From Megasphaera sp. NM10 (GTDB lineage Bacteria; Bacillota; Negativicutes; Veillonellales; Megasphaeraceae), in assembly GCF_000417505.1 (NCBI RefSeq), contig NZ_APHY01000022.1, forward strand, positions 62,034 through 126,033: DNA of 64,000 nucleotides, read 5' to 3'. Every line of letters starts with the position of its first letter. Position 1 is the first letter of the stretch. Positions 1-64,000 of the stretch are shown here, one piece after another. The notes under the pieces are model-generated. The model saw only the letters and a list, made by a program, of their open reading frames with translations. It ran no database searches and was not told the origin of the DNA. The translations under genes were made by a program, and so were the position numbers.

Positions 1-335
1 AGGTGGCGGTTCATGTGGACGTCGCCTAAGGACAGCATGATTCCCACCGACAGGGGCTGGGTCTTCCCTGTCCGCCCTGGCAGTTCGCTCATGGCTTCTT
101 CTAATTCACCTAAAATGCGGGCTATTTTCGTGTAGAACATCTTGCCAGCCGGCGTCAAGTGACTTCCCCTGTTCGAGCGCTCGATGAGGCGGACGCCGAC
201 GAGGTCTTCCAGTTTCTTCATCTGCGCACTGAAAGCCGACTGGGTAATGTTGGCGGCATTGGCAGCCGTCGTGAAATTTCCATACTTCCCGTAAATGACG
301 AAATTCCGCAGCTGCTGTATCGACGGTAAATCCAT
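1..335 (-). CDS. LysR-family transcriptional regulator, N-terminal part (cut by window edge)
   Basis: Only the first ~111 codons are present; the gene runs off the left edge. The N-terminus (MDLPSIQQLRNFVIYG) is followed by the LysR helix-turn-helix pattern FTTAANAANITQSAFSAQMK and the linker after it (LEDLVGVRLIERSNRG). This is the DNA-binding domain of LysR-type regulators, which usually bind as tetramers and respond to a small ligand through a C-terminal domain not seen here. The start is the ATG with GGAGGT just upstream. Its target cannot be told because the other neighbour of the gene is outside the window. Family call is firm, function unknown. Confidence 0.9.
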   Translation of the reverse strand, partial: MDLPSIQQLRNFVIYGKYGNFTTAANAANITQSAFSAQMKKLEDLVGVRLIERSNRGSHLTPAGKMFYTKIARILGELEEAMSELPGRTGKTQPLSVGIMLSLGDVHMNRH

Positions 336-345
336 GGGACCTCCT

Positions 346-420
346 TTTTTCGTTCCTCGTAGGTCGTTCCTCGTAGGTCGAAAAAAAGCATCCCATCACG
401 ATGAACGACGAACGATGAAC
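346..420. repeat. Heptad-repeat inverted array (element 1)
   Basis: Left arm is CGTTCCT-CGTAGGT twice; after an A run and a short spacer the right arm is CGATGAA, CGACGAA, CGATGAA, CGATAAA. The reverse complement of the right arm runs in the same phase as the left, so the arms can pair. It sits between DUF1292 (with its terminator) and the LysR start. Same period-7 design as the elements near 6.5, 13.0, 19.0, 38.5, 50.3, 56.2, 60.8 and 62.3 kb. Confidence 0.75.
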
Positions 421-430
421 GATAAAGCAA

Positions 431-472
431 AAAGGCCTTGCATGATGGCCGAAACCTTCATGCAGGGCCCCT
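431..472 (-). terminator. Hairpin terminator after DUF1292
   Basis: Read on the minus strand, a stem built on GGCC, TGCATGA and GG pairs with CC, TCATGCA and GGCC, followed by a T run. It closes the alaS-ireB-ruvX-DUF1292 transcript. The stem core GCATGAAGG recurs in the hairpins near 19.1, 50.3 and 62.4 kb. Confidence 0.7.
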
Positions 473-476
473 TCAA

Positions 477-749
477 TTACTTATCTAAGAGTTCATCGAA
501 TTTTGCATTGGCTGCGTCGAACTCTTCGTCCGTCGGTGCGACGTAGACGTCTTCGCCGTCTTCCTGGTCGACGCGGGCGATGATGGCATCGCCGCCTTCT
601 TCGTCTTCCGTGACTTCGACGAGCAGGGTGAATACTTTACCATCGAGGTCGAGGCGCTGTACTTCCTGATATTCCACTTCGTTGCCTTGGTCATCCGTAG
701 CGGTCACGATGATGACTTCTTCCAATTCGTTGTTCATTTCTTCCGACAT
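477..749 (-). CDS. DUF1292 family protein
   Basis: A 90-residue, very acidic protein (start MSEEMNNELEEVIIVT) with the DUF1292 core: a beta-rich stretch EVEYQEVQRLDLDGKVFTLL followed by Glu/Asp-rich loops and the closing DEEFDAANAKFDELL helix. The family is typical of Firmicutes and is commonly encoded after ireB and ruvX, exactly as here. Its molecular role is not established. Start is supported by GGAGGA ahead of the ATG. It is the last gene of the alaS operon and is followed by a hairpin terminator. Confidence 0.88.
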   Translation of the reverse strand: MSEEMNNELEEVIIVTATDDQGNEVEYQEVQRLDLDGKVFTLLVEVTEDEEGGDAIIARVDQEDGEDVYVAPTDEEFDAANAKFDELLDK

Positions 750-760
750 AGTAGTCCTCC

Positions 761-1177
761 TTAATGAGCATGAGCGTCTAAATAATTCTGTAAAATAAGG
801 ATTGCTGCCATTTTATCGACAAACTGCTTGCGCTTTTCGCGCCGCACATTGCCTTCCTTTAATACATTCTGGGCCATAACGGTCGTCAGGCGTTCATCCC
901 AATAGACAATGTCTATATCCGGGACGGTTTGCTGGAATCGTTCGACGAATTCTTCGATTTTTTTCATATTATCGCTGTAGTCACCGTTCATATGACGCGG
1001 CTTGCCTACGACGATGCGGTGTACTTCTTTTTCTTTGATCAGTTCGCGCAGACGGGCAAAGTCTGCTTCATCGGATTTACGGCGGATCGTTTCTACGCCC
1101 TGGGCCGTAATCAGCAAGGCATCGCTGCAGGCGACACCGATGGTCTTGGAACCGACATCGAGTCCTAAAATTCTCAT
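761..1177 (-). CDS. ruvX: RuvX/YqgF Holliday junction resolvase-like nuclease
   Basis: 138 residues, the usual length. The RNase H-like fold begins MRILGLDVGSKTIGVACSD, with the first catalytic Asp in LDVG. Further conserved blocks are VVGKPRHMNG and YWDERLTT, which supplies acidic active-site residues. YqgF proteins act in pre-16S rRNA 5' end processing and were named for similarity to the Holliday junction resolvase RuvC; which role dominates in this organism is not known. It lies 7 bp after ireB and 11 bp before DUF1292, in the widespread alaS-ireB-ruvX-DUF1292 order. Confidence 0.93.
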   Translation of the reverse strand: MRILGLDVGSKTIGVACSDALLITAQGVETIRRKSDEADFARLRELIKEKEVHRIVVGKPRHMNGDYSDNMKKIEEFVERFQQTVPDIDIVYWDERLTTVMAQNVLKEGNVRREKRKQFVDKMAAILILQNYLDAHAH

Positions 1178-1184
1178 ATGTCTC

Positions 1185-1445
1185 CTATAAGTTGTGCTGT
1201 TTGACGTACGAACGGACTAATTCTTCGATGAGTTCATCTCGTTCGATGCGCCGGATATTGCTGCGAGCATTGTTGTGGCTCGTGATATACGTCGGGTCAC
1301 CGGACAGGAGATAGCCTACGATCTGATTAATCGGGTTGTATCCTTTTTCTTCCAATGCGTGATATACATCTTCCAGAATCATGGATGCAACGGTCTGTTC
1401 TTCACTTCGGTTTTGCATAATCATCGTTTCGTCGCTTACTGCCAT
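1185..1445 (-). CDS. ireB: IreB-family regulatory protein (DUF965)
   Basis: A short protein of about 86 residues with the IreB signature: [39 protein letters not shown], then [26 protein letters not shown]. In Enterococcus faecalis IreB is phosphorylated by the PASTA kinase IreK and affects cephalosporin tolerance; that link here is inferred from the family. The start is given at the ATG of MAVSDET. A GTG six bases further upstream (at 1451) has better spacing to AAGGA and is a real alternative. Confidence 0.92.
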
Positions 1446-1490
1446 GTTCACTCACATCCTTTTTATTCAACTGGCATGACTGCCAAAAAT

Positions 1491-4099
1491 TTATGCTAAC
1501 ATATCGCGTACGGCTGCGGCACCGGCTTTAAGGGCATCGCCCAATTTTTCCGGTTCCTTGCCGCCGGCCTGGGCCATATCGGGACGGCCGCCGCCATTGC
1601 CGCCAGCTGCCTGAGCAGCAGCTTTGATGATCTTGCCGGCATGGAGGCCTTTCTTGGTATCGCTCTTGGCGACTTTGCAGACGAAGTTGACTTTATCGCC
1701 ATTGGTCATCCCCAAGAGGACGACGCCGCTGCCGAGCTTGTCGAGGACCGTATCAGCCAGGTCGCGCAGGTTATCCATAGAATCAGCCTGAGCGACGGCT
1801 GCGACGACAGGAACGCCGCCGATATCTTCTTTAGCTGCCAGGATGCTGTCCATATCGGACAGGGCTGCGTCTTTCTTGAGCTGAGCCAATTCTTTTTCCG
1901 TATCCTTGAGCTGGGCCAGGAGAGCTTCCAGTTTGGCCGGTGCATCGCTGACCTTGCCTTTCAAGAGGCCTGCCAGCTGCTGCAGTTCCTGCGATTCATC
2001 CTTAGCCAGCTTGAGGGCAGCCGGACCGGTAACGGCTTCGATACGGCGGACGCCGGAGCCAGTCCCGGTTTCGCTGGTAATGCGGAACGTACCGATGACC
2101 GACGTGTTGGCCACATGAGAGCCGCCGCAGAGTTCGCAGCTGAAGTCGTCGACGGAGACGACGCGGACGATATCGCCGTATTTTTCACCGAACAAGGCCA
2201 TAGCGCCCTTTTCTTTGGCCGCATCGAGGGCCATTTCTTCGATGGTGACGGGGACGGCCTTGAGGATTTCTTCGTTGACCAGGGCTTCGATCTTATCCAG
2301 TTCATCCTGCGTGACCGGCGAGAAATGGGTGAAGTCGAAACGCAGGTGGTCCGGTGTGACCAGTGAGCCGGCCTGGTTGACGTGATTGCCCAGGACTTTG
2401 CGCAGGGCAGCCTGCAAGAGGTGTGTTGCCGTATGGTTGCGGGCCAGGTTCATATGACGCTGCTTGTCGACAGCGATATCGACGGCATCGTCCGTGCGGA
2501 GGACGCCTTCAGTGATTTCAGCGATGAGGTATACCAGGCCATTGGGCAGAGCCTGGGCATCAGTGACCTGTGCCTTGCCTTCAGCAGCACAGAGGACGCC
2601 TGTATCGCTGAGCTGACCGCCGCCTTCGGCATGGAAGGGGTTGTCGTCGAGGATGATCGTCACTTCCTGGCCGTCGCGGGCTTCGCTGATTTCGACGCCT
2701 TCCTTGCCGAGCATGGCAATCGTCGCTTTGACAGCCGTTTCGTCGTTGACCAGTTTCGACTGGTCCAGCTTGGTCGTATCCGGCGTAGCGACTTTGGCCG
2801 ATACTTTGGTATGGGCAGCGCGGGCCCGTTCCTGCTGTTCCTTCATGCTTCCTGGAAGCCGTCTTTATCGACTTTGAAGCCCTGTTCGCCGGCGATTTCT
2901 TCGGTCAGTTCCATGGGGAAGCCATACGTATCGTAGAGTTTGAAGACTTCAGCGCCAGTGAGGACTTTGTCGTCGCCCACATGGGCCATCATATCGTTGA
3001 GCAGTTCCATGCCCTGTGCCAGGGTAGCGCTGAACTGTTTTTCTTCTGTATTGATGATCTGTTTGATGAGGGCTTCGTGTTCCCGCGTTTCCGGATATTC
3101 ATCGCCGAGGATGTCCAATACCGTATCGACGAGACCTGCCAGGAAGAGGTCCTTGATGCCCAGGAGGCGGCCGAAGCGGACGGCACGGCGCAGGATACGG
3201 CGCAGGACGTAGCCGCGGCCTTCATTGGACGGCAGGATGCCATCGGAAATCATGAAGGTAATGGCGCGGATATGGTCAGCAATGACCTTCATGGCCATCT
3301 TCTGACGGGGGTCATTGTAGTCGCCGCCGGAAATGGCGATGACTTTTTCGATGATTGGGAAGATGAGGTCCGTTTCAAAGTTCGATTCTTTCTGCTGGAT
3401 GACCGAAGCCAGTCGTTCCAGACCGCAGCCCGTATCGATGTTCTTCTTGGCCAGCGGTTCGTACTTGCCGTCTTTAGTGCGGTTGTACTGGGTGAAGACG
3501 AGGTTCCAGATTTCCAGGTAGCGGTCGCAGTCGCAGCCGACGGTACACGTCGGTTTACCGCAGCCTCGTTCCGGGCCGAGGTCATAGAAGATTTCACTGT
3601 CCGGACCGCACGGGCCTTCGCCGATTTCCCAGAAGTTATCGTCGAATTTGAAAATCCGTTCGTCAGCCAGGCCAATCATATTATGCCAGTAGTCATAGGC
3701 TTCTTTGTCATCGGGATAGATGGTGACATACAATTTATCCGTATCCAGTTCCAGGACTTGGGTCAGGAATTCCCAGGCCCAGGAAATGGCTTCTTTCTTA
3801 AAGTAGTTGCCAAAGGAGAAATTGCCCAGCATTTCAAAGAACGTATGGTGACGGGCCGTACGGCCTACGTTGTCGATATCGTCAGTGCGGATGCACTTCT
3901 GACTCGTCGTGACGCGGTACGACGGCGGTACGAGCTTACCCGTGAAATATGGTTTGAGCGGTGCCATGCCGGCGCCGATGAGGAGCAGGCTGGGGTCGTT
4001 TTCCGGAATGAGCGGAAAACTGTGCAGGATCAAGTGCTCCTTGCTCTTAAAGAACTGTAAATAGGCTTTGCGGATTTCATTACCCGTCATGTACTTCAT
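1491..4099 (-). CDS. alaS: Alanyl-tRNA synthetase, interrupted by a single-base frameshift
   Basis: Charges tRNA(Ala). Two adjacent frames add up to a normal ~870-residue AlaRS. The first (418 residues, 2843-4099) begins MKYMTGNEIRKAYLQFF and holds the class II core and tRNA-recognition region. The second (451 residues, 1491-2846) begins MKEQQERARAAHTK and holds the editing domain (HTATHLLQAALR; CELCGGSHV) and the C-terminal oligomerisation domain ending in a Gly-rich stretch. They meet at 2843-2847, where GCATGAAGG stands in place of an expected GCCATGAAGG; restoring one C joins them in frame. The stop and the apparent new ATG overlap as ATGA. The gene heads the operon with ireB, ruvX and DUF1292. 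An error in the sequence is more likely than a true split. Confidence 0.93.
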
Positions 4100-4139
4100 A
4101 TAGTAAACACTCCCTCTAAATATCTTTCTACATGGGAAA

Positions 4140-4169
4140 ATTATACGCTCATTTCCCCCTGTTCGGCAA
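4140..4169 (-). promoter_or_regulatory. Predicted sigma-A-type promoter of alaS
   Basis: On the minus strand TTGCCG (4164-4169) is followed after 18 bp by a perfect TATAAT (4140-4145), about 40 bp ahead of the alaS ATG. No T-box leader fits in the short interval, so alaS seems not to be controlled that way, unlike pheST. Confidence 0.6.
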
Positions 4170-4204
4170 CCTTTTCTTGTGATTTTTTATCTCACAGCCC
4201 GGTT

Positions 4205-4242
4205 GTATAAGGAAAGGCTAGAGGACGACTGTTTCCTAGCCA
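4205..4242 (-). terminator. Weak hairpin after the NlpC/P60 gene
   Basis: On the minus strand, just past the hydrolase stop, GGCTAG and CTAGCC form a short stem around a GC-rich loop, followed by TTTCCTT. It probably separates the hydrolase transcript from the alaS promoter. The stem is short, so the call is tentative. Confidence 0.4.
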
Positions 4243-4248
4243 GTTTGC

Positions 4249-4992
4249 CTATCTCCGGACCCGTGTAGCACCGACATAGCGCGGCGACCAATAGCCGCTG
4301 TCGAGGCTGTCTACGCGGATGCCGCCACTGCTGGTGGCACTGATGAAATTGTTATTGCCGACATAGATGCCCGTATGGGATACACCCGGTTCATACGTCG
4401 TGAAGAAGACCAGGTCGCCCGGCATGAGTTCGCTGCGGCGGACCCGCTGGCCTACTTCATATTGTTCATCTGCCAGGCGCGGCAGATTGATGCCATTATG
4501 GGAAAAGACATATTTCGTAAAGCCTGAGCAGTCGAAGCCTTCAGCCGGCGTATTGCCGCCGAATACGTAAGGGATGCCCAAATACTGGTATGCCGAATCG
4601 ACCAGCTGGTTGCCGAAAGCATCGCCGCCGCTGAAATGACGGTATTTGCTGATAGCGCCATTGTTGAAGCGCGTCCCCTGCCCTCTCTTCATGACCGGCT
4701 TAGGCGGCAGCATGGAACGATTGCCTGTCAGGAGATAATAGGTCCAGCCGCCGACTTTACCGCTGACCTGGATTTTCTTATCTTTCTGATACTGCGATAC
4801 GGCCCGCGCCGTATCATTGGTGTAAACGCCGTTGACATTGACCCGGTAGCCTTTACTGCGAAGAATCTGTTGAATCGAACGGACTTCATCGCCCCGGCTG
4901 CCAATGGTCAGCGGAGAAGCTGCCAGCGCCGGCAGTGCGGCAAAAACGAAAAGTGCGGCAAATATCCAAACTTTACTGATTTTTTTCCACAT
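4249..4992 (-). CDS. Secreted NlpC/P60 peptidoglycan hydrolase with peptidoglycan-binding domain
   Basis: 247 residues. A signal peptide covers about residues 1-25 (WIFAALFVFAALPALAA), then a PG_binding_1 module (about 29-87: IGSRGDEVRSIQQILRSKGY) and, after a linker, an NlpC/P60 domain (about 127-245). The catalytic Cys is C155 in FDCSGFTK and the His is H206 in SHTGIYVG, so it looks active. Such enzymes cut D-Glu-mDAP bonds in cell-wall peptides. It is exported to the periplasm or wall. A Shine-Dalgarno GAGGAG precedes the ATG. It lies upstream of alaS on the same strand but is separated by a hairpin and a promoter. Confidence 0.93.
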   Translation of the reverse strand: MWKKISKVWIFAALFVFAALPALAASPLTIGSRGDEVRSIQQILRSKGYRVNVNGVYTNDTARAVSQYQKDKKIQVSGKVGGWTYYLLTGNRSMLPPKPVMKRGQGTRFNNGAISKYRHFSGGDAFGNQLVDSAYQYLGIPYVFGGNTPAEGFDCSGFTKYVFSHNGINLPRLADEQYEVGQRVRRSELMPGDLVFFTTYEPGVSHTGIYVGNNNFISATSSGGIRVDSLDSGYWSPRYVGATRVRR

Positions 4993-5034
4993 AAATACTC
5001 CTCTCTGTCTCGAAGGCCATACAACGCACCGTTC

Positions 5035-5997
5035 CTACCTGTCTTTATGCTGGCCGAGTTCAGCCCGCAGCCAATACAGAGGCCTATGTTTCACCTCTTC
5101 AAATATACGTCCTATATACTCTCCGATGACACCAATAAAAATGAGCTGGAACCCACTGAACAGGCAGTCGACGATCATCGTCGTCGTCCATCCCGGCACG
5201 GCTTCGCCCATTATATTACAATAGATGACATGCAAAATCAGGAGCAGGCTCAACAAACCGCTCAGCATGCCGATATAAAAGGAAACCCGCAGGGGAATCT
5301 TGGAATAGGCCATGATCCCGTCCAGGGCAAAATGAAGCATCTTGCATACGGAAAACTTCGATTTCCCGGCATAACGCTTGGGTGCTACGAAATGAATAAA
5401 AGTCTGTGTGTAACCGATGTCCCCGATGAGGCCGCGGATGAAACGGTCGTGTTCGCGGAACTGCTTGAATGTTTCCAGGACCCGCTTATCGATGAGGCGG
5501 AAGTCGGACCCGCCTGGTGTGATGTGGACCGGGGATACGGCATTCAGTATACGATAATACCATTTCGACGTTATGCGCTTGAGGAAGCCCGCATCGTCCG
5601 TCGCTTCCCGTATGGTCTGGACGACGTCGTTGCCTTCGCGCCATTTCTGGACCAATTCGGGAATCATCGACGGCGGATGCTGCAAGTCACCATCCATGGT
5701 GATGACGGCGTCGCCAAGGGCATGATCCATGCCGCAGGTAATGGCCAGCTGATGGCCGAAGTTACGGGCCAGGATAAAAGCCCGCACGTGCTCATCCTGC
5801 TGGGTCAAGCGGCTGAGGATGAGGGGCGTTGCATCTTTAGAACCGTCGTCGACAAAGATGATTTCATAATCCATATCGAGTGCCGCTGCGGCTTTCGTCG
5901 CCTCTTCATAGAATTTCTCAATGTTCGGCTGTTCATTGTATACAGGAACGACAATAGACAATAACTGTCGTCCCGTCCCTCTCGTTTCTGAATTCAA
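5035..5997 (-). CDS. Membrane-anchored family 2 glycosyltransferase (GtrB/DPM-like)
   Basis: 320 residues. The GT-A domain begins LLSIVVPVYNEQPNIEKFYEEA, followed by VDDGSKD and the DGDLQHPP metal-binding motif. The C-terminal third has two membrane helices (roughly 225-250 and 260-290) and ends in the family pattern IGEYIGRIFEEVKHRPLY. Proteins of this shape transfer a sugar from UDP-glucose or similar to undecaprenyl phosphate for surface-polymer decoration; the exact sugar is not visible. The start is the TTG at 5997, just past the thioredoxin stop, so the two genes are tightly coupled. A later start is possible. Confidence 0.88.
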   Translation of the reverse strand: MNSETRGTGRQLLSIVVPVYNEQPNIEKFYEEATKAAAALDMDYEIIFVDDGSKDATPLILSRLTQQDEHVRAFILARNFGHQLAITCGMDHALGDAVITMDGDLQHPPSMIPELVQKWREGNDVVQTIREATDDAGFLKRITSKWYYRILNAVSPVHITPGGSDFRLIDKRVLETFKQFREHDRFIRGLIGDIGYTQTFIHFVAPKRYAGKSKFSVCKMLHFALDGIMAYSKIPLRVSFYIGMLSGLLSLLLILHVIYCNIMGEAVPGWTTTMIVDCLFSGFQLIFIGVIGEYIGRIFEEVKHRPLYWLRAELGQHKDR

Positions 5998-6369
5998 TTA
6001 TATCATCCCAATATTTTTGTTGTCAAAACCGGCAGCCTTGTTTTCTGCTACGACAGATGCCAGGAACTTGCTGATTTCCGCCTGCGAGGCATAGCCGATA
6101 ATGCGTTTGAGTGGCTTACCGCCCTTAAAGAACAATAATGTCGGAACCGCCATGATTTCATATTTTTCGGCAATATTCCGCATCGTATCGACATTGATGC
6201 GTACTACTTTCACAGCATCGCCAAAATTCGCGGCAGCCTGGCTGATTTCCGAATGAACCATCTTGCACGGTTCGCACCAGGGAGCCCAGAAGTCTGCGAT
6301 GACAATGCCCGGCTGATGAAGGACTTTCACAGAAAAATCAGCATCACTGTCAATCGAAACTACTGCCAT
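5998..6369 (-). CDS. Thioredoxin-family protein with CEPC active site
   Basis: 123 residues from the ATG that follows a good GGGAGG. The thioredoxin fold is clear: VIADFWAPWCEPCKMVHSEIS, then VVRINVDTMRNIAEKYEIMAVPTLLFFKGGKPLKRIIGYAS with the cis-Pro in VPT. The active site is WCEPC rather than the usual WCGPC, so the first residue between the cysteines is Glu, which should shift redox potential or partner choice. It precedes the glycosyltransferase with a 1-bp gap. Likely a cytoplasmic disulfide reductase; a more specialised role cannot be judged. Confidence 0.9.
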   Translation of the reverse strand: MAVVSIDSDADFSVKVLHQPGIVIADFWAPWCEPCKMVHSEISQAAANFGDAVKVVRINVDTMRNIAEKYEIMAVPTLLFFKGGKPLKRIIGYASQAEISKFLASVVAENKAAGFDNKNIGMI

Positions 6370-6467
6370 GATTATACAACCTCCCATCTGGCCGATGTAA
6401 ATCAAATCCATTATACCACTTTCGCTTAATGAAGCCAACTAGAAACATCGTTCGCTATAAAAGGAGC

Positions 6468-6504
6468 AAAAAAGGGGCTGTCCTTTGAAGACAGCCCCTT
6501 TTTA
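6468..6504 (-). terminator. Terminator after engB
   Basis: A perfect stem GGGGCTGTC / GACAGCCCC with a 7-base loop, flanked by A and T runs so that it could work both ways. It lies about 55 bp past the engB stop and before thioredoxin. It belongs to the repeated GCTGTC/GACAGC stem family of this window. Confidence 0.85.
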
Positions 6505-6554
6505 GGGGGTTAGCAGTTAGGGGTTCGTGGTTCGTGGCTAGCGGCTAACTGCTA
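6505..6554 (-). repeat. Stop-anchored heptad array (element 2)
   Basis: On the minus strand the engB stop TAG is the first unit of a period-7 array: TAG-CAGT, TAG-CCGC, TAG-CCAC, GAA-CCAC, GAA-CCCC, TAA-CTGC, TAA-CCCC. It fills the whole gap between the stop codon and the terminator stem. Confidence 0.8.
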
Positions 6555-7187
6555 CCTGCTGACGGCCAGCACCCGTTCAAAGAGGTTCTTGGCCAGGGGG
6601 CCGAAGCCGTCGCGTTTTAGCGACGAGTAGGCCAGGGCCGGCCGGTCTGACGGGAAGAGTTTATTGAGCTGGGCCAGGTTGCGGTTCTTTTCATTGGCCT
6701 TGAGCTTGTCCGCCTTGGTCCCTACGATCTGCAGGGGAACGCCGGCGCTGGCCAGCCAGTCATAGGCCTGCTGGTCGATGGCCAGGCCGGGATGGCGCAG
6801 GTCGACGAGCAGGCAGAGGACGCAGAGGTTCGGCGACTGCGTGACGTATTCGCCGATGAAGGCACTCCACATGTCACGGTTCCTGCCGCCAGTCTTGGCA
6901 AAGCCATAGCCCGGCAGGTCGACTAAGTAGAACGGCAGGCGCTGCTCCCCTTCTTCTTCATCGCGCCGCCGCAGGGCTGCGCTGAAGTAGTTGATAGTCT
7001 GCGTCTTCCCCGGTGCGCCGCTGACACGGGCCAGGCCGCGGTGGTTGCACAGGGAATTAATCAGGCTCGACTTGCCGACGTTGGAACGGCCGAGGAAGGC
7101 GACTTCCGGCACGTTCCCTTCGGGGTACTGGTCGCGGCGGACCGCCGTCGTGGCATAGGCCGCCTTGATGATATCATACGAAGCCAT
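6552..7187 (-). CDS. engB: Ribosome-biogenesis GTPase EngB/YsxC
   Basis: 211 residues. GTPase motifs in order: G1 GRSNVGKSS (about 33-41), G3 DLPGYG (90-95), G4 TKADK (157-161), and the switch I region APGKTQTINYF. EngB proteins help assemble the 50S subunit and are usually essential. An acidic insert RRRDEEEGEQ lies before G3. The gene starts within the lon stop codon (TGATG), so translation is coupled to lon, and the lon-engB order is common in Firmicutes. The stop codon TAG starts a heptad array and is followed by a terminator. Confidence 0.95.
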   Translation of the reverse strand: MASYDIIKAAYATTAVRRDQYPEGNVPEVAFLGRSNVGKSSLINSLCNHRGLARVSGAPGKTQTINYFSAALRRRDEEEGEQRLPFYLVDLPGYGFAKTGGRNRDMWSAFIGEYVTQSPNLCVLCLLVDLRHPGLAIDQQAYDWLASAGVPLQIVGTKADKLKANEKNRNLAQLNKLFPSDRPALAYSSLKRDGFGPLAKNLFERVLAVSR

Positions 7188-9520
7188 CAGGACTTCACCA
7201 GTGCCTGAGCCAGCACTTCATCCATATGGTGAACGAAGACGAATTTGACGTCTTTTTTGACCGACTGCGGCACTTCGTCCATGTCGCGCTTGTTTTCTTC
7301 AGGCAAGAGGATCTTCTTGATGCCTGCCCGGTGAGCGGCGATGACTTTTTCCTTGATGCCCCCTACGGGCAGGACCGTCCCGCGCAACGTGATTTCACCG
7401 GTCATGGCTACGTCGTGGCGGACGGCTTTGCCCGTCAGGGCCGACGTAATGGCCGTGGCCATGGTGATGCCTGCCGACGGACCGTCTTTAGGGATGGCTC
7501 CTTCGGGCAGGTGGATGTGCAAGTCCATGTTGGCGTAGAAATCGGCATCAATGCCCAGGACATCGGCCCGGCTGCGGACGTAGGTCACGCCGGCTTCAGC
7601 CGATTCCTTCATGACGTCGCCGAGCTGGCCCGTGAGCAGCAGGCGCCCTTTGCCCTTGACGGCAACGGCTTCCGTTTCCAGGACTTCACCGCCGACCTGG
7701 GTCCAGGCCATACCGGTGACGATGCCGACTTCGTCGTCTTTGTGGACCGTTTCCGGCAGGAATTTGACCGGACCGAGCAGTTTTTCCAGGTTCTTGACGG
7801 AGACGTTGAGCGGTACTTCGTCGTTCATGAGCAGGGATTTGCCGATACGGCGGCAGACCGTACCGATGGTCTTTTCCAGGCTGCGGACGCCCGATTCGCG
7901 CGTATAGCCTTCGATGATATGGCGCAGAACGGCGTCGGAGAACTTGGCCTGACTCGGTTTAAGGCCATTTTCTTTGATCTGTTTCGGCACCAGATAGCGC
8001 TTGGCGATCTGGACCTTCTCTTCTTCTGTATAACTCGTGAAGTCGATGATTTCCATGCGGTCCATGAGGGGCCGGGGAATATCGCCGAGGACGTTGGCCG
8101 TCGTGATCCAGAAGGCTTTCGACAAGTCGAAGGGCAGTTCCAGGAAATGGTCACTGAAAGTATTGTTCTGTTCCGGGTCGAGGACTTCCAGCAGTGCCGA
8201 CGACGGGTCGCCGCGCATGTCGGACGTCATCTTGTCTATTTCGTCGAGGAGGAAGACCGGGTTCTTGACGCCGGCCTGTTTCATACCGGCCAGGATACGG
8301 CCCGGCAGGGCACCGATATAAGTCCGGCGATGGCCGCGGATTTCAGCTTCATCGCGGACGCCGCCCAGGGATATGCGGACGTACTTGCGGTTCATGGCCC
8401 GGGCGATGGATTTGGCGATACTCGTCTTGCCCGTGCCCGGAGGACCGACAAAACAGAGAATCGGCCCTTTCAGGCTGTGCGTCAGCTGTTTGACCGCTAA
8501 ATATTCGATGATTCGGTCTTTGACCTTCTTCAGGCCGTAATGGTCTTCATCGAGGACTTTCTGCGCTTCGTTGAGGTCCAGGCGGTCCTTGGTTTCCTTC
8601 TTCCAGGGAAGGGCCATGGCCCAGTCGAGGTAGGTGCGGATGATGGCCGATTCCGCCATCATGGGCGGCATGGAGTCGAGGCGGTCCACTTCCTTGAGCA
8701 GGGCCTTTTCGATGTCTTCGTCGAGCTTCATCTTCTTGATCTGGTCGCGGAGTTCCTGGACTTCCGTGTCCTTGTCGACTTTGTCGCCCAATTCTTCATG
8801 GATGGCCTTGATCTTTTCCCGCAGGTAGTATTCTTTCTGCTGCTGGTCCATCTTGCCGCGGACTTCCATGTTCAGCTTCGATTCCAGGTTGGCAATGTCG
8901 ACTTCCGTATCCAAGAGCGACGCAATGCGGCGCAGGCGGGCTTCGACGTCAGCCGTTTCCAGGAGCTGCTGGCGGATGACCAGGCGCAAGGGCAGCTGGG
9001 ATGCAGCGAAGTCAGCCAGGACGCCCGGTTCGTCGATGTTCTTGGCATTTTCGCTGGCTTCTTCGCCGTCGCGGAGATTGCCCATCCAGTCCAGGAGCCG
9101 CTTGAGGACGACCCGGCGCAGGGCTTCTTCTTCGACTTCGTTGCGGCTGATTTCAGCCACTTTGACGGCAGCCCCTTCGAGGTAATCGGCTTTCTGGGAA
9201 AAGCCCTGCATGCGGACGCGGGAAATGCCGTTGACCAGGATGCGGACCAGGCCGCCAGGCATGCGCAGGAGCTGTTCAATCTTGACCAGGCAGCCGATGG
9301 TATAGACATCGTCAAAACCCGGATTGTCTTCGTTTTCATCGACCTGGGTCGCTACCAGGAGCTGCCGGTCGTGTTCCATGGCGTAGTCGACGGCAGCCAG
9401 GGACGTATCGCGGCCGATGTCGATGTGGCTGACCAGCTTCGGATAGACGACGATGCCCCGGAGCGGGACAAAAGGCAGGGCCAGGATATCTTGCTCGTTG
9501 AGCACAACGTTTTCGTTCAT
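7187..9520 (-). CDS. lon: ATP-dependent protease La (Lon)
   Basis: About 777 residues from the ATG of [11 protein letters not shown], which follows AAGGTGA. It has the N-terminal substrate domain ([15 protein letters not shown]), an AAA+ module with Walker [10 protein letters not shown] and Walker [11 protein letters not shown], and the protease domain with catalytic Ser in [14 protein letters not shown] and Lys in [14 protein letters not shown]. Lon degrades misfolded and regulatory proteins in the cytoplasm. It is followed without a gap by engB and preceded by clpX, tied to general protein quality control. No CtsR or CIRCE box was seen in front of it. Confidence 0.97.
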
Positions 9521-9542
9521 ACACTTCACCTTCTTCTATGGA

Positions 9543-9582
9543 AAAATAAAACTCATTTCCGGTTTAAGAAATGAGTTTTATT
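9543..9582 (-). terminator. Hairpin between clpX and lon
   Basis: On the minus strand AAAACTCATTTC pairs with GAAATGAGTTTT around a short loop and is followed by a T run, right before the lon Shine-Dalgarno. It may end the tig-clpP-clpX transcript or only weaken read-through to lon; no clear lon promoter lies after it. Confidence 0.75.
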
Positions 9583-9592
9583 GTACATTATA

Positions 9593-10831
9593 TCATTTTG
9601 CCTCTTTCAATACGAGGTCGGGCTCAGCGCCTTCTTTGACGCATTTTTCCGTGACGATGCACTTGGCTACGTCGTCGCGGCTCGGTACATCAAACATGAC
9701 ATCGAGCATGATCCGTTCGATGATGGAGCGAAGCCCGCGGGCACCGGTATTGCGCCGCAGCGCTTCCTTGGCAATGGCCTGGAGAGCTTCCGGCGTAAAT
9801 TCGAGATCTACGTCGTCCATGGACAGCATCTTCTGATACTGTTTGACCAGGGCGTTCTTCGGTTCTGTCAGGATGTGTACCATCGCATCTTCATCGAGAG
9901 GATTGAGAGTAACCAATACGGGCAGGCGGCCGATCAATTCCGGGATGAGGCCGAACTTCTGGAGGTCCGTCGGGATGATTTCCTTGAGGAGCGATTCCAT
10001 GGAGTGTTCGGACTTGGAGTGGATGTCCGCACCGAAACCCATATTCTTGTCCGTCGTACGGTTGAGGATGGTCTTGTCGATACCATCGAAAGCGCCGCCG
10101 CAGATGAACAGGATGTTCGTCGTGTCGATCTGGAGCATTTCCTGGTGGGGATGCTTGCGGCCGCCCTGAGGCGGAACGCCGGCAACGGTCCCTTCGAGGA
10201 TCTTCAACAAGGCCTGCTGGACGCCTTCACCGGAAACGTCACGGGTAATGGACGGGTTTTCCGATTTGCGGGCAATCTTATCGATTTCGTCGATGTAGAT
10301 GATGCCCCGTTCAGCTTTGGCAATATCGTAATCAGCGGCCTGGATGAGCTTGAGCAGGCAGTTTTCGACGTCTTCGCCGACATAGCCGGCTTCGGTCAGG
10401 CTCGTCGCATCGGCGATGGCAAAGGGCACATCGAGGAGGCGGGCCAGGGTCTGGGCCAGGAGGGTCTTGCCGCTCCCAGTCGGGCCGACCATGACGATAT
10501 TCGACTTCTGGAGCTCTACATCATCATCAGAGGCACTGAAATTGGTCTGGAGCCGCTTGTAGTGGTTGTACACTGCAACGGAAAGGGTCTTCTTGGCTGC
10601 TTCCTGGCCGATGACGTATTCATCAAGGGTAGCCTTGATTTCATGCGGCGTCGGCAGGTCCTTGAGCTGGAAGTCCGGCGTTTCTTCCGCCTTTTCTTCT
10701 TCCATGATGTGCTGCGCTACGGCAACACATTCGTCGCAGATATAGACACCCGGGCCGGCAATGAGCTTCTGTACTTCGCTCTGGGGCCGGCCGCAGAAAC
10801 TGCAACGCGGTTCATCATTCCTATCGTTCAT
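9593..10831 (-). CDS. clpX: ClpX, ATP-dependent unfoldase subunit of ClpXP
   Basis: 412 residues. N-terminal zinc-binding domain with CSFCGRPQ and CDECV, then AAA+ motifs: Walker A GPTGSGKT and Walker [12 protein letters not shown], sensor region [14 protein letters not shown]. Also the pore and IGF-loop region ([11 protein letters not shown]). ClpX unfolds tagged substrates and feeds them to ClpP, which is the next gene upstream, so the two are co-transcribed. Ends LVLKEAK at the usual length. Confidence 0.97.
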
Positions 10832-10848
10832 CTTGTCTTCCTCCTGTC

Positions 10849-11454
10849 CTATTTCGTTTCATCCGGCAGCGGACGGGTCAGGATTTCATCGATGAGGCCG
10901 TATTCCTTGGCTTCTTCGGCAGTCATGAAATTATCCCGTTCCGTATCCTTCTGGATGACGTCAATGGGCTGTCCTGTGTGTTCAGACAAGATACCGTTCA
11001 ATTCCTTGCGCATGCGCAGGATTTCGCGGGCATGGATTTCGATTTCCGTAGCCTGGCCCTGGACACCGCCGAGAGGCTGGTGGATCATGACCTGGGAATG
11101 CGGCAGGGCGAAGCGTTTGCCCTTGGCACCGGCCGTTAGGAGTACCGACGCCATGCTGGCAGCGGAACCGACGCAGATCGTCGAGACGTCCGGCTTGATG
11201 TACTGCATGGTATCGTAGATGGCCATGCCTGCCGTGACGACGCCGCCAGGACTGTTGATATATAAGTGGATATCCTTGTCAGGATTTTCTGCTTCCAGGA
11301 AAAGGAGCTGGGCGATGATGCTGTTGGCAACGGTATCATCAATCGGGCCGCCGAGGAAGACGATGCGGTCTTTCAACAGGCGGGAATAGATATCATAGCT
11401 CCGTTCCCCTTGTGCCGTCTGTTCGACGACGATGGGTACATACATATTTGTCAA
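10849..11454 (-). CDS. clpP: ClpP, serine protease subunit of ClpXP
   Basis: About 201 residues. Catalytic triad visible: Ser in [11 protein letters not shown], His in [14 protein letters not shown], Asp in KDTERDNFM. The N-terminus reads [28 protein letters not shown], typical of ClpP. The start given is a TTG eight bases after GGAGG, three codons before the ATG at 11445, which sits 17 bases from that site; the ATG is the alternative. It lies between tig and clpX in a tig-clpP-clpX operon, a very common order. Confidence 0.96.
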
Positions 11455-11486
11455 AACTAACACCTCCGGAGAATGCGTTTCCGGGA

Positions 11487-12830
11487 TTAGTCTTCAGCCT
11501 TTGCGTCTTCAGCTTTAGCTTCTTCTTTTTTGTCTTCGTTCGGGTCGACGGCATTTTTCAGGATGAAGCTGGCTGCTTTTTTACGGCCGACAGACTGTAC
11601 GAGCATGGGAACGCGATGTTCTTTCAAAATGATCTTGTAGACTTCTTTCGGATCGGCACCGAAGTTCTGAGCCATCGTGATGATTTCAGCCTGGAGATCG
11701 ATGTCTTTGACTTCGATGTTTTCAGCTTTGGCGATAGCTTCGAGGACGAGGTCCATCTTTACGTTTTCTTTAGCCGGTTCAGCGTAATGTTCTTTGAGTT
11801 TGTCCATATCCTGGTTCATGTATTTGAGATAATCGTCGAGGCTCATGCGCTGTGTTTCCAGTTTCATGGCCAGTTCTTCGATCATCTGGTCGATTTTGTC
11901 GTCGATCATGACCTGCGGGATATCGACTTCGGCATTGTTGACAGCCGTCTTCAGGACTTCAGAGTTGAATTTTTCCAAAGCCTGGAAGGATGCTTTCGAT
12001 TCGAGGCGTTTGCGGATGTCGGCTTTGAGGTCGTCGACGCTGTCGAATTTGCCGGCTTCTTTAGCGAATTCATCGTCGATGGCCGGGAGTTCGCTGCGTT
12101 TTACGTCGTTGACTTTAACGGCGAAGACAGCTTCTTTGCCAGCCAGGGATTTTTCAAAGTAATCTTCCGGGAAGGTGACTTTGACGTCTTTTTCGTCGCC
12201 AGCTTTGCAGCCGATGAGCTGATCTTCAAAGCCCGGGATGAAGCTGCCGGAGCCGATCTGGAGCGGATAGGATTTGCCTTCGCCGCCTTCGAATGCGACG
12301 CCGTCGACAGTGCCTTTGAAATCGATGACAGCGAAGTCATCTTTTGCAATTTCCGTGCCTTCCGGAGCTACGACGAGTTTCGCATGCTGTTTCTGGAGGT
12401 TAGCCAGTTCTTTGGCTACGTCTTCGTCGGTTACGTCGACTTTGTCTTTGGCAACGGTAATGCCCTTGTATTCGCCGAGTTTGACTTCCGGTTTCTTGGT
12501 GACCGTAGCTTCAAATACGACGTCTTTGCCTTTTTCGTCGGTAATGACGTTCAATTCCGGTTCAGTTACAGGAACGATGCCTTCCTGGTCGAGGGCGTCG
12601 CTGTAGGCTTTATTGGCAATAGCTTCAAAAACTTCCTGTTTGACAGCATCTTTGCCCAAGAAGCTTTCCAGTACCATGCGCGGTGCTTTCCCCTTGCGGA
12701 AGCCCGGGATATTGACACGGCTTGCCAAGTTCTTGCAAGCTGCTGCTGCCTGTTTGGAAGCGTCTTTAGCAGGCACTTCAATGTGCAGGGTTACTTTGTG
12801 CTGGTCTACTTCATTCACTGTTACGTTCAT
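11487..12830 (-). CDS. tig: Trigger factor, ribosome-associated chaperone and prolyl isomerase
   Basis: 447 residues. N-terminal ribosome-binding domain with the signature region [19 protein letters not shown], a central FKBP-type peptidyl-prolyl isomerase domain (about 150-240: [20 protein letters not shown]) and a long helical C-terminal domain. The C-terminus ends in an acidic and Lys-rich tail ([15 protein letters not shown]). It binds nascent chains at the ribosome exit. It is first in the operon with clpP and clpX, behind its own promoter and a good AGGAGG. Confidence 0.96.
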
Positions 12831-12897
12831 TCTAAGTATGTCCTCCTTATGGGCCGGTAGAGCCTGAATATCTCTAAAATACCATATTACGCTCTAC

Positions 12898-12926
12898 ATC
12901 ATACCACAACTTTACTTTTTTTACAA
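12898..12926 (-). promoter_or_regulatory. Predicted promoter of tig-clpP-clpX
   Basis: Minus strand TTGTAA (12921-12926), 17-bp spacer, TATGAT (12898-12903), about 68 bp before the tig ATG. The region has no recognisable CtsR direct repeat (GGTCAAA type) or CIRCE inverted repeat. Confidence 0.6.
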
Positions 12927-12930
12927 TATG

Positions 12931-12966
12931 GGTAAAGGCGCTGTCGCATAAAGACAGCGCCTTTTT
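12931..12966 (-). terminator. Terminator after pheT
   Basis: Stem GGCGCTGTC / GACAGCGCC with loop GCATAAA, followed on both sides by A/T runs. Almost identical in sequence to the terminators at 60.68 and 62.22 kb, which is unusual for unrelated genes. Confidence 0.85.
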
Positions 12967-13068
12967 GAGTTTGAAGTTTGTAGTTTTTAGTTTGCAGTGA
13001 AATGGTTAAAAATTAAAGGCCATCTTCTACAAACTACAAACTTTGTACTACAAACCAATCACTCCCTA
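12967..13068. repeat. Heptad inverted array (element 3)
   Basis: Left arm units AGTTTGA, AGTTTGT, AGTTTTT, AGTTTGC; centre GGTTAAAAATTAAAGGCC; right arm units TACAAAC, TACAAAC and variants. Read on the minus strand the array starts at the pheT stop: TAG-GGAG, TGA-TTGG, TTT-GTAG, TAC-AAAG, TTT-GTAG, TTT-GTAG. The right-hand hairpin of complete elements is missing here. Confidence 0.8.
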
Positions 13069-15492
13069 CCGCAATTCGCAGCCGAATTTTTCTTTCAGGT
13101 CTTTGACGATGGCGTCGACCGGGGCCTGGATGTCGGCGTCGGTCAGGGTCCCTTCTTCGGAACGGAAGACTAAGGAATAGGCCAGGCTCTTGTAGCCCTG
13201 CGGTACCTGTTTGCCCGTGTACATGTCGAAGAGGTGGACGGCTTCCAGGTTGTCGCCGCCGTCTTCTTTGATGACGCTGACGATGTCGGCATTGGCCGTA
13301 GCCAGCGGTGCCAGGAAGGCCAGGTCGCGGCTCGATGCCGGGAACTTGGCGACTTTATGGTAATCCGGCAGGAGGTTGACCAAGGGCAGGATAGCGTCCA
13401 TATGCATTTCAAAGACATAGACCGGGCCGGCGACATCGTAATTGTCGATAGCCTTGGGGTGGAGTTCGCCGAAGTCGCAGAGGACTTTGCCGTCTTTGAC
13501 GTAGCGGGCAGCCTTGCCCGGATGGAGCAGCGCCCAGTCGGAGACTTCCAGGTCGGCCTGGATGCCCAGTCCCTGGAGGACGGCTTCGACGAGGCCCTTG
13601 ACGTCATAGAAGTCATAATTTTCCGCTTTGGCCGGCCATTCAGCAGGCGTGCGCTGGCCGTAGAGGAGGCCGCTGACATAGAATTCCTGTTCCGGCAGTT
13701 CCGTCAGGGGCAGCTGTTTCGGCCGATAGACCGGTGCGATTTCGTAGATGCCGACAGACGGATTCTTGACGGCCTGGTTGCGGACCAGGACATCCATCAA
13801 GGTCGGTACCAGCGTCGTCCGCATGAGCGGGAAGTCTTCCGTAATCGGGTTGAGGATGGGCACGGCGTTGTATACGGCATCGCCGTCCTTGAAGAGGAGC
13901 TTCTTCAGCTGGTCCGGGTGCATGAAGCTGAACGTGACCGTTTCGTTGAGGCCGCTGCTGCTGAGGATGGACGAAATCTTTTCGCCTACGTCGTGGTGGA
14001 AGCCGGCTTCGCCTTTGGAAATGGGAGCGGCCGGGCGCGTAGACGGGATGTTTTCATAGCCGTAGACGCGGGCTACTTCTTCGGCGATGTCCGGCATTTC
14101 CGTGCAGTCGCCGCGATAGCTGGGAACGACGGCCGTCAAGGTATCGCCGTCTTTTTCAATGCCGAACTGCAGCGTTTCCAGGATATGGACCATGTCGGCT
14201 TCCGGGATTTCCGTGCCCAGGAATTTGTTGACCTGAGCCGCCGTAAAGGCGATGCGCGTCGTAGCCTGCGGTTTCGGATAGACATCGACGACGCCTTGGG
14301 CTACGTCGCAGGCGCCCATTTCCTGGAGGAGCTGGGCACAGCGGTCGATGGATTTGATGCAGCTGTCCGAATCGAGTCCTCGTTCAAAACGGCCGGAAGC
14401 TTCGGAACGCAGGCCGAGCATACGGCCCGTATGACGGATGTTGGAGCCTTTGAAGGAAGCACATTCGAGGATGACCGACGTCGTCTGGTCCGTGACTTCC
14501 GTATCCATGCCGCCCATGATGCCGGCGACGCAGCAGGCTTTTTCTTCATCGGCGATGACCAGCATGTTGTCGGTCAATTTACGGTCTACATCATCCAGAG
14601 TCTTCAAGGCTTCATCGGCTTTGGCCCGGCGGGCGATGAGGTGATGGCCGGCGACTTTATCGTAGTCATAGGCATGGAGTGGGATGCCCAGTTCGATCAT
14701 GGTGTAGTTGGTAGCGTCGACGACGTTGTTGATGGGACGGACGCCGGACTTGCGCAGGCGCTGCTGCATCCACATAGGCGACTTGCCGATCTTGACGTTC
14801 AGGAGCAGGCGGGCGGCATAGCGGCTGCACAGTTCTTCGTCGTCAATGGATACTTTGACCTTGCCGTCGATGGGCGTGTCACATTCTTTGACGGAAATAT
14901 CCGGGTAACGGGCTTCTTTGCCGCTGAGGACGGCGAATTCACGGGACAGGCCGACCATGGAGAAGCAGTCGGCGCGGTTGGCCGTCAGTTCATATTCATA
15001 GACGACGTCGCGGACCTGGAGATAGTCGGCCGCATCGACGCCGAGGGGCGTATCGGGCGGCAGGATCCAAATGCCTTCCCGTTCTTCCGGCAAGAGCAGG
15101 CTGTCGTCGAAGCCGAATTCGTGGGCCGAGCAGAACATGCCGTTGGACAAGACGCCGCGCAGCTTCGAGCGCTTGATCTTAGTGCCGCCCGGCAGATGAG
15201 CGCCGTGGACGGCGACGGGGACGATCTGGCCGACGCGGACGTTGGTCGCAGCCGTGACGATCTGGAGCTGTTCATCCCCCATGTCTACCTGGCAGACGAC
15301 GAGTTTATCCGCATCGGGGTGCTTGTCGATCTGAAGGATCTTCCCGGTCTTTACTTTCTTGACTTCTGTCCCCCAGTATTCCACCTGTTCGACAGGGATA
15401 CCGGCAATGGTCAATTTATCGGCAAATGCCTGCATGTCCTGGTTCATGTCGACGTCGACATAATCCTGCATCCAAGTTAAAGAACTTTTCAT
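13066..15492 (-). CDS. pheT: Phenylalanyl-tRNA synthetase beta subunit
   Basis: 808 residues, normal for bacterial PheT. The N-terminus MKSSLTWMQDYVDVDM is followed by a tRNA-binding OB domain (about 40-150: KTGKILQIDKHPDADKLVVCQVD), the B3/4 editing domain, B5 (PDIAEEVARVYGYENIPST) and a C-terminal FDX-ACB anticodon-binding domain (FPASSRDLAFL). With PheS it forms the alpha2beta2 enzyme that charges tRNA(Phe). It follows pheS by 13 bp and shares its Phe T-box control. The stop codon is the first unit of a heptad array. Confidence 0.97.
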   Translation of the reverse strand: MKSSLTWMQDYVDVDMNQDMQAFADKLTIAGIPVEQVEYWGTEVKKVKTGKILQIDKHPDADKLVVCQVDMGDEQLQIVTAATNVRVGQIVPVAVHGAHLPGGTKIKRSKLRGVLSNGMFCSAHEFGFDDSLLLPEEREGIWILPPDTPLGVDAADYLQVRDVVYEYELTANRADCFSMVGLSREFAVLSGKEARYPDISVKECDTPIDGKVKVSIDDEELCSRYAARLLLNVKIGKSPMWMQQRLRKSGVRPINNVVDATNYTMIELGIPLHAYDYDKVAGHHLIARRAKADEALKTLDDVDRKLTDNMLVIADEEKACCVAGIMGGMDTEVTDQTTSVILECASFKGSNIRHTGRMLGLRSEASGRFERGLDSDSCIKSIDRCAQLLQEMGACDVAQGVVDVYPKPQATTRIAFTAAQVNKFLGTEIPEADMVHILETLQFGIEKDGDTLTAVVPSYRGDCTEMPDIAEEVARVYGYENIPSTRPAAPISKGEAGFHHDVGEKISSILSSSGLNETVTFSFMHPDQLKKLLFKDGDAVYNAVPILNPITEDFPLMRTTLVPTLMDVLVRNQAVKNPSVGIYEIAPVYRPKQLPLTELPEQEFYVSGLLYGQRTPAEWPAKAENYDFYDVKGLVEAVLQGLGIQADLEVSDWALLHPGKAARYVKDGKVLCDFGELHPKAIDNYDVAGPVYVFEMHMDAILPLVNLLPDYHKVAKFPASSRDLAFLAPLATANADIVSVIKEDGGDNLEAVHLFDMYTGKQVPQGYKSLAYSLVFRSEEGTLTDADIQAPVDAIVKDLKEKFGCELR

Positions 15493-15505
15493 TATTCATA
15501 CCCTC

Positions 15506-16531
15506 CTAGAACTGGTTCAAGAACCGCATATCGTTTTCATAGAACAAGCGCAAATCATCGATGCCGTATTTCAACATGGCAATGCGTTCGACGCCCATGC
15601 CGAAGGCAAAACCCGTGACGACGTCCGGGTCATAGCCGTTCAGGCGCAGGACGCTGGGATTGACCATGCCGCAGCCGAGGATTTCCAGCCAGCCCGTGTG
15701 GGAGCAGACACGGCAGCCCTTGCCGCCGCACATGACGCAGGAAATATCGACTTCGGCGCTCGGTTCCGTGAAGGGGAAGTAGCTGGCGCGGAAGCGGACT
15801 TTCGTCTGCGGTCCGAAGATGTCGCGCAGGAAGTCTTCGAGCATGCCCTTGAGGTCGGAGAAGCGGATGTCCTTGTCGATGATCATGCCTTCCATCTGGT
15901 GGAAGACCGGCGAATGGGTCGCATCGTAGTCGCAGCGGTATACCTTGCCCGGTGCGATGATCTTGAAGGGTTCGTTAGGCTTGTGGGCCTGCAAGGTCCG
16001 TGCCTGCATGCCCGATGTATGGGTCCGCAGGAGGATATTATCCGTAATGTACATGGAGTCCTGCATGTCCCGGGCCGGATGGTCTTCCGGCAGATTCAGG
16101 CATTGGAAGTTATAGTAATCCGATTCGATATCCGTCCCTTCGACGATGGAGAAGCCCATGCGCAGGAACGAGTCTTCCATCAGGCGCAGAGTCTGATGAA
16201 GGGGATGTTCGTGGCCCATGACCGGTTTGCGGCCCGGCAGGGTAATGTCGATTTTTTCCGATTCGATCTTCGCAGCCAATTCCTTGGCCTTGACTTCTTC
16301 CATCTTGGCCTTGAGCTGTTCTTCGATGGCATTGCGGGCCGTGTTGACGAGCTGGCCGACTTTAGGCCGTTCTTCTTTGGAAAAATTCTTCATTTCCTTC
16401 ATGATTGCCGTCAGTTCCCCTTTTTTACCCAGGAACTTGACGCGGATATCCTGTACGTCCTGAAGATGTTCGCTCTTGGCGAGCTGTTCATTGACGGCCG
16501 CTTTGATGGCCTCGATCTTATCACTGATCAT
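15506..16531 (-). CDS. pheS: Phenylalanyl-tRNA synthetase alpha subunit
   Basis: 341 residues, complete. N-terminal coiled coil (about 1-85), then the class II catalytic core: motif 2 region [37 protein letters not shown], and motif 3 [22 protein letters not shown] CxxC-like block ([12 protein letters not shown]) lies between motifs 2 and 3. It provides the aminoacylation site of the PheST complex. AGGAGGAAG precedes the ATG. Transcription is gated by a T-box leader that reads uncharged tRNA(Phe). Confidence 0.97.
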
Positions 16532-16555
16532 ACTTTCTTCCTCCTACTGGCAAGT

Positions 16556-16796
16556 ACAAAAAAAATAGACTCCCGCCCCCTAAGGGGCGAAAGTCTCATT
16601 CGCGGTACCACCCTACTTGATTCTCGATTGTCCTGTAACGGGAACCCCCGTCCTGCCTACTCCGTTCAGCAGGAGGCTCTAAAGTGAACGCATGGAACAT
16701 CCGGCACGAGGCTCTCAATCTGCGGCCTCGATTCCCTGTAGGCGGAGTCAGTTCCATCCCCTCTTTATCATTGCCATAAATCCCTCTATGGGTTTG
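16556..16796 (-). promoter_or_regulatory. Phe-specific T-box riboswitch leader of pheST
   Basis: On the minus strand the T-box core AGGGTGGTACCGCG lies at 16601-16614 and is followed by a strong terminator stem (GACTTTCGCCCC / GGGGGCGGGAGTC) and a run of eight T. Stem I closes with AUAAAG / CUUUA and GAUGGAAC / GUUCCAU; between them the specifier loop reads GCGUUCAC, giving codon UUC (Phe) at 16686-16688. Uncharged tRNA(Phe) would pair with UUC and with the T-box bulge and prevent termination. The codon fits the downstream genes, which makes the call firm. Confidence 0.95.
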
Positions 16797-16802
16797 TTAT
16801 AT

Positions 16803-16831
16803 ATTGTATCAGTAAAGTGTCTTATTTGCAA
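16803..16831 (-). promoter_or_regulatory. Predicted promoter of the pheST leader
   Basis: TTGCAA (16826-16831), 17 bp, TACAAT (16803-16808) on the minus strand. The -35 lies inside the last codons of the acyl-CoA dehydrogenase and the -10 directly follows its stop, so the two transcription units touch. Confidence 0.6.
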
Positions 16832-17949
16832 TAACCAACCGCTGAATTTGGTTGGTGCCTTCGTAAATCTGCATGATTTTGGCGTCACGCATGTATTTTT
16901 TCGACAGGGTATTCCTTGATATAGCCATAGCCGCCCATGACCTGGACTGCATCGGTCGTGACCTGCATGGCCACGTCGGACGCGTTGCACTTGGCAATGG
17001 CCGCTTCACGGCTGAAGTCCATACCCTGGTCTTTCATCCAGCAGGCGCGGTGGACCAGGAGGCGGGCTCCTTCGACTTTCATGGCCATATCGGCAATCAT
17101 GGCCTGGACCATTTCAAAGGAAGCGATGGGTTTGCCGAACTGTACGCGGACCTTGGCATATTCGCAGCAGGCACGGAAAGCGGCTTCGGCAATGCCGACG
17201 GAAACGGCACCGACGAAGGGACGGGCTGCATCCAAAGTATCCATGGCGATGTGGAAGCCATAGCCTTCGCGGCCGAGACGGTCTTCGACAGGGACGAAGC
17301 AGTCCTGGAAGATGAGCTCCGTCGTATTGGAAGCGCGGATGCCCATTTTATTTTCAGCCTTGCCGACTGTGAAGCCCGGCGTCCCCTTGCGGACGATGAA
17401 GGCCGTCAAGCCGCGGATGCCGCCGCTCTTGCGGGTGTTGGCGAAGACGACGAAGACTTCGGCCAGGGCGCCGTTGGTAATGAAGCATTTCGTACCATTG
17501 AGGATATAGCCTTTGCCGTCTTCGGTCTTCATGGCCCGCGTCGAAACGGAACCGGCATCGGAACCGGTGCCCGGTTCAGTCAGGGCAAAAGCGGCCAGGT
17601 TGTCTTCATTGATGATATCGAAATAGCGTTTCTTCTGGTCGTCGTTACCGGCAATAATGACGGGATACGAGGCCAGGGCATTGGCAGCGACGGTCGTAGC
17701 GACGCCGGCACAGCCTTTGCCTAATTCTTCATAAATAGCGGCGATAGTGATGGCGTCGAGGCCGGCACCGCCGAATTCTTCCGGAATGGCGACGCCCAGC
17801 AGGCCCTGGGCTGCCAATTTTTCCAGGAGCCCTTCATGGAGTTTTCCCGTTTCATCCATTTCCGAAGCGTAGGGGACGATTTCTTTTTCCACCAGGTCGC
17901 GGACAACCTTGATGATTTCTTTCTGTTCGTCGTTATAAGCAAAATCCAT
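16809..17949 (-). CDS. Acyl-CoA dehydrogenase (short-chain type), frameshifted near the C-terminus
   Basis: FAD enzyme that oxidises acyl-CoA to enoyl-CoA. The start is the ATG of MDFAYNDEQKEIIKVVRDL. Seen: N-terminal helical domain, AFALTEPGTGSDAGS (FAD and substrate loop), CFITNG, and RVQFGKPIASFEMVQ. The catalytic Glu region GYGYIKEYPVEK is reached, but the frame then stops at IHA. One base fewer in the run of six T at 16896-16901 restores YMRDAKIMQIYEGTNQIQRLVIANKTLY, the normal family ending, in the next frame to 16809. The full protein would be ~380 residues. Whether it serves butyrate formation or lacks a dedicated electron-transfer partner here cannot be told; no etfAB are nearby. Confidence 0.92.
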
Positions 17950-17992
17950 CTTTGTACTAACCAACCTTCCCTATAATTACATGATTATCCTA

Positions 17993-18436
17993 TCAATCGA
18001 GTTTTTTCAAAATATAAAAAGACGACCGCCCTTTTACGATAATATTACCGCTGGCATCATAACATTCACATTCGACGACAATGGTCTTCCGGCCGTGGTG
18101 AATGACCTGGCCCACGCCGGTAATGTGCTCGCCGCCTTTGACACTGCGGATATAGTTCATGTTGATTTCCAGCGTCGTCACCTGGAAGCCCAGGGTCCGG
18201 CTGGCCATGCCCATGAGGGTGTCGCAGAAAGCGGCCAGGACGCCGCCCGAGGCAATGCCCCGGTAATTGCAGGAATGACGGCTGATATCGAAGCCGATGC
18301 GGACGCGGCCGACGTCGAGCTTTTCTACCGTACAGGGCATGCTCTGGAAATAAGGTGTATGCGAATAAATACTGTCCAGCATACGATGCAGCCGTTCTGC
18401 CACTTCCGGGCTCACTGCTTCTTCTGGTTCATTCAT
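17993..18436 (-). CDS. PaaI-type hotdog thioesterase
   Basis: 147 residues from the ATG of MNEPEEAVSPEVAERLHRML. The hotdog fold shows the pattern HSCNYRGIASGGVLAAFCDTLMGMASRTL and LEINMNYIRSVKGGEHITGVGQVIHHGRKTIVVECE. These proteins hydrolyse acyl-CoA thioesters; the chain or aromatic substrate is not visible. The start overlaps the stop of the upstream paralogue by a few bases (ATGAATGA), so they are translationally coupled. The pair differs clearly in sequence and may act as two specificities or a hetero-oligomer. Confidence 0.85.
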   Translation of the reverse strand: MNEPEEAVSPEVAERLHRMLDSIYSHTPYFQSMPCTVEKLDVGRVRIGFDISRHSCNYRGIASGGVLAAFCDTLMGMASRTLGFQVTTLEINMNYIRSVKGGEHITGVGQVIHHGRKTIVVECECYDASGNIIVKGRSSFYILKKLD

Positions 18437-18863
18437 CCGTATGCCCCCTTTCTCCCTCAAAGACGTAGGCCCCTGTCACAAAGAATGTGCCCTTGCCATG
18501 AGCTAAATAGCGCTGGTCATTATCGTAAAAATCACAGAGGGCGACCATCGTCGTACGGCCGTTATGGATGATCCTGGCTTCGGCCCGGATGACCGTATTG
18601 GCAAAAGCCGGACGCAGGTAATTCATACCCAGGTCCAGTGTGAGGACGGCTTTGCCACAGACAGCACAAGCAGCCTCCATCGCCGAATCGGCCATGGAAT
18701 AAAGGACACCGCCGTACATGGTACCATTGGGATTATCCCATTTCGAGCCTTTATTCTCAAAAGTGAGGATCGTACTCTCTGGTTCAGCCTTTTCGACGTG
18801 GAAATCCATAAAGGTATCGAAGGGATTTTTGTGAATTTCTCGTTCCAACCGCTTAGCATCCAT
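18429..18863 (-). CDS. PaaI-type hotdog thioesterase (second copy)
   Basis: 144 residues from MDAKRLEREIHKNPFDTFMDFHVE, the start with a good upstream GGAGT. Hotdog signature: GTMYGGVLYSMADSAMEAACAVCG with the acidic residue of the central helix, then TLDLGMNYLRPAFANTVIRAEARIIHNGRTTMV. It overlaps the next thioesterase gene. Predicted acyl-CoA hydrolase; substrate unknown. Promoter TTGACG-17-TAAAAT lies 42 bp upstream. Confidence 0.85.
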   Translation of the reverse strand: MDAKRLEREIHKNPFDTFMDFHVEKAEPESTILTFENKGSKWDNPNGTMYGGVLYSMADSAMEAACAVCGKAVLTLDLGMNYLRPAFANTVIRAEARIIHNGRTTMVALCDFYDNDQRYLAHGKGTFFVTGAYVFEGERGHTDE

Positions 18864-18904
18864 TATGACTCCACTCCTTAGGCTAATAACATAAATACCC
18901 TTAC

Positions 18905-18933
18905 ATTTTACTATACGAACAATCATCCGTCAA
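18905..18933 (-). promoter_or_regulatory. Predicted promoter of the two thioesterases
   Basis: Minus strand TTGACG (18928-18933), 17-bp spacer, TAAAAT (18905-18910), directly downstream of a hairpin terminator that blocks read-through from the right. Confidence 0.65.
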
Positions 18934-18943
18934 ACGAAAATAC

Positions 18944-18980
18944 AAAAAAAGAGGCTGTCACATCAAGACAGCCTCTTTTA
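18944..18980. terminator. GCTGTC-family hairpin, bidirectional
   Basis: Stem GAGGCTGTC / GACAGCCTC with loop ACATCAA, flanked by an A run and a T run. It forms the left end of the composite heptad element that ends with the terminator of the RNA candidate at 19.1 kb. Confidence 0.8.
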
Positions 18981-19070
18981 AGGGGCTAGGGGCTAGGGGC
19001 TAGGGGCTAGGGGCTAGTGGTTAGCGGATGGTTTGAAATTTATGGCCATCTTCTATAAACTACAAACTAT
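18977..19070. repeat. Heptad array with five perfect GGGGCTA units (element 4)
   Basis: GGGGCTA repeats perfectly five times at 18982-19016, then GTGGTTA, a degenerate GATGG-AAATTT-CCATC palindrome and right-arm units such as TATAAAC, TACAAAC. Four or more GGGG runs with 3-base loops make an intramolecular G-quadruplex plausible on the plus strand. It lies between the promoter of the thioesterases and the structured RNA. Confidence 0.85.
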
Positions 19071-19333
19071 AAAGAAAAAGGGACTGCGCATGATGGCAGA
19101 ATCCTTCATACGACAGCCCCTTTCCCTGACATGCCTGACCTGGTCTTTACCCCCACACTCGCCTGCTGGGACGTTCGCTCATAGACTGCTGTCCCCCACT
19201 ACTAGCCCTCTCGCGGTATTTCCGCGGCAGGTCTTACTTCTAGGCCGCACTATGATCAGCACCGCTTTGGGTGCCTTACGTGGATCGCTTGGTCTGCGAC
19301 TGACATCGACTTTCAACCACAGCACATGTCATT
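19071..19333 (-). ncRNA. Structured small RNA candidate (6S RNA-like in size and layout)
   Basis: A perfect-looking promoter faces a ~208-nt region with no plausible protein, ending in a strong terminator. The RNA starts near 19333 with AAUGACAUGUGC; UGACAUG pairs with CAUGUCA at 19131-19137, closing a terminal helix, extended by UGGUU / GACCA. Inside are local hairpins GCACC / GGUGC, CGCGG-AAAUA-CCGCG and GGGAC / GUCCC. The terminator GGGGCTGTC...GCAGTCCC with a T run ends at 19071. Size, strong promoter and paired ends fit 6S RNA best. The tRNA-like ends of tmRNA, the SRP GGAAG motif and the RNase P core are not seen. Identity is a hypothesis; the existence of an RNA gene is well supported. 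Confidence 0.7.
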
Positions 19334-19338
19334 GGTAC

Positions 19339-19368
19339 ATTATACGGGACGGATCCGCCCCTTGTCAA
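19339..19368 (-). promoter_or_regulatory. Consensus promoter of the small RNA
   Basis: TTGACA (19363-19368), 18-bp spacer, TATAAT (19339-19344): both hexamers match the sigma-A consensus exactly. It starts two bases after the stop codon of the outer-membrane protein gene. Confidence 0.9.
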
Positions 19369-19370
19369 TA

Positions 19371-19949
19371 TCAGAACTTATAGCCCATGCCGACCTGCCA
19401 GCCTTTGACATCGTCGTCGTAGTTATCGACGTCGACGCTGCTGCTGCGGTATTTTACGTGGGCATCCCAGTTCGGCGTAATGTCGTAGCCGACACCGACT
19501 TCATAGGTATTGACGTCATCGCCGACACCGACGGACGCAAAGCCCTGCCAGCGGGCTGCCAGGGGAATCTGGCCTTTGAGGCCGACCTGATAGCCGTAGG
19601 ACTTGGTCGTATTATACGTTTCCGTCTTGACGTAGGAGCCGCCGGCAAAGGCCGACAGATACGGCGTAAAGCGGTAATTGCCGACGAGATAGTTTTCGTT
19701 GATCTTGTTGTCGTTGTCGCCCTTGGTGTAGTTGTTGACGTACTGGATATCCCAGTGGTTGCTCAGGACGTAGGTGACGTCGCCGCCAGTCAGAAGGCTC
19801 TTGGCACTGCGGCCGCCTTCTTTCTGGTCGAAGCCATAGTTGGCGTTGGCCTTCAAGTCACCGGGCTGAGGATCGCGGATGGGCGCTGCCATGGCAGCCG
19901 AAGTCATGGCCAGGGCGGCCAGGGTCGCTGCGATAATAAGTTTTTTCAT
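19371..19949 (-). CDS. Small outer-membrane beta-barrel protein
   Basis: 192 residues. Signal peptide MKKLIIAATLAALAMTSAAMA, then alternating hydrophobic and polar beta strands (YVLSNHWDIQYVNNY, YLVGNYRFTPYLSAFAGGSYVK, YGYQVGLKGQIPLAARWQGFASVGVG) and a C-terminal WQVGMGYKF ending in Phe, the classic signal for outer-membrane barrel insertion. Length suggests an 8-stranded OmpA/OmpW-like barrel. This, with the LPS genes upstream, shows an outer membrane. Function unknown: structural or a narrow pore. Confidence 0.88.
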   Translation of the reverse strand: MKKLIIAATLAALAMTSAAMAAPIRDPQPGDLKANANYGFDQKEGGRSAKSLLTGGDVTYVLSNHWDIQYVNNYTKGDNDNKINENYLVGNYRFTPYLSAFAGGSYVKTETYNTTKSYGYQVGLKGQIPLAARWQGFASVGVGDDVNTYEVGVGYDITPNWDAHVKYRSSSVDVDNYDDDVKGWQVGMGYKF

Positions 19950-19975
19950 AACCTTCCACCTCCATATAATACGGG

Positions 19976-21025
19976 TTATTTTCTTCCATAATAACGGCTC
20001 AGGAGTTCTTCGCCGGCGGCGATGACCTGGCTCATGGGAATAACCGAAATACCTTTATAATTACCTTCGCGGATAATCTGTTTCATGCTCTTGCCCACTT
20101 CATAATGGTTCGTCGATTCCAGGACGATGGCCCGGTCCGTATAGGGGCCGTAAAGCTTGGGATTGCTCGGCCCGTAGAGGGCGACCAGGGGAACGCCCTG
20201 GCTGACAGCGACGTGCATAGGGCCACTGTCGTTGGTGATGAACAGCGAGCAGCAGCGGATGGCCGAGGCCAGTTCGCCGATGGTGAATTTCCCGGTGGCA
20301 ATGATCGGGTCCGATTCCATCTGGGACGTCGCTTCTTTGACCATGGCTTCATCCATGGGTCCGCCAAAGAAGACGCACTTGAAACCGCGGCGGGCGAAGT
20401 AGTCGGCAACGGCGGCAAAGCGCTTGGCCGGCCAGCGTTTCTGCGGGACGGCGCTGCCGATATTGAAGCCGATGAGGGCATCGCTGTTGTGGACGCCCTG
20501 GGTACGGTAGAATTCCGTCGCCTTGTCATCCCAGGCCTTGCAGGTGAAGAACTGCAGGCCGTCGCTGCGGTAGTCGTCGATGCCCAGCTGGGCCAGGACG
20601 TTGATGTACATATCGGCCGCGTGGAGATGGATACGGTCCAGGCGGGTATAGCGGTCCATCAGGGGCCGGACCAGGAAATGGCTCATGCCGACGAACTGCT
20701 TGGCGTGGATGACGGCCGCCAGGAAGGACGTCCGTTCATTGGGATGCAGATTGATGAGGATATCGTAGTGATGCTGATGCAAGTGCCGCCCGATACGCCA
20801 CAGGGCCCGGACGGAATTGTCTTTACCCTTCTTGTCGACCGTGACCAGGTGGTCGATATTGGGGTTGTAGCGGACGACGTCGGCCACTTTCTCATCGACG
20901 ACGAGGGTAATTTCCGAGCCCTGGGCATGACGGCGCAGGACCTGCAGGAACGGGGTGATGAGGATGAGGTCGCCTAGATGCATGAGAAAGGTGACGATTA
21001 TTTTTTTGTTGCGCAGATTAATCAT
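19976..21025 (-). CDS. Glycosyltransferase family 9 (ADP-heptose:LPS heptosyltransferase-like)
   Basis: 349 residues. Begins MINLRNKKIIVTFLMHLGDLILITPFLQVLRRH, the GT9 acceptor-side motif, and contains FNIGSAVPQKRWPAKRFAAVADYF and LFITNDSGPMHVAVSQGVPLVALYGPSNPKLYGPY, the nucleotide-sugar side of the GT-B fold. It adds heptose to the LPS inner core at the cytoplasmic face of the inner membrane. Which step (first or second heptose) is not visible. It overlaps the upstream GT9 gene by 4 bp and ends the hldE-hldD-gmhB-GT9-GT9 set. Confidence 0.92.
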   Translation of the reverse strand: MINLRNKKIIVTFLMHLGDLILITPFLQVLRRHAQGSEITLVVDEKVADVVRYNPNIDHLVTVDKKGKDNSVRALWRIGRHLHQHHYDILINLHPNERTSFLAAVIHAKQFVGMSHFLVRPLMDRYTRLDRIHLHAADMYINVLAQLGIDDYRSDGLQFFTCKAWDDKATEFYRTQGVHNSDALIGFNIGSAVPQKRWPAKRFAAVADYFARRGFKCVFFGGPMDEAMVKEATSQMESDPIIATGKFTIGELASAIRCCSLFITNDSGPMHVAVSQGVPLVALYGPSNPKLYGPYTDRAIVLESTNHYEVGKSMKQIIREGNYKGISVIPMSQVIAAGEELLSRYYGRK

Positions 21026-22053
21026 AGTTCCACCTTCTTCAGGACGCCTTCATAGACCTGCCACAGCGCATCGGGCGTAATCTGGGCCATGCAGTCCGGA
21101 TCATCGACCAAGGGCCGTTCCGGCGTCGCCTGGGACGTCGGCGACAGGACCATGTGGATGTAGGCGTCGTCGTTTCCGCCGTAAGGGCCGGTCCGCTGGG
21201 GACACGTCGGCCCAAAGAGGGCGATGAGTTCTTTTTTCAAGGCATTGGCCATGTGCAGCGGCCCCGTATCGGCACTGATATAGAGGGCGCTTTCAGCAAT
21301 GGCCGCCATGAGCTGCCGCAAATCGGTGCGGCCTGTATAGTCGAAGACCTGGCCCGACGAATCATGGTCCTTCAGGGCCTTCCCTTTGGGGACGTCGTCG
21401 CCGCTGCCTAAGAGGACGGCGGCCATGCCGGACGCCGTCAGGCGCTGCAGGAATTCCTGCCAATGGGACAAGGGCCATTCCTTGACGCTCCAGCGGGCAC
21501 CGGGCACGATGGCCACATAGGGTCCGGTCAGGCCGTCCGCCGCCAGACGCTGGCGCCAGGCCCGTCTTTCACCGGTAATATCGGGAAGCGGGAATTCGAT
21601 GGCATCGACGCGGCCGCCGAGGACGCGGACCGTATCGAGATAGCGTTCGATGACGTGGTCGTACTTGTGGGGACCCGTGAGGCCCTTGCTGACCAGGAAA
21701 CTGCCTTCGCGCATTTCCCAGTAGCCATAGCGTTCTTCAGCACCGCTCAACCAGGCGACGATAGCGCTCTTGGCCAGGCCCTGGAGGTCAAAGGATACGT
21801 CGAAATGATAGGCATGGAGCGTCCGGCGCAGCTCTTTCCAGTACGACAGGGATTTCAGTCGCTTCTTGTCGATATAGATGACTTCATCGATATAAGGTTT
21901 TCCCGGCAGGACCGGCGCGAACTGTTCATGGACGGCCCAGACGATGCGGGCGTCCGGGCAGTTCTGACGCAATGCGTAGAGTGTCGGCAGGGCGTGAAGG
22001 ACGTCGCCGAGAGAGCTCATCTTGATGACCAGTATGTTCTTATATGCTTTCAC
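21022..22053 (-). CDS. Glycosyltransferase family 9, second heptosyltransferase-like protein
   Basis: About 343 residues from a GTG start behind GGAAGG. N-terminus VKAYKNILVIKMSSLGDVLHALPTLYALR matches heptosyltransferase I/II, with AIVPGARWSVKEWPLSHWQEFL and YISADTGPLHMANALKKELIALFGPTCPQRTGPYG in the donor-binding half. The GTG start overlaps the gmhB end by 14 bp. Together with the other GT9 gene it should build the heptose part of the LPS inner core. Confidence 0.92.
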   Translation of the reverse strand: MKAYKNILVIKMSSLGDVLHALPTLYALRQNCPDARIVWAVHEQFAPVLPGKPYIDEVIYIDKKRLKSLSYWKELRRTLHAYHFDVSFDLQGLAKSAIVAWLSGAEERYGYWEMREGSFLVSKGLTGPHKYDHVIERYLDTVRVLGGRVDAIEFPLPDITGERRAWRQRLAADGLTGPYVAIVPGARWSVKEWPLSHWQEFLQRLTASGMAAVLLGSGDDVPKGKALKDHDSSGQVFDYTGRTDLRQLMAAIAESALYISADTGPLHMANALKKELIALFGPTCPQRTGPYGGNDDAYIHMVLSPTSQATPERPLVDDPDCMAQITPDALWQVYEGVLKKVEL

Positions 22054-22561
22054 GGCCCTTCCTTTCTGCGACGATGGCCCGGACGAAATCGTCCAGCCTG
22101 CCGCCAGTAAATAAATAGCCATCCATGCCGGCCCGCTGCCCACATTCCACATCGCGGGGCATATCGCCGATCATGAAAGAGTGTTTCAAATCGATATCGT
22201 AATCTTTCGCCGCCTGCAGGACCATGCCCGGCGCCGGCTTGCGCCAGTCGCTCTTCTTGTCATAGGCCTTGACCGGCGCCCCTTCAAGATAAGGGCAGTA
22301 GTAGACGGCCGTAATGATGCCGCCGGCTTTGGCCGCTTCCCGGCACATCCAGTCGTGGAGGACCTTCACGTCGTCTTCCGTATAATAACCGCGGGCGACG
22401 CCGCTCTGGTTGGTGACGACGATGATGGCATAGCCCTCTTCCGTCAGATAGGCCAGGGCCTCTTTGGCCCCGTCCATCCATTCAAAATCCTTGATGAAGC
22501 CCAAATAGGATTTGTCGACGTTGAGGACGCCGTCGCGGTCGAAAAAGACGGCCTTCCTCAT
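22040..22561 (-). CDS. gmhB: D-glycero-beta-D-manno-heptose-1,7-bisphosphate 7-phosphatase
   Basis: 173 residues, HAD-IIIA superfamily. Nucleophile motif FDRDGVLNVDKSY, then VVTNQSGVARGY and late motifs WRKPAPGMVLQAAKDY and FMIGDMPRDVECG. It removes the 7-phosphate in ADP-heptose synthesis, between the kinase and nucleotidyltransferase steps done by HldE. Odd: the Cys/His zinc loop seen in typical GmhB is largely absent (YYCPYLEGAPVKAYDKKSDW keeps one Cys). Flanked by hldD and a heptosyltransferase with short overlaps. Confidence 0.9.
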   Translation of the reverse strand: MRKAVFFDRDGVLNVDKSYLGFIKDFEWMDGAKEALAYLTEEGYAIIVVTNQSGVARGYYTEDDVKVLHDWMCREAAKAGGIITAVYYCPYLEGAPVKAYDKKSDWRKPAPGMVLQAAKDYDIDLKHSFMIGDMPRDVECGQRAGMDGYLFTGGRLDDFVRAIVAERKGRESI

Positions 22562-23523
22562 TCGTAATACCCGTCGCTCTTTTCCAGGATGCTGCAGTAT
22601 TCCTTGACGGCTTCCGGGAGCAGGGTAAAGCCGCGGTCATAGCCGGCTTCCATGAGCTTCGTCGTGTCGGCCTGGGTATAACTCTGGTACTTGCCCTTGA
22701 GGATGTCCGGGAAGGGGACGTATTCGATATGGCCTTTGCCGCAATAATCGATGACGCCCTGGACGAATTCATTGAACGTATGGCCGATGCCGGTGCCGCA
22801 GTTGTAGATGCCTGACAGTTCCGGATGTTCCCAGAAATAGAAGATGACGTTGACTACGTCGTTGACGTAGATGAAATCGCGGATCTGGCCGCCATTTTCA
22901 TAGCCTGCCGTCCCTTCAAAGAGGGTAATCTTCCCTTTTTCCTGGAGTTCATGGTACTTCTGGTAGATGAGCGAAGCCATGCGGTCCTTGTGGTTTTCCT
23001 GGGGACCGAAGACATTGAAATAGCGGAAGCCGACAATCTGGCTCTTGGCCAGGGGCATGATGCGGCGGACGAAGCGGTCGAACTGGAGCTTGGAATAGGC
23101 ATAGGGATTCAGCGCCTGTTCGCAGGCCGGGTCTTCGCGGAAGCCGTGCTTGCCGCTGCCATAAGTCGAAGCCGACGAAGCGTAGAGGAAGGGAATCTTG
23201 CGCTGCATGCAGTAGCGCAGGAGATTCTTGCTGCCTTCATAGTTGTTCTTCATCATGTAGCGGCCGTCATAGTTCATCGTGTCCGAGCAGGCCCCTTCAT
23301 GGAAGACGACGTCGATGTAGCCGCAGTCGAAGGTGTCGTCGGCCATCTGTTCGTCGAAGTCGGCATAGTCCATGTAATCAAAGAAATCGAGGCCCTGGAG
23401 GTTGCGGCATTTGCGGCCGTCCGTCAGGTCGTCGACGATGAGGATGTCGTTGATGCCCCGGTTGTTCAACTGTTTTACGATATTGCTGCCGATAAAACCG
23501 GCACCGCCTGTTACAATTTTCAT
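22558..23523 (-). CDS. hldD: ADP-L-glycero-D-manno-heptose-6-epimerase
   Basis: 321 residues, extended short-chain dehydrogenase fold. Glycine-rich NAD(P) motif IVTGGAGFIGSNIV, the catalytic YAYSKLQFD (Tyr and Lys), and FRYFNVFGPQENHK. Converts ADP-D-glycero- to ADP-L-glycero-manno-heptose, the donor for the two GT9 enzymes. Overlaps hldE and gmhB by 4 bp each, so the set is one operon. Confidence 0.95.
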   Translation of the reverse strand: MKIVTGGAGFIGSNIVKQLNNRGINDILIVDDLTDGRKCRNLQGLDFFDYMDYADFDEQMADDTFDCGYIDVVFHEGACSDTMNYDGRYMMKNNYEGSKNLLRYCMQRKIPFLYASSASTYGSGKHGFREDPACEQALNPYAYSKLQFDRFVRRIMPLAKSQIVGFRYFNVFGPQENHKDRMASLIYQKYHELQEKGKITLFEGTAGYENGGQIRDFIYVNDVVNVIFYFWEHPELSGIYNCGTGIGHTFNEFVQGVIDYCGKGHIEYVPFPDILKGKYQSYTQADTTKLMEAGYDRGFTLLPEAVKEYCSILEKSDGYYE

Positions 23524-25001
23524 AGTTTCCCCTTCTTTACTAAATCAGCTATTTTCTGGATCAGGCCTGTCGTCGAATATCCGTCTTCAAAGGAAATGAT
23601 CTCGACGCGCTTGACCGATTCCCGGCCGACGACTTCATCAGCTTTGTAATCGCCGCCTTTGACCAGGATATCCGGACGCAGGACCTGTAAAAGTTCTTTC
23701 GGTGTATCTTCCTCGAAGATGACCACTTCATCGACGCAGGCCAGGGCACTCAAAAGGATGGCCCGGTCTTCCTGTTTGACCAGGGGCCGCGTTTCCCCTT
23801 TCAGGCGCCGCACGGACGCATCGGAGTTGAGGCCGACGACGAGGTGCTGGCCCAGCATGGCCGCCTGCTGCAGGTAGAGGACGTGGCCGCGGTGCAGGAT
23901 GTCGAAGCAGCCATTGGTAAAGACGACGGTATCGCCCTTCTTCTGCCATTGGCGTATCTTTTCAGCCGCTTCTTCCCGACTCAGGGGCTGATACGGATGC
24001 CAGTGGGCCGGCTGCCATTCCTGCCATAATTTGAGCAATTCGTGGCGATGGATGGGATAGGTCCCGACCTTGGTGACGACGATACCCGCTGCGGCGTTGG
24101 CGATCTGCAGGCTCGTGCGAATCGACAAGTGGCCGGCAATAGCCGACAGGAAAGCTGCGGCTACGGTATCACCGGCACCGGATACGTCGAAGACTTCCTG
24201 CGCCGTCGCCGGGTTGTTCCACACCTTGCCGTCCCGGCCGATGACGGTGATGCCCTTTTCCGAGCGGGTCACCATGAGGTGGGCGAACTGATACTGCTCA
24301 TGCAGGATTTCCGCTGCCGCTACGACGGCCTGTCCTTCATTGGCTACAGGCCGTCCCAGGCAGTCGCTCAGTTCTTTCATGTTCGGCGTCACGAAATCGG
24401 CGCCGTTGTATTTCGTCCAATCGCTGCCCTTGGGGTCGACCAGGACGGGAATCCCGGCCCGATTGGCTTCTTTGATGATGCTCTGAGCCAGGGAATCGGT
24501 GAGGACGCCTTTCTTATAGTCCGACAGGATGATGCCGTCCAGGCCGGCTGCCACGCAGTTGTACAGCCAGGTCATGAGTTGTTCCTCTTCCGTAACGGCC
24601 AAGGGCGTCACTTCTTCAAAATCCAGGCGTACCATCTGCTGGCGGGCGCCGAGGATGCGCATTTTCGTCGTCGTCGCGTGGTCCTGGCGCACGACCAGGC
24701 CCGACCCGTCGATATGGGCGTCTTCCAGCAGCTGGTGCAGGAGAGACGCGTTTTCATCGTCGCCGATGAGGCCGCCCAGAAAGACGTGACAATCGAGATT
24801 GGCCAGGTTCGAGGCTACGTTGGCAGCCCCGCCCAGGACGGACGTCATGTGGTCGACTTTATTGACAGGTACGGGCGCTTCCGGCGAAATGCGTTCCACT
24901 TTACCGAACACATAGCGGTCGACCATGATGTCGCCGATGACGGCGATGCGCAATTCCGGCAGGACATGGTTCAAAAAATGATCGATATAATTTTCTGTCA
25001 T
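23520..25001 (-). CDS. hldE: Bifunctional heptose-7-phosphate kinase / heptose-1-phosphate adenylyltransferase
   Basis: About 493 residues from MTENYIDHFLNHVLPEL; this ATG follows GAGGAA, and the longer frame upstream runs into nrdR. The N-terminal PfkB kinase domain shows GGAANVASNLANL and DVSGAGDTVAAAFLSA; the C-terminal nucleotidyltransferase domain shows VFTNGCFDILHRGHVLYLQQA (HxGH motif). It makes ADP-D-glycero-beta-D-manno-heptose together with GmhB. The isomerase gmhA is not in the window. It heads the LPS operon, 22 bp after nrdR. Confidence 0.95.
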   Translation of the reverse strand: MTENYIDHFLNHVLPELRIAVIGDIMVDRYVFGKVERISPEAPVPVNKVDHMTSVLGGAANVASNLANLDCHVFLGGLIGDDENASLLHQLLEDAHIDGSGLVVRQDHATTTKMRILGARQQMVRLDFEEVTPLAVTEEEQLMTWLYNCVAAGLDGIILSDYKKGVLTDSLAQSIIKEANRAGIPVLVDPKGSDWTKYNGADFVTPNMKELSDCLGRPVANEGQAVVAAAEILHEQYQFAHLMVTRSEKGITVIGRDGKVWNNPATAQEVFDVSGAGDTVAAAFLSAIAGHLSIRTSLQIANAAAGIVVTKVGTYPIHRHELLKLWQEWQPAHWHPYQPLSREEAAEKIRQWQKKGDTVVFTNGCFDILHRGHVLYLQQAAMLGQHLVVGLNSDASVRRLKGETRPLVKQEDRAILLSALACVDEVVIFEEDTPKELLQVLRPDILVKGGDYKADEVVGRESVKRVEIISFEDGYSTTGLIQKIADLVKKGKL

Positions 25002-25023
25002 AATGTTCCTCGATTCCGGTCTC

Positions 25024-25488
25024 TTATTTCTTTTCTTTCGTGCCCATGAGATGCTGCAGTTCAGCCATGAAACTGTCCAGATCGGCGAATTCGCGGTATA
25101 CGGAAGCAAAGCGGATATAAGCGACTTCATCGACAGAGCGCAGCTCGCTGAGGACCATTTCCCCTATCTTTTCACTGGACACTTCCTGGGCCAGGGTATT
25201 GCGGATGTTACGCTCGACCTTGGTGACGATGTCCTCCAGCTGCTGCCGCGTGACTTCCCGCTTGTTGCAGGCCCGGAGCAGGCCGTTCAATAATTTGTTG
25301 CGGTCGAATAATTCATGACGGCCATCTTTCTTGACGACGACGAGCGGCACTTCTTCGACCATTTCATACGTCGTGAAACGGCGGCCGCACTGCTGGCATT
25401 CGCGTCGGCGACGGATGGCCTTGCCGTCATCGGTAGCCCGCGAATCCGTTACTTTTGTATCTGCACATTGGCAAAATGGGCATCTCAT
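25024..25488 (-). CDS. nrdR: Transcriptional repressor NrdR
   Basis: 154 residues. N-terminal zinc ribbon MRCPFCQCADTKVTDSR...CQQCGRRFTTYE with four Cys, then the ATP-cone domain (VVVKKDGRHELFDRNKLLNGLLRACNKR). NrdR senses ATP/dATP and represses ribonucleotide reductase genes through paired NrdR boxes. No nrd genes are in this window. It lies between ftsZ and the LPS operon and starts behind AGGAGGAAA. Confidence 0.96.
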   Translation of the reverse strand: MRCPFCQCADTKVTDSRATDDGKAIRRRRECQQCGRRFTTYEMVEEVPLVVVKKDGRHELFDRNKLLNGLLRACNKREVTRQQLEDIVTKVERNIRNTLAQEVSSEKIGEMVLSELRSVDEVAYIRFASVYREFADLDSFMAELQHLMGTKEKK

Positions 25489-25528
25489 GTTTTTTCCTCC
25501 TACCTTCTTCTCGACGGTATTTTTAAAA

Positions 25529-25560
25529 AAAAGCGGGTCCGCCGGGATCCGCTTTTTTCA
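25529..25560 (-). terminator. Terminator after ftsZ
   Basis: On the minus strand A run, stem GCGGATCC / GGACCCGC (one mismatch), then a run of nine T, beginning a few bases past the ftsZ stop. It ends the division cluster; transcription for nrdR starts afterwards or reads through. Confidence 0.85.
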
Positions 25561-25566
25561 TGCTGA

Positions 25567-26604
25567 TTATCTCATCCACGTAGGAATTTCTACGCCGCCG
25601 GCATTGTCTTTCGTATCGCCGGCTTTGGCTGCTGTACCAGTGCCCTGGCCAAATGCGGGAATCGAAGACGGTTCTTTGCCAAAACCCGTAGCCACGACAG
25701 TGATGCGGATGGAATCTTCCATATCCGGATCAATGACGGAACCAAAGATGATGTTGGCTTCCGGATCGACAGCTTCAGCCACTTTTTCAGCTGCTTCGTT
25801 GATTTCGTACAAGCTGATATCCGGGCCGCCGGTAACGTTGAGCAAGATGCTCTGGGCACCGTCGATGCTCGTTTCCAGGAGGGCGCTGTGGATAGCTCCA
25901 TCGACAGCTTCGACAGCACGGTTTTCACCGGAGCCGACGCCGATACCCATGATAGCTTCGCCCTGGTCGGACATGATGGTCTTGACATCGGCGAAGTCGA
26001 GGTTGATGAGGCCTGTCGTCGTAATCAAATCGGAAATGCCCTGTACGCCCTGGCGGAGGACATCGTCAGCGACGAGGAATGCGTCCTTGAGGGGCGTCTT
26101 CTTGTCGATGATCTGGAGCAATTTATCGTTAGGGATAGTGATGATCGTGTCGACCTTTTCTTTCAAGTAGTCGGCACCTTTATCAGCGACTTCCTTACGG
26201 CGTTTCCCTTCAAAAGAGAACGGCTTGGTAACGACAGCCACCGTGAGGGCCCCCATTTCCTTGGCACATTCGGCAACGATAGGAGCTGCACCGGTACCGG
26301 TACCGCCGCCCATGCCGGCTGTGACGAAGACCATGTCGGCACCCTGCAGGGCCTTGACGATTTCTTCTTTGCTTTCCAGGGCAGCCTGTTCGCCGACCTG
26401 GGGATTGGCACCGGCGCCGAGGCCGCGCGTCAATTTTTCACCGATCTGGATCTTGACATCGGCTTTGGATACTTCCAGGACCTGGTCTTCCGTATTGACC
26501 GAAATGAACTGGACGCCCTGCAAGCCGCTTTCTATCATACGGTTGACAGCGTTGTTACCGCCGCCACCGACACCTATTACTTTTATGTTTGCAAACTCTG
26601 CCAT
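25567..26604 (-). CDS. ftsZ: Cell division protein FtsZ
   Basis: About 345 residues from [23 protein letters not shown], the ATG placed after AAGGAGG. Tubulin signature [11 protein letters not shown]7-loop region [16 protein letters not shown] variable linker leads to the C-terminal peptide EIPTWMR, a version of the conserved tail that binds FtsA, SepF or ZapA-type partners. It forms the division ring. It is the last gene of the dcw cluster and sits directly after ftsQ; ftsA, usually between them, is absent. Confidence 0.97.
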
Positions 26605-26723
26605 ATCGCATTTTCCTCCTTCAGACTCTATAACGCACACCCTGTGCAGTAGGATTCCTTATTATTTTACACTATCTTAGAAAATTTATCTACCTGTTTT
26701 TGAAAATCAAGGCCCTATGCGCC

Positions 26724-27635
26724 TTATTTCGTCTTGACAAGGGGCGAGCGCACATCCGTGTCGATGTATTGGACGGCCAGATGATTTTCCTGAACTTCGG
26801 CCAGCAGCGTTTCCGTCAGCTTCGCCCGTTCTGCCGGTTCATCGCCGCTGGCCAGGTGGATAGGGATGGAATCGGTCGTATAGGCGACGATGCTTTCGGG
26901 ATTTCCCACGTTGATTTCAGCGATATTCTTGAGAATATCCGGCGGCAGGCTCTGGAGATAGACCATGGCCGAATGGAGGGTCGGATCTGTCACCGTATCG
27001 CCTAAGAGCAGGTTATCGACTTTCTTGCCCGTCATGATTGGCAGGGATACACCCTTGATCTGCGGCCCCAGTTCGATGACCCGCCCCGTCTTGTCGACAT
27101 AGGCGAAGCCGTATAGCGTCGTGATGACAGCGGCTGGCTTGCGTTCTGTCAGGGTGACGTGGATCGTCGCCGGGAATTCCCGCGTCACTGTCGCGTCGGC
27201 AATGCGCAGGTCTTTCTTCAACCGTTCTTCCACATCGTCTGTCGACAACTGGACGACGTTGACATAGGAATAAGCCCCGCAGGCCCGGTAGACGTCTTCA
27301 AAGGACATGTTCTCGTTGCCATCGACGATGATCGTCCCGAAAGAGACCGGCGCCAGGCGCAGGAAGAGCCAGATAACGAAGACGCCGAGGACCGTAAAGA
27401 TACAGCCGATACGGCGGCGCCGGGCCCAAATCTGTTTCTGCCGAGCCTTTTTCTTCTTCAGCCGTGCTGCCTGGCGGGCCTTGCGGCGGCGCTGGGCTTC
27501 TTTCTTGGCGGCCAGGGCTTCCCGGTCCGGTTCGTTCAGCGGGTCGTTCTCAAGATGAGGAGGAACAAACACATCATGAGAATCGTTAGGCAGCACGACC
27601 CGTCGCTGCCCCGTATGATATGATTTCTTTCCCAT
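26724..27635 (-). CDS. ftsQ: Cell division protein FtsQ/DivIB
   Basis: 303 residues. A long basic cytoplasmic N-terminus (many Arg/Lys, RRRKARQAARLKKKKARQKQ), one membrane helix (IGCIFTVLGVFVIWLFLRL), a POTRA domain (PVSFGTIIVDGNENMSFEDVYRACG) and the extracytoplasmic beta domain. It bridges early and late divisome proteins with FtsL and FtsB/DivIC. Its ATG overlaps the ddl frame end. In the dcw order it follows ddl and precedes ftsZ. Confidence 0.88.
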   Translation of the reverse strand: MGKKSYHTGQRRVVLPNDSHDVFVPPHLENDPLNEPDREALAAKKEAQRRRKARQAARLKKKKARQKQIWARRRRIGCIFTVLGVFVIWLFLRLAPVSFGTIIVDGNENMSFEDVYRACGAYSYVNVVQLSTDDVEERLKKDLRIADATVTREFPATIHVTLTERKPAAVITTLYGFAYVDKTGRVIELGPQIKGVSLPIMTGKKVDNLLLGDTVTDPTLHSAMVYLQSLPPDILKNIAEINVGNPESIVAYTTDSIPIHLASGDEPAERAKLTETLLAEVQENHLAVQYIDTDVRSPLVKTK

Positions 27636-28573
27636 TAAAACTTACCTACCGATGCTTCCAGCAAAATCTTTTCACACAAATCTTCAAAGGACATTCCCAT
27701 GGCCCGGGCGGCATCGGGGACCAGGCTGGTCGCCGTCATGCCCGGGACGGTGTTGATTTCCAGGACGAACGGATGGCCTTCTTTGTCGGTCATGATATCG
27801 ACGCGGGATACGCCGCTGCAGTGGCACAGATGGAAGACATTCAGGGCCAGGTCCTGCATTTCTTTGGTCAGTTCCGGCGAAATCGGAGCCGGGCAGAGAT
27901 GCTTGGCGACGCCAGGGGCATACTTGGAATAGAAGTCGTACTTGCCCGTGCTGGACACGATCTGGATGACCGGGAAGGCGACGTCGTCCATGACGGCGAC
28001 GGTGAATTCATCGCCATCGATGAAGGCTTCGGCTACCAGCGAAGCGCTGTACTTGAAGGCTTCTTCCAGGGCCGGACGGAGTTCCTCCTTGGTCTGGACA
28101 ATGACCGTGCCGATACTCGAGCCCTGACCGGACGACTTGATGACGACAGGCAGGTCGAAGCGCTGTTCAATGTCGGCAGTGATGGCTTCGCGGTCCTGAG
28201 TGGCGAAATAGTAGGCAAAGGGCGCTGTAGCAATGCCGGCCCCCTGGAAAGCGGCCTTGCTCATGACCTTGTTCATGCCAACAGCACTGGCCATGACGCC
28301 GGGACCGGTATAGGGGATCCCCATCATTTCACACAAGCCCTGGATGACACCGTCTTCGCCGTAGCGGCCGTGAAGGGCGTTGAAGACGATGTCGATACCC
28401 TTTTCGGTCAAGGTCTTGGCGAATTCTTTCGGTACGAGTTCGATCGTTTCGATGTGATATCCCTTTTTCGTCAAAGCGTCAGCAATGGCAGCCCCAGTGC
28501 GGCGCGATACTTCTGCTTCTGTCGAAGGACCGCCGACGACGACGGCAATTTTTTTATCTTTCATGTCTTCCAT
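27635..28573 (-). CDS. ddl: D-alanine--D-alanine ligase
   Basis: 312 residues, ATP-grasp enzyme. KIAVVVGGPSTEAEVSRRTG at the start, GRYGEDGVIQGLCEMMGIPYTGPGVMAS, and the metal-binding end FVLEINTVPGMTATSLVPDAARA. Makes D-Ala-D-Ala for the peptidoglycan precursor. It takes the place that murB often holds after murC. It starts 4 bp after the murC stop; a second ATG three codons in (28564) is also possible. Confidence 0.96.
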   Translation of the reverse strand: MEDMKDKKIAVVVGGPSTEAEVSRRTGAAIADALTKKGYHIETIELVPKEFAKTLTEKGIDIVFNALHGRYGEDGVIQGLCEMMGIPYTGPGVMASAVGMNKVMSKAAFQGAGIATAPFAYYFATQDREAITADIEQRFDLPVVIKSSGQGSSIGTVIVQTKEELRPALEEAFKYSASLVAEAFIDGDEFTVAVMDDVAFPVIQIVSSTGKYDFYSKYAPGVAKHLCPAPISPELTKEMQDLALNVFHLCHCSGVSRVDIMTDKEGHPFVLEINTVPGMTATSLVPDAARAMGMSFEDLCEKILLEASVGKF

Positions 28574-28577
28574 TTCC

Positions 28578-29966
28578 TTATTTCTCCATTTCTTTAGCTT
28601 CAGCGAGATAGGCTTCGCCGACTTTATAAATGTCTCCGGCCCCCATGGTGATGACCAGGTCGAGAGGCCGGGAATTTTCCTTTAAATAAGCCACTAAGTC
28701 TTCTTTGTGCGGGATATAGGTGACATCTTGTCCCGTCGTTTCCTTGACCTTCTTGGCAATGAGTTCCCCTGATACACCGGGGATGGGGTCTTCACCGGCA
28801 CTGTAGACGTCGGTGACGATGAGTTTATCGGCTTTGGCAAAGGCGCTGCCGTACTGGTCGAGGAGCAGCTTCGTCCGCGTGTAGCGGTGCGGCTGGAAGA
28901 GGCAGACGACGCGGTGCGTCCCCATATCGCGGGCAGCCGTCAAGGTCGCATTGATTTCCGTCGGATGGTGGGCATAGTCGTCGACGACCCAGACGTCACC
29001 GACGAAGCCCTTGGTCTGGAAACGCCGTTTGGCGCCGTGGAAATGGCTCATGGCCGACGCGATGCCGTCGAAGGGCAGGCCGCAGGCATCGGCGACGGCT
29101 GTCGTCGCCAGGGCGTTGAGGACGTTGTGGCGTCCCGGTACGTTGAGGACCATATCCCCCATCTTTTCGCCGTGCTTATAGACGGAAAAATGGAGCTTGC
29201 CCTTGAGGTAATGCAGGTCGCTGGCCTGATAGTCCGCCGGCTGTTCGATGCCGTAAGATACGTAGCGGCGGCCCGTCTGCGGGGCCAGGGCGCGGATCTT
29301 GTCGTTTTCAAAGCACAAGACGGCCAGGCCTTCTTCAGGGTCGAGCTTCTGGATGAACTGCTTGAAAGCGGCGATGACGTTTTCCAGCGAGCCGTAATGG
29401 TCCATATGGTCGGCGTCGATATTGGTGACGACGGCGATATAAGGGTTCTGCTTGAGGAAAGTCCCATCGCTTTCATCAGCTTCGGCGATGACATAGGCGC
29501 CTTTCCCCAGGATGGAATTGCTATGCAGGTAATCGACTTCGCCGCCGATGACGATGGTCGGGTCCTGATGACATTCTTCAAAGACCTGGCCCAGCATGGA
29601 CGATGTCGTCGTCTTGCCGTGGGCACCGGCTACGGAAATCCCCTTCCCCCAGCTCATGATATGGACCAGGGCATCCGAGCGATGGATGACAGGAATACCG
29701 CGGCGGCGCGCTTCGGCCAGTTCCACATTGGTATCGCGGATAGCCGATGAAATGACGACGACCTGGGCGTCCTGCAGGTTTTCCGGACGCTGGCCGATAC
29801 AGATACGGGCCCCTTTTTTGGCGAACTGTTCCGTTACCGGAGACGCTTTGAGGTCCGAACCGGACACATGATATCCTTTTTCAATGAAAACATTGGCAAT
29901 TGCCCGCATCCCAGCGCCGGCAATGCCGATAAAATGAACGTTGGTAACATCGTTCAGATTAACCAT
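28578..29966 (-). CDS. murC: UDP-N-acetylmuramate--L-alanine ligase
   Basis: About 462 residues from MVNLNDVTNVHFIGIAGAGMRAIANVF. Mur ligase motifs: ATP site AGAHGKTTTSSMLG, the central EADESDGTF and DDYAHHPTEINATL. Adds L-Ala to UDP-MurNAc, the first amino acid step. It follows murG by 28 bp and precedes ddl by 4 bp. The frame is open further upstream, but the sequence there is not MurC-like. Confidence 0.96.
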   Translation of the reverse strand: MVNLNDVTNVHFIGIAGAGMRAIANVFIEKGYHVSGSDLKASPVTEQFAKKGARICIGQRPENLQDAQVVVISSAIRDTNVELAEARRRGIPVIHRSDALVHIMSWGKGISVAGAHGKTTTSSMLGQVFEECHQDPTIVIGGEVDYLHSNSILGKGAYVIAEADESDGTFLKQNPYIAVVTNIDADHMDHYGSLENVIAAFKQFIQKLDPEEGLAVLCFENDKIRALAPQTGRRYVSYGIEQPADYQASDLHYLKGKLHFSVYKHGEKMGDMVLNVPGRHNVLNALATTAVADACGLPFDGIASAMSHFHGAKRRFQTKGFVGDVWVVDDYAHHPTEINATLTAARDMGTHRVVCLFQPHRYTRTKLLLDQYGSAFAKADKLIVTDVYSAGEDPIPGVSGELIAKKVKETTGQDVTYIPHKEDLVAYLKENSRPLDLVITMGAGDIYKVGEAYLAEAKEMEK

Positions 29967-29994
29967 AGGTTTATTCCACACCCTTCTTTTCCTC

Positions 29995-31116
29995 TTACGG
30001 ACGACGTTTGCGGGCAATCGACAAGGCCAGTTCGGCAATATCGTGTGCCGCCTGTGGCTTGCCCATGGAGCGGCTGGCTTTCGCCATCGCTGCCAGTGCC
30101 TTCGGATCGTCTTTTAAATGAATGATTTCTTCTAACAATTCCCGGCCTGTCAGCATCTTGTCGAGGATCATCTTGGCAGCGCCGCACATGACCAGGGCCT
30201 GGGCATTGTAGCGCTGGTGGTCTTCGGCTGCATAGGGATAGGGAATGAGGATGGACGGCACGCCGCGGACGGTCAGTTCAGCCAGACCGACGGCACCGGC
30301 CCGGTAGACGGCCAGGTCGCAGGCGGCCAGGGCGTCGGGCATATGATGCAGGTACGGGATGATACGGCTTCCCTTGCCATAGCGGCCGCGGCATTCGATG
30401 CCCGGCAGCTGCTTGACGACGCGGTCGTATTCATGGTCCCCCGTGACGTGGAGAATCTGGATATGGTCGTCGTTGCGGAAATACTTGTGGACTTCGATCA
30501 TCGCCGTGTTGATGCTGCGGGCGCCGCGGCTGCCGCCGGCGACGAGGAGCGTAAACTTATCCGGGTCCAGGCCCAGGGCCTTGCGCCCTTCTTCCCGCGT
30601 CACCGTGAGGATATCCTTGCGGACGGGATTGCCCGTATAGACCAGGATATCCTTGCGCTTGAAACGGGCCGCTGCCTCTTCATAGCCCAGGGCTACGCGG
30701 TTGACGAAGCGGCTCAAAATCGTATTGGTAACGCCGGGGATGACGTTCTGTTCCTGTATCAGTGTGGGCACACCACTCAGGCTGGCTGCCAAAAGGACCG
30801 GACCGCAGACGAAACCGCCCGTCCCGATGACGACGTCCGGTTTGAATTTGTGGATAATGCCTTCTGCCTTGATCAGACTGCCTGCCGTCTTGCCCAGGGT
30901 GACGAGGTTGCGGACGGAAATCTTCCGTTCCAGGCCCCGCACGTCGAGGGTGACGAAAGGCAAGCCTTCTTTAGGGATCAATGTATTTTCCAGGCCGATT
31001 TTGGAGCCGACGTAGAGAAATTCGGTGGGCTCAATGTCGGCAATCGCCCGGGCAATGGTAATCGCCGGGTAGATATGGCCGCCTGTGCCACCTCCGGAAA
31101 TAATGACTCGACGCAT
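29995..31116 (-). CDS. murG: UDP-N-acetylglucosamine--undecaprenyl-PP-MurNAc-pentapeptide GlcNAc transferase
   Basis: 373 residues, GT28. N-terminus MRRVIISGGGTGGHIYPAITIARAI with the GGTGGHxxP loop; VIGTGGFVCGPVLLAA; donor-side LLVAGGSRGARSINTAM and DLAVYRAGAVGLAELTVRGVPSILIPYPYAAEDHQ. Makes lipid II on the inner face of the membrane. It directly follows murD; ftsW, normally between them, is absent. Confidence 0.97.
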   Translation of the reverse strand: MRRVIISGGGTGGHIYPAITIARAIADIEPTEFLYVGSKIGLENTLIPKEGLPFVTLDVRGLERKISVRNLVTLGKTAGSLIKAEGIIHKFKPDVVIGTGGFVCGPVLLAASLSGVPTLIQEQNVIPGVTNTILSRFVNRVALGYEEAAARFKRKDILVYTGNPVRKDILTVTREEGRKALGLDPDKFTLLVAGGSRGARSINTAMIEVHKYFRNDDHIQILHVTGDHEYDRVVKQLPGIECRGRYGKGSRIIPYLHHMPDALAACDLAVYRAGAVGLAELTVRGVPSILIPYPYAAEDHQRYNAQALVMCGAAKMILDKMLTGRELLEEIIHLKDDPKALAAMAKASRSMGKPQAAHDIAELALSIARKRRP

Positions 31117-31149
31117 GTTCCTGCCTCCTGTTGTTTCTTCTAAATATCG

Positions 31150-32517
31150 TTAAATGGCGTTGACGATGCCCTTGAAGACACGTCCGCGCTGTTCAAAATT
31201 ATCATACATGTCAAAGCTCGAGCAAGCCGGCGACAAGAGGACGGCCTGCGGTGCCTTGGCAATTTTGCGGGCCAGCATGATGGCCCCTTCCATGCTGTAA
31301 CCAGTGCGGCGGATATCCTGGATACCCGCCTTCTTGGCAGCGGCTTCGAAGCGTTCGGCCGCATCGCCGATGAGGATCAGCGTATCGACGCGTTTCGCCG
31401 CCAAGGCCATGAAGTCATCGAGGGGCGTCTTCTTGTCATAGCCGCCGGCAATGAGGATGAGGTGCCCCTGCGGGAAGGCTTCCAGGGCCTTCATGGACGC
31501 ATCGACGTTGGTCCCCTTCGAGTCGTTGTAATAGGTGACGCCGTGGATGGTCCGCACTTTTTCCAGGCGGTGTTCGACGCCTTTGAAAGCCTTGAGGACC
31601 TGGCGGATGACGTCGAGGGGCGCTCCGGCAGCATAGGTCAAGAGAATCGCAGCCAGGCAATTCTGGATATTATGCTTGCCGAAGAGGTGCAGGTCCGTTT
31701 CGGCACAGACGACGGTATCCTGGCCATGGAGGCGCAGGATAAGCTGTCCGTCCCGATAAAAGGCCCCTTCCGGGACTTCGCCGCACGTCGAGAAATAGAC
31801 GACCGTACCGGTCATGTCTTTCGCCATGGCCCGTACCCGTTCGTCATCGTAATTGAGGACAGCGTAATCGCCCTTGTCCTGGTTGAGGAAAATCCGTTCC
31901 TTGGCAGCGGCATAGCCTTCCATCGTATGATGGCGGTCCAGGTGGTCCGGCGTGATGTTGAGGATTGTCGCGGCCTTGGCCTTGATGCTGTGCGTGAATT
32001 CGAGCTGGAAACTGGACAGTTCAGCGACGACGACGGCTTCTTTTGGCAGGTTGTCGGCCTGGGCCGACAGGCCGTAGCCGATATTGCCGCCGACGACGGT
32101 CTGACGGCCTGTGGCCTTCATGATTTCGCCGACCAGGGTCGTCGTCGTCGTCTTGCCATTGGTCCCAGTAATGCCGATCATGTCAGCATCGGTGACCCGG
32201 CAGGCGACTTCGACTTCACTCCAGATTGGCAGGCCGCGGCGGGCCGCTTCTTTCATGATCGGGATTTCCGGAGAAATGACCGGCGACGGGACGACGACAT
32301 CCATGCCGTCCAAAAGAGCCGTTTCCTGGCTGCCGAAGACCAGCTGGACGCCGGCGGCCTTTATATCCGGCCACGGCTGTTCCGCCGTATCGATGGCCTT
32401 CATATCATTCAGCGTAACGGACCCGCCATGACCTGCCAGGGCCAGAGAGGCAGCGCGGCCGCTGATGCCTGCGCCGATGACTAAGAAATGTTTTCCAGAA
32501 AAATCCATGATGCTCAT
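31150..32517 (-). CDS. murD: UDP-N-acetylmuramoylalanine--D-glutamate ligase
   Basis: About 455 residues from the ATG of MSIMDFSGKHFLVIGAGISGRAAS, placed after AGGTG. ATP site GITGTNGKTTTTTLVGEIM, then LNITPDHLDRHHTMEGYA and YNDSKGTNVDASMKALEAFP. Adds D-Glu to UDP-MurNAc-Ala. It lies between mraY and murG. Confidence 0.96.
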   Translation of the reverse strand: MSIMDFSGKHFLVIGAGISGRAASLALAGHGGSVTLNDMKAIDTAEQPWPDIKAAGVQLVFGSQETALLDGMDVVVPSPVISPEIPIMKEAARRGLPIWSEVEVACRVTDADMIGITGTNGKTTTTTLVGEIMKATGRQTVVGGNIGYGLSAQADNLPKEAVVVAELSSFQLEFTHSIKAKAATILNITPDHLDRHHTMEGYAAAKERIFLNQDKGDYAVLNYDDERVRAMAKDMTGTVVYFSTCGEVPEGAFYRDGQLILRLHGQDTVVCAETDLHLFGKHNIQNCLAAILLTYAAGAPLDVIRQVLKAFKGVEHRLEKVRTIHGVTYYNDSKGTNVDASMKALEAFPQGHLILIAGGYDKKTPLDDFMALAAKRVDTLILIGDAAERFEAAAKKAGIQDIRRTGYSMEGAIMLARKIAKAPQAVLLSPACSSFDMYDNFEQRGRVFKGIVNAI

Positions 32518-32572
32518 TGCCAACACCTGCTTTATATAAAATATCGTAGTTCAATCAGAAAAGCCGCAGGCC

Positions 32573-33538
32573 CTATTTGCAGGCCAGTACGACGATAATG
32601 GACAGGATCGCCATGAGAGCCGAGAAGCTCCAGAACACAGTGACGACCTTGACTTCACTCCAGCCAGACAGCTCAAAGTGGTGGTGGATCGGGCTCATCT
32701 TGAAGACGCGGACACCGCGGGTCTTGAAGGAAATGACCTGGATGATGACCGACAGGGCTTCGATGACGTACAAGCCGCCAGCCAGGATGAGGAGCAGTTC
32801 CGTCTTGGTCAAAATGGCCATAGCTGCCAGGGCACCGCCCAGAGCCAAAGAGCCCGTATCGCCCATGAACATCTTGGCCGGATGCTGGTTATAGAAGAGG
32901 AAGCCCAGGCAGGCCCCGGTCAGGGCCGTGCCAAAGATAGCGAAATGGGTATAGCCCAGGGCGACGGCGATGACGACGTAGGCAACGGACGTAATGGCGC
33001 AGGACCCGGCAGCCAGGCCGTCGAGGCCGTCGGTCAGGTTGACGGCATTGCTCGTGCCGACGATCATGACGAAGACGAAGAGATAGTAGAACATGCCCAA
33101 ATCGACAGTGATGGAAGTAAAGGGAATCCACAAGGTCGTCGGGAAATGGAGAAAGGCATCGAGGATGTAGCAGAAAATCGCGGCCATGACGAACTGGCCG
33201 GCCAGTTTCTGTTTCGCCGTAAGACCCAGGTTGCGGTGCTTGATGGCCTTGATGCTGTCATCGAGGAAGCCGATGACGCCATGCCCCAAAGCCAGGAATA
33301 AGGCCAGGCCTTTGCGCAGGTCCATCGGATCGAAGATGAGGCACGATACGGTCAGCGCCGTCAGGATGAGGATGCCGCCCATAGTCGGCGTCCCGGCTTT
33401 ATATTTGTGGCTCTGCGGCCCTTCTTCCCTTTCGGACTGGCGGGCATGGAATTTTTTCAATTCCTTGATGACCAGCGGTCCGAAGACCAGGCCGATGACC
33501 AGGCTGACGATGAAGCTGAGAATCAGCATTTTAAACAT
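32573..33538 (-). CDS. mraY: Phospho-N-acetylmuramoyl-pentapeptide transferase
   Basis: 321 residues, about ten membrane helices. Conserved loops: KYKAGTPTMGGILIL (loop 1), NAVNLTDGLDGLAAG with the catalytic Asp residues, GDTGSLALGGALAAMAI and MSPIHHHFELSGWSEVKVV. Makes lipid I by moving phospho-MurNAc-pentapeptide to undecaprenyl phosphate. Located between murF and murD. Confidence 0.97.
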   Translation of the reverse strand: MFKMLILSFIVSLVIGLVFGPLVIKELKKFHARQSEREEGPQSHKYKAGTPTMGGILILTALTVSCLIFDPMDLRKGLALFLALGHGVIGFLDDSIKAIKHRNLGLTAKQKLAGQFVMAAIFCYILDAFLHFPTTLWIPFTSITVDLGMFYYLFVFVMIVGTSNAVNLTDGLDGLAAGSCAITSVAYVVIAVALGYTHFAIFGTALTGACLGFLFYNQHPAKMFMGDTGSLALGGALAAMAILTKTELLLILAGGLYVIEALSVIIQVISFKTRGVRVFKMSPIHHHFELSGWSEVKVVTVFWSFSALMAILSIIVVLACK

Positions 33539-33543
33539 TCACA

Positions 33544-34913
33544 TTACTTCCTTTCAAAATAGGGCAGTATTTTTTCCATGGCAAAGCTCCGCGAGCCCTT
33601 GAGGAGGACTGTATCGCCATCGTGGAGGAGTTCTTTCAGCTGGCGCGCCGCCTGTTCATGCGTATCCGTCGTATAGACGGCCGTCATGCCTGCAGCTTTC
33701 GCCGATTGAGCGATATCTTTGGCTAAATCGCCCATCGTGATGAGGGCATCGAGACCGGTCTGGGCGACGAGGCGGCCAATGGTTTCGTGTTCCCGTTTCG
33801 CCCAGTCTCCCAGTTCGCCCATGCCGCCGAGGACGGCGATCTTGCGGCCCTTTGTCAGCAGGTCCAGCGTGCGGATGGCTTCGGCCATGGACGCGGGATT
33901 GGCATTATACGTATCGTTGATGAAGGTATACGGCCCGATATGCAGCAGTTCCTGGCGCATGGCCATGCCGTGGTACGATGCCAGGCCGCGCTGTATCTCA
34001 GCCGCGCTCAGGCCCGTCAGCTGGCCGACGGCAATGGCTGCCAGGGCATTGTAGACGTTGTGGCCGCCGATGACCGGCACGGAAACGTCGAAAGACTGGC
34101 CGGCGCCGCTGCAATGGAAGCGGACGCCCTGCTGGTCGCAGACGATATGGTCTGCCCGTACAGCCGCCTGGTCATCGGTCCCATAGAGGACAGTCTTCCC
34201 TTTGCACAAAGCCGTCATCGGGCGGACGAAGGGATCGTCGCCGTTGAGGACAGCCGTCCCCTTTTCATCCAGGGCCTGGACGAGTTCGGCTTTGGCCTTG
34301 GCGATATTTTCCTGCGAGCCCAGCAGTTCGATATGGCTCTTGCCGACGTTGGTTACGACGCCGATAGTCGGTTCGCCGATGGCAGCCAGTTCGGCAATCT
34401 GCCTAAGCCGCGCATACCCATTTCTACGACGCAGGCTTCGTGGTCCGGCGTCAGCTGCAAGAGCGTCTTGGGCAGGCCGATTTCGTTGTTGAAATTCTTT
34501 TCCGTCTGCAAGACACGGTACTTTTCGCTGAGGACGGTAGCGATCATATTGCGCGTCGACGTCTTGCCGACCGAACCGGTGACGGCTACGACGGGGATGG
34601 CAAAGCGGCGGCGGTGGAAGCGGGCCAGGTCCTGATAGGCCTTGAGCGTGTCGGCGGCGACGAAAATCGGCGCCGTCAGCCCTTCATATTCCGGACGCAC
34701 TTCCGATACGACTGCCCCGGCAGCGCCGGCAGCCAGGGCCTTATCTACGAAATCATGGCCGTTGAAAGACGTCCCTTTGAAGGCGACGAACAACGAACCC
34801 TTGGCGATGGCCCGCGTATCCGTGCAGACATCGCTGAAAGACACAGAGGCGGCCGGCTTCAGGAGCCGGGCGCCAGTGGCCTGGATTATTTCTTCGCTAG
34901 TAAAAGCAGCCAT
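33544..34913 (-). CDS. murF: UDP-MurNAc-tripeptide--D-alanyl-D-alanine ligase, interrupted by a single-base frameshift
   Basis: Adds D-Ala-D-Ala to make the pentapeptide. Read from 34913 the frame gives MAAFTSEEIIQATGARLL, ATP site VVAVTGSVGKTSTRNMIATVL and NNEIGLPKTLLQLTPDHEACVVEMGMRGLG, then goes off at about 34401 and stops at 34353. Inserting one C (GGC-CAG-ATT in place of GGC-AGA-TTG) continues as QIAELAAIGEPTIGVVTNVGKSH and on through FINDTYNANPASMAEAIRTLD to the normal end at 33544, for ~456 residues. murF is essential and no second copy is visible, so a sequence error is more likely than a dead gene. Overlaps the murE stop by 1 bp. Confidence 0.93.
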
Positions 34914-36424
34914 TATTTATCTCCTCTGTGCAGTGCATGGACGGCGTTGCGCGCTTCTTCGCGGTCATCGAAATGAATGGTCCCGTCGTTGAGGATCTGA
35001 TACGTTTCATGGCCCTTGCCGGCGATGACGATGATGTCGTTGGTCTGGGCCAGTTCGACGGCGCGGTAAATGGCGTCGCGGCGGTTGACGATGACTTCAT
35101 GGTGCTGACCCGGTTTCAAACCTTCCTTGACGCCCGCTTCGACTTCGGAAACGATGGTTTCCGGGTTTTCCGAGCGGGGGTTATCAGACGTGACGATAGG
35201 GATATCGGCCAGTTCGGCGCCGATGCGGCCCATGATGGGGCGCTTGGTCTTATCGCGGTCGCCGCCGCAGCCAAAGACGGCGATGATGCGGTTCGGCTTC
35301 ATGGCCCGCGCCGTTTCCAGAGCCTTCTGCAGGCTGTCCGGCGTATGGGAATAGTCGACGACGATGGCGAAATCCTGACCGGCTTCGACGAGTTCAAAAC
35401 GGCCCGGTACGGAGTGAAAGGTCTGGATAGCCTTGTCGATAGTGGCTTCATCGACGCCTTCGGCATGGGCTGCGCCGATGGCAGCCAGCGTATTGTAGAC
35501 ATTGAACAAGCCCGTGATATTCATGTTGAGGTGGACGTTGACGAAGGGGCCGACGACATCAAAGGAGGATTTCTTCAATTCGACTTTCAAGTTGGACCCT
35601 TTGAGGTCGGCATTCTTTTCGACACCGTAGGTCAGGACCTTGCAGTGGCAGGCCTGGAGGATATCCTTGGACCAGGGATCGTCGATATTGACGACAGCCG
35701 TCTTGTTTTCCTTGACGTGGTCGGCAGCGGTCAGGCTCTGGAAGAGCTTGGCCTTGGCGGCGACGTAGTTTTCCATGGTCTTGTGGAAATCGAGGTGGTC
35801 CTGGGTCAGGTTGGTGAAGACAGCCGTATCGTATTCGATGCCGGCGACGCGGTTCAAGGCCAGGGCATGGCTGGAAACTTCCATGACGACATGGGTCATG
35901 CCCTTTTCCTGCATGAGGGCCAGGAAGTGCTGGAGTTCGACGACATCCGGCGTCGTGTTGTGGATCGGCAGTTCTTCATCGTCGATGAGGGCGTGGATGG
36001 TGCCGATGACGCCGACATGATAGCCTGCAGCCCGCAGGATATGGGCGATGATGTGAGTCGTCGTCGTCTTGCCGTTAGTGCCGGTGACGCCGATCATGCG
36101 CATCTTCTTGCCCGGATAATCATAAAAGAACGGGACTATGTCTTCCAGGGCGTGATGGATGTCCGGTACCTGGATCTGGATAGTGCTCTTGGGCAGGTCG
36201 AGGTGTTTCGTCGTCAAGACGGCGACGGCCCCTTTTTCGACAGCCTGGGCTGCAAAGGCGGCGCCATCGACGTGGACACCGGAAATGCAGACGAAGAGAT
36301 AGCCCGCTTCAATCTGGCGCGAATCCGATGAAATACCGGTGATCACCGTATCGGCACTGCCATTGAGATTATAAATGCCCTTGATCTGTTTACAAAGTTC
36401 TCCTACCGTTTTGGTCATAATCAT
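34913..36424 (-). CDS. murE: UDP-MurNAc-tripeptide synthetase, meso-diaminopimelate type
   Basis: About 503 residues. Start at the ATG of MIMTKTVGELCKQIKG, four bases from AGGAGG; the ATG two codons on is an alternative. ATP site GVTGTNGKTTTTHIIAHIL; LTQDHLDFHKTMENY; and TSDNPRSENPE, where the DNPR motif marks meso-DAP as the amino acid added. The cell wall should therefore carry meso-DAP, as expected in diderm Firmicutes. It follows ftsL; the usual ftsI between them is absent. Confidence 0.96.
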   Translation of the reverse strand: MIMTKTVGELCKQIKGIYNLNGSADTVITGISSDSRQIEAGYLFVCISGVHVDGAAFAAQAVEKGAVAVLTTKHLDLPKSTIQIQVPDIHHALEDIVPFFYDYPGKKMRMIGVTGTNGKTTTTHIIAHILRAAGYHVGVIGTIHALIDDEELPIHNTTPDVVELQHFLALMQEKGMTHVVMEVSSHALALNRVAGIEYDTAVFTNLTQDHLDFHKTMENYVAAKAKLFQSLTAADHVKENKTAVVNIDDPWSKDILQACHCKVLTYGVEKNADLKGSNLKVELKKSSFDVVGPFVNVHLNMNITGLFNVYNTLAAIGAAHAEGVDEATIDKAIQTFHSVPGRFELVEAGQDFAIVVDYSHTPDSLQKALETARAMKPNRIIAVFGCGGDRDKTKRPIMGRIGAELADIPIVTSDNPRSENPETIVSEVEAGVKEGLKPGQHHEVIVNRRDAIYRAVELAQTNDIIVIAGKGHETYQILNDGTIHFDDREEARNAVHALHRGDK

Positions 36425-36517
36425 AGGTCCTCCTTGTGACTTCTTTCTGTATTCTCTACAAGCTAAACAACAATGAGGTCGTCGCACGAAGTGCGTCGAC
36501 CTCTCGGTTTTAAGCAA

Positions 36518-36913
36518 TTATCGACGTTTTCCCCTTGCGGCCTGGTCCGTCTGGCTCCCGTAAAAGATCCGTGACGGTGCTACCATGCCCAGTCGCTTCG
36601 TCGCGGTCGTGTAAATTCGTTCCGGTGTTTCCAATTTGGAAATCTCGACGCGCAGTTCATCGTTTTCACGCTGCAGCTGCTGCGTCTCGCGCTTCACCTC
36701 CATGAGTTCTCCACTCTGCTGATACGCCCAGGATGTCAGTAGATTGGACACGATCACGATAGCCGCAATCATTCCAATCGGCAGCAGGACGTAAGCCGCC
36801 CCCCGCCGGATTGCGTCTACGGCAGCCGTCCGCCATAAGGGTATGCTCTTATCACCATGTATGTTCCCGGCTTTCCTCACCAGCATACGCAACACATCCA
36901 TTTCCATGATCAT
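36518..36913 (-). CDS. ftsL: FtsL-like division protein
   Basis: 131 residues: a short basic cytoplasmic part, one membrane helix (AAYVLLPIGMIAAIVIVSNLLTSWA, about 39-63) and a coiled coil (LMEVKRETQQLQRENDELRVEISKLETPERIYTTATKRLGM). Shape and position right after rsmH identify it as FtsL even though the family is poorly conserved. It should pair with a FtsB/DivIC protein and FtsQ in the divisome. Start among three closely spaced ATG is uncertain. Confidence 0.85.
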   Translation of the reverse strand: MIMEMDVLRMLVRKAGNIHGDKSIPLWRTAAVDAIRRGAAYVLLPIGMIAAIVIVSNLLTSWAYQQSGELMEVKRETQQLQRENDELRVEISKLETPERIYTTATKRLGMVAPSRIFYGSQTDQAARGKRR

Positions 36914-36925
36914 AGCCCGGCCCCG

Positions 36926-37858
36926 TTACTTGCGGATGCCGACGCGGAGCTTCGCACTGCGGGCCCGCGGATTCGTATCCAGTTCTTCCTGCGACGGCAG
37001 GATGGGCTGGCGCTTCGTTTTTAGGATGGCATGATGATGGCACGTACAAACGGGCATGTCCGGCGGGCAGATACAATCTGTCGCCAAGAGCCTCAACGTC
37101 TGTTTGGCAATGCGGTCTTCCAGGGAATGGAAGGTAATGACGCACAGCCGTCCGCCCGGCTTCAGGCGCTGGGCAGCCTGTTCCAGGGAATCGTGAAGGA
37201 TTCCCAGTTCATCATTGACTTCGATACGGATGGCCTGGAACGTCCGTTTGGCCGGATGGGGTCCGTCCTTTCGGGCACCGGCCGGGATGGCCTTCTTGAT
37301 GACCTGGACCAGTTCTTCTGTCCGTTCCAAGGGCTTTTCCCGCCGCGCCTCGACGATGAAGGCCGCAATGCGCTTGGCCCACCGTTCTTCGCCGTAGGTC
37401 TTGATGATGCGGTATAAGTCGGCCTGGCTGTAGCCATTGACGATATCGTAAGCGCTGCGCTTCTGATCCCGGTCCATGCGCATGTCCAGGGGACCGTCCT
37501 GCATGTAGGAAAAGCCCCGTTCCGGCGTATCGAGCTGATAGCTGGACACGCCGAGGTCGAACATGACGCCGTCCACCTTTTCTATCCCCAATTCATCGAG
37601 CACGTCTGGCAGATAGCGGAAATTCCGCTGTACCAGGATACGCCGGCAGGCCGTATCCTTCAGCCGTTCCGTCGCCGCTGCAATGGCGTCCCGGTCCTGG
37701 TCGAGGCCGATGAGCGTCGCTTTAGGCGACAAGCGTTCGGCCAGCGCTCGGGAATGACCACCGCCGCCGAGTGTACAATCGACATAGATCCCGTCAGGGT
37801 CGGTAATTAAGTTATCTATGGTTTCTTTACGAAGCACACTGACGTGATGAAAATTCAT
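36926..37858 (-). CDS. rsmH: 16S rRNA (cytosine-1402-N4)-methyltransferase
   Basis: 310 residues. MNFHHVSVLRKETIDNLI, SAM site YVDCTLGGGGHSRALAERL, then FDLGVSSYQLDTPERGFSYMQDGPLDMRMD and LCVITFHSLEDRIAKQTLR. Modifies C1402 of 16S rRNA in the P site. Second gene of the dcw cluster, 8 bp after mraZ. Confidence 0.97.
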   Translation of the reverse strand: MNFHHVSVLRKETIDNLITDPDGIYVDCTLGGGGHSRALAERLSPKATLIGLDQDRDAIAAATERLKDTACRRILVQRNFRYLPDVLDELGIEKVDGVMFDLGVSSYQLDTPERGFSYMQDGPLDMRMDRDQKRSAYDIVNGYSQADLYRIIKTYGEERWAKRIAAFIVEARREKPLERTEELVQVIKKAIPAGARKDGPHPAKRTFQAIRIEVNDELGILHDSLEQAAQRLKPGGRLCVITFHSLEDRIAKQTLRLLATDCICPPDMPVCTCHHHAILKTKRQPILPSQEELDTNPRARSAKLRVGIRK

Positions 37859-37866
37859 AATTCCTC

Positions 37867-38307
37867 CTAAAAGTCCAAGTCCAGGGCATCGTCGAGACTT
37901 TCCGCAATTTCTTCCATGACCGGTACGGTCTTGGCAGCATACGCTTCATAAGCGTCTTTGCTCCAGATTTCGACCTTATCCCCTGTCCCCAGGACAGTCA
38001 CATCCTTGACCAGCTTGGCATAGGCCCTCAATGTCGCCGGAATCAGGATGCGGCCTTGTTTATCGAATTCTACTTCGGCAGCACTGCCGAAGACAAACCG
38101 CTTGAAGGCGCGGACATTTTCTTTAGAAGCCCGGAGTTTTTTCAAACTGCCGGCCAACCGCATCCACGCCTCCATCGTATAGACAGAAAGGCAGCCTTCC
38201 AAACCGCGGGTAACGACGAACTTTGGCCCTAGTTCGTCCCGAAATTTGACAGGCAAAATAACGCGACCTTTTGCATCGATGGTATGTTCATATTCACCCA
38301 TAAACAT
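37867..38307 (-). CDS. mraZ: MraZ transcriptional regulator of the division cluster
   Basis: About 146 residues from MFMGEYEHTIDAKGRVILP. Two SpoVT/AbrB-like halves each show the DxxGR pattern (DAKGRVILPVKFRD and DKQGRILIPATLRA). MraZ forms ring oligomers that bind repeats before its own gene. Such repeats are present here over the -10 region (see the operator entry), implying autorepression of the whole cluster. First gene of the dcw operon; GAAAGGAG precedes the chosen ATG. Confidence 0.96.
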   Translation of the reverse strand: MFMGEYEHTIDAKGRVILPVKFRDELGPKFVVTRGLEGCLSVYTMEAWMRLAGSLKKLRASKENVRAFKRFVFGSAAEVEFDKQGRILIPATLRAYAKLVKDVTVLGTGDKVEIWSKDAYEAYAAKTVPVMEEIAESLDDALDLDF

Positions 38308-38320
38308 AAGGCCGCAACTC

Positions 38321-38367
38321 CTTTCACTTTTCACCACATTTTACCACATTTCCACACGCCGTGACAA
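38321..38367 (-). promoter_or_regulatory. dcw promoter with three 10-bp-spaced MraZ-type operator repeats
   Basis: Minus strand: -35 TTGTCA (38362-38367), 18 bp, -10 TAAAAT (38338-38343). Over and after the -10 lie AAATGTGGTA, AAATGTGGTG and AAAAGTGAAA in direct repeat with a 10-bp period. MraZ proteins are known to bind GTGG/TGGG-type direct repeats of this spacing. Overlap with the -10 fits repression. Confidence 0.75.
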
Positions 38368-38383
38368 CATAATGGCGAAAAAA

Positions 38384-38427
38384 AAGAAGTTTTGCCTGAA
38401 AGTTTCTTCTTTCAGACAAAACTTCTT
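38384..38427 (-). terminator. Terminator upstream of the dcw promoter
   Basis: Long stem AAGAAGTTTTG-CTGAAAG / CTTTCAG-CAAAACTTCTT with one mismatch, followed on the minus strand by eight T. It ends the M16C-gluQ transcript before the mraZ promoter. Unlike the others here it lacks the GCTGTC stem sequence. Confidence 0.85.
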
Positions 38428-38612
38428 GGGGAGATTCGTGGTTCGTAGTTCGTAGTCCAAGTTAAAAGTTTGCAGTTTGAAGTTTGTAGTGAATAGTTTT
38501 AAATTTAAAGCCATCTTCTACAAACTCCGTACTACAAACTATAGAGAAAAGTAACTTCGCATAATGACAGGAACCTGAGTGCGTCTCCTCTGGCGGGCCG
38601 CCCTTTGGGCGG
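38428..38612. repeat. Heptad inverted array (element 5) and GGCCGCCC hairpin
   Basis: Left arm: GTTCGTA, GTTCGTA, then GTTTGCA, GTTTGAA, GTTTGTA; centre AGTTTTAAATTTAAAGCCATC; right arm TACAAAC, TACAAAC. A degenerate right hairpin (TTCGCATAATGACAGG) follows, then GGGCCGCCC-TTT-GGGCGGCCC at 38594-38615 just before the gluQ stop. Together with the mraZ promoter this explains the whole 308-bp gap. Confidence 0.75.
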
Positions 38613-38615
38613 CCC

Positions 38616-39539
38616 CTACAGCATGTTTACGACGATGGGCTCGGTGCGCAATTTGTGGAAATCGCAGCGCCGGACAAGTTCATCCCGGCTATAGCGGCGC
38701 CGTTCCGGCACCAGGCCGCCGGCGTAGGCCAGGTAGGATAAGATGTCTTCTGCCGTAAGGCCCCGGTCCCGCAAGGAGCGGATAGTGATGCCGTGCTGGC
38801 GCTTGGATAGGCGGTTCCCGACTTCATCGACGAGCATGGGCACGTGGGTGTATACGGGCGGCGTATAACCCAACGTTTCCATGAGCCATATCTGCTGGGC
38901 CGTCGACGATAACAGGTCTTCGCCGCGCAGGACATGGGTGATGGCCATGGCCCCGTCGTCGACGGAGACGGCCAGCTGATAGGCATACATGTCGTCGGCC
39001 CGGCGGACGACGAAGTCGCCGCAGCAGCGCGTCAAGTCTTCGTGGAACGGCCCGTAGACGCCGTCTGTAAAGGAAATGGTCCGTTCCGGCACATGGACCC
39101 GCCACGACGGCTTCTTGGTCATCTGCTTCCGCTGGGCTTCGCTCAGGCCGTAGCAATGGCCGTCGTAGACGGTATGCTCGCCGGCATGAGGGGCGCCGAC
39201 GGCCTGCAGGCGGGCGCGGCTGCAATAACAGGGATACAAGAGGCCGGCGGTTTTGAGTGTATCCAGGGCCGCCGCATAGCGGTCGTATCGTTCCTGCTGG
39301 ATGTACGGCCCGTAAGGTCCGCCTATGTCAGGCCCTTCATCCCAATCGAGGCCCAGCCAGTGCAGGTCTTCCATGAGGGCCTGGGTAAAGATGGGTTTCG
39401 ATCGCTGTTCATCAATATCTTCGATCCGCAGGACCAAGGTCCCGCCGGCCTGGCGCACTTGCAGCCAGGCCAAGAAAGCCGACCAGACATTTCCCAAATG
39501 GATATAGCCCGTCGGGCTCGGCGCAAAACGTCCGCGCAT
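38616..39539 (-). CDS. gluQ: Glutamyl-Q tRNA(Asp) synthetase-like protein
   Basis: About 307 residues from the ATG of MRGRFAPSPTGYIHLGNVWSAFLAW. It is a GluRS catalytic core without the anticodon-binding domain. The HIGH motif is the variant YIHLGN, and the KMSKS motif appears as RLSKRQ. A cysteine cluster YPCYCSRARL replaces the zinc loop. Such enzymes glutamylate queuosine in tRNA(Asp), which fits the queuosine genes queE, queD, queF and queT in this window. It starts 12 bp after the M16C peptidase. A GTG three codons upstream is a weaker start. Confidence 0.9.
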   Translation of the reverse strand: MRGRFAPSPTGYIHLGNVWSAFLAWLQVRQAGGTLVLRIEDIDEQRSKPIFTQALMEDLHWLGLDWDEGPDIGGPYGPYIQQERYDRYAAALDTLKTAGLLYPCYCSRARLQAVGAPHAGEHTVYDGHCYGLSEAQRKQMTKKPSWRVHVPERTISFTDGVYGPFHEDLTRCCGDFVVRRADDMYAYQLAVSVDDGAMAITHVLRGEDLLSSTAQQIWLMETLGYTPPVYTHVPMLVDEVGNRLSKRQHGITIRSLRDRGLTAEDILSYLAYAGGLVPERRRYSRDELVRRCDFHKLRTEPIVVNML

Positions 39540-39551
39540 GACACTCACATC

Positions 39552-42473
39552 CTAATCGGGCAGCGAAATGAGGCTGGTGAACAAGTCCTTCGCTTCGCGT
39601 ATCTTGGCTTCACTGCCCATGACGCAGACATTGTCATCGGCCATGACGGCGCGGATGCGCGGTGCCAGAGCCCGGATGTCGGCGGCCGTCGTCGCCAGCA
39701 GCTGGTCCCGGCGCTGCTGAGCAATGGCATCAGTGGTCCCCGTGAAATAGCGGGTCATGGCCTTGGCCCCCCGCAGGGACGGCGTCAAGGGGATGTCGAT
39801 GCGACTCAAGGTCCCGATGACGTATTTCGTCATTTCCCGGTCAGACACGTCGAAGGATTCCAGATAATCTGCCAGGGCATCGTAGGCTTCGACGCTGGAG
39901 CGGAGATTGGGGTCGCGGTACGAGCAGAAGACCATGTCGCCGTTGTCATAGAAACGGGTGAAGGCGCCGTACGCCCCGCCCTGGACGCGGATCTTCGTCC
40001 ACAAGTAGCCGTACTGGAGGATCGTATCGAGGACCATGAGCGAGCCGTCGTAGTCGTAGCCGTGGCTGCGGAAGTTGCCGCCTTTGGCGACGTACTGGAC
40101 CGTGCCGCTGGTCATGATGCCTTCATTCTTCCGGGACAGGCCGAAATCGCACAAGCCCTGGAGCTTTTCGCCCTGCGGCAGGGCCGTGATCCACGACGAC
40201 ACAGTGTTTTTCGCCGTCTGCCAGTCGTCCCGGCTGGCCGTCACTTCCAGGGTCAGGGCCGAACGGGTGAAGATCTTCTTCATGACCGCAGCGAGTTTGG
40301 CGCCGATGGCTTCGGCGTCCGTGTGGATGCGGCTGGCGACATCGGTAATGAATTCGTAGTACGACAATTCCCCGGCGTCGCAGAAGGCTTCGACTGGCGA
40401 AACGTAGGACAAGACGCGGTGCATGACGATCGTATGGCCCCGGCGGAAGGCATCCATATCCCAGCCGGCCTTCGTTTCTTCCACGAGTTCGACCAGGCGG
40501 TCCTTATTCGTGAAGACCGTATGCAGGGAGATTTCCTTCAACAAATCGACGAGTTTGTCCAGGTTCTGCGTCAGGCCTTTGGCCTTGAAGCGGAAGACCG
40601 GCATGTAGTCCTTGTTGTCCGTCCGGTTCGAAAAGGCCGACACGCTGTAGTCGATGCCGCCCGTGTACAAGTCGATGAGCGACGCGATGTCCCCATACGT
40701 ATGGTCTGTCGTATCCATATCGCCGATGAGGTCGCTCAGCAGGTAGACATAGGAAATTTCTTCCCGTGTCAGGCCGTGGAGGTCGAAGTAGGCATTGACA
40801 TAAGTAATGCCGTTCGTTTCATCCGCGACATAGCAGACCGGGACGCCGCCTACATCCTGCTGTTCCATGGCAATCGTGTCGGCCTTCTTTTCCAGGTCGT
40901 CCCGGGTCAGGGTCGGAATCGTTTCCAGGGCTTCCGGCGAGTCCGGCGTGGCCTGCCGCTTCTGCAGGGCCTGGGAGTCGGCTACGATGGCGTCGATTTC
41001 TTCTTTCGAGAGCGAAGCCTTGTAAACAGCCAGCTTGTCGGCCAGGGCCTTGTCGTGCCGTTCGGTCAGGCCCGGTTCCGGTACCAGTGAGATCAGGGCG
41101 TAATAGGGATTGTCGAGGATGTATTTCTGGATGAGGCCTTCAAAGTAGCCGTTGTCGATGCCGCGGCGCAACACATCCAGGGAGCCTTCATAAGACAGGG
41201 CAGCCAGGGGATCCATATCGTAGAGCCACGTATCCATGCAGCGGATGCCGTAGATGAGGCCCTTCGGGCGGCCGACGAAATCGGCTTCGCGCAGGATGAA
41301 TTCCGTCCGGTTCAAAGCGCCTGTGAGCAGGGTCTTGTCCAGGCCGTCGCGGACCATGTTGCTGAGGACGTCGCGGACGATGGGCAGGATCTTGTCCTGT
41401 TTATCCGGGTCCGAGCCATTGACGGAAATGCCCCACATGGGCTGCAGGAGACCGTCCTGGAAGTCACCGGAAATATCCTTGCCCAGACCGGCATCGACCA
41501 GGGCTTTCTTCAGCGGCGCTGCCGGCGACTGCAGGAGGACGTAGGTCAGGACTTTGAAGGCCATGGCTACCGTCGGGTCCAGGGCGTCGTCGATGACATA
41601 GGTCAGGCTGTGCAGCGTCTTGTGGTCCGTCTTTTCTCCCGTGGCAATGCCGTAGGGGAAGGTCTGGACCTGGCTGCCCGGGCAGGCCTGGCGGCCGATG
41701 GCCGAATCGATGGTCTGGGCCTGGAACTGGCTCAGGTATTCGCCGTCGATGAAGGCCAGGGTCTGGTCGATATCCATATCGCCGTAGAGGAAGATATAGC
41801 TGTTCGACGGGTGATAATATTTGGCGTGGAAAGCGGCAAAGCCTTCCTGCGTCAAGTTCGGGATATCATCGGGGTTGCCGCCCGATTCGACGCCATACGT
41901 CGTATCCGGGAAGAGGGCATCCATGACGTGCCGTTCCATCTGCGAGTCCGGTGAAGAGAAGACGCCTTTCATTTCGTTATAGACGACGCCGCGATAAGTC
42001 AGCTCGTCGTCAGCCGAGTCGAGATGATAATGCCAGCCTTCCTGCATGAGGACCTGTTTGTCCTTAATCATGTTCGGGAAGAAGACGGCGTCGAGATAGA
42101 CGTCCATGAGGTTCTTGAAATCAGCAGCGTTGCGGCTGGCTACGGGATACATGGTCTTGTCCGGAAAGGTCATGGCGTTGAGGAAGGTGTTGAGCGAGCC
42201 CTTCACCAGTTCGACAAAGGGTTCCTTGAGGGGGAACTTCCGCGAGCCGCAGAGCGTCGAATGTTCGCAGATATGGGGTACGCCAGTGCTGTCGGACGGC
42301 GTCGTCCGGAAGGAAATGGAAAAGACCTTATTGTCGTCGTCATTCTGGATATATAACAGGCGGGCACCGGACTGGACGTGGTGCAGCTCATAGGCCTGGC
42401 TGTGCAGTTCCGGTACGTAACGGGACCGGTCGACGGCAAAGCCATGGATCATCTGTTTTTCTTGTAACTTCAT
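39552..42473 (-). CDS. M16C-family metallopeptidase (presequence protease type)
   Basis: 973 residues, full length for the PreP/CYM1 group. Inverted zinc motif HICEH in GVPHICEHSTLCGS, with the third ligand expected in the helix around FVELVKGSLNTFLNAMTFPDKT, then YPVASRNAADFKNLMDVYLDAVFFP. Two halves form a clamshell that degrades peptides after they leave other proteases. No signal peptide is seen, so it should be cytoplasmic. Followed by gluQ; a HAD phosphatase lies upstream. Confidence 0.93.
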   Translation of the reverse strand: MKLQEKQMIHGFAVDRSRYVPELHSQAYELHHVQSGARLLYIQNDDDNKVFSISFRTTPSDSTGVPHICEHSTLCGSRKFPLKEPFVELVKGSLNTFLNAMTFPDKTMYPVASRNAADFKNLMDVYLDAVFFPNMIKDKQVLMQEGWHYHLDSADDELTYRGVVYNEMKGVFSSPDSQMERHVMDALFPDTTYGVESGGNPDDIPNLTQEGFAAFHAKYYHPSNSYIFLYGDMDIDQTLAFIDGEYLSQFQAQTIDSAIGRQACPGSQVQTFPYGIATGEKTDHKTLHSLTYVIDDALDPTVAMAFKVLTYVLLQSPAAPLKKALVDAGLGKDISGDFQDGLLQPMWGISVNGSDPDKQDKILPIVRDVLSNMVRDGLDKTLLTGALNRTEFILREADFVGRPKGLIYGIRCMDTWLYDMDPLAALSYEGSLDVLRRGIDNGYFEGLIQKYILDNPYYALISLVPEPGLTERHDKALADKLAVYKASLSKEEIDAIVADSQALQKRQATPDSPEALETIPTLTRDDLEKKADTIAMEQQDVGGVPVCYVADETNGITYVNAYFDLHGLTREEISYVYLLSDLIGDMDTTDHTYGDIASLIDLYTGGIDYSVSAFSNRTDNKDYMPVFRFKAKGLTQNLDKLVDLLKEISLHTVFTNKDRLVELVEETKAGWDMDAFRRGHTIVMHRVLSYVSPVEAFCDAGELSYYEFITDVASRIHTDAEAIGAKLAAVMKKIFTRSALTLEVTASRDDWQTAKNTVSSWITALPQGEKLQGLCDFGLSRKNEGIMTSGTVQYVAKGGNFRSHGYDYDGSLMVLDTILQYGYLWTKIRVQGGAYGAFTRFYDNGDMVFCSYRDPNLRSSVEAYDALADYLESFDVSDREMTKYVIGTLSRIDIPLTPSLRGAKAMTRYFTGTTDAIAQQRRDQLLATTAADIRALAPRIRAVMADDNVCVMGSEAKIREAKDLFTSLISLPD

Positions 42474-42519
42474 AAAAATGCTCCTTCATCTCTTATTATA
42501 TAATGTATTATAGCTAGCA

Positions 42520-43167
42520 TCATGCTTGCAAAAGTAACTGTTTCAAGTCCCCTACGGTCGCTGCCGTGTAATCGGGCTGGAAGGCCTTCCGTTCCGCTTC
42601 ATCGCCATAGCCATAGGTGACATAAATGACGGGCAGGCCCAATTCGTGGGCGCCGATGATGTCGAAACGGCGGTCGCCGACCATGACGGCGTCGCCCTTT
42701 TCCACCGGGCCCAGGCCAGCCAGGATGCGCCGCATGACGTCAGCCTTGGTATCAGTCCCGCCGACGGCCGGTCCGGCAATGGCTTCCACATAGGGATCGA
42801 TGCCGAATTTCTGGCAGATTGCCTCGGCATGGACCTGGGGCTTCGATGTAGCGACGAACGAGCGGATGCCCGCTTCCTTCATGGCCTTGAGCATGGGAAC
42901 GATGCCGTCGAAAGCCCGGTTCTCGAACTTGCCGATCGTGCTGTAGCGTTCCTGGAAATAGGCATAAGTCTGACGGGCCTTTTCCGGCGAAAAGCCATAG
43001 ACGTCTTCAAAGGTCGTCAACAGCGGCGGCCCGACGATAGTATGCTGATCCAGACGGCCTTCTGTCGATTCGCCCATCTGTTCCAGGGCATAGGCAACGG
43101 ACTTGATGATGCCTTCCTTGGAATCGGTCAGGGTCCCGTCGAGATCGAATAAAACGTATTTATACAT
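42520..43167 (-). CDS. HAD-family phosphatase (phosphoglycolate phosphatase-like)
   Basis: 215 residues. Motif I FDLDGTLTDSKEG, motif II VATSKP, motif III/IV KGDAVMVGDRRFDIIGAHELGLP. Cap domain of the alpha-helical type between. Related to PGP and PpaX proteins; substrates could be phosphoglycolate, pyrophosphate or nucleotides and cannot be told apart here. Read on the minus strand, 46 bp ahead of the peptidase gene. Confidence 0.88.
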   Translation of the reverse strand: MYKYVLFDLDGTLTDSKEGIIKSVAYALEQMGESTEGRLDQHTIVGPPLLTTFEDVYGFSPEKARQTYAYFQERYSTIGKFENRAFDGIVPMLKAMKEAGIRSFVATSKPQVHAEAICQKFGIDPYVEAIAGPAVGGTDTKADVMRRILAGLGPVEKGDAVMVGDRRFDIIGAHELGLPVIYVTYGYGDEAERKAFQPDYTAATVGDLKQLLLQA

Positions 43168-43278
43168 GTAACTTCTCCTGTGAAACTATACTTATTGTGT
43201 ACCCTATCTATTTTAGCCTGCTTTGTCAATATTTGCAATCATTTATACAGGGCAAAGACCGTGAAAAAGTTCCCATTG

Positions 43279-43308
43279 TTGACCGTTTTAGTATACTTAT
43301 GGTATAAT
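43279..43308 (+). promoter_or_regulatory. Predicted promoter of the aldehyde dehydrogenase gene
   Basis: TTGACC (43279-43284), 18 bp, TATAAT (43303-43308), 62 bp before the ATG. The rest of the divergent 200-bp region shows no other clear motif. Confidence 0.7.
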
Positions 43309-43370
43309 GACTTTACATTAACAAAGAATCATTTTCTCTTATGTCCATTACGTAGAAAGGAAGTGTCCTG

Positions 43371-44849
43371 ATGAAAAATGTCATCCGCCCCTCTTACGAT
43401 TTATATATCAATGGCCGCTGGGTCCCGTCCAGCGACGGTTCTACCTTTAAAGCCATCAACCCTGCCAACGGTGAAGTCCTGTCGGTCTGTGCCGAAGCGA
43501 CGCAGGACGACGTCAACGCCGCTGTCCGCGCCGCCCAGGCTGCCTTCCCGGCCTGGAAGAACGTATCGCCCCGAAAACGACAGGCCATCCTCTTGAAAAT
43601 CGCCGACATCATCGATAAGAATGCCGACACGCTGGCCCTCATCGAAACCTTGGACAACGGCAAGCCCATCCGGGAAACGAAGGCCGTCGACATCCCGGCA
43701 GCAGCCGACCATTTCCGCTACTTCGCCGGCGTCGTCCGCAGCGAAGACGGCCGGGCGTCGACCCTGGACGACCACACGCTGAGCCTGGTCATCCACGAAC
43801 CGATTGGCGTCGTCGGCCAGATCATCCCGTGGAACTTCCCCTTCCTCATGGCCGCCTGGAAACTGGCACCGGCCCTGGCCGCCGGCTGTACGATCATCCT
43901 CAAGCCATCGAGCACGACGTCCCTCAGCGTCCTGGAACTGATGCACCTCCTGGAAGGCGTCCTGCCTGACGGCGTCGTCAACGTCATCACCGGCAAGGGC
44001 TCCCGGTCGGGTCAGTACATCCTCGACCATCCGGATATCCAGAAACTGGCCTTCACGGGCTCTACGGAAATCGGCCGCGGCGTCTACAAAGCAGCCCAGG
44101 AAAAACTCATCCCGGCGACACTGGAACTGGGCGGCAAATCGGCGAATATCTTCTTCGACGACTGCGATTGGGACATGGCCATGGACGGCGCCCAGCTGGG
44201 CATCCTCTTCAACCAGGGTCAGGTCTGCTGCGCCGGCTCCCGCATCTTCGTCCAGAAAGGGATCTACGACAAGTTCGTCGCCGAACTGGCCGAACGATTC
44301 AACCGCGTCAAAGTCGGCCTGCCCTGGCTGGAAGACACGCAGATGGGCGCCCAGATCGACGGCCGTCAGGTCGAAAAGATCCTCAGCTACATCGAAATCG
44401 GCAAGCAGGAAGGCGCCCGCCTGGTCTGCGGCGGCGAAAAGGCAACCGCCAACGGCCTCGACAAGGGCAATTTCATCAAACCGACGATCTTCGCCGACGT
44501 CACCAACGATATGCGCATTGCCCAGGAAGAAATCTTCGGCCCTGTCGTCTGCATCCTGCCCTTTGAGACGGAAGACGAAGTCATCGCCCTGGCCAACGCC
44601 AGCGAATACGGCTTAGGCGGCGCCGTCTGGACGCGCGACATCAACCGGGCCCTGCGCGTAGCCAAAGGCGTGGAAACGGGCCGCATGTGGGTCAACACCT
44701 ACAATGCCCTGCCGGCCGGCGCACCTTTCGGCGGCTACAAGCTCTCCGGCATCGGCCGCGAAACGGACAAGACGACCATGCGCCATTACATGCAGACCAA
44801 GAATATCTTCATCAACCTCTCGGAAAAGCCCAGCGGCTTATACGAATAA
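43371..44849 (+). CDS. NAD(P)-dependent aldehyde dehydrogenase
   Basis: 492 residues, ALDH superfamily. Seen in order: INGRWVPSSDG, cofactor region VVGQIIPWNFPFLMAAWKLAPALAAG, KPSSTTSLSVLEL, FTGSTEIG, catalytic Glu in LELGGKSANIFFDD, catalytic Cys in FNQGQVCCAGSRIF, and EEIFGPVVCILPF. Oxidises an aldehyde to the acid; the close match to betaine/general aldehyde dehydrogenases does not define the substrate. Behind its own promoter and AAAGGAAGTG. The gene is GC-rich at third positions compared with its flanks. Confidence 0.94.
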   Translation: MKNVIRPSYDLYINGRWVPSSDGSTFKAINPANGEVLSVCAEATQDDVNAAVRAAQAAFPAWKNVSPRKRQAILLKIADIIDKNADTLALIETLDNGKPIRETKAVDIPAAADHFRYFAGVVRSEDGRASTLDDHTLSLVIHEPIGVVGQIIPWNFPFLMAAWKLAPALAAGCTIILKPSSTTSLSVLELMHLLEGVLPDGVVNVITGKGSRSGQYILDHPDIQKLAFTGSTEIGRGVYKAAQEKLIPATLELGGKSANIFFDDCDWDMAMDGAQLGILFNQGQVCCAGSRIFVQKGIYDKFVAELAERFNRVKVGLPWLEDTQMGAQIDGRQVEKILSYIEIGKQEGARLVCGGEKATANGLDKGNFIKPTIFADVTNDMRIAQEEIFGPVVCILPFETEDEVIALANASEYGLGGAVWTRDINRALRVAKGVETGRMWVNTYNALPAGAPFGGYKLSGIGRETDKTTMRHYMQTKNIFINLSEKPSGLYE

Positions 44850-44874
44850 GTAATCACGAAAGGACACTTCTCCT

Positions 44875-45002
44875 ATGACAGCAAAAAAATCATCTCCCTC
44901 CTGCTCATGCTGCTCCTGGCCTGTACGGCCGTCTACGGCTTTGCCACCGTCGACCGGCCGGCTCCGCCGCAGGCTGCGACCGGTGCCAGCACCAAGAAAT
45001 AA
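44875..45002 (+). CDS. Tiny lipoprotein gene broken at an A7 run
   Basis: After AAAGGAC an ATG starts MTA and meets a run of seven A (44883-44889). With eight A the frame reads KKIISLLLMLLLACTAVYGF and ends ...ATGASTKK at 45002: a 42-residue peptide with a lipobox-like LLAC and a signal helix. With seven A the ATG frame gives a low-complexity peptide instead. So this is either a sequencing error, a phase-variable switch or a decayed gene. It starts 25 bp after the aldehyde dehydrogenase and may be co-transcribed. Function unknown. Confidence 0.55.
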
Positions 45003-45005
45003 CGA

Positions 45006-45034
45006 TTGACAAGGACCTCCTTTCTTCCTATAAT
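45006..45034 (+). promoter_or_regulatory. Consensus promoter of the exonuclease gene
   Basis: TTGACA (45006-45011), 17 bp, TATAAT (45029-45034): exact consensus hexamers at ideal spacing, 34 bp before the ATG, with AAAGGAGG as ribosome binding site. Confidence 0.85.
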
Positions 45035-45067
45035 AAAGCCATTGCAGAGAAGAAAGGAGGTTTTTCC

Positions 45068-45700
45068 ATGAAAAAGTTACTGTCGAAGAAAGAAAAAGCC
45101 CGGCGCCAGAGCATCCGCCGGTCACCGCAGATCAAACAGGCCATCCGCCGCCTCGACCCGGCGCGCATCCTGACGCTGGACCTGGAGACGACGGGCCTCA
45201 CGGCCGACGCCGAAATCATCCAGCTGTCCATCATGAACGGCTGCGGCGACGTCCTCATGAACCGCTATTTCAAGCCCCTCTACACGGAACGCTGGGATGA
45301 AGCGATGGAAGTCAATCACATCACGCCGGAACAGGTCGCCTGTGAAGACCCGTTCATCCTCTGGGCCGACACGGTCAGCAGCCTTTTCATGGATGCAGAC
45401 CTCATCGTCGGCTACAGTACCTTCAACGACATTGCCAAGCTCCACGCGTCGGGCGTCGTCCTGCCGGACAAGGACATCTACCTCGACCTGGCCGAAGCCT
45501 TTTCCCTCATCCATTACCAGGAAACGAAGACCATCACTTATGAAAAGCTCATGAACTGCGCCGCCCACTACGGCTATCACGGCCGCAACTGGCACGACAG
45601 CCTGACCGATACGGACGCGACGCTCTTCTGCTTCCAGCACATGCTCGACGACGACCAGGCCATCTTCAAAAAACGCCGTTACCCGCAAATCAGCGGATAA
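45068..45700 (+). CDS. DEDDh-type 3'-5' exonuclease
   Basis: 210 residues. Exo I motif TLDLETTGLTADAEIIQLSIM (Asp, Glu), Exo II region IVGYSTFNDIAKL (Asp) and Exo III NWHDSLTDTDAT (His, Asp). This is the RNase T / DnaQ epsilon fold. A basic N-terminus (KKLLSKKEKARRQSIRRS) could bind nucleic acid. The substrate, DNA or RNA, is not clear. The final codons form part of a hairpin that also ends the opposing queE transcript. Confidence 0.88.
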   Translation: MKKLLSKKEKARRQSIRRSPQIKQAIRRLDPARILTLDLETTGLTADAEIIQLSIMNGCGDVLMNRYFKPLYTERWDEAMEVNHITPEQVACEDPFILWADTVSSLFMDADLIVGYSTFNDIAKLHASGVVLPDKDIYLDLAEAFSLIHYQETKTITYEKLMNCAAHYGYHGRNWHDSLTDTDATLFCFQHMLDDDQAIFKKRRYPQISG

Positions 45701-45712
45701 CGGCGTTTCGTC
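45668..45712. terminator. Shared hairpin between the exonuclease and queE
   Basis: AACGCCGTTA / TAACGGCGTT around a short loop. Read on the minus strand it is followed by six T, so it ends queD-queE; the stem lies within the last codons and stop region of the exonuclease. Confidence 0.7.
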
Positions 45713-45719
45713 GTCCCAG

Positions 45720-46352
45720 CTAGACGCCCCGGTCGTCGGGGTTCCAGATGATCTTATGGAGTTGAAGCTGCATGTGCCAGTCCGTCAGACGGTGTTCCTT
45801 CATGAACTCGACGATGCGCCGCGGCTCGATTTTGCCGAAGACGGCGCCGACGTAGACGGCACATTTAGGCCGGTACAGCTGATAGACACCCAGAGCCTGG
45901 CGCAGGTCGGCTTCGTCGCCGACGACGAACTTCAGGACGTCCTGAGGCCGGAGCTTCTCGAAGTTCTCCGGCAGCATGCGATTGGCCATGTCCGAAGACA
46001 GGCTCTTATAATCGACAGTGAACCAGACGTGGTCGTATTTGAAATACGGCTCGATGTCCATGCTGCCATTGGTCTCGATATTGACGCTGTGCCCTTTGAG
46101 CCCTTCCAGGAGGGCGTGGATGTCCTGGCACAGCGGTTCGCCGCCGGTCAGGGTGACGTTGGGATAGGACACTTGGGCGATGATATCGGCAATGTCCATG
46201 TGCCGGCCTTCGTTAAAGGCATAGGCCGTATCGCAGTAAGAACAGCGCAGGTTGCAGCCGCAGAGGCGGATGAACGTCGCCAGCTGACCGGCTTTCTTGC
46301 CTTCGCCGTCGATACTGTCGAAAATCTCGTTGACACAGAGGCTATAATTCAT
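45720..46352 (-). CDS. queE: 7-carboxy-7-deazaguanine synthase
   Basis: 210 residues, radical SAM enzyme. Cluster motif CGCNLRCSYCDTAY (CxxxCxxC-like spacing), preceded by DSIDGEGKKAGQLATFIRL and followed by VTLTGGEPLCQ and ETNGS. Turns 6-carboxytetrahydropterin into CDG, the second committed step of preQ0/queuosine synthesis. Overlaps the queD end by 11 bp, so the two are coupled. Confidence 0.95.
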   Translation of the reverse strand: MNYSLCVNEIFDSIDGEGKKAGQLATFIRLCGCNLRCSYCDTAYAFNEGRHMDIADIIAQVSYPNVTLTGGEPLCQDIHALLEGLKGHSVNIETNGSMDIEPYFKYDHVWFTVDYKSLSSDMANRMLPENFEKLRPQDVLKFVVGDEADLRQALGVYQLYRPKCAVYVGAVFGKIEPRRIVEFMKEHRLTDWHMQLQLHKIIWNPDDRGV

Positions 46353-46671
46353 AAGTGGCCACGTTCCCTTCGCTTTCCTGGACCGTCACTTTGACACAAT
46401 GGGGAACGGTGTCGCAGATCCACTTGGCGATATTTTCCGCCGTCGGATTGAAGTCGAAGACATCGTTCAGATTCTGATGGTCCATCTTGGCGTGGACCAT
46501 TTCCTTGATTTTCTTGAAATCGACGACCATGCCGTTTCGGTCCAGTGTTTCGGCCTGGCAGGTCACAGAGATGATCCAGTTATGACCGTGGAGATGCTCG
46601 CACTTGCTCTCATAATCGAGGACAAGGTAATGGGCAGCGGATATTTCCATCCGCTTGGTTACAGTATACAA
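46342..46671 (-). CDS. queD: 6-carboxytetrahydropterin synthase
   Basis: 109 residues. Zinc His residues in ISAAHYLVL and CEHLHGHNW; the active-site Glu/Asp region DFKKIKEMVHAKMDHQNLND and the end NPTAENIAKWICD. Makes CPH4 from dihydroneopterin triphosphate, the GTP product that FolE (53.4 kb) also supplies. The start is a TTG eight bases after GGGAGG; an ATG seven codons on lacks such a site. Confidence 0.94.
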   Translation of the reverse strand: MYTVTKRMEISAAHYLVLDYESKCEHLHGHNWIISVTCQAETLDRNGMVVDFKKIKEMVHAKMDHQNLNDVFDFNPTAENIAKWICDTVPHCVKVTVQESEGNVATYEL

Positions 46672-46700
46672 AAGGCGTTCCTCCCTTGCCGCAAGGCCGG

Positions 46701-47525
46701 CTATAATCCCAGCTGGTAGATGCGGTTGGCATTGTTAAAGAAGACGTCATCCCAATACGTTTCAGGGATGAAATCTTTGACAAAGGTAATATAATCGGCA
46801 AAATTAGCCAGGGGCCAGTCGGTCCCGAACATGACCCGGTCATAAGAGCCGAGGTAGTTCAGCCAGTCCCGGAGCATGGAAATATAGCCCCGCTTATCCC
46901 GCAGGAAGGTGACCATGTCGGGTATCTTCCCTTCCAGGAGGCCTGACAAGTCGACGGCGACGTTGTGGTTCTTTTCCAGGACGGCAATGGCATCCTGCAG
47001 GAAGGGATTGCCGATGTGGCACATGACGAACTGGACATCGGGATATTTGACGGCCGCTTCATCGAGGGTCATGGGATGACTGTACTTCAAGAGGGCGTTG
47101 GCCGTAGCCGTCAGGCCCGTGTGGATGGCGACGGGCTTGTTATACTTCCGGGCCAGCTCGTAAATGGGGTCATAGAGCTCATCGTAGACGTAGACGTGGT
47201 TATAGCCCGGATAGAGCTTGATGCCGCAGCACTGCTTGCGCTTGAGGTTCTCTTCGACCTGGGCCGTCATGAGGTCCATATCGTCGTAAAAGACGTTGCT
47301 GTCCAGGCCGATGCAGTAGCTCATGTAATCGGGGTAGTGATGGCCTGCCGGGTCCAGGGTCTTGTTGCCCATGACGACGCCGTGGACGATGTTGTTGTCC
47401 TGAAAGGCCTTGTGCAGGCATTCTTCCGTATTAGTATAGCCCGCAGCCAGGGCAATCTGGTTGAAGCCGACGTAATCACAAAAATGGAAGTGGCTGTCAA
47501 TGACCCGTAGTTCTTTAGCTCTCAT
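46701..47525 (-). CDS. Amidohydrolase-family TIM-barrel protein
   Basis: 274 residues. First-strand metal motif VIDSHFHFCDY (HxH), then GIKLYPGYNHVYVYDELYDPIYELARKYNKPVAIHTGLT (His after strand 5), DVQFVMCHIGN and MFGTDWPLANFADYITFVKD (terminal Asp). This is the amidohydrolase-2 group (ACMSD/uronate-like). The actual hydrolysis or decarboxylation reaction is unknown. It sits between deoD and queD on the same strand, 6 bp after deoD, suggesting a link to purine or nucleoside metabolism without proof. Confidence 0.85.
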   Translation of the reverse strand: MRAKELRVIDSHFHFCDYVGFNQIALAAGYTNTEECLHKAFQDNNIVHGVVMGNKTLDPAGHHYPDYMSYCIGLDSNVFYDDMDLMTAQVEENLKRKQCCGIKLYPGYNHVYVYDELYDPIYELARKYNKPVAIHTGLTATANALLKYSHPMTLDEAAVKYPDVQFVMCHIGNPFLQDAIAVLEKNHNVAVDLSGLLEGKIPDMVTFLRDKRGYISMLRDWLNYLGSYDRVMFGTDWPLANFADYITFVKDFIPETYWDDVFFNNANRIYQLGL

Positions 47526-47531
47526 AGGCGG

Positions 47532-48239
47532 TTACTCCTGAATAGCCGTTTCCAAGGCAATGCGGATCATATCGTCGAAGGACGTCTGCCGTTCTTCCGG
47601 CGTGCAGGCTTCGCCCGTCAGCAAGTGGTCGCTGACCGTGAACAATCCCAGGGCCTGAGCGCCGTATTTGGCAGCCAGCGTATAGAGGCCGGCCGTTTCC
47701 ATTTCGACGGCCATGATGCCGTACTGGGTCAGTTTATCATTGTCGATTTCGTCATCGTAGAAGCGGTCGACAGAGACGATGTTGCCGACCCGCGCCGGGA
47801 TGCCCTGTTTGACCGACTGTTCGTAGGCCTGGCGCAGGAGCGTGAAATCAGCCAGTGGCGCGTAGTTGATGGAGCCGCCGAAGATGTTGCGGATGATCGA
47901 CGAGTCCGTCGTGGCCCCCTGGGCGATGATGACGTCGCGGAGCTTGATATCTTTGCGCATGGCCCCGCAGGTGCCGACGCGGATGAGCTTCTTCACGCCG
48001 TAATCGCGCATGAGTTCCGTCGCATAAATGGAAATGGACGGGATGCCCATGCCCGTGCCCTGGACGGACAGGCGGACGCCTTTATAGGTCCCCGTATAGC
48101 CGAGGATGTTGCGGATATCCGTGTAGCAGACGGCATCGTCCAAAAAAGTTTCAGCAATATATTTAGCCCGCAGGGGATCGCCGGGAAGCAAGATGCGGTC
48201 GGCGATTTCACCGTCACGAGCAGCAATATGAAGACTCAT
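47532..48239 (-). CDS. deoD: Purine-nucleoside phosphorylase, DeoD type
   Basis: 235 residues. [30 protein letters not shown] (phosphate-site GDPxR), [27 protein letters not shown], and [20 protein letters not shown] (ribose-binding ME). Trimer-of-dimers enzyme that phosphorolyses inosine, guanosine and adenosine for salvage. A TATAAT with extended TG motif lies 33 bp upstream. Confidence 0.96.
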
Positions 48240-48271
48240 GATAAATTCCTCCTTAAAAATAGCATATCTGT

Positions 48272-48314
48272 ATTATACCACATGGTTTGAAAATGGCTAT
48301 CTCTATGCTACAAT
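48272..48314. promoter_or_regulatory. Overlapping divergent promoters of deoD and DUF4931
   Basis: Minus strand: extended -10 TGGTATAAT (TATAAT at 48272-48277) for deoD, no clear -35. Plus strand: TTGAAA (48287-48292), 16 bp, TACAAT (48309-48314) for the DUF4931 gene. The two RNA polymerase sites overlap and may compete. Confidence 0.55.
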
Positions 48315-48344
48315 GTATAGTAGGTATCAAAAGGAGCGGTCGTC

Positions 48345-49132
48345 ATGAATGAAAATCCCTTATCTCACATTTTGGAATATAATCTGGACCTGGGCAAGAC
48401 CAAGCCCGACACGGTCCATCGCGATGAAAAGTATTGTCCCTTCTGCGACGTAGCCCACTTGAAGAACGTCATGGAAAAACGGGGCCCTATGATCTGGCTG
48501 GAAAACGCCTACCCCGTCCTCAAGGATTCGTGGCAGACGCTGATCATCGAAAGCGATGACTGCGATGGCGAATTTTCATCGTATACACCGGAATACGCCT
48601 TGAAGCTCATCGAATTCGGCCTGGAAAAATGGCAGCAAGTCAAGGACATGGGAAAATTCCGGTCCGTCGTCTTCTACCGCAACCACGGCTACATGGCCGG
48701 CGGCACCATCCACCACCCCCATTCGCAGATCGTCGGCTTCAAGGACTACGACTATCACCAGGACATCAAACCTTTCCACTTCGTCGGGCCTTCCATCATT
48801 GAAGAAGACGGCCTGACGGTCAACTTGTCCCAGCGCCCGATCATCGGCTTTTATGAAGTGAACCTCATCCTCAAAGACCGGGGAAAGCTGGGGAAATTCG
48901 TCCGCTATATGCAGCTGACGGCAGATTATTTCATGCACTCCTTTGTCAGCTTCAACGACAGTTATAATATCTTTTTCTATGACTTCCCGGCTGACGATGC
49001 CTTGTATGTCAAAATTATCCCGCGCTTTCTGACCAACCCCCTCTACGTCGCTATATGATTCCCCAAATCGCCAACGGAGGCCATTCAGCGCGCTTCATTC
49101 ATGCCTTGCAGCAGCGCTTGCATGAAGTATAA
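48345..49132 (+). CDS. DUF4931 / GalT-like protein, frameshifted near the C-terminus
   Basis: Begins MNENPLSHILEYNLDLGKTKPDTVHRDEKYCPFCDV with a zinc-type CPFC, and has a HIT/GalT-like active-site stretch GTIHHPHSQIVGF (HxHxQ) and GFYEVNLIL. It resembles galactose-1-phosphate uridylyltransferase-fold proteins of the DUF4931 type; the reaction is unknown. The frame stops at NPLYVAI (49058). Adding one G at 49050 gives NPLYVGYMIPQIANGGH and runs to a stop at 49132, the usual kind of ending, for ~262 residues. Likely a sequencing slip. Confidence 0.8.
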
Positions 49133-49155
49133 GAAAGGACGGTTATTACAACTCT

Positions 49156-49884
49156 ATGCGTTTATTTGCAATCGGTGATCTACATTTATCAGGCAATCCC
49201 CCCAAAAAGCCCATGGAAGTCTTCGGCAGCCGCTGGAAGAACCATTGGCAGCGCATCGCCGCCGACTGGAAGAGCCGCGTCAGTGACGACGACGTCGTCC
49301 TCATCGCCGGCGACACGTCTTGGGCCATGCACCTCAAGGAGGCCCAGGAAGACCTGGACCAGATACGGGCCCTGCCGGGTAAAAAAATCATAATCCGCGG
49401 CAACCACGATTACTGGTGGGAAAGTGCCGGCAAACTGAACCGGATGGACGCCGAGAATAATATGCAGTACCTCTACGGCTCGACAGCCGTCCTGGGCGAC
49501 AAGGACATCGCCATCTGCGGCACCCACGGCTGGGTCTGCCCGGGCGACATCCACTACCAGGAAGACCGCGACGCCAAGCCCTATCGGCGGGAACTTTTGC
49601 GCGTCGAACGGACCTTGCAGGAAGCCGAGGCCCTGCAGTGCAAGCACACCATCCTCCTGCTCCACTACCCGCCGGTCTGCGATCTGACCAAGCCCAGCGG
49701 CTTTACGGACCTTTTGGAAAAATATCACGTCCCGCTCTGCGTTTTCGGCCATCTCCACGGCATGCAGCCTGGGACCATGTTCCCGCGCCGCTACAACGGG
49801 ACGCTGCTCCAGCTCGTCTCGGCGGACTACCGGGACTGCAAGCTCTTAGAAATCAAATTCGACGGACAGGAGGCCCTGCGATGA
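49156..49884 (+). CDS. Calcineurin-like metallophosphoesterase
   Basis: 242 residues. Metal motifs in order: FAIGDLHLSG (DxH), LIAGDTSWA (GD), IIIRGNHDYWW (GNHD), CGTHGW, LLHYPP, and CVFGHLHGM (GHxH). Dinuclear-metal phosphoesterase of the YkuE/MPP group; substrate unknown. The start follows AAAGGACGG. Its stop overlaps the start of the next small gene (ATGA). Confidence 0.9.
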   Translation: MRLFAIGDLHLSGNPPKKPMEVFGSRWKNHWQRIAADWKSRVSDDDVVLIAGDTSWAMHLKEAQEDLDQIRALPGKKIIIRGNHDYWWESAGKLNRMDAENNMQYLYGSTAVLGDKDIAICGTHGWVCPGDIHYQEDRDAKPYRRELLRVERTLQEAEALQCKHTILLLHYPPVCDLTKPSGFTDLLEKYHVPLCVFGHLHGMQPGTMFPRRYNGTLLQLVSADYRDCKLLEIKFDGQEALR

Positions 49885-50111
49885 GTCAAATAGCCAAAAA
49901 ACACCTCTTAGCCGGCATCGTCTTCGGCGACGCCGAAACGGGTGAATACATCTACCTCCCTGGCGGCGAAGTCGGGACCGACCAGCCGCTCTGCGTCTTT
50001 GAACACGACGGTCAAAAAGAAGACGTCGACCTGGACCGGGCCGGCTACCTCGTCGACCACCTGACCCTGAAAAAATGCAGCCACCCCACCTTAGGCAAGC
50101 GGTCGTTCTGA
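49881..50111 (+). CDS. Small conserved-looking protein of unknown function
   Basis: 76 residues starting MSQIAKKHLLAGIVFGDAETGEYIYLPGG. The sequence is acidic in the middle and beta-rich; no known domain is recognised. It overlaps the metallophosphoesterase by four bases with AGGAGG just upstream of its ATG, so both are translated together. GC-rich third positions match the neighbour. I cannot assign a role. Confidence 0.7.
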   Translation: MSQIAKKHLLAGIVFGDAETGEYIYLPGGEVGTDQPLCVFEHDGQKEDVDLDRAGYLVDHLTLKKCSHPTLGKRSF

Positions 50112-50113
50112 TG

Positions 50114-50221
50114 GGAAGAACCCCTCCACCGCTTTGCGGTCCCCCTCCCCTTCGCAGGTGAGGCTTTCGGCTCCCCTGCGAAGGGGAGCTGGCGCCGCAG
50201 GCGTCTGAGGGGTTCTCTTCC
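50114..50221. repeat. Nested palindromic repeat, about 108 bp
   Basis: Outer arms GAACCCCTC (50118-50126) and GAGGGGTTC (50207-50215) enclose CCGCTTTGCGG, then CTCCCCTTCGCAGG / CCTGCGAAGGGGAG, and GCCGCAGGCG. The whole can fold into one branched structure. It follows the 76-residue protein and may act as its terminator. Elements of this CCCCTTCGCAGGGG style occur as dispersed repeats in other gut Firmicutes (recalled, not searched). Confidence 0.8.
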
Positions 50222-50225
50222 AAAA

Positions 50226-50374
50226 AAGGCTAGTGGTTAGCCGATGGTTTTAAATTTAAAGCCATCTTCTACAAACTATAAAGCAAATGGGACCTCGCAT
50301 GATGGCAAAAACCTTCGTGCGAGGTCCCATTTTTTATCCCTTACAACGACCAACGACCTACGATGAACGACGAG
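50226..50374. repeat. Heptad element with perfect central palindrome (element 6)
   Basis: A GGCTAGTGGTTAGCC hairpin, then the near-perfect palindrome GATGGTTTTAAATTTAAAGCCATC split at its AAATTT centre (50243-50266), TACAAACTATAAAG, a terminator at 50287-50330, and the heptads TTACAACGACCAACG-type up to the kinase stop. Read from the kinase: TAG-CTCG, TCG-TTCA, TCG-TAGG, TCG-TTGG, TCG-TTGT. Confidence 0.8.
50287..50330 (-). terminator. Terminator after the histidine kinase
   Basis: Perfect 13-bp stem ATGGGACCTCGCA / TGCGAGGTCCCAT; the 18-base inner part TGATGGC...CCTTCG can pair further. T runs or A runs on both sides. It shares the CGCATGATGGCAAAAACCTT core with the hairpins at 19.1 and 62.4 kb. 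Confidence 0.85.
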
Positions 50375-51925
50375 CTATCTCTTCTTTATGGTGAACCAGA
50401 AGGTGACGCCGTCTTTTTCGTTGCGGACGCCGTAGGTTTCCCCGTGGAGTTTCACCAGGGCCGCGACGGTCCCCAGACCCAGGCCGTGGCCGCCGAAAAC
50501 GCGTTTCGGGCTGCGGGCCCGGGATGAATCGATCTTATAGAACGGTTCCCAAATGCGCTGCTGGTACTCTTCGCCGATATGGCTGCCTTCATTGTAGACA
50601 CAGATGCGGTAGCGCTTCCCCAGGTCATCGGCAAAGACGTGGATATGCCTGCCGACGGGCGTATAGTCGATGGCATTGCTCAGGAAATTGGTCAGAATCG
50701 TATCGATCCGTTCCGGGTCGCCATAGACGTTCATTTCAGCTGGCAGTTCCCACTTGGCCAGGATATGCTTATCAGCCAGAGCCTTGGCAAAGCGGGCCTT
50801 GCTTTCTTCGGCCAGGGCCGTGAAATCAAAGACCGTCTGTTCCAGTTTGAAAGAGTCCGTTTCCAGACGCGACAAGTTGAGCAGGTCCTTGACGAGTTTA
50901 TCCATCTTCTGGGTTTCACTGCGGATGACGGCACAGTAGCGCTGCTGCGTTTCCTTGTCGATATCCAGCGTGTCCAGCCCTTCGGCATAGCCCTGGATGA
51001 TGGCCAGAGGCGTCTTCAGCTCATGGGAGACAGCCGACAGGAAGGACTTGCGCATGTGTTCCACTTCCTTGGCCTTGTCGAGCTGCTTCTGCAATTCCGT
51101 ATTGGACTGCTGCAGAGCCGTCAGGGCGACGTTGAGCTGGTTGGCCAGCGTATTGATACTGTCGCCGAGCTCCCCGATTTCATCATTGAAATTCCCCTTC
51201 CAGCGCTTGGAAAAATCGAGGTGAGCCATGGCGACGGCCAGGTTCTTCAATTCTAGCAGGGGCTGGGTCATGCGCTGGGTCAAGAGAATCGTACCGATAA
51301 TAGCCAGGACCAGCCAGATGAGGCCGCAGACGATGATGAACCGCTGGACGATGTAGATATTCTCCCGCAAGGGTGCGACGGACTGGCTGATAATGACGTA
51401 AGCTCCGTCTTGGACGCGGTCGATGAGATTGAAATGCTCGAAATCAGGCGTATCCTTATAGAGCTGGACCTTGCCTAGCACTTCTTCTTCAGGCATCTTG
51501 CCATCGAGCAAATCCCGTAGTTCGGCGATATGCAGGGGCAGGCGGAAGACCGGCTTGTCAGCAGCCGCTTCATTTTCTTTCCCTTGGACGATGACTTCTT
51601 CATCTTGTATATCTTTTTCCATAGGCAGATGGACCCGCCGGCCTGGCCGGGACGAATAGACCAATTTCCCCTGATCGACGATGAGCACATCCAAGGCATA
51701 CTGCTGGCTCAGGTCGTCCAGCGAACTTTCATCTGAACCGCCCTCTTTCCGGTAGATATTGCTGATTTTCTGACTCGCTTCGACCATAGCTTCTTTCTTC
51801 ATGGAATAATAGTAGCGTTCAAAGCCGAAGCCGACGGCAACCATGAGAGTGATAATGAAGAAAATCGTAAAAAAGCCGACATAGAGGCCGGCCTTAAATT
51901 TTAACGACCAGCGCCCTTTCCTCAT
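50375..51925 (-). CDS. Membrane sensor histidine kinase
   Basis: 516 residues. Two membrane helices (about 12-36 and 200-222: FIIVCGLIWLVLAIIGTILL) bound a ~160-residue extracytoplasmic sensor domain. Then HAMP (TQRMTQPLLELKNLAVAMAHLDF), a coiled coil, HisKA with the phospho-His in FLSAVSHELKTPLAIIQGYAEGL, and HATPase_c (NFLSNAIDYT, GHGLGLGTVAALV). Pairs with the OmpR-type regulator upstream, whose stop it overlaps by 4 bp. Stimulus unknown; likely cell envelope. Stop codon TAG begins a heptad array. Confidence 0.94.
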   Translation of the reverse strand: MRKGRWSLKFKAGLYVGFFTIFFIITLMVAVGFGFERYYYSMKKEAMVEASQKISNIYRKEGGSDESSLDDLSQQYALDVLIVDQGKLVYSSRPGRRVHLPMEKDIQDEEVIVQGKENEAAADKPVFRLPLHIAELRDLLDGKMPEEEVLGKVQLYKDTPDFEHFNLIDRVQDGAYVIISQSVAPLRENIYIVQRFIIVCGLIWLVLAIIGTILLTQRMTQPLLELKNLAVAMAHLDFSKRWKGNFNDEIGELGDSINTLANQLNVALTALQQSNTELQKQLDKAKEVEHMRKSFLSAVSHELKTPLAIIQGYAEGLDTLDIDKETQQRYCAVIRSETQKMDKLVKDLLNLSRLETDSFKLEQTVFDFTALAEESKARFAKALADKHILAKWELPAEMNVYGDPERIDTILTNFLSNAIDYTPVGRHIHVFADDLGKRYRICVYNEGSHIGEEYQQRIWEPFYKIDSSRARSPKRVFGGHGLGLGTVAALVKLHGETYGVRNEKDGVTFWFTIKKR

Positions 51926-52587
51926 TTGCCATCATAGCGGTAACCGTAGCCGCGGACTGTGCGGATATAGCGGCCTTTATCGCCGAGCTTGATGCGCAGG
52001 CGGTTGATGTGCGTGTCGACGGTGCGCAGATCGCCGTAGTAATCGTAGTTCCATACCTGGTTGAGGATCTGGCGGCGGCTCAGGGCCTTGCCGGTATTGC
52101 TCATGAGGTAGTTGAGGAGCTTGTATTCCGTCGGGCTCAGGTCGACGTTCTTGCCGTCGAGGACGACCTGACGGGCATCGCGGTCGATAGCGACACCCTC
52201 ATCGGTTTCATGCGTTTCCTGTTCATTCTGGGAACGGCGCAGGAGGGCCTTGATCTTGGCGACTAAAATCTTCGGACTGAAGGGCTTGGTGATATATTCA
52301 TCGGCACTGAGGTCATAGGCGAAGAGCTGGTCGATTTCTTCCCCTTTCGCCGTCAGCATCATGATGGGGACCGTCGATTCGCGGCGGATTTCGCGGCAGA
52401 CCGTCCAGCCATCATAACCAGGCATCATGACGTCCAGAAGGATGAGGTCCGGATGTTCCTTATCATAGATTTCCAGCGCTTCTTTGCCGTCTGACGCTTC
52501 CAGGATTTCATAGCCTTCGGGTCTCAAGAAGTCGATGACCAATTGACGCATGAGCTGTTCATCATCTGCAATGAGTATTTTTTCCAT
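51922..52587 (-). CDS. OmpR/PhoB-family response regulator
   Basis: About 221 residues from MEKILIADDEQLMRQLVIDFLR, the ATG after AGAAGGACAG. Receiver domain with phospho-Asp in DLILLDVMMPGYDGW, Thr in MMLTAKG and Lys in YITKPFSPKIL, then a winged helix (LSPTEYKLLNYLMSNTGKALSRRQILNQVWNYDYYGDLRTVDTHINRLR). Partner of the adjacent histidine kinase. Its start lies inside the end of folK, so it appears to be translated from the folate operon message. Confidence 0.95.
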   Translation of the reverse strand: MEKILIADDEQLMRQLVIDFLRPEGYEILEASDGKEALEIYDKEHPDLILLDVMMPGYDGWTVCREIRRESTVPIMMLTAKGEEIDQLFAYDLSADEYITKPFSPKILVAKIKALLRRSQNEQETHETDEGVAIDRDARQVVLDGKNVDLSPTEYKLLNYLMSNTGKALSRRQILNQVWNYDYYGDLRTVDTHINRLRIKLGDKGRYIRTVRGYGYRYDGK

Positions 52588-53071
52588 AGTTACTGTCCTT
52601 CTTTCTGATAGAGTCTGTATCCGGCAACCGGTCCAGCCAGTCGCCAATGGGCCGACCGCAAAGGATGAGGTCCGGCGCCAAGTCCCGCAAAGGGACCAGG
52701 ACGAAAGCCCGCTGTGTGAGATAAGGGTGAGGCAAGATCAGCGTTTCCGTCTCACACGCCTCGTCCGGGCTGTAGACGAGGTCGATATCGATAGTCCGGG
52801 CGCCCCATTTTTCGCGGCGCACACGGCCCAAACGCCGTTCAATGGCCAGACAGGCATCGAGCAGCTCCTGTCCGGACCCTTCCGTTTCGACAGCCACGGC
52901 CCCATTGATGAAGGCTGGCTGGTCGGTCTTGCCCCAGGGCGGTGTTTCATAAAAAGGCGAAACAGCCGTGACCGTCACGCCCGGCGTATCGGCCAGGAGG
53001 CGGACGGCCTGGCGAAGCGTCGCCATGCGGTCACCCAGATTGGCGCCGATGCTGAGATAGAACTTAGCCAT
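52562..53071 (-). CDS. folK: 2-amino-4-hydroxy-6-hydroxymethyldihydropteridine pyrophosphokinase
   Basis: About 169 residues from MAKFYLSIGANLGDRMATLRQAV. Family motifs FYETPPWGKTDQPAFINGAV, ERRLGRVRREKWGARTIDIDLV (metal-binding DxD) and LPHPYLTQRAFVLVPL. Transfers pyrophosphate from ATP to the pterin in folate synthesis. It overlaps folB at the start and the response regulator at the end (26 bp), an unusual overlap for unrelated functions. Confidence 0.95.
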   Translation of the reverse strand: MAKFYLSIGANLGDRMATLRQAVRLLADTPGVTVTAVSPFYETPPWGKTDQPAFINGAVAVETEGSGQELLDACLAIERRLGRVRREKWGARTIDIDLVYSPDEACETETLILPHPYLTQRAFVLVPLRDLAPDLILCGRPIGDWLDRLPDTDSIRKKDSNYGKNTHCR

Positions 53072-53429
53072 GGCGCCGCCTTTCCAGGACGACGGCAGCG
53101 TCTTCAAAGGGCCCGCCGATGGGCGCCTGCGGCTTGTGGACGGTCACGGTCAGGGCCTGGACCAGCGGGAACTGGGCCAGGATGCGGTCGGCAATGACCT
53201 GGCCCACCCGTTCGATGAGGTCATACGACGGCCCTTCGACGACGGCCTTGACGACACCATAGACGGCGCTGTAGTCGACGGTCTGCGTCAAGTCGTCGGT
53301 CTGGCCGGCCCGTTCCAGGTCCGTTTCCAGTACCAGGTCGATGTGAAAGGGCTGGCCATGGCGTTTTTCTTCAGGCAGACAGCCATGATAGCCATAGAAA
53401 TGAAGTCCCGTCAGGACGATTTTATCCAT
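53064..53429 (-). CDS. folB: Dihydroneopterin aldolase
   Basis: About 121 residues from MDKIVLTGLHFYGYHGCLPEEKRHGQPFHIDLVLETDL. The pterin-binding Glu region and LIERVGQVIADRILAQFPLVQALTVTVHKPQAP with the catalytic Lys are seen. Cleaves dihydroneopterin to the hydroxymethyl pterin used by FolK. Overlaps both folE and folK by 8 bp each. Confidence 0.95.
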   Translation of the reverse strand: MDKIVLTGLHFYGYHGCLPEEKRHGQPFHIDLVLETDLERAGQTDDLTQTVDYSAVYGVVKAVVEGPSYDLIERVGQVIADRILAQFPLVQALTVTVHKPQAPIGGPFEDAAVVLERRRHG

Positions 53430-53997
53430 CTTTTTCCTCCTCCATGAGCAGTTTCCAGGCCTGGTCATAGGCGGCGGTCCCTTCTTTCAGGCAGCCTGAC
53501 GACGCCGTCGTCACGATATTCGAGTCGATGGCCAGGCGGTCGCGCATGGTCAGGCACAGATGGGTCGCCTGGACGACGATCAGCACGCCTTCCGGGTCGA
53601 GGCCGCGGCGGATGGACTGACACAGTTCGTCAGTCATCCGTTCCTGGAGCTGAGGCCGCCGAGCCAGGATATCGACGGCGCGGACGAAATGGCCGAAGCC
53701 GGCAATGGTCCCCTTTTTCGGGTAATACGCCACATGGACGGAGCCGAAAAAGGGCAGCAGGTGGTGTTCGCACATGGAGTGGAAGCGGATGTTGCGGACG
53801 ACGACCAGGCCATCGGTCTGAGTCGCAATGGGATCCTGCCACTCGTCATCGGGATTTTCCTTGAGGCCTGAGAAAAAATCAGCAAAAGCCTGGGCCACGC
53901 GGTGCGGCGTCTTTTCCATCCCCAGGGCCTGAAGGTCCAGTCCCAGGGCCTCTAAAAACTGCCGCATCGCAGCCACGGCTCTTTCATTTTCTTCCAA
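53422..53997 (-). CDS. folE: GTP cyclohydrolase I
   Basis: 191 residues. MCEHHLLPFFGSVHVAYYPKKGTIAG with the zinc Cys and His, GFGHFVRAVDILARRPQLQERMTDEL, and VVQATHLCLTMRDR with the second Cys. Converts GTP to dihydroneopterin triphosphate for folate and, through QueD, for queuosine. First enzyme gene of the folE-folB-folK set; starts 21 bp after the DUF3592 gene. Confidence 0.96.
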   Translation of the reverse strand: MEENERAVAAMRQFLEALGLDLQALGMEKTPHRVAQAFADFFSGLKENPDDEWQDPIATQTDGLVVVRNIRFHSMCEHHLLPFFGSVHVAYYPKKGTIAGFGHFVRAVDILARRPQLQERMTDELCQSIRRGLDPEGVLIVVQATHLCLTMRDRLAIDSNIVTTASSGCLKEGTAAYDQAWKLLMEEEKDG

Positions 53998-54018
53998 CGT
54001 AACTAGCTCCTCCTTTAT

Positions 54019-54426
54019 TTATAAAATGAAGTAATACGCAGCGATAAAGATAAGGCCGCCGACGATGATGAAAAAGGGACTGGCATACTGCTGCCAGATA
54101 CTCTGTACGTGATCGAGATAGATTTCCTGGGGATCCGCCGGGTTATAGCGCAAATCCAGTTCGTCACCGGCCGTATAGTCCCATTCGGCATCGCCAAAGG
54201 CGTAACGGGCCTGATAGGTCTGGCCGTCTTTCGTCTGGAAACGGACGACGGGATAATACAAGGTCCCGCTCTTCATCTTCTTTTCTTCAAACCCGAGGAG
54301 CGTCCCTACAGCGGCGACCTTGCAGCGCCGCGTCATGCCGCGGAATTTCCAGCCGTGATAGGTCCCGACGGCGATGAACAGCACGCCGAGGATGGCCGGG
54401 AGATAATAAAAGATCTGCAGTAACAT
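54019..54426 (-). CDS. DUF3592 membrane protein
   Basis: 135 residues with helices at about 5-25 and 113-134 and a beta-rich middle (GTLYYPVVRFQTKDGQTYQARYAFGDAEWDYTAGDELDLRYNPADPQEIYLD). The xRYxPxxPxxxxL pattern is typical of DUF3592 proteins. Function unknown. Located between the ECF S-component and folE on the same strand, likely co-transcribed. Confidence 0.8.
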   Translation of the reverse strand: MLLQIFYYLPAILGVLFIAVGTYHGWKFRGMTRRCKVAAVGTLLGFEEKKMKSGTLYYPVVRFQTKDGQTYQARYAFGDAEWDYTAGDELDLRYNPADPQEIYLDHVQSIWQQYASPFFIIVGGLIFIAAYYFIL

Positions 54427-54439
54427 AATACCTTCCTTT

Positions 54440-54952
54440 CTATTCAGGACGAGAAGCGGCGAAGCGGCTCACTTCCCTGCCGATGACAGCCCCGATGACG
54501 CCCGTCACGACCTGAGGCCAGCTCATGGCAAACAAGAGCATATGCCGCACAGCCGGCGGAAAGGCGATGCAGGCAAAGAGCAGGTAAAAAGAGCCGTAAA
54601 GGATGGCCGCCTTGCCCAGGGCGCCGCCGCAGAAAGCCGGCAGGCCGTACCGCTGCCAGCGCCAGGCCGCCCAGACGTAGAAACTGTTGCCCAAGGCTAC
54701 GGGAAAGACAAAGGGAAAAAAGGGCAGCATCCCTTCGAGCCAGGCAAAGACGGGCGTACAGGCGGCGACGACCAGGCCGGCCCGGCGGCCGACGGTGAGG
54801 ACGGCCACGATGAGGCAGGCATTGACCAGGGAGCCGACGACGAACATACTGACCTGCGGCGGTATGGGGATGACCAGGCGCAGGCCCTGCAGGATCAAGG
54901 TCACGGCCAGGATGAGCCCAGTACGGGTCACATTTTTTATATCTTCTGTCAT
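54440..54952 (-). CDS. ECF transporter S-component-like membrane protein
   Basis: About 170 residues from MTEDIKNVTRTGLILAVTLILQGLRL, start set by GGGGAGG. Five to six membrane helices; the LILAVTLILQ and SLVNACLIVAVLTVGRRAGLVVAACTPVFAWLEG stretches recall substrate-binding S units of energy-coupling factor vitamin transporters. Substrate unknown; placement ahead of the folate genes hints at a pterin or related vitamin but proves nothing. The AT module is not in the window. Confidence 0.7.
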   Translation of the reverse strand: MTEDIKNVTRTGLILAVTLILQGLRLVIPIPPQVSMFVVGSLVNACLIVAVLTVGRRAGLVVAACTPVFAWLEGMLPFFPFVFPVALGNSFYVWAAWRWQRYGLPAFCGGALGKAAILYGSFYLLFACIAFPPAVRHMLLFAMSWPQVVTGVIGAVIGREVSRFAASRPE

Positions 54953-55041
54953 AAAACCTCCCCTGTCCAAGCTGGAAAAATTTGTTATAATAGGATATGT
55001 CATTATCCCAATTATCTTTATTGTATCTTTCGAGGTGTCAG

Positions 55042-56148
55042 ATGTCAAAACGATTCATTCATTCCATCAATTATATGCGCGGTCTCTGCATGCTCGGCGT
55101 CATCGCCATCCACGTCGGATCCGTCGCTATCGTCAACCCGTCGCCTAATCTGGGACTGGTGGCCATCCTGGAAATCCTGTCCCGCTTTTCCGTACCGGCC
55201 TTTTTCTTCCTGTCGGCCTTCGGCATGTTCTACAGCCAGCCCCTGGACCAGCCCTTCGTCTACAAAGACTACCTGCGGCGCCGCCTGCGGACGGTCTTCG
55301 TCCCCTACCTGGCCTGGTCCCTGTTCTACATGGTCTACGTATCGGTCATCAGCCACAACTTCAGTGTCTTCCAGCCTTACGCCTTTTTCCGCACCTTATG
55401 GTACGGCCTGGCCATGTATCACATTTACTTCCTGGTCATCCTCTTGTGGTTCTACTTCCTCATGCCGTTGTGGCGGCCGCTCCTGCGCTTCATGGACAAG
55501 GCGCCGTGGCTCTCTTTTACTATCCTCTTTTTCGCCAACATGGTCTTCAACTTCTATTCCAGCTACATCTGGACGGTCCATTCCGACAATCCCCTCATCC
55601 AGGACGCCTTCAACTTCCGCCTGAACTACGTCGTCCTGCACTACCTGTTCATCTTCATGTTCGGTGCCTTTACGGCAGAACACTTCACAGCCGTGACGGA
55701 CTGGCTGAAACGCCACGGCACGCTGGTCAACGTCTTCCAGGCAGCGACGACAGCGGGTATGCTGGCCGCCTACTACGGCGTCATGCACTACCTGGGCTAC
55801 GACCCCTTGTCGGCAGTCTTCACTATCCATCAGCTCAGCCCTATCGGCATGGCCTATACCCTGTCGACGATGCTCTTCCTCCTCTACTGGTGGGAATGCC
55901 GGCCTGTCCCGCAATGGGTCCACAAGGTCTTCTCCCTCCTGGGTGACTACTCGTATCCCATCTACCTGGTCCATCCCGTCTTTCTCAGTGCCTGCACGGG
56001 CCTGGCCGCCCACTGGCACATCTACCTGCGGGCCGTCCACATCATCGCCATCTACGTCATCGTCACAGCCTGTGCCGCAGCCTATTCCTGGGTCGTCGTC
56101 GAACACAGACTGCCGAAATGGCTCAGCATCTGCGTCAAGGGGAAATGA
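55042..56148 (+). CDS. Membrane acyltransferase (acyltransferase 3 family)
   Basis: About 368 residues from MSKRFIHSINYMRGLCMLGVIAIHVGS, with GAGGTG ahead of the ATG. The family pattern is the early RGLCMLGVIAIHVG (Arg and His) followed by FSVPAFFFLSAFGMFYSQ. About ten membrane helices, ending in YSWVVVEHRLPKWL. Such enzymes O-acylate surface sugars or other extracytoplasmic targets. Acceptor unknown; LPS or exopolysaccharide is plausible in this diderm. Confidence 0.88.
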   Translation: MSKRFIHSINYMRGLCMLGVIAIHVGSVAIVNPSPNLGLVAILEILSRFSVPAFFFLSAFGMFYSQPLDQPFVYKDYLRRRLRTVFVPYLAWSLFYMVYVSVISHNFSVFQPYAFFRTLWYGLAMYHIYFLVILLWFYFLMPLWRPLLRFMDKAPWLSFTILFFANMVFNFYSSYIWTVHSDNPLIQDAFNFRLNYVVLHYLFIFMFGAFTAEHFTAVTDWLKRHGTLVNVFQAATTAGMLAAYYGVMHYLGYDPLSAVFTIHQLSPIGMAYTLSTMLFLLYWWECRPVPQWVHKVFSLLGDYSYPIYLVHPVFLSACTGLAAHWHIYLRAVHIIAIYVIVTACAAAYSWVVVEHRLPKWLSICVKGK

Positions 56149-56155
56149 CATCGTA

Positions 56156-56192
56156 TAAAAAAGGCTTGTCGCACGACGACAAGCCTTTTTAA
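56156..56192. terminator. Terminator after the acyltransferase
   Basis: Stem AAGGCTTGTC / GACAAGCCTT with loop GCACGAC, A run before and T run after, starting ~10 bp past the stop. Related to the GCTGTC family. Confidence 0.85.
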
Positions 56193-56274
56193 GTTGTTAG
56201 TGGCTAGCAGTTAGTTGTTAGCGGATGGCTTTAAATTTAAAGGTTTTCTCTGAAAACTGCCAACTCCCACACTA
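56188..56274. repeat. Heptad element (element 7)
   Basis: Units GTTAGTG, GCTAGCA, GTTAGTT, GTTAGCG, then GGATGGCTTTAAATTTAAAGG and a degenerate right arm (ACTGCCAACTCCCAC) running to the stop codon TAG of the minus-strand secreted protein. Confidence 0.7.
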
Positions 56275-56658
56275 TTTTTTCTCATCCTTTTCCTTTACTT
56301 TGACCAATACATCATTGGCCATGCGGGCTCTGGCCTTGATGACGGCGTTGCCGTCTTTGATGGATTCCGGATAGAAGCTGCTCTTATACTTATGCTTCTT
56401 CGTCTTGGTAATCATCTTTTTCAGCTGGATCGTCTGGTCATCGATGTTATACACATAGGTGCAGTAGTCAGTCGTTTCGCCGGATTGTTCCACCGTCTCA
56501 AAGGACAGGATCTGGCGGCCCATATCGTAATAGAGCTTGGCCGAGTTCATGTCGATGGACGTATACTGGTTATATTGCCACATATTATCCGCTGCGAAGA
56601 CCGATGCCGACAAGGCCAGGGAGAATCCCAGGGCCAAAAGCATTTTTTTCAATTTCAC
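56272..56658 (-). CDS. Small secreted protein of unknown function
   Basis: About 128 residues from a GTG start (MKLKKMLLALGFSLALSASVFA signal peptide), chosen because it lies eight bases after AAGGGG. The mature part (ADNMWQYNQYTSIDMNSAKLYYDMGRQILSF) is probably beta-rich with a basic C-terminus. It resembles short exported proteins common in Negativicutes, but I recognise no family. It follows queF by about 70 bp and may share its transcript. Confidence 0.7.
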   Translation of the reverse strand: MKLKKMLLALGFSLALSASVFAADNMWQYNQYTSIDMNSAKLYYDMGRQILSFETVEQSGETTDYCTYVYNIDDQTIQLKKMITKTKKHKYKSSFYPESIKDGNAVIKARARMANDVLVKVKEKDEKK

Positions 56659-56728
56659 AGGTAACACCCCTTACTTCTGTTGTTTTTAGACTTATTATAT
56701 CATGAAACAGCCGTAAAAGGTAATAGAT

Positions 56729-57223
56729 TTAGCGATTATCTACCTTTTCAGGATATAAATCGTGCTGGGACAGGCGCTGCCAGGCCACGTCAGCCCAGGG
56801 CGTGCCGGGCCGGCCGTAGTTGCAGTACGGATCGATGCTGATGCCGCCGCGGGGCAGGAATTTCCCCCATACTTCGATATATTTCGGGTCCATGGCCTGG
56901 ATGAGGTCGTCCATGATGATGTTGACGCAGTCTTCATGGAAATCACCGTGATTGCGGAAGCTGAACAGATAGAGTTTCAGCGATTTACTTTCTACCATGC
57001 GCTCACCAGGGACGTAGGAAATGTAAATCGTCGCATAGTCCGGCTGGCCCGTCATGGGGCAGAGACTGGTGAATTCGGGACAGTTAAACTTGACGAAATA
57101 ATCCCGGTCTGGATGCTTGTTGACAAATGTTTCCAACAGGGACGGGTCGTAGTCCTGGGCGTACGTCGTGTATTGATTGCCCAGCTGGGTCACGCCCTGC
57201 AGTTCTTCTTTACTTCGGCTCAT
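56729..57223 (-). CDS. queF: NADPH-dependent 7-cyano-7-deazaguanine (preQ0) reductase
   Basis: 164 residues, the unimodular QueF type. Active-site Cys and Asp in [41 protein letters not shown] and [15 protein letters not shown] (QueF motif ESKSxKxY). Reduces preQ0 to preQ1. It follows queT by 1 bp in a preQ1-riboswitch operon, so reductase and transporter are regulated by the product. Confidence 0.96.
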
Positions 57224-57224
57224 A

Positions 57225-57716
57225 TCAAAACTCCTTCTTCAAGACATAACGATGGCTCAGGGCCTGGATGAGCAGGACCCCGCAGATGGCCGGCGGCAGC
57301 TGACCGACAGCCAGGCTGCTGACCAGGACGGCGTAGGGCAAATCGAGCAGGTACGACAGCCAGGCGCTGACGCAGAGGGCCGGCACCCACCAGATGGGCA
57401 GGGCAGCCAGCCATGGACTATACTGACGCTGACGGATCTGGACGATGAGCCATGTCGTGGCCATGCCGACGAAGCAGCCGCCGATCATGTCGATAAAGCC
57501 CAGGCCGCCGAAGAGGAAATTGGCAATGAAGTTCGCAAGCCCCAAGGGGACCACCAGGAAGGGATATACAAAGGCCAATGCATAGAGCGACGTGGCGATG
57601 CGGATCTGATAGGGGCCAAAGGAAATCCCCTGAGTGACGTACAAGATGACGATGTACAGGGCCATGACCATGGCAGCAACGGTCATGCGTTTCGTATTCG
57701 CGAGAAAATTATACAT
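57225..57716 (-). CDS. queT: QueT-family queuosine-precursor transporter
   Basis: 163 residues from the ATG after GGAGG. Five to six membrane helices; [49 protein letters not shown] is typical of the QueT ECF S-component, which imports preQ0/preQ1-type precursors. Directly follows a preQ1 riboswitch and precedes queF, which supports the substrate. The organism thus both makes (QueD, QueE) and imports precursors. Confidence 0.92.
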
Positions 57717-57742
57717 AGGCGTAACCTCCTTCCAAAGAAAAG

Positions 57743-57846
57743 AAAAAAAGACGGGGTTGCCGAAACAATCCCGTCTGCATTGCAAGATACCATTGTAATG
57801 CTTCCTAGTTTTGTTTACCGACAGGATGGATTGCGAACTGTCGTAT
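57743..57846 (-). promoter_or_regulatory. preQ1-I riboswitch with terminator, controlling queT-queF
   Basis: Aptamer at 57800-57843 on the minus strand: stem CGACAG / CTGTCG, loop TTCGCAATCCATC and the A-rich tail AAACAAAACTAGG, matching the small preQ1-I pseudoknot. It is followed by GACGGGATTG...CCCCGTC and a T run (57743-57777), a terminator. Ligand binding would stop transcription of queT and queF. No promoter is obvious between lepB and the aptamer, so RNA may come from lepB read-through. Confidence 0.9.
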
Positions 57847-57859
57847 GCTCTTTTGAGGC

Positions 57860-58420
57860 CTACCAGATGACGTGGCCTAAGACGTGGTCGATGGGGACCG
57901 GGCCGATGAAGCGGCTGTCACTGCTGTGGTTGCGGTTATCACCCATGCAGAAGACATAGCCTTCGGGGATCTTGATTTCCCCTTTGCGGCTGTATTCCAT
58001 CGGTTCATTGATGTACGGTTCATCTAAAGGCTGGCCGTTGCGCCATACCTTGCCATCATGGAACGCCAGCGTGTCGCCAGGACGGCCGATGACCCGCTTG
58101 ACCCAGATGTTCTTGGTCTGCAGATCATGATTAAAGAAAGCCATGTAATTGTTCATCGGTTCTGCGACGTCATCTTTCCACGTGCGCGGATACTGGACGC
58201 GGCTGTCGATGATGACAATATCTCCATAGTTCGGGACTTCCCCCAGGACGTGATTCCATTTGGATACGATGAGGTATTCCCCGTTGTGCAGGGTCGGCAT
58301 CATCGATTCACCGGAAACGCGTGTCGGCTGGAAGAAGAAGATATGGATGACCATGGCAATGGCCAACGCGATGATGATGGAATAAATCCATTCGTAAACT
58401 TCATGTAGAAACGTATTCAC
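57860..58420 (-). CDS. lepB: Type I signal peptidase
   Basis: 186 residues. One N-terminal membrane helix (YSIIIALAIAMVIHIFFF), catalytic Ser in VSGESMMPTLHNGEYL, catalytic Lys in WVKRVIGRPGD, and the late motif GDNRNHSSDSRFIGPVP. Removes signal peptides from exported proteins on the outer face of the membrane. A putative preQ1-controlled leader follows it directly. Confidence 0.96.
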   Translation of the reverse strand: MNTFLHEVYEWIYSIIIALAIAMVIHIFFFQPTRVSGESMMPTLHNGEYLIVSKWNHVLGEVPNYGDIVIIDSRVQYPRTWKDDVAEPMNNYMAFFNHDLQTKNIWVKRVIGRPGDTLAFHDGKVWRNGQPLDEPYINEPMEYSRKGEIKIPEGYVFCMGDNRNHSSDSRFIGPVPIDHVLGHVIW

Positions 58421-58482
58421 GCTGAAACCTCCTCACTTGCGTACTCGTATATTGTAGCAAACCAGGGGTATAAAAGCAAGGG

Positions 58483-58908
58483 TCAGAGCAGGTCGCTTTC
58501 CCCTATGATTTCAAGGCCTTCTGCGCGTAATAACGCCGCCGTCACGCCGTCGCCAGCCGTCAGGGTCCGTGAAAAAGTACCATCGTAAATCTGTCCATGT
58601 CCACAAGACGGACTTTTCTCTTTCAAGATGGCCTTCGTGCAATGGAACAGGCGGGCCAAGTACAGGGCCGCTTCGGCACCACGCCGGTATTGCGCCGTCA
58701 CATCGGTACCGTCTGCCGTGACGACCCGTTCTCCCTGCCGTTCTGCCGGCGGACGCGGTGTCGCCAGGCCGCCGGCCTGTTCCGGACAGACGGGAATCAA
58801 ATGGATATCATCCCGCCCGAGCAAATCCTGCACCTGCGGATAAACCTTCGTCTGACCATCATAGCGGCAGTACTGGCCGAGCAGGCAGGCACTGATTAGA
58901 ACGTTCAT
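58483..58908 (-). CDS. DUF523 family protein
   Basis: 141 residues. MNVLISACLLGQYCRYDGQTK, PVCPEQAGGLATPRPPAER, and KEKSPSCGHGQIYDGTFS: the conserved Cys residues of DUF523 (SACLLG, CPE, SPSCG). These suggest a metal or cluster site. Function unknown in the family. Expressed away from alsS, with which it shares the short upstream region. Confidence 0.85.
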   Translation of the reverse strand: MNVLISACLLGQYCRYDGQTKVYPQVQDLLGRDDIHLIPVCPEQAGGLATPRPPAERQGERVVTADGTDVTAQYRRGAEAALYLARLFHCTKAILKEKSPSCGHGQIYDGTFSRTLTAGDGVTAALLRAEGLEIIGESDLL

Positions 58909-58929
58909 AAAATCCTCCCTCTCAAATGA

Positions 58930-58958
58930 TTGAAAAACAAGCTATACCATATTATAAT
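58930..58958 (+). promoter_or_regulatory. Predicted promoter of the acetolactate synthase gene
   Basis: TTGAAA (58930-58935), 17 bp, TATAAT (58953-58958), 58 bp before the ATG. Confidence 0.7.
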
Positions 58959-59015
58959 ACAGGTTGCAACACGAATTTCAACCTATCCATCTATCGTCAA
59001 AGGAGTGTTCACACC

Positions 59016-60671
59016 ATGGAACAAAAGAAGACGCGCAACACAGCTGACTTTCTCGTCGAATGTCTGGAAGAAGAAGGCGTCCATTATATTTTTGGTATTC
59101 CCGGCGAAGAAAACCTCGCCGTCATGGATGCCCTGGAACATTCAAAGATTGAATTCATTACAGTCCGCCATGAACAGGGCGCAGCCTTCATGGCCGATGT
59201 CTATGGCCGTCTGACCGGCAAAGCCGGTGTCTGCATGGCCACCCTCGGCCCGGGGGCTACCAACCTGATCACCGGCGTCGCCGATGCCGACTGCGACGGG
59301 GCCCCGCTGGTCGCCATTTCCGGCCAGGTCGGCACCGATAAAATGCACATCACGGCCCATCAGTACCTCGACCTGCGGGCCATGTTCGAACCGATCACCC
59401 GCCGGGCCTACACCGTCGTCCGTCCGGACACGATGGCTGAAATCACCCGCCTGGCCTTCAAATATGCCGAACGGGAAAAACCGGGCGCTACCTTCATCGA
59501 CCTGCCGGTCAACATCAGCAAGATGCCCGTCGCCGACGATGAAAAACCGTTGCAGCATAAGAGCATCCTGCCGGAAACAGCCCTGGAATCGCAAATCGAA
59601 GCAGCGGCTTCCATGATTTCCTATGCCAAGAACCCGGTCATCCTGGCCGGCAGCGGCGTCATCCGCAGCAAAGCGGCCAAACAGCTCACGGCCTTTGCGG
59701 AAAAACTGAAGCTCCCTGTCATCAACACGATGATGGCCAAAGGTGCCATTCCCTTTGACAACAAATATTCCATGTGGACCGTCGGCATCCCTATGGACGA
59801 CTACCAGACGAAAATGCTGGAAAAGGCCAGCCTGGTCATCGCCGTCGGCTATGACATCATCGAATACGCTCCGGCCAAATGGCATCTGACCAATGCCGAC
59901 ATCATCCACATCGACACCATGCCGGCCGATATCAACAAGAACTATCAGCCCGAAGTCGAAGTCGTCGGCAACATCCCCAACTCGCTGGAACGCATCATGG
60001 CCAAAGCCGCCCGCCTGGCTGAACCGAAACAGTTCCTGGATATCCGTCAGAAGATGGTCGACGAACACGAAAGCTACGCCCACGATATGGCCTTCCCGGT
60101 CAAGCCGCAGAAAGCCCTCATCGATTGCCGCCGCGTCATGGGCAAAGACGACATCGTCATTTCCGACGTCGGTGCCAATAAAGTCTGGATCGCCCGCCAT
60201 TACAACTGCTACGAACCGAATACGTGCCTCATCTCCAACGGCTTCGCCACCATGGGCATCGCCGTTCCCGGCGCCATCTCGGCCAAGCTCGTCCATCCGG
60301 ACAAGAAAGTCCTGGCCATCACCGGCGACGCCGGTTTCCTGATGAACGTCCAGGAATTTGAAACGGCCTACCGCCTGGGCACGAACTTCGTCATCCTCAT
60401 CTTCAGCGACTGCAGCTATGGCCTGATCAAATGGAAACAGGACATGCAGTACGGCCATCACCAGTACGTCGACTTCACCAACCCGGACTTCGTGAAACTG
60501 GCCGAAAGCTTCCACGCCATCGGCTACCGCATCACCAAGACCGAAGACCTCCTGCCGACCCTGAAAAAAGCCTTCCAGCAGAACAAACCAGTCATCATCG
60601 ACTGCCCCATCGACTACGATGAAAACATGAAACTCACAGAACATCTGGAAGAACTGATGAAAACGTTATAA
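59016..60671 (+). CDS. alsS: Acetolactate synthase, probably catabolic type
   Basis: 551 residues from MEQKKTRNTADFLVECLEEEG; AAAGGAG sits before this ATG. ThDP enzyme domains: Pyr-binding with catalytic Glu in FITVRHEQGAAFMADVYGRLTG, central domain, and PP-binding GDAGFLMNVQEFETAYRLGTNFVILIFSDCSYGLIKWKQ. Condenses two pyruvates. The lack of an ilvN-like regulatory subunit next to it and single-gene layout fit the FAD-independent catabolic form feeding acetoin, but no alsD is seen, so biosynthetic use is possible. Confidence 0.85.
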   Translation: MEQKKTRNTADFLVECLEEEGVHYIFGIPGEENLAVMDALEHSKIEFITVRHEQGAAFMADVYGRLTGKAGVCMATLGPGATNLITGVADADCDGAPLVAISGQVGTDKMHITAHQYLDLRAMFEPITRRAYTVVRPDTMAEITRLAFKYAEREKPGATFIDLPVNISKMPVADDEKPLQHKSILPETALESQIEAAASMISYAKNPVILAGSGVIRSKAAKQLTAFAEKLKLPVINTMMAKGAIPFDNKYSMWTVGIPMDDYQTKMLEKASLVIAVGYDIIEYAPAKWHLTNADIIHIDTMPADINKNYQPEVEVVGNIPNSLERIMAKAARLAEPKQFLDIRQKMVDEHESYAHDMAFPVKPQKALIDCRRVMGKDDIVISDVGANKVWIARHYNCYEPNTCLISNGFATMGIAVPGAISAKLVHPDKKVLAITGDAGFLMNVQEFETAYRLGTNFVILIFSDCSYGLIKWKQDMQYGHHQYVDFTNPDFVKLAESFHAIGYRITKTEDLLPTLKKAFQQNKPVIIDCPIDYDENMKLTEHLEELMKTL

Positions 60672-60673
60672 GA

Positions 60674-60706
60674 AAAAGGCGCTGTCCCATAAAGACAGCG
60701 CCTTTT
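60674..60706. terminator. Terminator after the acetolactate synthase gene
   Basis: Stem GGCGCTGTC / GACAGCGCC (60678-60702) with loop CCATAAA, A run before and T run after, 7 bp past the stop. Same stem as the terminators at 12.94 and 62.22 kb. Confidence 0.88.
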
Positions 60707-60917
60707 TAGTGGCTAGTGGCCCGTAGGGGCCGTCCTATCAAGGCGGCCCGCAAGCTAGTGGCTAGGGGTTAGTAGTTAGTGGCTAGGGGTTAGTAGTTAG
60801 TGGCTAGGGGCTCGCACGTGGCGAGCCGCCCAGAGTTCGGCGACAATGTTCCCGGCCTTCGCAGGGATCCGGCCCGCCTGGATATCGGGCGCCAAACTAC
60901 AAACTCCGTACTATAAA
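60707..60917. repeat. Heptad array with 21-bp super-repeat (element 8)
   Basis: Units TAGTGGC, TAGGGGT, TAGTAGT repeat as a 21-bp block (about 2.6 copies, 60755-60810). A GTAGGGGCCGTCC..GGCGGCCC fragment lies before it and a GGCTCGC-ACGTG-GCGAGCC hairpin after it (60809-60827). The right end reads back from the stop of the secreted protein: TAG-TTTA, TAG-TACG, GAG-TTTG, TAG-TTTG. No gene fits the 246 bp. Confidence 0.8.
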
Positions 60918-61595
60918 CTATTTCTTAGGCATCTTTTCTGCGTTTTTCAACATATCCGTGACGGCGCTGATGATGTCGTCATCGCCTTCTTTGGCGATGT
61001 TGCCCAGGATGGCGGCGACTTCCATCGTATCGCCGTGCTGCCAGGCCAGGCAGTGGATGGTTTCCGTGAAGGGATTGCCGTTGATGACCAGGGATTTGGC
61101 GATGGTCCATTCATAAAAGAGATGGCCATTGGTCTTTTTCGCCGTCACCGGCGAGACGACGTGGAAGCCCTCTGGAAGGCGTCCCGGCATATTCTGGTTC
61201 AGCCGGTTCATGAGGATGCGCATATCCGGCCGGCTGCCGATATCGCGGAGATAAGAGTTTTCCCGGTTCTCCCCATAGACGGCCGCCTTGACGTCCCAGA
61301 TGGTCGCCGTATAATGCAGTAGATAGGCATACTGGAAATCGGCATCGTCCTTCTTGACGACCTGATACGTTTCCGGCTGGATAGGAAAGATTCGTTCAAA
61401 CAGGGCGATGACATCGTTGCCTTCATCAGCAGCCGTCAGCATGGGCTGCCGCCCTGACTGCATGTAGATATCATCGGGGACCGTGATGACGCCCCAGTTG
61501 GGGAACTTCGACAGCGTCCCTTTATCCTTGGCCAGGGCAGCCGTCCCCATCGCCAAGACGGCGGCTGCCACCAGCACGATTGCTTTAATTTTCAT
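60918..61595 (-). CDS. Secreted protein of unknown function
   Basis: 225 residues. Signal peptide MKIKAIVLVAAAVLAMGTAALA, then a mature part with FPNWGVITVPDDIYMQSGRQP and HYTATIWDVKAAVYGENREN. The style is that of exported envelope proteins common in Negativicutes, but no known domain is recognised. The stop codon TAG is the first unit of heptad array 8. Upstream is its own region with no strong promoter match. Confidence 0.75.
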   Translation of the reverse strand: MKIKAIVLVAAAVLAMGTAALAKDKGTLSKFPNWGVITVPDDIYMQSGRQPMLTAADEGNDVIALFERIFPIQPETYQVVKKDDADFQYAYLLHYTATIWDVKAAVYGENRENSYLRDIGSRPDMRILMNRLNQNMPGRLPEGFHVVSPVTAKKTNGHLFYEWTIAKSLVINGNPFTETIHCLAWQHGDTMEVAAILGNIAKEGDDDIISAVTDMLKNAEKMPKK

Positions 61596-61651
61596 GGTTT
61601 CACTCCTCGTTTTTCTTACACAATGACACGTCCATTGTATCTCATGACGCT

Positions 61652-61680
61652 TTGTCTGTCAAAAAAGAGGAAAGTATGAT
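61652..61680 (+). promoter_or_regulatory. Predicted promoter of the FlK-like thioesterase gene
   Basis: TTGTCT (61652-61657), 17 bp, TATGAT (61675-61680), 75 bp before the ATG, with AGGAGG as ribosome binding site. Confidence 0.5.
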
Positions 61681-61755
61681 ATGATATAGTTATGTAAATC
61701 GCCTCAATCTATACGGTTCAGGCATATTCCCATTTATTTAGGAGGTTATACCACT

Positions 61756-62159
61756 ATGGAATTCAACATCAAAGCCAACTCGACAGCAGAAGTTTCTGAA
61801 AAATGCACGGAAAACAATACGGCCATCAAATTGGGCAGCGGCAAATCCCCGGTCTACGCAACGCCGGCCCTGGTAGCTCTCATGGAAAACGCAGCCATCA
61901 ACGCCTGCGACCCTCAGCTCCCGGAAGGCTATAACACCGTCGGCATCGCATGAACGTCAAACACGTCGCCGCTACGCCTATCGGCCTGACCGTCACGGCC
62001 AAAGCCACCCTGATCGAACAGGACCGCAAAAAACTGACCTTCAAAATCGAAGCCCACGACGAAGCCGGCCTCGTAGGCGAAGCCACCCACGACCGCTTCA
62101 TCATCGAATCGGCACCGTTCCTCGCCAAAGCCGAAGCCAAAAAAGCTGCAGCAAAGTAG
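61756..62159 (+). CDS. FlK-like hotdog thioesterase, interrupted by a single-base frameshift
   Basis: Two frames join into a ~134-residue protein. The first (61756-61953) reads MEFNIKANSTAEVSEKCTENNTAIKLG...TPALVALMENAAINAC and stops just after GYNTVGI. The second (61950-62159) continues NVKHVAATPIGLTVTAKATLIEQD...GEATHDRFIIESAPF. This is the hotdog fold of the fluoroacetyl-CoA thioesterase family (LVALMENAA and VKHVAATPIG are its hallmarks). One missing C (GCATG for GCCATG at 61948-61950) explains the break, the same context as in alaS. Predicted acyl-CoA hydrolase. Stop codon TAG starts a heptad array. Confidence 0.88.
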
Positions 62160-62209
62160 TGGCTAGTAGGGGCCGTCCTGTCAAGGCGGCCTGCAAGCTC
62201 GTGGCTCGT

Positions 62210-62248
62210 AAAAAAAGGCGCTGTCGCATGAAGACAGCGCCTTTTTTG
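62210..62248 (+). terminator. Terminator after the FlK-like thioesterase
   Basis: Stem GGCGCTGTC / GACAGCGCC (62217-62241) with loop GCATGAA, A run before and T run after. It doubles as the left end of composite element 9. Confidence 0.85.
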
Positions 62249-62343
62249 AGTTTTAAGTTTGTAGTTTTTAGTTTGCAGCAAATGGTAAAAAATTTAAAAC
62301 CATCTTCTACAAACTACAAACTCCATACTACAAACTATAAAGT

Positions 62344-62397
62344 AAAAGGGGCCTCGCATGATGGCAAAAACCTTCATGCGACAGCCACTTTTTTTTA
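62344..62397 (-). terminator. Terminator after the biotin carrier gene
   Basis: Read on the minus strand: GTGGCTGTCGCATGAAGG...CCATCATGCGAGGCCCC, a bulged stem with a loop of TTTTTG. The run after it is only a short TTTTAC, so termination may be weak. It is the right end of composite element 9. Confidence 0.65.
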
Positions 62398-62457
62398 CGG
62401 CTTGCGGCCTGCGAACTGCGGCCTGCGGAACGCCCTTTGGGCGTCCCCTACGAGCCA

Positions 62458-62871
62458 CTATTTTACAATAACAGCCAGTACGTCGCCGGTCTTTACGTTA
62501 TCACCGGGGTTGACGCGGATTTCGTGGAGCGTTCCGTCTGCCGTCGCCGTGATGTCGTTCTGCATCTTCATGGCTTCCAGGACGAGGATGATGTCGCCTC
62601 GTTTGACGGCTTTGCCAGCTTCAGCTTTGAGGGCCGAAATCTTGCCCGGCATGGGGGCCTTGACGGTGATGGCACCTTCCGGGATCGGGCCGCCTACGGC
62701 GGGAGCCGGCGTGGCAGCCGGAGCCGGAGCCGCTGCCGGTGTCGGTGCGGGAGCTGCCGGAGCCGGTGCGGCTGCAACCTGCGGAGCTGGAGCCGCTGCC
62801 GGAACGCCTCCCATTTCTTCGACTTCTACTTCATATGCTTTTCCATTGACGGTAACCTTGAATTTTTTCAT
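62458..62871 (-). CDS. Biotin carrier protein (gamma-type subunit) of a sodium-pump decarboxylase
   Basis: 137 residues. MKKFKVTVNGKAYEVEVEEM, a flexible Ala/Pro linker (about 24-60), then a biotinyl domain with the biotin Lys in LVLEAMKMQNDI. It carries carboxybiotin between the carboxyltransferase and the membrane beta subunit. The next genes upstream are the delta-like subunit and carboxyltransferase, so this belongs to a methylmalonyl-CoA or related decarboxylase. The operon ends here in a hairpin; no beta subunit follows. Stop codon TAG opens a heptad series. Confidence 0.93.
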   Translation of the reverse strand: MKKFKVTVNGKAYEVEVEEMGGVPAAAPAPQVAAAPAPAAPAPTPAAAPAPAATPAPAVGGPIPEGAITVKAPMPGKISALKAEAGKAVKRGDIILVLEAMKMQNDITATADGTLHEIRVNPGDNVKTGDVLAVIVK

Positions 62872-62907
62872 TATATATAATCCTCCTGGATTTAAATATT
62901 CACTTCA

Positions 62908-63393
62908 TTAACGACTCATACCACCCAGGCGGGCTGCCATAGCCCAGCTTTCCCGATGGCGTTTATAACCGCGTTTCTGCGGACGGATAGAACGGATTGC
63001 CGACGGCGGATAGCCATAGGCGGCAACAGCGGCCATGATGACAGCGACGACTTCATCGTCTAGGCCATCTTGAGAACCTTGGGGGGCCGTTTCTTTTACG
63101 ACAGCCATCGGCCGGGCTGCGACGACGGCGGGCTGGCGCTGGCCGACAGGGACGACGGGGTTCGTCAATTCCGATTTTTCCGCTTCTTCCGGTTCCGACG
63201 GGACCGTTTTTTCAACCTTGACAGGGTCCTTCAAATTTTGGACGGCTTCGGCCAGTTCCTTGACGCTCTGCTGGAAGTCGGCAACGTCCTTCATCTTGTC
63301 TTCCAGAGCGCGGAAGCGGGTATTATAGTACCGGCTCAGGACCAATGTCATGGCGACCAGCAGGACGATGACGGCAAATTGAATTTCTATCAT
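62908..63393 (-). CDS. OadG/MmdD-type small membrane subunit of the decarboxylase
   Basis: 161 residues: one N-terminal membrane helix (FAVIVLLVAMTLVLSRYYN), a coiled coil (LEDKMKDVADFQQSVKELAEAVQNL), an acidic/Pro linker and a C-terminal helix-rich segment (DDEVVAVIMAAVAAYGYPPSAIRSIRP) that binds the carboxyltransferase in these complexes. Placement between alpha and biotin subunits supports the call. It anchors the complex to the membrane. Confidence 0.85.
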   Translation of the reverse strand: MIEIQFAVIVLLVAMTLVLSRYYNTRFRALEDKMKDVADFQQSVKELAEAVQNLKDPVKVEKTVPSEPEEAEKSELTNPVVPVGQRQPAVVAARPMAVVKETAPQGSQDGLDDEVVAVIMAAVAAYGYPPSAIRSIRPQKRGYKRHRESWAMAARLGGMSR

Positions 63394-63405
63394 ACAGCAG
63401 CCTCC

Positions 63406-64000
63406 TTATAACGGCATGTTGCCGTGTTTCTTCGACGGCCGTTCTTCCCGCTTGCTGTAAAGCATAGCCAGGGCGCTGATGATGCGCGGACGCGTTTCCT
63501 TCGGTTCGATGACGCAATCGATCTGGCCGTGTTCGGCTGCTTTATAGGGCGTCGAAAATTCATTGATATATTCCTGTTTCTTCTTTTCTTTTTCCGGGTC
63601 GTGCTTAAAGATGATATTGGCTGCACCATCGGGGCCCATGACGGCGATTTCTGCCGACGGCCAGGCCATGACCATGTCGGCGCCGAGCTGGCGGCAGCAC
63701 ATGGCGATGTAGGCACCGCCGTAGGCCTTGCGGGTGACGACGGTAATCTTGGGGACCGTCGCTTCACAGTAAGCATAGAGCATCTTGGCACCGTGGCGGA
63801 TGATGCCGCCGTATTCCTGAGTCGTCCCAGGCAGGAAGCCCGGTACATCGACGAAGGTGACGACAGGGATATTGAAGCTGTCGCAGAAGCGGATGAAACG
63901 AGCCGCCTTGTCCGATGCGTTGATATCCAGGCAGCCGGCGAGGAACTTCGGCTGGTTGGCGATGATACCGACGGTCTGGCCGTCAAAGCGGGCGAAGCAG
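63406..64000 (-). CDS. mmdA: Acyl-CoA carboxyltransferase (decarboxylase alpha subunit), C-terminal part, cut by window edge
   Basis: About 198 residues are visible to the right edge: [89 protein letters not shown] and [11 protein letters not shown]. These are the crotonase-fold carboxyltransferase motifs shared by methylmalonyl-CoA decarboxylase and propionyl-CoA carboxylase beta. With delta and biotin subunits next to it, a sodium-translocating methylmalonyl-CoA decarboxylase is the best guess; the symbol is tentative. Confidence 0.88.

Follow-up and report, generated by a model that had tools for sequence, protein, structure and literature searches.

A gene-free, IS1182-like miniature element that may replace terminators at gene ends in Megasphaera

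The element at 62207-62399 of the window (the whole 64,000-nucleotide stretch of Megasphaera DNA analysed here) is best explained as an IS1182-family MITE, which would be moved in trans, bluntly replace the terminators at gene 3' ends and itself act as a terminator. Judging from sequence, we put the probability of this reading at about 0.8. The first-pass annotation had proposed a non-autonomous mobile unit turned into an intergenic insulator. The mobile unit gains support from an IS1182-family transposase in the same genome that appears to share the ends of the element, and from outgroup sites that are free of it. The conversion into an insulator does not hold, since autonomous IS1182 elements of the group already bear hairpins at their ends; the terminators would not be later additions, and it is pre-existing terminators that seem to have been replaced. 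The parts of the element are as follows.

62207..62399, + strand: whole element; T1 first in + orientation, with A- and T-tracts as flanks
62211..62247, no strand: left end hairpin T1; terminator-like in both directions, with 15 pairs around the loop GCATGAA
62248..62281, + strand: left heptad arm; TTTGTAG / TTTTTAG / TTTGCAG
62282..62303, no strand: core palindrome ATGG-TAAAAAATTTAAAA-CCAT; forms the loop of the long hairpin
62304..62343, + strand: right heptad arm; CTACAAA CTACAAA CTCCATA CTACAAA CTATAAAG, with the left arm as pairing partner
62344..62395, no strand: right end hairpin T2; terminator-like for the - strand gene

A length of 193 bp and inverted ends differing by one extra A, as first annotated, are exact to the base. 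The left end reads CGTAAAAAAAG-GC-GCTGTCGCATGAAG from 62207, and the reverse complement of the right end reads CGTAAAAAAAAG-TG-GCTGTCGCATGAAG from 62399, one A more than the left. These terminal inverted repeats (TIRs), 27/28 nt in this copy, are conserved in an alignment of 36 copies spanning T1 to T2 (A1); the T1 hairpin holds the left TIR GGCGCTGTCGCATGAAG, and the reverse complement of T2 opens with the right TIR GTGGCTGTCGCATGAAG. Mirrored AGTTTGT/ACAAACT heptads around AAATTT are likewise present; the window has 16 ACAAACT where 4.5 are expected, a count reached by none of 100 shuffles. The predicted fold is three hairpins in a row, with T1 and T2 around the long heptad hairpin (core ATGG..AAATTT..CCAT), in agreement with the terminator-like ends that had been claimed; its z-scores are -8.5 (+ strand) and -11.0 (- strand), and no shuffle is equally good. 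Folding places a hairpin plus T-tract on each strand of the element ends. Folding was used to judge terminator-like structure in place of a terminator scanner; a simple scanner reported no terminators in the element region, probably since the T-tract here takes part in the stem pairing. An Rfam search near the element matched only raiA and assigned the element to no known RNA family. The reverse of TTTGATGTTTGATG, a control column of the heptad count, equals the TTTGTAG heptad type, which we treat as coincidence.

The window holds further copies and hairpins of the same family, listed here together with the raiA RNA that one of them meets.

343..473, + strand: divergent copy; heptads of the TCGTTCC type, T2 present; its counterpart in the sister genome G002 is a full TAG-type copy
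6468..6528, + strand: solo T1 hairpin with heptads
12934..13057, + strand: partial copy; T1, arms and core present, T2 missing
18945..19126, + strand: second full-length copy; TAGGGGC heptads in the left arm, T2 abutting the raiA 3' end
19126-19332, - strand: raiA RNA (Rfam RF03072, 191 bits); its 3' end meets T2 of the 18.95-kb copy
38462..38588, + strand: partial copy without T1, T2 decayed; absent at the same place in G002
50229..50332, + strand: partial copy without T1; the G002 copy at the same place lies in opposite orientation
56157..56267, + strand: copy of the TAGTTGT/TAGTGGC heptad type; the G002 counterpart is of the TTTGATG type
60672..60712, + strand: solo T1 hairpin, with an arm remnant at 60893-60921

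The first-pass annotation had already placed a related copy at 18.95-19.13 kb, here found to be full length, and partial copies, here located at 12.93-13.06 kb (without the right hairpin), 38.46-38.59 and 50.23-50.33 kb (both without the left) and 0.35-0.47 kb (other heptad type, with the right hairpin); absent from it were the copy at 56.16-56.27 kb and two left hairpins that stand alone, at 6.47 and 60.67 kb. The abutment of T2 on the raiA 3' end is what would be expected if T2 replaced the raiA terminator.

A genome-wide profile search for complete copies, proposed at the first pass and made here with a sequence-only model built from the copies, yields at least 150 for the host, a Megasphaera genome, with 62207-62399 as the top-scoring one (R1, 158.8 bits, E 7e-47), and at least 151 in G002, the nearest sister genome. 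Elsewhere in the genus the same model finds 12 copies in G004, 1 in G010 and none in 11 other genomes; at a stricter cut-off it finds none in two further family members. Among named organisms, Megasphaera sp. MJR8396C, sp. UBA1696 and M. massiliensis come closest in a neighbouring gene (90-92% amino-acid identity); for that gene G002, a single contig of 2,478,942 bp that is probably M. elsdenii, has 93% nucleotide identity to the host. Heptad types vary by species. TTTGATG-type matches number 125 in G002, 57 in G004 and 12 in the host, and GTAGTTT-type matches 122 in the host and 46 in G002, in counts that allow up to one mismatch and count tandem matches repeatedly.

Immobile ordinary terminators that grew similar through local compensatory evolution and slippage would be a very improbable source of such a family. 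The T1 stem does covary, with compensatory changes at 6 of 9 pairs among the 36 aligned copies, and the host differs from G002 by one compensated pair at 6.45 kb and by a 14-bp indel, two heptads, at 60.7 kb. Yet about 180 nt in fixed order are common to at least 150 unlinked places, and the outgroup lacks the element.

The element has no transposase gene, and its likely autonomous partner, to judge by sequence, is an IS1182-family transposase in the host genome. PF13751 transposases number two in the host, both at contig ends, and three in G002; within the genus, long open frames of this kind occur in these two genomes only, G001 and G008 having short stretches and other congeners none. Both of those tested exceed the NCBIfam IS1182 equivalog cut-off, the host protein with 278.6 bits against 270 (NF033551). 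The right end of the IS1182 on host contig C24 (L214), GGGGCTGTCGCATTAAG...CTTTGTGCGACAGC, forms a hairpin of -30 kcal/mol; this end, which follows the gene, reads inward as GGGGCTGTCGCATTAAGCC...GTGCGACAGC, and it has GGGGCTGTCGCA and the hairpin form in common with the element. A transposase sharing the ends, which the first pass had suggested seeking, is thus matched at the right end; the left end is lost to the edge of C24 and the TIR pair is not visible whole. We predict for the left end of the complete IS a T1-like hairpin with GG..CTGTCGCA. Related ISs are present in 57 of 380 genomes of the class (Negativicutes), with ends GGGGCTGT[C/T]GCA that were derived from two-copy comparisons and TIR searches in other genomes; most, not all, of these ends fold into strong hairpins. 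The alignment score of T2 is 14 to the L214 end and up to 16 to other IS ends, against 3.5 +/- 1.6 (maximum 12) in a shuffle control. Ends of the CTGT[C/T]GCA type also occur in some IS5 elements of P. gingivalis (PMC4596501), and the TIR word is not specific to IS1182.

Other transposases of the host were considered as well. The only other DDE transposase genes found there, of the IS5/IS4 type (PF01609), are without such ends, and no IS6-type (PF13610) gene was found in the genome. The element is palindromic and intergenic and the genome has three Y1_Tnp genes, as if a Y1 (RAYT/IS200) transposase mobilised it as a REP/BIME-like repeat; we regard this as scarcely credible, because two of the three Y1 genes adjoin a TnpB-like gene, as in IS200/IS605, and the element ends match IS1182 instead. 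Reading the sequence around the three Y1_Tnp genes by eye, we saw no element copies. Unrelated to the element are the host loci L095 (C37) and L096 (C89), IS200/IS605-like transposons in which a Y1 transposase is accompanied by a TnpB-like gene.

We propose that both element ends are IS1182-type terminal repeats, each inside a terminator hairpin, around a gene-free interior palindrome built of heptads, and we infer that a transposase, for which the IS1182 gene on C24 is the candidate, moves this unit in trans. Insertion would be blunt, with the rho-independent terminator hairpins that close genes at their 3' ends as targets; by this model of the exact cut and its chemistry the top of the target hairpin would be lost, and the A- and T-tracts of the target would remain as flanks. 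Because the MITE ends are terminators, presumably also active in cells, the host gene would still be terminated and the inserted MITE would be the next target, the contents of kept sites being replaced, nested or inverted.

The target sites are consistent with such a model. All three IS1182 copies of G002, nearly identical to one another, lie exactly in the T1 position with element arms directly beside them, and at one of these sites G002 has AAAA-[IS]-TTTT where the host keeps T1 (AAAAAGGCGCTGTCTTATGACAGCGCCTTT). Clean absences of the element come from an M. massiliensis-like outgroup (G006), 15-25% diverged, which has a simple hairpin at all nine window element sites; for eight of these the fold beats at least 199 of 200 shuffles and for the ninth (38.4 kb) 191, and 140 kb of this genome hold no family match. 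The 62207-62399 site is itself a plain terminator in the M. massiliensis group. The empty sites envisaged at the first pass thus exist, as plain terminators in M. massiliensis-like genomes and at 38.4 kb in G002. Among 32 well-bounded full copies, an A-tract and a T-tract flank 24, a second element arm lies within 75 nt downstream of seven (1.15% of control windows), and none has a target duplication (TSD) of 4-9 nt. The duplications that the first pass had also thought worth seeking are therefore missing, as expected for IS1272-type insertion. Neighbour genes, whose orientations come from a simple codon-score gene-calling script, are convergent at 36, tandem at 73 and divergent at 1 of the 110 copies with both neighbours called, against 14, 72 and 15 for comparison gaps of at least 100 bp in two 140-kb regions. 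In tandem contexts the hairpin that faces the gene end is T2 in 57 cases and T1 in 16 (p = 1.5e-6).

A precedent exists in IS1272, an IS1182-family element for which Furi et al. described blunt insertion into terminator hairpins that partly deletes the target, without target duplication and with repeated insertion, in both orientations, at one terminator (PMC4923244). This behaviour matches the target, flanks, absent TSDs, inverted orientation and recurrent site use seen here; the absence of a TSD is not defining for an IS1182-family MITE, since IS1272 makes none. These traits and the transposase family are common to IS1272 / TnSha1 of staphylococci and the Megasphaera element, but the former are autonomous or gene-carrying and have few copies (PMC4923244), whereas the latter would be a 180-nt derivative that holds no gene, has at least 150 copies and offers its ends as the next targets.

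Host and G002 are colinear over 65 kb, mostly at 89-93% identity, with the larger interruptions coinciding with element sites. Nearly all element sites are occupied in both genomes, with unlike contents, and strict two-sided empty sites are few, most sites being occupied in G002. The copies are thus not strictly vertical with their flanking genes: positions are mostly common to the sister species and contents have been replaced, which may be because an inserted MITE terminates the gene and becomes a target in its turn. Both arms have changed heptad type at 12.9 kb, at 56.2 kb and in the pairs L043/L166 and L062/L232; the 50.2-kb copy is inverted in G002; T1 was gained or lost at 18.9 and 0.4 kb. 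In G002 synteny is interrupted at the 62207-62399 site; one side carries a simple hairpin, and a T1-arm remnant lies at a distance of 50 kb. Between L040 of the host and L226 of G002, with 97% flank identity, the change lies mostly in T1, on both stem sides. The T1 hairpin of this pair looks swapped as a unit, the remaining element being nearly identical. Identity of orthologous copies is 0.70 against 0.61 for random pairs, with n = 7 too small to weigh alone.

Such patterns could also arise if copies no longer transpose and dispersed copies exchange their contents at fixed sites by gene conversion, the hairpins and core serving as homology, an explanation that we hold possible but doubtful. 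It would suit the occupation of nearly the same sites in host and G002, the 18.9-kb copy, where T2 is kept and the remainder differs, and the T1 difference between L040 and L226. However, the nested full copies behind a T-tract, the inverted 50.2-kb copy and the IS that stands where T1 belongs represent insertions, and the first spread is left unexplained. With insertion by an IS1182-family transposase as the preferred reading, gene conversion may add to the turnover, and the both-arm heptad switches and the T1 replacement in L040/L226 may need it as well. It is tempting to go further and, because the terminator and both heptad arms at fixed gene ends are rewritten jointly from one sister species to the other (TTTGTAG to TTTGATG; T1 stems swapped, on both strands), to postulate a dedicated process, beyond chance insertion, that exchanges palindromic cassettes in place. 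We consider this unlikely; if true, the terminators of these genomes would be in constant turnover.

A role of T1 and T2 as holders of a DNA uptake signal, like the paired uptake sequences of Neisseria terminators, is the least probable reading. The word GTCGCATGA does recur in terminator loops, but the loops vary among copies and TCGCATGA is at chance level, with 5 in the window against 3.4 expected.

The pneumococcal repeats BOX, RUP and SPRITE have other sequences and other hosts than the Megasphaera element. They resemble it as small, intergenic, modular repeats with mutual insertion, SPRITE being terminator-like, and differ from it in that both of its ends are terminator-like and match IS1182 ends (PMC3049150, PMC10969869). 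The BrickBuilt MITE of Porphyromonas gingivalis is also intergenic; its tandem repeats form a long stem-loop, and some copies are flanked by rho-independent terminators; unlike the present element it has IS5-type ends, 23-nt repeats, variable TSDs and 19 copies, and its own ends are not described as terminators (PMC4596501). TAACTGA heptamer arrays of Beggiatoaceae and cyanobacteria share the 7-nt units between genes, but consist of one word in direct repetition close to start codons (PMC4679880), whereas the Megasphaera heptads form two complementary arms near gene ends, of species-dependent types. MITEs, repeats that resemble terminators (SPRITE) and IS1182 elements that seek out hairpins have all been described (PMC10969869, PMC3049150, PMC4923244). 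By title and abstract in a partial open-access literature, we found neither IS1182-derived MITEs acting as terminators nor such repeats in Megasphaera.

The element suggests a way for a small transposon to multiply to at least 150 copies, about 1% of the genome, at little cost to the host: because it lands in terminators and is a terminator, the control of read-through need not break. Terminators would then be a replaceable, selfishly occupied part of Megasphaera gene architecture. With their shared sites and differing contents, the two sister species allow a direct test of terminator turnover, and the same pair also tests the hairpin-targeting mechanism proposed for IS1272.

Some minor observations concern the surroundings of the element and the heptads themselves. 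At 61756-62159 (+ strand) a thioesterase-like gene is broken into two overlapping frames of 66 and 70 aa, in a stretch whose length in M. massiliensis differs by one base; it is a pseudogene or an assembly error. Other intergenic hairpin repeats lie at 50117-50216, 60714-60763, 62157-62206 and many host loci (for example GTAGGGGCCGTCC..GGCGGCCCGC and CCTCTCAGTCAGCTNCGCTGACAGCTCTCC); they often adjoin the element and are possibly other miniature elements. Long direct arrays of TTTGATG heptads in G002 (C1:728759-728828 and 974196-974279) suggest slippage within the arms.
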